Source: a virus | Direction: 5' to 3' (one strand) | DNA length: 20,503 nt | Virus record (IMG/VR): IMGVR_UViG_3300023115_000136 | Location: 1 to 20,503 of that record | In this document: in pieces, positions 1-20,503 of the stretch | Numbering within the stretch: the stretch's first letter is position 1 | Layout of the letters: every line of letters starts with the position of its first letter | The notes under the pieces: generated by a model | Seen by the model: only the letters and a program-made list of their open reading frames with translations | Told to the model about the DNA's origin: nothing | The model's database searches: none | Position numbers and translations under genes: made by a program

Positions 1-2062
1 TACTGGTAAATACATTACTTGGGGGACTCGTGAGGCAACTCTTGATACTGAGTATCGCGTCTTCTGGACAGAACAGGAGATGCTGTCAGATTTCCATAAG
101 TGGTGGACGGAAAACACTCCTGACATTGTGACTGGTTGGAACTGTAACCTGTACGACATCCCGTACATCTGCCGCCGCATTGAGCGTGTGTTGGGTGACA
201 AGTGGATGAAGAGTCTGTCGCCTTGGAACAAGGTGAATATGCGTGAGGTGTACATCAAAGGTCGTCGTAATTTGTCCTACGACATCTTGGGTGTCAGCAT
301 CCTTGACTATCTTGACCTGTACCAGAAGTTCACTTACAGCAACCAGGAGTCCTATCGACTGGATCATATTGCTTTCGTTGAACTTGATCAACGCAAGTTA
401 GATCACAGTGAATTTGAAAACTTCAAAGATTTCTATACGTCTGACTGGCAGAAGTTTGTTGAGTACAACGTACACGACGTTGAACTGGTAGATCGTCTTG
501 AGCGCAAGATGAAACTGCTAGAACTGGCAGTGACTATGGCATATGATGCCAAGGTCAATTTTGAAGATGTCTATTCACAGGTGCGGATGTGGGATACCCT
601 CATCTATAATTACCTCAAAGAACGCAAGATCTGTGTCCCACCAAAACAAGAGTCAAGCAAATCTGATAAGTATGCTGGGGCATACGTTAAGGAACCTGTT
701 CCTGGGCAGTATGAATGGGTGGTCTCTTTTGACCTCAACTCCCTATACCCTCACCTCATTATGCAGTACAACATCTCGCCAGAAACTCTGGTGGATGAAC
801 GAAAGGGTGGGGTAAATGTAGACAAACTACTTAATCAGGAGATTCAAATCGATGGAACTTACTGTCTGTGTGCTAACGGTGCTCAATATCGTAAGGATAT
901 TCACGGTTTCTTGCCTGAAATGATGCAGAAGATCTACGATGAACGTAAGATCTACAAGAAAAAGATGCTCGCCGCTAAGCAGAAGTTGGAAGAAACTGGT
1001 AATGTTGTTCTTAAGGACGACATTAGTGCCTATAACAACATTCAAATGGCACGTAAGATTCAACTTAACTCTGCCTATGGTGCCATTGGTAACCAGTATT
1101 TCAGGTATTACAACCTTGCCAATGCTGAGGCAATTACTTTGTCTGGACAACTCTCTATCCGTTGGATTGAGAACCAAATGAATGGGTATCTAAATAAACT
1201 TTTGTCTACAGAAGGAAAGGATTATGTCATTGCATCTGACACTGACTCAATCTATATTCATCTTGGACCTCTTGTTGATAAATTTTTTGCTTCTAAGTCT
1301 GGCGATAAAGCAGCGATTGTTGGCATACTTGATAAGGTCTGTCAGGACAAGTTGGAACCATTCATCGACTCCAGTTATAGTAAACTTGCGTCGTATGTGT
1401 CGGCATATGACCAGAAGATGCAGATGAAGCGAGAGACCATTGCCAATAAAGGTATATGGACAGCAAAGAAACGCTACATCCTTAACGCCTGGGACATCGA
1501 AGGTGTTCGATTCTCTGAACCCAAACTCAAGATTATGGGTATTGAGGCAGTCAAATCGTCCACACCTGCCGCTTGCCGCACAGCAATTAAGGATGCTCTC
1601 AAAGTTATTATGAACCAAGACGAAGATTCCTTGCAGGATTTTGTCTCTAAGTTTCGTAGTAAGTTTGAGAGTCTTCCTCCAGAAGAAGTTGCATTCCCAC
1701 GTGGGTGTAATGGGGTTTCTAAATTTTCAAACCCAGTAACAATTTATAGCAAAGGTACTCCGATTCACGTTCGTGGTGCACTTCTATATAATTTTCATCT
1801 TAGAAAGAACAAACTCACCCATAAGTATCCGTTGATTCAGGAGGGGGAAAAGATCAAGTTTCTGTACCTTCGTACACCCAACAGGATTAGTGAGAATGTT
1901 GTTTCTTTCTTCCAAACTCTTCCTTCAGAATTTGGTCTTGACAAGTCGATAGACTACGACCTACAATTTCAGAAGAGTTTTCTTGATCCACTGCAGGTCA
2001 TCCTAGATACAATTGGATGGAAGGCAGAACGAGTCGCGTCCCTTATGGAGTTTTTTGTATGA
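1..2062 (+). CDS. 43: DNA polymerase gp43 (family B), 5' end outside window
   Basis: Replicative family B DNA polymerase with 3'-5' proofreading, the catalytic core of the T4-type replisome. The frame is open from base 2, so the N-terminus, including exonuclease motif I, lies upstream; 686 residues remain. Visible motifs in order are Exo II ([13 protein letters not shown], about 136-174), Exo III ([13 protein letters not shown], about 458-496), polymerase motif A ([10 protein letters not shown], about 731-760), motif B ([16 protein letters not shown], about 1056-1100) and motif C ([11 protein letters not shown], about 1235-1268). The C motif holds the two catalytic aspartates. The exonuclease and polymerase residues that can be seen look intact. 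The stop codon overlaps the uvsX start as ATGA, which implies translational coupling. The first internal ATG, at base 80, is not the true start because protein-like sequence continues upstream of it. Confidence 0.97.
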
Positions 2063-3072
2063 GTTTCCTCAATGATGTTGTCAAAGATATTGGCAATGAA
2101 TATGCTGGTCTTGTTAGTGAGGGGATTGCTGCAGGAGACGTTAATTCTTTTATTGACACTGGGTCTTATATTTTCAATGCCCTCGTTAGTGGTTCTATCT
2201 TTGGAGGTATTCCTTCAAACAAGATCACCGCTATTGCAGGAGAAAGCAGCACTGGAAAAACTTTTTTTACTCTTAGTGTCGTTCGTCATTTCCTCGATAC
2301 TGATCCTGATGCTGGTGTCATTTACTTTGAGTCTGAGTCCGCCATTTCTCGTGAAATGATTGAGAGCAGGAACATTGATTCTAAACGTATGATCATTGTT
2401 CCTGTTACTACAGTGCAAGAGTTCAGAACTCAGGCACTTAATATCCTCAAGAAATACAACGAGCAAAAAAAGGAAGATCGCAAACCACTGATGTTTGTGC
2501 TTGACTCTCTCGGTATGCTCTCCACTACTAAGGAGATGCAAGATTCTGCTGAGGGTAAAGAGACTCGTGATATGACACGAGCACAGGTTGTCAAGGCAAT
2601 CTTCCGAGTTTTGACTTTGGAACTTGGTAGGAGTAATGTTCCTATGATTGTCACCAACCATACATATGATGTGGTCGGTGCATATGTGCCAACCAAAGAG
2701 ATGGGTGGTGGTAGTGGTCTTAAGTATGCTGCTAGCACAATCATCTATCTTAGCAAGAAAAAGGAAAAGGATGGCACTGATATTGTAGGTAACATCATCA
2801 ACTGTAAAGCAGCAAAGTCGCGATTCACTAAGGAGAACAGTCAAGTTGCAACACGTCTTTTCTATGACGAACGCGGATTGGACCGCTATTACGGACTACT
2901 GGAATTGGGTCTTGAATACGGAGTCTTCGAGAAGTCTGGGAATCGTATCAAGTTTGGTGAATCTTCTGTTTATCCTAAGTCTGTTCTCTCTGATCCGCAG
3001 AAGTATTTCACCCCCGAAGTAATGCAAGCACTGGATGAGTGTGCACAGAAGGAATTTGGTTATGGCACTTGA
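2059..3072 (+). CDS. uvsX: UvsX RecA-like recombinase
   Basis: RecA/RAD51-family strand-exchange ATPase that drives homologous recombination and recombination-dependent replication in T4-like phages. The 337-residue protein has a Walker A motif GESSTGKT (residues 61-68), a hydrophobic strand and Walker B aspartate in LMFVLD (144-149), and the glycine-rich loop EMGGGSG (214-220), equivalent to DNA-binding loop L2. I chose the ATG at 2059 because it overlaps the gp43 stop as ATGA and begins a typical N-terminus ([12 protein letters not shown]). An ATG at 2017 in the same frame would add 14 residues that read as overlap with gp43. The 3' end overlaps the next gene by 11 bases. Length and neighbours match the gp43-uvsX-gp41 order of cyanomyoviruses. 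Confidence 0.96.
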
Positions 3073-3622
3073 AGATTACATTAGGACTTATGACTATACA
3101 TTGAGCGATGATGTTTGTAAGAACACCATCAAGATGTATGAAGAGTTGGATGAGGTTGAAGATTGGGATCGTAATGGGCGACCCCAATTCACCCAATTCA
3201 ATTTGACTCAATATCTCGAAGAGAATAACCATAATGATTGGGGTCTCATTCACAATGCATTCATCGAGTCAGCAAATCTATATGTTCAAAAGTATATGGA
3301 CGATGTTGACTGTCGTCAGTTTTTCCCATTAAAGTCCTCTATTGAGCAGTTCCGAATCAAAAAGTATCGTGCAGGAACTGATGATCGATTTGATCGTCAC
3401 GTTGATGTTGGTGATTATGCATCCGCACGTCGATTCTTATGTCTCTTCTGGTATTTGAACGACGTTGAACAAGGTGGAGAGACTGCGTTTGATGAGATGA
3501 CAATCAAACCCAAACGTGGTAGACTTTTAATATTCCCACCGACGTGGACTTATCCTCACGCTGGGTTGCCCACTATCTCTAACGACAAGTACATCGCAGG
3601 AACTTATTGCCATTATGTCTAA
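3062..3622 (+). CDS. 2-oxoglutarate/Fe(II)-dependent oxygenase, prolyl 4-hydroxylase-like
   Basis: Predicted dioxygenase that couples 2-oxoglutarate decarboxylation to hydroxylation of an unknown substrate. The 186-residue product has the iron-binding facial triad: H113 and D115 in DRHVDV, and H166 in YPHAG. K176 ([13 protein letters not shown]) sits where prolyl 4-hydroxylases bind the 2-oxoglutarate carboxylate. The strand pattern [10 protein letters not shown]...GGETAF is typical of the double-stranded beta-helix fold. The start at 3062 gives an 11-base overlap with uvsX; an in-frame ATG at 3035 would lie deeper inside uvsX. The gene also overlaps gp41 by 8 bases, so it is locked into the replication operon. 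Oxygenases of this family are common in cyanophages, but the substrate (protein, nucleic acid or small molecule) cannot be told from the sequence. Confidence 0.88.
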
Positions 3623-4997
3623 CTCGATTGAAGAACTGGTAGTCAATTCTCTAGTGTTCAATCAAGACTATACACGAAAAGTGCTTCCTCATCTCAAAGC
3701 TGATTACTTTGAGAACTACAACAATAAGTTGTTGTTTGAGGAAGTTTCTTCGTATTTGACTAAATACGATTCTCTTCCAACTACTGAAGCACTCAAGATC
3801 GAACTTGAGAATAGGAGAGACTTGACGGAAAGTTCTTACAAGGACATCATCGTACAGATTGATGGTCTTAAGGAAGAACCTCACGAGATTAAATGGTTAT
3901 TCGATACTACAGAGAAGTGGTGTCGTGATCGTGCAATCTATAACGCTCTCCTAGAATCTATGTCCATCGCTGACGGCAACCACGATAAGATGGGACGTGA
4001 TGCTATTCCAAGCATTCTGTCAAATGCTCTGTCTGTTAGTTTTGATAATTCTGTTGGACACGATTACTTAGATGATGCAGATCAACGATATGATTTCTAC
4101 CATCGGGTAGAAGAAAAGATTCCGTTCGACATAGAGATGTTGAACAAGGTTACCAAAGGAGGTCTTTCCAAGAAAACCCTAAACATTGCCCTGGCGGGAA
4201 CGGGTGTTGGTAAGAGTCTCTTTATGTGTCACTGTGCATCTGCAAATCTTTCTGCAGGATATAACGTTCTTTACATTACGATGGAGATGGCAGAGGAACG
4301 TATCGCAGAACGTATCGATGCCAACTTGATGAATGTTGCAGTGCAGCAACTTGAGAAATTGCCGAAAGTAATGTTCGACAATAAGATTGAAAAGGTTGCG
4401 AAGAAGACACAGGGTAGATTGATTATTAAAGAATATCCAACTGCCTCTGCACACGTCGGACACTTCAAGGCACTGCTGCAGGAACTTGCGATCAAGAAGT
4501 CGTTCGTCCCTGACATCATTTATATAGATTATCTTAACATTTGCTCCTCATCGCGGTACAAGGGTGCTATTGTAAACTCGTACACATTCGTGAAAGCAAT
4601 TGCTGAAGAATTACGCGGTCTTGCTGGGGAGCATAATGTTCCTATCGTATCTGCTACACAGACTACTCGGTCTGGCTATGGGAATTCCGATGTAGATTTG
4701 ACGGATACGTCCGAATCTTTTGGTCTTCCTGCAACTGCTGACCTTATGATTGCTCTGATTTCTACCGAGGAAATGGAAGAACTTAATCAGATTATGATCA
4801 AGCAGTTGAAGAATAGATACAACGACCCAACGATGAACAAAAGATTTGTCGTTGGTATTGACAGAGCGAAGATGCGCCTGTATGATTGTAACGAACAATC
4901 AAATATTGTTGACTCTGGTCAGGGTGAATCTACTTCTGACTTGGGTGACATTCTTTCTGTACTACCAAACAAAAACTTCACTGATTTCAAAGTATGA
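3615..4997 (+). CDS. 41: Replicative DNA helicase gp41
   Basis: DnaB-family hexameric helicase that unwinds the fork and partners the gp61 primase encoded further right in this window. The 460-residue product has an N-terminal helical domain (about 1-140), then a RecA-like ATPase core. Walker A is GTGVGKS (195-201), Walker B is IIYIDYLNI with D305, and SATQTTR (346-352) is the conserved DnaB/gp41 sensor region. ITMEMAEERIAER (221-233) is also typical of the family. The length is close to T4 gp41 (475 residues). The ATG at 3615 overlaps the upstream oxygenase, and the stop overlaps mazG as ATGA. Confidence 0.95.
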   Translation: MSNSIEELVVNSLVFNQDYTRKVLPHLKADYFENYNNKLLFEEVSSYLTKYDSLPTTEALKIELENRRDLTESSYKDIIVQIDGLKEEPHEIKWLFDTTEKWCRDRAIYNALLESMSIADGNHDKMGRDAIPSILSNALSVSFDNSVGHDYLDDADQRYDFYHRVEEKIPFDIEMLNKVTKGGLSKKTLNIALAGTGVGKSLFMCHCASANLSAGYNVLYITMEMAEERIAERIDANLMNVAVQQLEKLPKVMFDNKIEKVAKKTQGRLIIKEYPTASAHVGHFKALLQELAIKKSFVPDIIYIDYLNICSSSRYKGAIVNSYTFVKAIAEELRGLAGEHNVPIVSATQTTRSGYGNSDVDLTDTSESFGLPATADLMIALISTEEMEELNQIMIKQLKNRYNDPTMNKRFVVGIDRAKMRLYDCNEQSNIVDSGQGESTSDLGDILSVLPNKNFTDFKV

Positions 4998-5509
4998 CTA
5001 AAGCACAGGTAAATCCCGTCACTGGTTTCGGTACTGATCCCGTTCCTCCTAAGGCAAAGCAAGTTAAAACTAAGGTTGACGAGCAAGCAGCACGGGGTGA
5101 AAAGTTTGAGGTTGATCTTGACAACTACCTGAAGTTCGTGGATCTCTGCACCAGTGAAGAATCCAAGGATTATGATAAACTTCAAGCACGTTATGAAGAA
5201 CTGAAGCAGCAGGGTTGTAACATCCAGCGTCTCGATACTGCTGCATCTGGTCTTGTGGCAGAAGGCGGTGAGTTTATGGAGATCGTTAAGAAACTGAAGT
5301 TCCAAGGCAAACCCTGGACCGAAGACAATCGAGAGCATCTTATCATTGAACTTGGCGACATTCTGTGGTATGCTGCTAATGCGTGTATGGCACTCGGTGT
5401 TCGTATGGAAGAGGTAATCTACCGCAACACCGTCAAACTTGCTACTCGTTATCCTGATGGTGAGTTCAGTGTCGAACGTTCTGAAAACCGTGCCGCTGAT
5501 GATCGATGA
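4994..5509 (+). CDS. mazG: MazG-like nucleotide pyrophosphohydrolase
   Basis: All-alpha NTP pyrophosphohydrolase that removes pyrophosphate from nucleoside triphosphates. The metal-binding residues are visible as E90 and E93 (AEGGEF) and E119 and D122 (ELGDILWY), followed by the typical helix GVRMEEVIYRNTVKL. The family domain covers about residues 78-155 of 171. The first 40 residues are a lysine/proline-rich, probably disordered extension. MazG is a common cyanophage metabolic gene. It was first proposed to lower ppGpp and mimic a well-fed host, while later biochemical work on a cyanophage homologue favoured dNTP substrates; the sequence does not decide between them. The start is coupled to gp41 (ATGA), and the stop overlaps the next gene by 4 bases. 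Confidence 0.92.
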   Translation: MTKAQVNPVTGFGTDPVPPKAKQVKTKVDEQAARGEKFEVDLDNYLKFVDLCTSEESKDYDKLQARYEELKQQGCNIQRLDTAASGLVAEGGEFMEIVKKLKFQGKPWTEDNREHLIIELGDILWYAANACMALGVRMEEVIYRNTVKLATRYPDGEFSVERSENRAADDR

Positions 5510-6033
5510 ACATCTTCGTTACTGATCCCAATCCCCATTTGTCTGCAATTGTTCTTCCCGACAAGCATATTGTCAAAATGCCGTTGGAGACTTGTCAGAT
5601 GCTCGCTATAGTTGCTTCTGATAAATGGGGACACGGGTTCGGTACGTTGCCAAAAGCAGACGGTACACCATACAGTACCGACAAGGGTGCCTTCCGCAAT
5701 CATCCGTGCACGGTTTGGGCATCCTCTTTTGTGCTAAACTGGCAGTGGTTAATCCAACACGGATTTTCTCTCTGCCAAGAGTATGCTGCTCGATATGGTA
5801 AAGTGCATACGTGTTTTAATACACTGCTTGCAGCACAGGAAATCTTTCCCACTGCAGATCCCCAAGGTCGAAGTGGGAAAGAACCAACTCCATTTGTTCG
5901 TGCGATGCCTGATGATTACAAACTTGATACCAGCATCTCTACATTCGATGCTTACAAAATGTACATCGCATCCAAACCTTGGGTAGCAGACAACTATCTG
6001 CGCCTTCCACATCGCAAACCTAACTGGGTATGA
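5506..6033 (+). CDS. Conserved phage protein, possible distant pyrimidine-dimer glycosylase relative
   Basis: A 175-residue protein of a type recurrent in phages. I recognise its pattern MNIFVT...SA..L.DK..VKM.LET.Q.L, then NHPC..WA, then a W.WL..H helix and EY..RYGK.H. The charged and aromatic residues that give this pattern are D19-K20, K24, E28 and the NHPCTVWA block. The NHPC-W segment and the following helix loosely resemble the HPET-RW region of PF03013 (DenV-like pyrimidine-dimer DNA glycosylases). That resemblance is from memory and weak, so the function is unproven. A role in repair of UV damage would suit a marine surface phage. The ATG at 5506 overlaps the mazG stop and the 3' end overlaps the next start, so it is part of the same coupled operon. 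Confidence 0.85.
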   Translation: MNIFVTDPNPHLSAIVLPDKHIVKMPLETCQMLAIVASDKWGHGFGTLPKADGTPYSTDKGAFRNHPCTVWASSFVLNWQWLIQHGFSLCQEYAARYGKVHTCFNTLLAAQEIFPTADPQGRSGKEPTPFVRAMPDDYKLDTSISTFDAYKMYIASKPWVADNYLRLPHRKPNWV

Positions 6034-6254
6034 CCATTCCATTTTTTATCGAAGATCCGATTACTCACGTTCAAACAGAAGTTCCTCAGGAGATTCTGTA
6101 TTACTGTGATAACTATACTGTAGATGCACATCGTGAAGATTTGCGATATTTTGATTGTGTGTCTATGCATATGGGTTACTATGGCAATGACCCAAAGCGC
6201 CTCAAAAGAATCCGAGATCATTATCGTTATGAAGTAAACCCTGTTTTCGACTAA
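6030..6254 (+). CDS. Small hypothetical protein
   Basis: A 74-residue protein I do not recognise. It is rich in aromatic, histidine and acidic residues (FFIEDP, YYCDNY, YFDCVSMHMGYYG) and ends with a basic segment (PKRLKRIRDHYRY). There is no signal peptide, membrane segment or known catalytic motif. Support for coding comes from its place in the chain: the ATG at 6030 overlaps the upstream stop (ATGA), and the next gene begins two bases after its own stop. Probably an early-expressed accessory protein. Confidence 0.75.
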   Translation: MTIPFFIEDPITHVQTEVPQEILYYCDNYTVDAHREDLRYFDCVSMHMGYYGNDPKRLKRIRDHYRYEVNPVFD

Positions 6255-6256
6255 CT

Positions 6257-6544
6257 ATGGATTGGAAATCAGAAGCACTTTACTGGAAACAAAAGTATAT
6301 TCGTGAACTTGCAAGTCAAGGTAGAATTGAAAGTCACGATCCACAATCCCATCAGGAAGACTGGGCACACCCAGAATCATCTCTGGCAGCAAACTACACT
6401 GAAGAAGAAATGAACGCAATGTGTGATGCTGCTGAAGATAAGGAAAAATGCCGTGAGTATAACCTGCGTGAAGCAGAATACTATAATAAACGAGCACAAC
6501 TCGATGCACACTCCCTAAAAGATTTCACCCTAGGAGACAAATGA
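6257..6544 (+). CDS. Small acidic hypothetical protein
   Basis: A 95-residue, charged, probably helical protein with no motif I recognise. It starts MDWKSEALYWKQKYIRELA. The central part is acidic (NYTEEEMNAMCDAAEDKEKC) and the end is a tyrosine/arginine-rich helix. There is no membrane segment or signal peptide. It lies two bases after the previous stop, and its last codons contain the ribosome binding site for speD, so the two are likely translated together. Confidence 0.75.
   Translation: MDWKSEALYWKQKYIRELASQGRIESHDPQSHQEDWAHPESSLAANYTEEEMNAMCDAAEDKEKCREYNLREAEYYNKRAQLDAHSLKDFTLGDK
6532..6537 (+). promoter_or_regulatory. Ribosome binding site fixing the TTG start of speD
   Basis: AGGAGA lies 8 bases before TTG at 6546. 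The speD frame is closed by an in-frame TAG at 6531, and there is no ATG or GTG before the conserved domain begins. The strong Shine-Dalgarno sequence therefore supports TTG as the start. Confidence 0.75.
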
Positions 6545-6545
6545 A

Positions 6546-6881
6546 TTGAAACACATCCTCTTTACTCTCAAAGAATGTAATAAATCATTTTTAGATGATG
6601 AAACTTTTGTTAGGGACGTTGTTTATCAAGCATCAGTTAAATGCAAATCAACTCTGTTAGCACTCAACTCACACAAGTTCGATCCTCAGGGTGTAACTTG
6701 TGTGGCAATGCTTGCTGAAAGTCACATTAGCATTCACACTTGGCCAGAACTGGGTATGGCAGTATGTGACATCTTTACCTGCGGAGATCACACAGAACCC
6801 AAGCAAGGTGTAAAATATATGAAGATGATGCTTGACGCTAAAAGCATCGTAAGTAAATCATTTACCCGTCCTCTTGAATAA
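6546..6881 (+). CDS. speD: S-adenosylmethionine decarboxylase proenzyme
   Basis: Pyruvoyl enzyme that decarboxylates S-adenosylmethionine to supply aminopropyl groups for spermidine synthesis; a frequent cyanophage metabolic gene. The 111-residue product is the short prokaryotic form. Self-cleavage is expected between E58 and S59 in AESHISIHTWPE, S59 becoming the pyruvoyl group. H64 and C79 lie 5 and 20 residues after S59, the same spacing as the processing and proton-donor residues S63, H68 and C83 of the Thermotoga enzyme. All the key residues are present, so it should be active. The start is TTG with a good ribosome binding site. The stop codon lies in a terminator and late-promoter overlap, marking the end of the early/middle gene block. 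Confidence 0.93.
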   Translation: MKHILFTLKECNKSFLDDETFVRDVVYQASVKCKSTLLALNSHKFDPQGVTCVAMLAESHISIHTWPELGMAVCDIFTCGDHTEPKQGVKYMKMMLDAKSIVSKSFTRPLE

Positions 6882-6884
6882 ATA
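6877..6884 (+). promoter_or_regulatory. T4-type late promoter (AATAAATA)
   Basis: AATAAATA matches the NATAAATA late-promoter motif known for T4-like cyanophages (TATAAATA in T4). It lies 23 bases upstream of the GTG start at 6908 and contains the speD stop codon. With T4 spacing, transcription would begin near 6890, inside the loop of the terminator at 6880-6901. Confidence 0.6.
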
Positions 6885-6901
6885 CCTCAAAGGTATTTTT
6901 T
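6880..6901 (+). terminator. Intrinsic terminator after speD
   Basis: Perfect 7-bp stem AAATACC / GGTATTT (6880-6886 with 6892-6898), 5-base loop TCAAA, with the run of T extending to 6901. The stem is AT-rich, so termination may be partial. It overlaps the late promoter motif at 6877-6884. Confidence 0.75.
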
Positions 6902-6907
6902 ATCCCT

Positions 6908-7735
6908 GTGGCAAACAAAGGACTCCAATTTGAGCACGCAGTAATGTATGTTGCTACTAGCAAAATCATTGCTAAAACTGCCCAGAACGAAAAAGATTTT
7001 GAAGATGCTGCAGGAAGATGGGGTGCCATTCCCAACGACATTAAAAAGACCGCCGAAAAGATTGTTGAGGATATGGCACCAAATGATTTGAATGCTAGAC
7101 AGGCATACTACAAATCATTCAGGAAAATGAGTGGCGGTGGTGAAGAACCAAAAACCGATATTATGTTTACATCTGGTAGCACCACCTACAGATGTTCTAT
7201 GAAGTGGGGAAAATCTTATCAACTTACCAGTGCTGGTATCGATAAATCACTCACTGTATTCCAAAAAGTTTTGAAAAAAACTGCTAGAGATTGTGGATCT
7301 TCCAGTGCAAATGTTGAAACGCTAGGTTATTTGCAGTTGATCCTGGAACGTATAGCAGGTAAGTTTGAAAATGCTACTGGCACTATTGACCAACCATCTG
7401 CAAAAAGATTGTTGGGCGATGCTAAAAAGTCTGGTGGATTAAATGAGCAACTGCAGGAAGTGTTGGGTTCTAAGAAAGCACCCCTTGCTGCAGAAGCATA
7501 TGATTGTTTTAAGTATAACCTGACACACGAGTGTATGACAGGTGCAATGTTATTCAACGGTGATGACCGAGCAGCGACACATCTCTTGACTGAGAATGGT
7601 GTTAAACCAATCGATGAGAAAGCAGTTCGAGAGGTGATGAAGCAGGCAGGTGTGCGTCTTGCTCTCAAGGGCAGGGGTAAGGACAAAATTACAGGTGTCC
7701 GCCAGAACGCCATCGTGATCCGATACGAGGTATAA
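6908..7735 (+). CDS. Hypothetical protein with PD-(D/E)xK nuclease-like pattern
   Basis: A 275-residue soluble protein that I cannot assign to a named family. The first 110 residues follow the order seen in PD-(D/E)xK nucleases: a helix with KGLQFEHAV (E9), then PKTDI (D84), a strand YRCSMK (S97-x-K99) and Q105 in GKSYQL. If this is that fold, S97 stands where an acidic residue is usual, so it could be a variant or inactive nuclease. The remainder is mostly helical with no motif I know. The start is GTG at 6908, chosen because the conserved-looking KGLQFEHAV helix precedes the first ATG (6944). No strong ribosome binding site is visible. A late promoter and the speD terminator lie just upstream, and the next gene starts 7 bases after its stop, so the two probably form a late operon. 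Confidence 0.85.
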   Translation: MANKGLQFEHAVMYVATSKIIAKTAQNEKDFEDAAGRWGAIPNDIKKTAEKIVEDMAPNDLNARQAYYKSFRKMSGGGEEPKTDIMFTSGSTTYRCSMKWGKSYQLTSAGIDKSLTVFQKVLKKTARDCGSSSANVETLGYLQLILERIAGKFENATGTIDQPSAKRLLGDAKKSGGLNEQLQEVLGSKKAPLAAEAYDCFKYNLTHECMTGAMLFNGDDRAATHLLTENGVKPIDEKAVREVMKQAGVRLALKGRGKDKITGVRQNAIVIRYEV

Positions 7736-7742
7736 TACTGGT

Positions 7743-8933
7743 ATGGCAAAGCAAAACACCCACCTGGAGCACCTAGAAGACGACATCCTGAATCAAGGAT
7801 CTCGTGGAGGTGTGAACGCAGTTAAGTTTCTCCGTGAACTTGGCAAGATGCTCAGTGAACCGCATTCTAATGTGAATGTAACTACCAAGTGGGATGGTGC
7901 TCCTGCTGTCATTTGTGGCAGGCACCCAACGACTAAGAACTTTTTTGTTGGTACGAAAGGTGTCTTCGCTAAGATGCCCAAGATTTGCCTGAGTGATGCA
8001 GATGTGGATCATTATTACAGTGGAGATCTTGCAGCAAAACTAAAGACTTGCTTGCGTCTTCTTCCCAAACTTAATATTCAAGGAGTCTTGCAAGGTGATC
8101 TTCTGTTTACTAATGATACGACAACTCGTACTATCGGTGGTGAGCGGGTAATTTCTTTTCAACCCAACACTATTACTTATGCTATTCCAGAGAAGACAGA
8201 ACTGGGACAGCGTGTCAAGAAAGCACAACTCGGTATTGTGTTCCACACCAGTTATAGTGGTGGTCCCAATCTTCTCGATATGACACCCTCTTTTGGTGTG
8301 GATGTTAGTCGAATGCAGAATGTTCCTGGAGTTGTTGTATTTTCATCCAACTTCACTGATGCCACTGGTGCATCCCTATTTACTCAGGCACAGAAGCGTC
8401 AGTATGATATGAAAGTAAATCGTGCAGAGGGATCCCTTAAGCAGGCAAGTCAGTTCTTGAATATTCTTCAGCAGACTGGTGACGGTAAGTTCCTTTTATC
8501 TGCTATGTTCAAGGTGTACTTTAACTCTTACATTCGTAAGGGTATTGCTATCGCAGACACAAAGAAAGTTGCTGCTGGATTTGCTTCTTATTATCGTGCT
8601 GCTCTTGATAAAGAGATTGCTCTGAAGAAGACTGCAACGACGCAGGCAAAGTATCGTAAGATTCAGCAGGATGGTCTTAAATTTATTAGGGCAAATGAGA
8701 GAGCAATCTATATGACAGTTGCTTCATATATTAACTTGACAGATGCAAAGACGATGATCATCCGTAAACTTGAATCTGTTAAAGATATTGGTACCTATAT
8801 CAAGACTGAAAACGGATTCCGTGTTACTGCACCTGAAGGTTTTGTCGCAATCAAGTCTGGCGCTGCTTTGAAATTGGTCGATCGTTTGGAGTTCTCTCGT
8901 GCCAATTTTACGGTAGAGAAGAATTGGGGTTAA
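7743..8933 (+). CDS. Ligase-like nucleotidyltransferase (probably DUF6267 family)
   Basis: A 396-residue protein usually annotated as unknown in cyanophages; I believe it belongs to DUF6267. Its motifs read in the order of ATP-dependent polynucleotide ligases. Motif I is TTKWDGAPA, with K49 as the candidate adenylated lysine. A motif III-like LQGDLLF follows (118-122), then a IIIa-like strand GIVFHTSY (164-171), a motif IV-like EGFVAI (365-370) and a motif V-like ALKLVD with K377. An insertion of about 180 residues, largely helical and basic, separates IIIa from IV, and there is no obvious OB-fold domain after motif V. It may join or cap nucleic-acid ends, or adenylate another target. It follows the PD-(D/E)xK-like gene by 7 bases. 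Its stop codon overlaps a late promoter motif. The gene call is secure; the function is inference. Confidence 0.88.
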   Translation: MAKQNTHLEHLEDDILNQGSRGGVNAVKFLRELGKMLSEPHSNVNVTTKWDGAPAVICGRHPTTKNFFVGTKGVFAKMPKICLSDADVDHYYSGDLAAKLKTCLRLLPKLNIQGVLQGDLLFTNDTTTRTIGGERVISFQPNTITYAIPEKTELGQRVKKAQLGIVFHTSYSGGPNLLDMTPSFGVDVSRMQNVPGVVVFSSNFTDATGASLFTQAQKRQYDMKVNRAEGSLKQASQFLNILQQTGDGKFLLSAMFKVYFNSYIRKGIAIADTKKVAAGFASYYRAALDKEIALKKTATTQAKYRKIQQDGLKFIRANERAIYMTVASYINLTDAKTMIIRKLESVKDIGTYIKTENGFRVTAPEGFVAIKSGAALKLVDRLEFSRANFTVEKNWG

Positions 8934-8939
8934 TAAATA
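8932..8939 (+). promoter_or_regulatory. T4-type late promoter (AATAAATA)
   Basis: AATAAATA again overlaps the TAA stop of the upstream gene and lies 24 bases before the ATG at 8964. This is nearly the same geometry as the motif at 6877, which strengthens both calls. The sequence AAGGA at 8943-8947 is the only ribosome-binding-like sequence and is rather far from the start. Confidence 0.55.
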
Positions 8940-8963
8940 TATAAGGAAACACGTCAAGTAATA

Positions 8964-10106
8964 ATGAAATTCAGTACGTTTCTCACTGAAGCAAGAACTG
9001 TAGCGGGAGATGCCGCAGCAAAACGAGGTCTGCAACACGCAGGACACGGTTACTATGCTGACAGAAGTGGCAACATTGTTGCTAAATCTGAAGGCGGAAA
9101 GAGACTGGTTGCTGTAGATAGGGCAGAAGCGCAAGCAGCACAACAAAGTGCTGAGCAGGGTGCCGCTGAAGATGAGCATCTGGAAAGTGGCGAAGGTTTG
9201 GGTACAATTGCAGTGACATTTGGTCGCTTCAATCCTCCTACTATTGGACACGAGAAACTTCTTGACGCTGTGGCAAGAGAGGGTGTTGATAACTATCGCA
9301 TTTATCCTTCTCGTTCTGTTGATCCAAAGAAGAATCCTCTTGAACCTGATCTGAAGATCAAGTTTATGAATGAAATGTACCCGAGTCATTCGGATGCAAT
9401 TGTGAACGATAGTGGTCTCACCAACATTTTTAATGTGATGGTGGCACTTCAGGATGAAGGGTACACTGGAGTTACTCTGGTTGTTGGATCTGATCGTGTT
9501 TCGGAATTCAAATCGCTACTTGAGAAGTACAACGGTCAGGCATACGAATTTGAAGAACTGAATGTTGTTTCTGCAGGTGAACGTGACCCTGACGCTGAAG
9601 GTGTTGAGGGTATGTCGGCATCTAAGATGAGAGCATTTGCTGCAAGTGGTGATCTTGAATCATTTGCTGAGGGTGTCCCTGGCGGAAACGTGAGTGTTGC
9701 TCGTCGTCTTATGAATGAAGTTCGTAAGGGTATGGGTATCTCAGACCAAGAACAAGTTTCTGAGATGTGGGAGATTGCTCCTAAACTGGATCAGAAAGGT
9801 CTCCGTGAAGCATATGTTGCTAAAGAAATTTTTGGTATGGGTTCACTTGTTGAGCATCTGGATACAGGTGTGATTGGTGAAATTGTTTATCGTGGAACTA
9901 ACTATGCCATCTTTGAAGATGCGAATGGTTGGAGATTCCGCTGCTGGTTGACTTCCCTTAATGAAGTTAAAGAAAAGCATACATCTGCCGACGATGGCAG
10001 TGGCAATACCTGGAAAGTTGGAACTGATGCATATCGTGCAGCAGTTATGGCAATGACTCCTGGTCAAGAAGTTCGCAAGTTCAGCGACTTCAGAAAATCT
10101 AAATAG
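8964..10106 (+). CDS. NMNAT/PPAT-like nucleotidyltransferase with capsid-targeting-like N-terminus
   Basis: A 380-residue protein of several parts. Residues 1-10 (MKFSTFLTEA) resemble the T4 internal-protein targeting peptide and end in L-T-E before A, the prohead protease gp21 cleavage pattern. Residues 22-50 hold a short glycine/tyrosine-rich motif (HAGHGYYADRSGN). Residues 80-240 form a cytidylyltransferase-like Rossmann domain with GRFNPPTIGH (87-96) and SASKMR (218-223), equivalent to the (H/T)xGH and ISSTxxR nucleotide-binding motifs of NMN and phosphopantetheine adenylyltransferases. VVGSDRVSEF (173-182) is the usual mid-domain strand. Residues 300-335 (GVIGEIVYRGTNY...RCWL) look like a small KOW/SH3-like barrel. 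The substrate cannot be told. A late promoter lies directly upstream. A packaged nucleotide-metabolising enzyme is the most interesting reading. Confidence 0.9.
   Translation: MKFSTFLTEARTVAGDAAAKRGLQHAGHGYYADRSGNIVAKSEGGKRLVAVDRAEAQAAQQSAEQGAAEDEHLESGEGLGTIAVTFGRFNPPTIGHEKLLDAVAREGVDNYRIYPSRSVDPKKNPLEPDLKIKFMNEMYPSHSDAIVNDSGLTNIFNVMVALQDEGYTGVTLVVGSDRVSEFKSLLEKYNGQAYEFEELNVVSAGERDPDAEGVEGMSASKMRAFAASGDLESFAEGVPGGNVSVARRLMNEVRKGMGISDQEQVSEMWEIAPKLDQKGLREAYVAKEIFGMGSLVEHLDTGVIGEIVYRGTNYAIFEDANGWRFRCWLTSLNEVKEKHTSADDGSGNTWKVGTDAYRAAVMAMTPGQEVRKFSDFRKSK
10099..10105 (+). promoter_or_regulatory. Weak late-promoter-like motif (CTAAATA)
   Basis: CTAAATA overlaps the TAG stop of the nucleotidyltransferase gene and lies 21 bases before the ATG at 10127, a geometry like the better motifs at 6877 and 8932. 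The same heptamer also occurs inside coding sequence elsewhere in the window (for example near 1190, 3765, 16072 and 17051), so on its own it is weak evidence. Confidence 0.25.
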
Positions 10107-10126
10107 TATTATCGCAAGCAAAAGAA

Positions 10127-12061
10127 ATGAACATCGAACTCGCTTCTAAACTGCTGAAATATTCTCCAGCAGACGTGCAAACCGCAACGTATGTTGTTGA
10201 ATATGCTCAGCATAACTATGATGCTGATGCTGCGATTGCTTATATTGATAAGCGTCTTGCCGAATCCAAGACTCAAAGAGAGATCGCTGAAATCATTCTC
10301 GATGAGCGTTACAAGGGTAAGCACGGTCAGTCCTCTGCTGAGTACAAAGATGACCGTTCCCCTGGTGGTAAGATGGTGAGCGGCGACTCCAAGCAGTCGG
10401 GTGCTGAATACACCCACGGTCGTAGAGTCAAAGCAGCAAACCCTGGTTCTCAACCTGATGAGGGTGGCAAGACCAAACCCAAGTCCCAAGGTAAGATGGA
10501 TCGTGGCACTCGTGCCGATCTTGAATACCGTAAGGCAAACCTCAAGAAAGAAGAGGTTGAGATCGAAGAGGGTTACAAGGAAATTGATAAGAAGAAAGAG
10601 AATGCGATGTATCGCCGTGCTGGTAACCTCGCACGTACTTCTCTGTCTTCTAAGGGCAAGACAAAGGAGGATGCACAGAACAAGTCTGCAAAGATTGTTT
10701 CTGCTATTGCTCGCCAAAAAGAAAATGAGCGTTTTGAGCGTATCGGTAAAGATCCGAAGCATCAAAACAACTATAAAGAAGAACTTGAGATCGAAGAAGG
10801 TCTCAAGCAAGCACGCAAAAACATTGGTATGGACCCCGACAAACCTTCCTGCTGGGATGGTTATGTTGCCAAGGGTACCAAGATGAAGGACGGCAAAGAA
10901 GTTCCTAACTGTGTGCCTGCAAACGAAGAATGGATCTGGGATCTGGTTGACGAACTCGCTGAAGATTTTGAGTTCTTCACAGATGAGGATCTGGAAGATG
11001 TGATCATTGAAGCACTTGTGGATCTAGGAGATGAGGAACTGCTTCAGGAAGCAGTTGCATCTTTTGAAGGTCTGGAGTTGCTGACTGAAGATCGCTATGC
11101 TGATGCGGTTGCTACTTCTAAGTCGAACGCTGCTAAACCTGAAGTTAAGGCAGCAGTTCGTCGTGCACGTGTTGAGCGTGTGAAGAAAGCAGCAGGTCGT
11201 GTTGGTTCTGCTCTCAAGTCTAAAGCTGGCGAAGTTGCTGGCAAGGCAAAGGAAGCAGCAGGTAAGGCAAAAGAGTCTGCTGGTAAGGCAGCATCTAGTG
11301 CTAAGTCTGCAGTGAAGTCTGCTGGTAAGAAGGCGATTGAGACTGGTGCTAAGGCAGCAGGTCACGCCGTGGGTACTTATCAGGCTGCACGTATCAAAGC
11401 GAAGCGTACAGAACTGAGTAAACCCAAGAGTTCCAGTAGTTCTAGTGAATCCAAACCCGCAGCGAAAAAACCTGAGGGTAAGGATGGTACAGGTGGTAAA
11501 CTTGATAGTCTGCTGAAGTCTGTTAGAGGTTCTTCTAGTTCCAGTTCTTCTGGTTCTAGCTCTTCTAGCGGTGGTTCTAGTTCTTCTGGTTCTAGCAACA
11601 GCAGCGGTTCATCTTCTAGCGGTTCTTCTTCTAGTGGTGGATCTTCTTCTGGGGGTTCTTCCTCCAGTGAAGGTGGTACCAAGAAGAAGTCTCTCCTTCG
11701 TCGTGCCGCAGGTGCAGTGGGTAGGGGTCTGAAAAAAGTGGTCGGTAAGACTGCTCGTGTCGTCGCGAAAGGTTCAGACAAACTCGCTAGAAAACTCGGA
11801 GAACAAAACTCTATGGAATCTCGCACAGACCGCATCCGTCGTATTCTTGCTATGCAGGAGACTGTGGATCACGACAAGACCACACTTCGTAATCCCGAAG
11901 GTATTTCCTGGAGAGATCGCCTTGGTATGAACGAAGGAAAGACACCCGAACAAGAAGCAAAGTCTGCAGCACTTGCTAAGTCCAAAGAACTTACAAAGCA
12001 AGGTAAGCATAAGGAAGCTTCGGAAGTCTTCAAAAAAGCGTTCCCCAACTTCAATAAGTGA
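10127..12061 (+). CDS. Large modular low-complexity protein, probable virion/head-internal protein
   Basis: A 644-residue, mostly disordered protein with clear sections. Residues 1-65 are helical. KKEEVEIEEG (140-149) and KEELEIEEG (217-225) are two copies of a motif also present in the gene at 14144. Residues 234-263 hold a two-cysteine block (SCWDGY...VPNCVP) familiar from other cyanophage proteins. Residues 266-325 are strongly acidic. Residues 350-412 are a lysine/alanine-rich repeat resembling histone H1 tails. Residues 468-515 are almost pure Ser/Gly. Residues 519-560 are basic, and the last 80 are charged helices. IEE|G (twice) and LQE|A (306-309) fit the T4 gp21 cleavage pattern. No enzyme motif is visible. 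A role inside the head, perhaps DNA-associated and processed, is inferred from these motifs and the neighbours. Confidence 0.88.
   Translation: MNIELASKLLKYSPADVQTATYVVEYAQHNYDADAAIAYIDKRLAESKTQREIAEIILDERYKGKHGQSSAEYKDDRSPGGKMVSGDSKQSGAEYTHGRRVKAANPGSQPDEGGKTKPKSQGKMDRGTRADLEYRKANLKKEEVEIEEGYKEIDKKKENAMYRRAGNLARTSLSSKGKTKEDAQNKSAKIVSAIARQKENERFERIGKDPKHQNNYKEELEIEEGLKQARKNIGMDPDKPSCWDGYVAKGTKMKDGKEVPNCVPANEEWIWDLVDELAEDFEFFTDEDLEDVIIEALVDLGDEELLQEAVASFEGLELLTEDRYADAVATSKSNAAKPEVKAAVRRARVERVKKAAGRVGSALKSKAGEVAGKAKEAAGKAKESAGKAASSAKSAVKSAGKKAIETGAKAAGHAVGTYQAARIKAKRTELSKPKSSSSSSESKPAAKKPEGKDGTGGKLDSLLKSVRGSSSSSSSGSSSSSGGSSSSGSSNSSGSSSSGSSSSGGSSSGGSSSSEGGTKKKSLLRRAAGAVGRGLKKVVGKTARVVAKGSDKLARKLGEQNSMESRTDRIRRILAMQETVDHDKTTLRNPEGISWRDRLGMNEGKTPEQEAKSAALAKSKELTKQGKHKEASEVFKKAFPNFNK
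11180..11356 (+). repeat. Lys/Ala-rich histone H1-like repeat region
   Basis: Codes for tandem imperfect units such as AGKAKEAAGKAKESAGKA, alternating lysine with small residues. The composition resembles histone H1 C-terminal tails or LEA proteins and would be helical or disordered and strongly basic. It follows directly after the acidic segment of the same protein. Confidence 0.85.
11531..11668 (+). repeat. Ser/Gly low-complexity tract
   Basis: About 46 codons of almost only serine and glycine, using a mixture of TCT, AGT, AGC, TCC and GGT codons. The synonymous mixing means the DNA is not a simple tandem repeat. This argues for selection on the protein composition, probably as a flexible linker between two basic regions. 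Length variation between related phages would be expected here. Confidence 0.88.
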
Positions 12062-12093
12062 TGGGCAAAACTAAAATTATAATCAACCCTAAG

Positions 12094-12100
12094 AAGGAAG
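12094..12100 (+). promoter_or_regulatory. Ribosome binding site favouring the ATG at 12106
   Basis: AAGGAAG lies 5 bases before ATG at 12106. This is better placed than anything upstream of the alternative in-frame starts, GTG at 12058 and ATG at 12061, both of which overlap or abut the upstream stop. Confidence 0.6.
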
Positions 12101-12105
12101 ATCTA

Positions 12106-12504
12106 ATGAAGGAATCTATTCGCGATCTGCTCAGACTTGAAGTGGGTCAACTCAAAGAGGCAGCAAAGAAAAAACTTGATCCCGTAGGGAAAGAGGACAA
12201 GGACATCGACAATGACGGTGACCACGATAAGTCCGATAAGTATCTGCTGAACCGTCGCAAGACAGTTGCTAAGGCGATGGGCAAGAAGACTCATATCTGT
12301 GCATCCTATGTGGAGCACGCTGAGTTTGGTATTTGCAAGACCATCCCCGAGGCACATACCCTTGAGGAAATGGCAGAACCTGATGCTGAAGGTAACACTC
12401 ATTTTGTTACCCATTATGACATCATCGACGATAATGACATTCTTCACGAGAACGTCTCTGTTGAAGAACTTGAAATCGTCCTAGCAGAATCGCACAACCA
12501 CTGA
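12106..12504 (+). CDS. Small protein with a dockerin/EF-hand-like calcium loop
   Basis: A 132-residue protein (147-148 residues if the start is at 12061 or 12058). The N-terminus MKESIRDLLRLEVGQLKEA ends in L-K-E before A, a gp21-type cleavage pattern. Residues 33-44 (DIDNDGDHDKSD) place aspartate or glycine at loop positions 1, 3, 5, 6, 7, 9 and 12, exactly an EF-hand calcium loop. The following YLLNRRK helix gives a dockerin-like half-repeat. Residues 62-132 form a His/Asp-rich domain (CASYVEHAEFG...HYDI...ELEIVLAESHNH) that I know as a recurrent, unnamed cyanophage module. The start is chosen on the ribosome binding site at 12094. A structural or head-internal role is inferred from the neighbours and N-terminus. 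Confidence 0.82.
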   Translation: MKESIRDLLRLEVGQLKEAAKKKLDPVGKEDKDIDNDGDHDKSDKYLLNRRKTVAKAMGKKTHICASYVEHAEFGICKTIPEAHTLEEMAEPDAEGNTHFVTHYDIIDDNDILHENVSVEELEIVLAESHNH

Positions 12505-12848
12505 TGTATAGTTTCTCTGAATTCAATAACCTCCAAGAAGGTAGAGCAGAAGATGCTCAAAAGTCGTTGGGGAAAGTCAAGAAACGTCAGGAAGTTCTCG
12601 ATGCACACGAGAAAAAGACTGGCAAGAAACTTGACATAACCAAGACACCTGAGTATAAAGCACATAAAAAAGATTTCCCTGGTGCCAAGCGTACTGGTAA
12701 GAAAGAAAAGGGTGCTAAAGAAACATCTTCCGAAAGACACAATCGTCAGGTTCAAACATACAGCGATCGTCTTCGCAAGTATGGTAAGACTGCTAAGCAA
12801 AAGCGTGACGATGCTGCAATGGCAAAACACACTTCTCGCTTCGATTGA
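12504..12848 (+). CDS. Small basic protein resembling T4 head-internal proteins
   Basis: A 114-residue, very lysine/arginine-rich protein without a known domain. Its N-terminus MYSFSEFNNLQEG resembles in layout the T4 internal-protein targeting peptide (MKTYQEFIAEA), with an aromatic-x-x-F core and L-Q-E before G at residues 10-13, a gp21 cleavage pattern. The rest is basic and helical (GKVKKRQEVLDAHEKKTGKK, SDRLRKYGKTAKQKRDD). Size, charge and N-terminus all fit a protein packed with DNA in the head. The ATG at 12504 overlaps the previous stop, so translation is coupled. An ordinary scaffold or DNA-binding protein is the alternative. Confidence 0.82.
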   Translation: MYSFSEFNNLQEGRAEDAQKSLGKVKKRQEVLDAHEKKTGKKLDITKTPEYKAHKKDFPGAKRTGKKEKGAKETSSERHNRQVQTYSDRLRKYGKTAKQKRDDAAMAKHTSRFD

Positions 12849-12849
12849 G

Positions 12850-12877
12850 CCTATATAGGGATGCCACCCTTTATAGG
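12850..12877 (+). repeat. Hairpin-forming inverted repeat between genes
   Basis: CCTATATAGGG and CCCTTTATAGG pair over 11 positions with one T-T mismatch around a 6-base loop (ATGCCA). No run of T follows, so it does not look like an ordinary intrinsic terminator. It may stabilise or separate the mRNA upstream of the small gene at 12886. Confidence 0.6.
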
Positions 12878-12885
12878 ATAAGATA

Positions 12886-13089
12886 ATGCTTTCTTTTTTA
12901 CTTCCTCTCGCATCTAAGGTAATTTCCGATGCAGTTAACAAGATTCCAGAAAACGAAGAACTCGGTGAAAAGTTGGTTGAGATCTGTCTTGTTATCTTGG
13001 GTAAAGCGGTTAAGCTGACCAAGACCGATATGGATGATCAACTTCTCGAAGTTGTGACCAAAGCAATCAAGGCACGTCAAGAAGCGTGA
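12886..13089 (+). CDS. Small conserved cyanophage protein with hydrophobic segments
   Basis: A 67-residue protein. Residues 1-16 (MLSFLLPLASKVISDA) and about 29-44 (LVEICLVILGKAVKL) are hydrophobic or amphipathic helices separated by a charged turn (NKIPENEELGEK), and the C-terminus is charged. I recall similar small proteins in other cyanomyoviruses but no function. A holin-like or membrane-associated role is possible; the segments are short and could equally be helices packing in a virion protein. A terminator follows directly, so this is the last gene of its transcription unit. Confidence 0.72.
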   Translation: MLSFLLPLASKVISDAVNKIPENEELGEKLVEICLVILGKAVKLTKTDMDDQLLEVVTKAIKARQEA

Positions 13090-13099
13090 TCTTAATATT

Positions 13100-13125
13100 G
13101 GGGGACCTTTAATGGTCCCTCTTTT
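13100..13125 (+). terminator. Intrinsic terminator
   Basis: Stem GGGGGACC / GGTCCCTC (13100-13107 with 13114-13121, including one G-T pair) around loop TTTAAT, then TTTT. It is GC-rich and compact, the best terminator in the window, and sits just upstream of a late promoter. Confidence 0.85.
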
Positions 13126-13131
13126 CAATTT

Positions 13132-13139
13132 TATAAATA
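13132..13139 (+). promoter_or_regulatory. T4-type late promoter (TATAAATA)
   Basis: Exact T4 late promoter consensus TATAAATA, 34 bases before the ATG at 13174, in a non-coding gap and right after a terminator. A short palindrome (ATAAGTA at 13137-13143 with TACTTAT at 13153-13159) overlaps its downstream edge. GGAG at 13161-13164 is the ribosome binding site. Confidence 0.8.
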
Positions 13140-13173
13140 AGTAATAGGCAACTACTTATCGGAGTAAGAAAAA

Positions 13174-13755
13174 ATGTCTCTTTACGGGAGAACTGACGCA
13201 GCAGCAAATCAAACTCAAGTAGGTCTCACCCGTGGTAACGGTGCTGGGTCCGCTACCGAGACAATCGTTTTCGTTGACGCGACCGAAGCAGGTCTGAGCG
13301 AGAACAAAGAGCGTGGTCTCACCTCACCTGGATGGTGGGCATACAGAACCTATACTGATGCATCTGGCAAGACACGTCACAAGGCAGAGCACCTGATGGT
13401 ACTCAGCAATCCTGACACCAATGCTAACGAAACTCTGTCTGACGACACCATCGCAGCAGACGTTGCATCGGCAATCACCATCAGTGCACAACCCACAGCA
13501 CAGACATCTGCATCTGGTGCAGCAACCTTCTCGGTTACCGCAAGTGCAGACGCTGGTACCGTGGTCTATCAGTGGCAGCGTCAAACTGCAACTGGTACCC
13601 GCTGGAGCAACATCAGTGGTGCAACCAGTGCATCCCTGGCACTGACTGGTCTGACCGCATCCGAAGACGGTTACAAGTATCGTGTGAAACTGACAAGCAC
13701 TGCTGGTGCAGAAGAAGTTATCTCCGACAGCGCAGTTCTGACCTTCGGAACCTGA
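13174..13755 (+). CDS. Ig-like domain virion structural protein
   Basis: A 193-residue protein of a kind conserved in cyanomyoviruses. Residues 1-95 form an N-terminal domain (MSLYGRTDAAANQT, then PGWWAYRTYTDASGKTRHKAEHL). Residues 97-193 form an Ig-like beta-sandwich with the typical pattern: ISAQPTAQTSASGAATFSV, then YQWQ, then a tyrosine-corner-like DGYKYRVK. Alanine, serine and threonine dominate, as in exposed virion proteins. Ig-like domains on phage capsids and tails often mediate weak binding to cell-surface glycans. It has its own late promoter, terminator upstream and good ribosome binding site, implying high late expression. Its exact place in the virion cannot be told. Confidence 0.88.
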   Translation: MSLYGRTDAAANQTQVGLTRGNGAGSATETIVFVDATEAGLSENKERGLTSPGWWAYRTYTDASGKTRHKAEHLMVLSNPDTNANETLSDDTIAADVASAITISAQPTAQTSASGAATFSVTASADAGTVVYQWQRQTATGTRWSNISGATSASLALTGLTASEDGYKYRVKLTSTAGAEEVISDSAVLTFGT

Positions 13756-13772
13756 TAACTTGCTAATATATT

Positions 13773-14144
13773 ATGAATTTTAGTAATCTCAATGCGGACA
13801 ACTTTATGATGTTCGCAATGAAGCATTACGACAACCCCCAGTCTGTGACATATGATGACTTCTTAGAAGATATGATGCGCTTCAAATATTTGAAGCGCCT
13901 TTTTGGAAGATATATCAAGACTGGGGTGTTGCGTAATCACCTTATACTGAATCATCTAATCGTTCTTTTTAATGTATTTGGTGATGCAGCGATTCCACTG
14001 CTTGTTTTTAAGTTAGAAAAGCAATACTGGGATATTCTAAAAACCTATCTGGTTTATATCAATAGGTATCCTGAAAGTGGTTGTGGAACTTTAGATTATG
14101 TTGAAATTGATCCACATATAAGTAAACAGTTGAGTAACATCTGA
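13773..14144 (+). CDS. Conserved cyanophage protein (probably DUF7207)
   Basis: A 123-residue, helical, hydrophobic-rich protein. It carries the pattern NFMMFAMKHYDNPQ, RFKYLKRLFGRYIKTG, LILNHLIVLFNVFGDAA and YWDILKTYLVYINRYP, which I recognise from other T4-like cyanophages as a short family of unknown function (I believe DUF7207). The LILNHLIVLFNVFG stretch is hydrophobic but includes polar residues, so it is more likely a buried helix than a membrane span. No obvious ribosome binding site precedes the ATG. The stop overlaps the next start (ATGA-type). Confidence 0.85.
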   Translation: MNFSNLNADNFMMFAMKHYDNPQSVTYDDFLEDMMRFKYLKRLFGRYIKTGVLRNHLILNHLIVLFNVFGDAAIPLLVFKLEKQYWDILKTYLVYINRYPESGCGTLDYVEIDPHISKQLSNI

Positions 14145-15271
14145 TGCCTGCTAAGTCTGTAAAACAAAGAAGATTTATGGGTATGGTACGTGCCGTCCAA
14201 AAGGGCGAGATGGACGCACCATCACCTGAGATTGCCAGTGCTGCTAAGGATATGGGTTCCAAAGCAGTGAGAGAATTTGCCAAGACTAAAGAGAAGAATC
14301 TTCCTATGAAGAAGGAAGAGGTTGAAATTGAAGAGGGTATGTCTCTCAAAGATTTCAAAGCAAATCGTAGAAAACTGAAGCGTAGAGAAGCCTCTGCCGA
14401 TGCCAAGAAGAGAGGACACGTTGGTAAAGAATGGTACAACAGTGGTAGGACCTATTCTCCCGATGAAGCAAAGAGTGGTCGTGCAAAGATGGATGATGAA
14501 GAAAGAAGCACAAGAAAGCGTAGTGCTATGGACCCTGAGGGTGAAGATAGCAACTACTCAGCAGATAAGACGAAGAATCCTAAGAAACTGCGTAAGCAGA
14601 AGGCAATGGGCGAATCCATATCATTCTCTCAGTTTGTAGAGTCTGAGGTAGAGCATCTCGAAGAGATGCCCTATCAGGTCTATGGTTCTACTGATGGTAA
14701 GAAGGAGAAGAAGATCGGCAAACCTGTGAAGAGCAAGAAGTATGCTGATGCAAGAGCAGCAGAACTTGCTGATACTCACAAGGCAACTGGTGGTAAGTAT
14801 CGTTCTGAGTACACAGAAGAGACCATCGTTGAGCGTGGTGACTACTGGCATCCCGATCCTGAGAAGGATCGCAAACTGGGTGGTCCTGGTGCTAACCAGC
14901 GTGCTCGTGAAGATCGTGCTGATGCTGCTAAACCCAAGGAAGATCCTAAGAAACTGCGTAAGGGTGAGTCCTATATGGATTATGCCAAGCGTCAGAAGGG
15001 TGGTACCGCTGCACCGAAAAAGAAAGAAGGTCTGCGAGACAAACTCAAGCGTAAGTTGGGTCTGAAAGAAGATGCACCCACTATGTCCACAGGTAGCACT
15101 GGTAGTGCTGCTGGATTTAGTTCTGAAGCTGATGCAGATGGTCCTACAGCAGGACTCGATCAACCCTTGGGTGGTACAACTAGACTTCGTGGTAAGGGTG
15201 GCACACCCAAAAAGAGGAAGTTCAAGTGTCGTAAATCTGATGATGGTGTAAATCAGGTTTGCGGAGGTTGA
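14144..15271 (+). CDS. Modular basic protein with DUF3008-like N-terminus, probable virion protein
   Basis: A 375-residue lysine-rich, largely disordered protein assembled from short modules. Residues 1-52 (MPAKSVKQRRFMGMVRAVQKG, then SAAKDMGSKAVREFA) resemble DUF3008. Residues 56-65 (MKKEEVEIEEG) repeat the motif of the gene at 10127 and fit a gp21-type site, IEE before G. PKKLRK occurs twice (146-151 and 268-273). ESISFSQFVESEVEHLEE (157-174) resembles an internal targeting peptide. GDYWHPDPEKDRKLGGPGAN (232-251) is a block I have seen in other cyanophage proteins. The C-terminus has two cysteines (C362, C373). No enzyme signature is visible. The ATG overlaps the preceding stop. A head-internal or scaffold role is inferred. 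Confidence 0.85.
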   Translation: MPAKSVKQRRFMGMVRAVQKGEMDAPSPEIASAAKDMGSKAVREFAKTKEKNLPMKKEEVEIEEGMSLKDFKANRRKLKRREASADAKKRGHVGKEWYNSGRTYSPDEAKSGRAKMDDEERSTRKRSAMDPEGEDSNYSADKTKNPKKLRKQKAMGESISFSQFVESEVEHLEEMPYQVYGSTDGKKEKKIGKPVKSKKYADARAAELADTHKATGGKYRSEYTEETIVERGDYWHPDPEKDRKLGGPGANQRAREDRADAAKPKEDPKKLRKGESYMDYAKRQKGGTAAPKKKEGLRDKLKRKLGLKEDAPTMSTGSTGSAAGFSSEADADGPTAGLDQPLGGTTRLRGKGGTPKKRKFKCRKSDDGVNQVCGG

Positions 15272-15272
15272 G

Positions 15273-15701
15273 ATGGCATTTGGTCTGCAGAAACTTGCGG
15301 TCCTTGAATCCAAACTCGATATTTATGAAGACCTATCAAAAGAAATGCTCGACAAACTTGAGCGAGCAGTTGGCACCATCTCAGAGAACAGTAACAAGGT
15401 TGCTGTAATTTTGGAGCGTCACGAGAACAGACTCGACGAAGGTGACAAAGCAAACCAGGCAATCATCAAGATGATCAATGATCATCAGAAGTATGATGAG
15501 AAAATGTTTGAGCGTTTCACTGAGAGATTTAGTGAAATGGAAAAGAAGATTGATGATCTCTATAAGTTTAGATGGATTGCTGTGGGTCTAGGCATCGCTG
15601 CTGTGACGATCCTCAAAGCGCCTGACATCTTTGGAAATATGTTGACACCTGACGTTAAGACAAGTACAATGACAGGAGTTGAGATCGTCAGACCAGGATG
15701 A
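15273..15701 (+). CDS. Coiled-coil protein with one membrane segment (probably DUF7201)
   Basis: A 142-residue protein. Residues 5-95 are a long heptad-rich coiled coil (KLAVLESKLDIYEDLSKEML, then RFTERFSEMEKKIDDLYKFR). A single hydrophobic segment WIAVGLGIAAVTIL (101-114) follows, and then a short polar tail. I recall this as a small cyanophage family of unknown function (I believe DUF7201). A membrane anchor with a long coiled coil would suit a lysis-related or membrane-scaffold role, but nothing proves it. GGAGG at 15263-15267, inside the last codons of the upstream gene, is a strong ribosome binding site. The stop overlaps gp61 as ATGA. Confidence 0.85.
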   Translation: MAFGLQKLAVLESKLDIYEDLSKEMLDKLERAVGTISENSNKVAVILERHENRLDEGDKANQAIIKMINDHQKYDEKMFERFTERFSEMEKKIDDLYKFRWIAVGLGIAAVTILKAPDIFGNMLTPDVKTSTMTGVEIVRPG

Positions 15702-16696
15702 GTTACGTTGATGTCAAGTACGCTCGCCTGGTTGGTGGTCGTCTCGACTTGTTCAAAGAAAAAAAGTCAAATCTTTATAACTTTAGATGCCCCTATTGCG
15801 GTGACTCTCAGAAGCAGAAGTCCAAAGCAAGGGGTTATCTTTTCTCTATGAAGAATGACCTCATCTTCAAGTGTCATAACTGTGGAGTGGGGAGAACGCT
15901 GAGTAATTTTCTTAAGGATAATGCTCGCGACCTTCACGATCAGTATGTGATGGAAAGATATAGGGATGGAATGGTCGGTAAACGAACCAGAGTTCCAACA
16001 CCAGACTTCAAAAAGTATCAGAGCAAACCAAAGTTTAATACTGGTACTAACCTCCCATCAATTTCCTCTCTAAATAATGGACATCCAGCAAGAGACTACC
16101 TTGAAAAACGTCAAATCCCTAGCGAAGCGTTTGATAGAATTTACTATACAGAAAAGTTCAAACGTTATATTAACTCTCAAAAGCAGACGTTTGAAAATCT
16201 ACAGAACGACCAACCCAGGATCATAATTCCTCTCTGTGATTTTGACGGAAAGTGGTTTGGTGTACAGGGAAGAGCATTATCCCCACATTCCAAACTCAGG
16301 TACATTACTATTATTTTCGATGAAACTAAACCCAAACTCTTCGGTCTCGACCGACTGGACCGCGACAGTAGAACCTTCATTACAGAAGGTCCCTTCGATA
16401 GTCTCTTCCTTCGCAATGCGATTGCTATGTGTGGAAGTGATGTTCATCTTGGTAGTTGGGGGATTAGCAATCGTGTGTGGGTCTATGATAACGAACCACG
16501 AAACCCACAAATTGTTGAAAGAATCGCCAAGTCAATCGACAGCGGTGATCAAGTAGTCATCTTTCCAAAAGATGTCAATCAAAAAGATTTGAATGATATG
16601 TTCCTCGCTGGACACGACGTTCAATCTCTGGTAGAATCTAATGTCTATCAAGGTTTAGAAGCAAAACTCAAGTTTACTCAATGGAAGAAGGTATGA
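15698..16696 (+). CDS. 61: DNA primase gp61
   Basis: Primase that makes RNA primers for lagging-strand synthesis together with the gp41 helicase encoded earlier in the window. The 332-residue protein has an N-terminal zinc-binding domain with C31, C34, C59 and C62 (CPYC...CHNC). The TOPRIM core follows: FITEGPFDSLFL with E230 (metal-binding glutamate), VWVYDNEP with D264, and KDLNDMF near residue 297. The length is close to T4 gp61 (342 residues). The ATG overlaps the upstream stop (ATGA), although the upstream gene looks unrelated to replication, and the stop overlaps the nrdA start. Confidence 0.94.
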   Translation: MSYVDVKYARLVGGRLDLFKEKKSNLYNFRCPYCGDSQKQKSKARGYLFSMKNDLIFKCHNCGVGRTLSNFLKDNARDLHDQYVMERYRDGMVGKRTRVPTPDFKKYQSKPKFNTGTNLPSISSLNNGHPARDYLEKRQIPSEAFDRIYYTEKFKRYINSQKQTFENLQNDQPRIIIPLCDFDGKWFGVQGRALSPHSKLRYITIIFDETKPKLFGLDRLDRDSRTFITEGPFDSLFLRNAIAMCGSDVHLGSWGISNRVWVYDNEPRNPQIVERIAKSIDSGDQVVIFPKDVNQKDLNDMFLAGHDVQSLVESNVYQGLEAKLKFTQWKKV

Positions 16697-18993
16697 ATGT
16701 TATTAAAAGGAACGGCACTACCGAACCTCTCGACCTCGATAAGATGCATCAGATGGTTGAGTTTGCCTGTGATGGACTCGCAGGTGTAAGTGAATCTCAA
16801 GTGGAAATGAATGCCAACCTGCAGTTTTTTGATGGCATTAAGTCTTCGGAAATTCAAGACATCTTGATCAAGTCTGCAAGTGATTTGATCAGTCTTGAAA
16901 CTCCGAACTATCAGTATGTTGCAGCACGTCTTCTTCTGTTTAGTGTTCGTAAGCAAGTGTTTCCTGAATGGAATACCTCTGGGTATCTTCCACTAAAACA
17001 ACACGTTGAGAATTGTGTAAACGTTGGCGTTTACGATGAGTCTATTCTCTCTAAATATTCTGATCAGGAGTGGCAAGTCCTGGACAGTTTCATTGATCAC
17101 GATCGCTGTATGGGATTCACCTATGCAGGTCTTCGTCAGATCGTAGACAAGTATCTGGTACAGGATCGCAGCAGCGGGCGTCTATATGAGACACCGCAGT
17201 ATATGTACATTATGGTTGCTGCCACACTGTTCCAAGACTATCCTAAGCAGACACGTCTCGATTATGTCCAGCGGTACTACGCAGCAACCTCCAAAGGAAA
17301 AATCAACTTGCCGACACCAGTTCTGGCAGGAGTCCGAACACCATTGCGCCAATTTGCATCTTGTGTTCTCGTTGATGTTGATGACACCCTCGATGGTATC
17401 TTTAGCTCTGATATGGCTATTGGTAAATACGTCGCACAAAGGGCTGGGATCGGTATTAACGCAGGCAGAATCCGTGGCATCAACAGCAAGATCAGAGGCG
17501 GAGAGGTACAACACACAGGTGTGGTCCCCTTCCTTAAAAAGTTTGAAGCAACTGTACGATGCTGCACACAAAACGGTATCCGAGGTGGTTCTGCTACAGT
17601 TCACTTTCCTATCTGGCACCAAGAGATAGAAGATATTATTGTTCTTAAGAACAATAAAGGTACCGAAGATAACCGAGTTCGGAAACTTGACTATTCCATT
17701 CAACTCTCTAAACTGTTCTACGAACGGTTCATTCGCAATGAGAACATCACCCTTTTCTCTCCTCACGACGTTCCTGGTCTATATGCTGCTTTTGGCACTC
17801 CTGAGTTTGATGGTCTATACACCAGATACGAGGAAGATCAATCCATTCCCCGTAAGACAATCGGTGCCCAGGAACTGATCCTCGATCTTCTGAAGGAACG
17901 TGCTGAGACTGGTCGTATTTACATTATGAATATCGACCACTGCAACTCCCACTCCTCCTTCAAGGACAAGGTTTATATGTCCAACCTGTGTCAGGAGATC
18001 ACTCTCCCCACAGATCCTATCGACCACATCGATGATGAGGCAGGTGAGATTGCTCTGTGTATTCTGTCTGCCATCAACGTTGGTAAGATCCGTTCTCTTA
18101 ATGAGATGGAAGAACTTTGTGATCTCGCTGTAAGGGGTCTGGAAGAACTGATCGATTATCAGGAGTATCCCGTCGCTGCAGCACGTCGTAGCACCCTTGC
18201 AAGGCGTTCTCTGGGCATTGGATACATTGGTTTGGCACACTACCTTGCTAAGATTGGTGCAAAGTATGATGATGCATATGCTCACACTGAAGTGCATAAA
18301 CTATCTGAAGCATTCCAATTCAATCTTCTTAAAGCATCTAATCAACTTGCTATCGAGAAGGGTGCCTGCGCTGCATTTGATCGTACCAAATATGCCGATG
18401 GCATTCTCCCCATCGATACATATAAGAAGGAAGTTGATGAGATTGTAGCACCTGCATATTTTTATGATTGGGATTCTTTACGGGCGTCTATTCAGCAGTA
18501 TGGTCTACGACACAGCACACTGTCCGCACAAATGCCTTCGGAGAGCAGTTCCGTTGTGTCAAATGCAACCAATGGAATCGAACCACCTCGCGACTACTTG
18601 TCCGTTAAGAAGTCGAAAAAGGGACCCTTGAAGCAAATCGTTCCTGGTTATCCTCATCTCAAGAACAAATACACTTTGTTGTGGGATATGCCTTCTAACG
18701 AAGGATATGTTAAAATTGTTGCAGTGATGCAAAAGTTCTTTGATCAGGCAATCAGCGGCAACTGGAGTTATAATCCAGAGAATTATGAAAATGGTGAGGT
18801 TCCATCCTCTGTGATGGCAGGTGATCTTCTGAATACTTACAAGTATGGTTGGAAGACTTCCTATTATCAAAACACTTATGATAATAAAAAGGATTCTGAC
18901 GTGGAAGAAAACATCCGTCAGGTCATTGATATTGATAATCTTGTAAACGAACTCTTGGAGGCAGACGACGACTGTGACAGTTGCAAAGTTTAG
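16693..18993 (+). CDS. nrdA: Ribonucleotide reductase class Ia large subunit
   Basis: Large subunit of aerobic ribonucleotide reductase; it reduces ribonucleotides to deoxyribonucleotides for phage DNA synthesis. Numbered from the ATG at 16693 (766 residues), the redox cysteines are C224 (FASCVLVD) and C456 (IALCILSAINVG). The radical-site loop is NLCQE with N431, C433 and E435. YYQNT near the end carries the two radical-transfer tyrosines, and the C-terminal CDSCKV has the shuttle cysteine pair. These match E. coli NrdA with a small offset. The first 90 residues contain an ATP-cone-like region (VIKRNGTTEPLDLDKM), so allosteric activity control may be kept. The ATG at 16693 overlaps the gp61 stop as ATGA and is preceded by GAAGAAGG; ATG at 16681 is an alternative that adds four residues. 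Confidence 0.96.
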   Translation: MNVIKRNGTTEPLDLDKMHQMVEFACDGLAGVSESQVEMNANLQFFDGIKSSEIQDILIKSASDLISLETPNYQYVAARLLLFSVRKQVFPEWNTSGYLPLKQHVENCVNVGVYDESILSKYSDQEWQVLDSFIDHDRCMGFTYAGLRQIVDKYLVQDRSSGRLYETPQYMYIMVAATLFQDYPKQTRLDYVQRYYAATSKGKINLPTPVLAGVRTPLRQFASCVLVDVDDTLDGIFSSDMAIGKYVAQRAGIGINAGRIRGINSKIRGGEVQHTGVVPFLKKFEATVRCCTQNGIRGGSATVHFPIWHQEIEDIIVLKNNKGTEDNRVRKLDYSIQLSKLFYERFIRNENITLFSPHDVPGLYAAFGTPEFDGLYTRYEEDQSIPRKTIGAQELILDLLKERAETGRIYIMNIDHCNSHSSFKDKVYMSNLCQEITLPTDPIDHIDDEAGEIALCILSAINVGKIRSLNEMEELCDLAVRGLEELIDYQEYPVAAARRSTLARRSLGIGYIGLAHYLAKIGAKYDDAYAHTEVHKLSEAFQFNLLKASNQLAIEKGACAAFDRTKYADGILPIDTYKKEVDEIVAPAYFYDWDSLRASIQQYGLRHSTLSAQMPSESSSVVSNATNGIEPPRDYLSVKKSKKGPLKQIVPGYPHLKNKYTLLWDMPSNEGYVKIVAVMQKFFDQAISGNWSYNPENYENGEVPSSVMAGDLLNTYKYGWKTSYYQNTYDNKKDSDVEENIRQVIDIDNLVNELLEADDDCDSCKV

Positions 18994-19024
18994 AACAGGT
19001 GTAGAGCGTAAGCAGATTGAAGGT

Positions 19025-20155
19025 ATGACCGTCTTCAATCAGAATGCTCACGATACCAAGAAACAACCAATGTTTTTCGGTCAACCTCTGGGAGTCCAGA
19101 GGTATGATGGGGCGAAGTATCCTGTGTTTGAGAAACTCACTACTCAGCAATTGGGATACTTCTGGAGACCTGAAGAGGTCTCCCTCCAGAAAGATCGAGC
19201 AGATTTTCAGACACTGACTGCTGCACAAAAACACATCTTTACATCCAATCTGCGCTATCAAATCCTCCTCGATTCTGTTCAAGGGCGGGGTCCTGGTATG
19301 GCTTTTATCCCATACTGTTCACTGCCCGAACTTGAGTCTGCTATGATTGCGTGGGAGTTTATGGAGATGATCCATAGCAAGTCCTACACATACATCATTA
19401 AGAATGTCTACTCTGATCCCAGTGAAGTGTTTGACACTATCCTGGATGATGAAAAGATTCTGAATCGTGCTAAGTCTGTGACTGAAGCGTATGATGATTT
19501 CATCAACACTGCTCATCAGTGGGACACTGGTAATATGTGGCAGTCTGATTGGAACGGATCTCCTTCAAAGACTTGGGAGCAGAAAGAACTGAAACGTAAA
19601 CTGTATCGTGCAGTTGTTAATGTGAATATCCTTGAGGGTATTCGCTTCTATGTTTCGTTTGCTTGTTCCTTTGGTTTTGGTGAACTGAAAATGATGGAAG
19701 GATCCGCAAAGATCATTTCCTTGATTGCACGTGATGAGTCTCAGCATCTCGTGTTGACTCAGAACATTATCAATAAGTGGAATGCTGGTGATGATCCTGA
19801 TATGATGGACATCATTAAAGAAGAAGAAGGTAACGTCATTGAGATGTTCCGTCGCACTGTTGATGAGGAGAAGGAGTGGGCAGAGTATCTGTTTACCAGT
19901 GGTTCTATGATTGGTTTGAATGCCAAACTTCTTGGACAATATGTTGAGTGGATTGCCAATCGTCGAATGAAGGCAATTGGTTTGAAACCCATCTATGATA
20001 TTCCTGCCAAGAACAATCCACTTCCTTGGACTGAGCACTGGTTGAACTCTAAGGGTCAACAGAATGCTCCTCAGGAAACTGAGATCGAGTCTTATGTGGT
20101 GGGTGCTATTAAGCAGGATGTTCAGAAAGATACGTTTGCTGGTTTCCAACTCTGA
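19025..20155 (+). CDS. nrdB: Ribonucleotide reductase class Ia small subunit
   Basis: Small subunit carrying the di-iron centre and tyrosyl radical that starts catalysis in NrdA. From the ATG at 19025 it has 376 residues, the same as E. coli NrdB, and the metal ligands fall at nearly identical positions: D83, E114, H117, E204, E238 and H241, with radical tyrosine Y121 (HSKSYTYII). The C-terminus (QKDTFAGFQL) is the tail that docks into NrdA. A GTG at 18974 in the same frame overlaps nrdA and would add 17 residues with no counterpart in E. coli NrdB, although a GGAGG at 18957-18961 precedes it. I prefer 19025 on homology. All radical and metal residues are present. Confidence 0.95.
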   Translation: MTVFNQNAHDTKKQPMFFGQPLGVQRYDGAKYPVFEKLTTQQLGYFWRPEEVSLQKDRADFQTLTAAQKHIFTSNLRYQILLDSVQGRGPGMAFIPYCSLPELESAMIAWEFMEMIHSKSYTYIIKNVYSDPSEVFDTILDDEKILNRAKSVTEAYDDFINTAHQWDTGNMWQSDWNGSPSKTWEQKELKRKLYRAVVNVNILEGIRFYVSFACSFGFGELKMMEGSAKIISLIARDESQHLVLTQNIINKWNAGDDPDMMDIIKEEEGNVIEMFRRTVDEEKEWAEYLFTSGSMIGLNAKLLGQYVEWIANRRMKAIGLKPIYDIPAKNNPLPWTEHWLNSKGQQNAPQETEIESYVVGAIKQDVQKDTFAGFQL

Positions 20156-20157
20156 TT

Positions 20158-20503
20158 ATGTTTATTGGTAATGTTCCTGAATCGGTCTCTGAACCGATCA
20201 AGGCAAGATTGTTGAACAGTCCATACTGGCCTTGGTATATGATTACTGAGACAACTGGATATGATCCTCGCTTCAATGACAGTATCCCTGATGAACTGTC
20301 TGGCGAGGATCCCCAGTTTCAACATACCGTGGTTAACAATCACGGTGAGATTACTTCTCAACACGCTTGGGACATCGTTGCAGAACCTCTCTGGAATTAT
20401 GTCGCAGAGAATTTCTCTGAGCAACTTGGAGACTTCGATAAGTTTCGTCGTATCAAGATCAATCTTCTGACGAAGAAAGATTCTAAGCATATGTATCATA
20501 CTC
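20158..20503 (+). CDS. Probable 2OG-Fe(II) oxygenase, 3' end outside window
   Basis: An open frame begins at ATG 20158, two bases after the nrdB stop, and runs off the right edge (115 complete codons visible). The first part (MFIGNVPESVSEPIKARLLN, then SPYWPWYMI) and the end of the visible part (KFRRIKINLLTKKDSKHMYHT) fit cyanophage 2OG-Fe(II) oxygenases. In those the sequence continues into the iron-binding H-x-D, which would lie just past the window. The iron ligands themselves are not visible, so the assignment rests on resemblance and on the usual place of such a gene after nrdB in cyanomyoviruses. Confidence 0.72.
   Translation, partial: MFIGNVPESVSEPIKARLLNSPYWPWYMITETTGYDPRFNDSIPDELSGEDPQFQHTVVNNHGEITSQHAWDIVAEPLWNYVAENFSEQLGDFDKFRRIKINLLTKKDSKHMYHT

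Follow-up and report, generated by a model that had tools for sequence, protein, structure and literature searches.

A candidate head-packaged adenylyltransferase of T4-like cyanophages that carries a conserved T4-type capsid-targeting sequence

The internal head proteins IPII and IPIII of phage T4 are expressed late and begin with a short capsid-targeting sequence (CTS; MKTYQEFIAE/A, where the slash marks the cleavage site) of the form aromatic-xx-F-[LI]-x-E/A, which is removable by the prohead protease gp21. Studies of IPIII CTS mutants have established that residues 4 and 7 direct targeting, that residues 8 and 10 govern processing, and that gp21 cuts after L/I-x-E (PMC9026906). The T4 internal proteins are small and are not known to be enzymes of the type described here. 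GFP fused to the IPIII tag has been expressed during T4 infection of laboratory E. coli. T4 Alt is a head-packaged enzyme that is delivered with the DNA, but it is an ADP-ribosyltransferase whose fold and propeptide differ from those of the cyanophage enzyme. The closest described cyanophage protein is T4-GC190, annotated as a cyti(ti)dyltransferase or NMNAT-like virion protein (PHROG 395/455). T4-GC190 is a cyanophage core gene whose product recurs in virion proteomes, where carry-over has not been excluded by the authors. Both the packaging of this enzyme in virions and its NMNAT-like reading are already published. In the literature that we searched, which mostly leaves subscription journals uncovered, no paper was found that links capsid-targeting sequences with the cyanophage enzyme. 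What appears to be new is the targeting and gp21-cleavage tag, together with the findings that it is conserved and that split or fused enzymes lack it.

The DNA analyzed here (the window) is a stretch of 20,503 nucleotides from an IMG/VR virus record. It includes an intact ORF for a 380-aa protein with a single plausible start codon, as no in-frame ATG, GTG or TTG is present between the upstream stop and M1 (Table 1). The protein is a long-form T4-GC190 product (PHROG 395 match, 1.7e-88), with which it shares domains, gene neighborhood and tag. Similar proteins occur in 532 phage records, mostly from T4-like cyanophages. No listed isolate has a protein more than 48% identical to that of the window, whose lineage is metagenomic; IMG/VR contigs supply near-identical copies as well as relatives at 72-81% identity. 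Five of these relatives come from long contigs, four of which encode psbA, and thus the window very probably derives from a cyanophage. The gene order is polymerase, uvsX, oxygenase, gp41, mazG, DUF6267, transferase, head-protein genes, gp61, nrdA and nrdB, and S-SZBM1 and S-SM1 have the same order around the transferase. The fragment carries neither a gp23 gene nor a gp21-like gene.

Table 1. Positions of the adenylyltransferase gene, its predicted parts and adjacent features in the window.
Feature	Position	Strand	Details
DUF6267 protein, conserved upstream partner	7743..8933	+	Fused to the core in S-PM2; invariant KxDG and EGxV
T4/cyanophage-type late promoter motif AATAAATA (pattern NATAAATA)	8932..8939	+	32 nt before the transferase start
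Putative capsid-targeted HIGH-superfamily adenylyltransferase, whole gene, 380 aa	8964..10106	+	ORF, motifs, alignment, model
Capsid-targeting propeptide MKFSTFLTE, residues 1-9	8964..8990	+	Predicted gp21-type cut after E9, before A10
Small beta domain GLQHAGHGYYAD..., residues 20-53	9021..9122	+	Missing in several orthologues that retain the tag
Adenylyltransferase core, residues 80-260	9201..9743	+	[HT]xGH motif 9222-9251; SxSxxR motif 9615-9632
C-terminal beta domain, residues 277-345	9792..9998	+	Encoded by its own small gene in the P-HM1, ACG-2014e and S-PM2 groups
Downstream gene	10127..12061	+	Sequence and position match to MS-detected S-SZBM1_139
Head protein (PHROG 613)	13174..13755	+	Position of MS-detected S-SZBM1_136

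An earlier sequence-only reading of this DNA likened the N-terminus, MKFSTFLTEA, to the T4 CTS and noted that it ends in the gp21 pattern L-x-E/A. The translation agrees exactly, and the alignment of homologues proposed as a check reveals the pattern at the N-terminus of all 80 best homologues from viral contigs (E-A in 78, E-S in 2), as well as on every intact long-form isolate protein checked. Among 63 nonredundant homologues (<82% identity), F6 and E9 are invariant even though both codons for each residue are used (TTC and TTT, GAA and GAG), F occupies position 3 in 59, and E9 is followed by A in 61 and by S in the other 2, with variation at the x positions. In 16 aligned homologues, only M1, F6, E9 and A10 are invariant across residues 1-85, which precede the core. 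The linker between tag and core varies freely in length, such that FGR falls anywhere from residue 33 to residue 126 among the best viral-contig homologues, which indicates that the tag is conserved in its own right.

Chance or a start-codon artefact is ruled out as the source of the tag by its conservation, by codon usage, and by the expectation for S-SZBM1, wherein 0.0097 tagged N-termini are expected among 218 proteins of that composition and two are found (the transferase orthologue and a 105-aa protein). A general cyanophage N-terminus is ruled out because only a few proteins per genome carry the tag, and membership in the enzyme fold is ruled out by the very variable linker that separates tag from core. 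The canonical form was not found on the other window genes tested; the gene at 12504 has a looser F-xx-F-N.

When the tag pattern was run as a control over 50 kb of T4, its only N-terminal matches were IPII and IPIII. Its internal matches include the gp21 site of gp23 (AFGSFLTE/AE), at which gp23 is known to be cut after residue 65, and T4 IPI deviates from the strict pattern (MKTFKEFT...ITE/A). The conserved tag positions in the cyanophage protein correspond to the four functional positions of the T4 CTS with an offset of one, because the tag here is without one residue after the lysine. The gp23 proteins of near relatives read RGILTE/AAPT (as in S-SZBM1), RGVLTE/AAPT or AGILNE/AAPT at the position where cleavage would be expected. 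In a 171-kb relative (G001), a gp21-like gene adjoins gp23, which has a matching putative [LI]-x-E/A site.

The same early reading placed a late promoter motif ahead of the gene, and this motif is present. The plus strand of the window has exactly three copies of the pattern NATAAATA (6877, 8932 and 13132), and all three precede gene starts (6908, 8964 and 13174) by 31-42 nt, a placement that was equalled by 12 of 20,000 random start sets.

Orthologues of the enzyme have been detected by mass spectrometry (MS) in virions of S-SM1 (PMC3037559), S-SZBM1 (S-SZBM1_140, 2 peptides; PMC9146016), S-SCSM1 (PMC9602691) and S-CREM2 (gp154, 3 peptides; PMC10665884), and virion presence is likewise in the literature for S-CBWM1. 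We read the N-termini of the first four, and all are tagged: MKKFSAFLNE/A, MRFRQFIIE/A, MKSFLQFLKE/A and MKNFSSFLTE/A, respectively. The enzyme was not detected in S-PM2 virions, which is weak evidence, as that experiment also failed to detect true virion proteins (PMC3037559). For S-CREM1, the text describes 14 virion proteins, a shallow list from which the tagged enzyme of that phage is missing. Thus, the proposal that the protein is packaged in the phage head is supported as far as the conserved tag and the virion presence of tagged orthologues are concerned, and these data pertain to orthologues rather than to the phage of the window.

The published analyses of all four phages are silent on where the enzyme resides within the particle, which would also fit an N-terminal helix that, instead of targeting the protein to the head core, binds another part of the virion (the neck, portal or tail). 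We consider such a helix quite improbable, given that the four key positions are the same as in the proven T4 tag and that the prohead-protease site lies at the same place. The S-SCSM1 authors additionally allow for carry-over after CsCl purification (PMC9602691), and a survey of jumbo phages proposed a role in NDP-sugar synthesis for HIGH-type enzymes of cyanophages (PMC7824862). An enzyme that transfers NMP to phosphosugars and appears in virions through carry-over would accommodate both suggestions. However, the head-targeting tag is conserved, the gene is preceded by a late promoter motif and resides in a block of virion-protein genes rather than in a sugar cluster, and the protein was detected in virions of four phages, so this explanation seems very unlikely to us.

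Conservation, the T4 control and the virion proteomes strongly support head targeting and a gp21-type site. We consider it likely that the protein is a late-expressed adenylyltransferase that is packed into the head by a T4-type CTS, cut after E9, and delivered to the next cell with the genome. The aromatic-xx-Phe element of the first nine residues would dock the protein into the prohead core, and a gp21 homologue would then cut after E9 at L-x-E/A, as in T4 gp23, IPII and IPIII. The mature enzyme, beginning at A10, would stay in the DNA-filled head and enter the next cell with the genome. Its cargo portion would be an enzyme of 371 residues, in contrast to the small T4 internal proteins, and the arrangement would resemble that of Alt if injection is confirmed. 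A conserved targeting and cleavage tag would explain how the enzyme reaches virions and make injection directly testable; as a simple signature, it also provides a way to find further cargo packaged in the heads of marine T4-like phages. The predicted N-terminus after cleavage is AAESGASVQAK for S-SCSM1_91 (uncut tryptic form EAAESGASVQAK) and AVAAAAK for S-SZBM1_140 (uncut form QFIIEAVAAAAK).

The enzyme domain carries the NMNAT/PPAT-like motifs that had been pointed out, GRFNPPTIGH (residues 87-96) and SASKMR (218-223), both intact and invariant among aligned homologues. These correspond to the [HT]xGH and SxSxxR motifs that HIGH-superfamily adenylyltransferases, including NadM, NadR, NadD and CoaD, carry on a Rossmann-type core, and the predicted structure (mean pLDDT 83.9, core mostly >90) has such a core. 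Its best structural matches are NadD and CoaD (E 5e-5 to 1e-3; TM 0.53-0.72 by target length). The comparison had been suggested against NadM, NadR and CoaD, and it upheld the adenylyltransferase fold and the likeness to CoaD, with NadD sharing the top matches. A single-sequence PDB search gave nothing useful. Profiles for NMN adenylyltransferases give weak matches in 9-13 of 16 family members, and the window protein scores below the curated NMN/NaMN adenylyltransferase cut-offs (PRK08887, 17 bits versus 164). Judging from the modeled fold and the weak profile matches, the domain falls among NadD/CoaD/NadM-type adenylyltransferases, although it differs from these enzymes in scoring under the family cut-offs and in having additional N- and C-terminal domains. 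The most likely chemistry would be the transfer of AMP to a phosphorylated acceptor, with NMN or NaMN the most likely and phosphopantetheine the next, and we can only guess that it would act on the cofactor metabolism of the host as infection begins.

A packaged NMN adenylyltransferase might counter an NAD-depleting defence, as the sequence-only reading had suggested, or might raise NAD early in infection, and a role in NAD metabolism has already been speculated in print (PMC9602691). The motif layout is NadR/NadM-like, with GRFxPP..GH, KNPLxxxxK (HMM-aligned to NPFTAGER of MJ0541) and SASKMR, and the weak NMNAT profile matches point the same way. However, the best structural matches include CoaD as much as NadD. 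Moreover, PF04095 (NAPRTase/Nampt) is absent from 12 related phage genomes (the window itself being 20 kb), and these 12 genomes therefore lack the Nampt/Namat-type partner gene of phage NAD reconstitution pathways (NARP), although the host could supply NMN or NaMN. We view an NAD-specific function as possible, somewhat short of probable. Along with the linkage to DUF6267, these observations leave the counter-defence role not established.

The DUF6267 gene suggests another function. Its product has invariant K49-x-D51-G52, FFVGxK, E365-G366-x-V368 and K377 residues, resembling, in sequence, motifs I, IV and V of ATP-dependent ligases and capping enzymes. In S-PM2 (L153), a direct in-frame fusion joins DUF6267 to the adenylyltransferase core. 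Together with the conserved adjacency of the two genes, this fusion hints at a shared role for which NAD synthesis is not the obvious candidate. Thus, DUF6267 might be a ligase-like covalent nucleotidyltransferase that acts with the transferase in nucleic-acid or nucleotide modification. Two findings dampen our enthusiasm for this idea, which we judge to be unlikely. DUF6267 has no significant PDB fold match, with ligases and capping enzymes appearing below threshold only, and it is absent from the S-SZBM1 virion list, so the two proteins may not be together. The apparent fusion of these two genes in metaG-MbCM1 seems to stem from a slip of reading frame in the metagenome assembly.

Homologues that keep the enzyme and lose the tag would argue against tag-directed packaging, and a minority of split or fused homologues are indeed untagged, whereas all intact long forms checked are tagged. 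P-HM1, ACG-2014e, S-RIM32 and S-RIM44 have the core alone, without the tag, and in these phages the C-terminal domain has a gene of its own. The jumbo phages of Klebsiella and Pseudomonas likewise have an untagged core alone, and the S-PM2 fusion protein lacks the tag. Packaging by the tag is thus a property of the long form and not of every relative. S-SKS1 was left out of the tag counts since its tag (KSFFQFLFES) and core lie in different frames of the deposited record (L056 ~2176-2520), where the gene is unannotated. The C-terminal beta domain is ruled out as a shared packaging module, as no further copy was found in S-SZBM1, G001 or the window. A more general proposal is that most T4-like cyanophages inject a pre-made, cofactor-synthesizing adenylyltransferase, which a removable T4-type tag has brought into the head and which alters cofactor metabolism or defence before phage genes are expressed. 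In the minority clade, the lack of a tag would then be due to the splitting of the enzyme or its fusion with a ligase-like partner. We advance this proposal tentatively and with some doubt.

Several other proteins have similar N-termini. In S-SZBM1, the adjacent genes S-SZBM1_191 and S-SZBM1_192 (L044:27311-27628 and 27628-28125, minus strand) encode small proteins that start with MKSFKSFLSES and MKTFKQYITEA and are candidates for head targeting. Two proteins of the 171-kb relative also look tagged, one of 305 aa that starts with MKSFSEFLTER (G001:88459-89376) and one of 134 aa that starts with MKSFKEYITEL (G001:139248). An internal site resembling F-xx-F-[IA]-x-E-G precedes a TGHISADRG domain in three proteins (G001:87634-88326, G005:55939-56442, and S-SZBM1_194 at residue 542). 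A start codon lies directly ahead of this site in two genomes, so the site may represent either an internal translation start or a point of cleavage. Finally, S-CRM01_128c (L058:1875-2426), a neighbor of the transferase gene, carries LSLDSFIKEA and a GLxxxGHGxYxD motif like that in residues 20-50 of the 380-aa protein.
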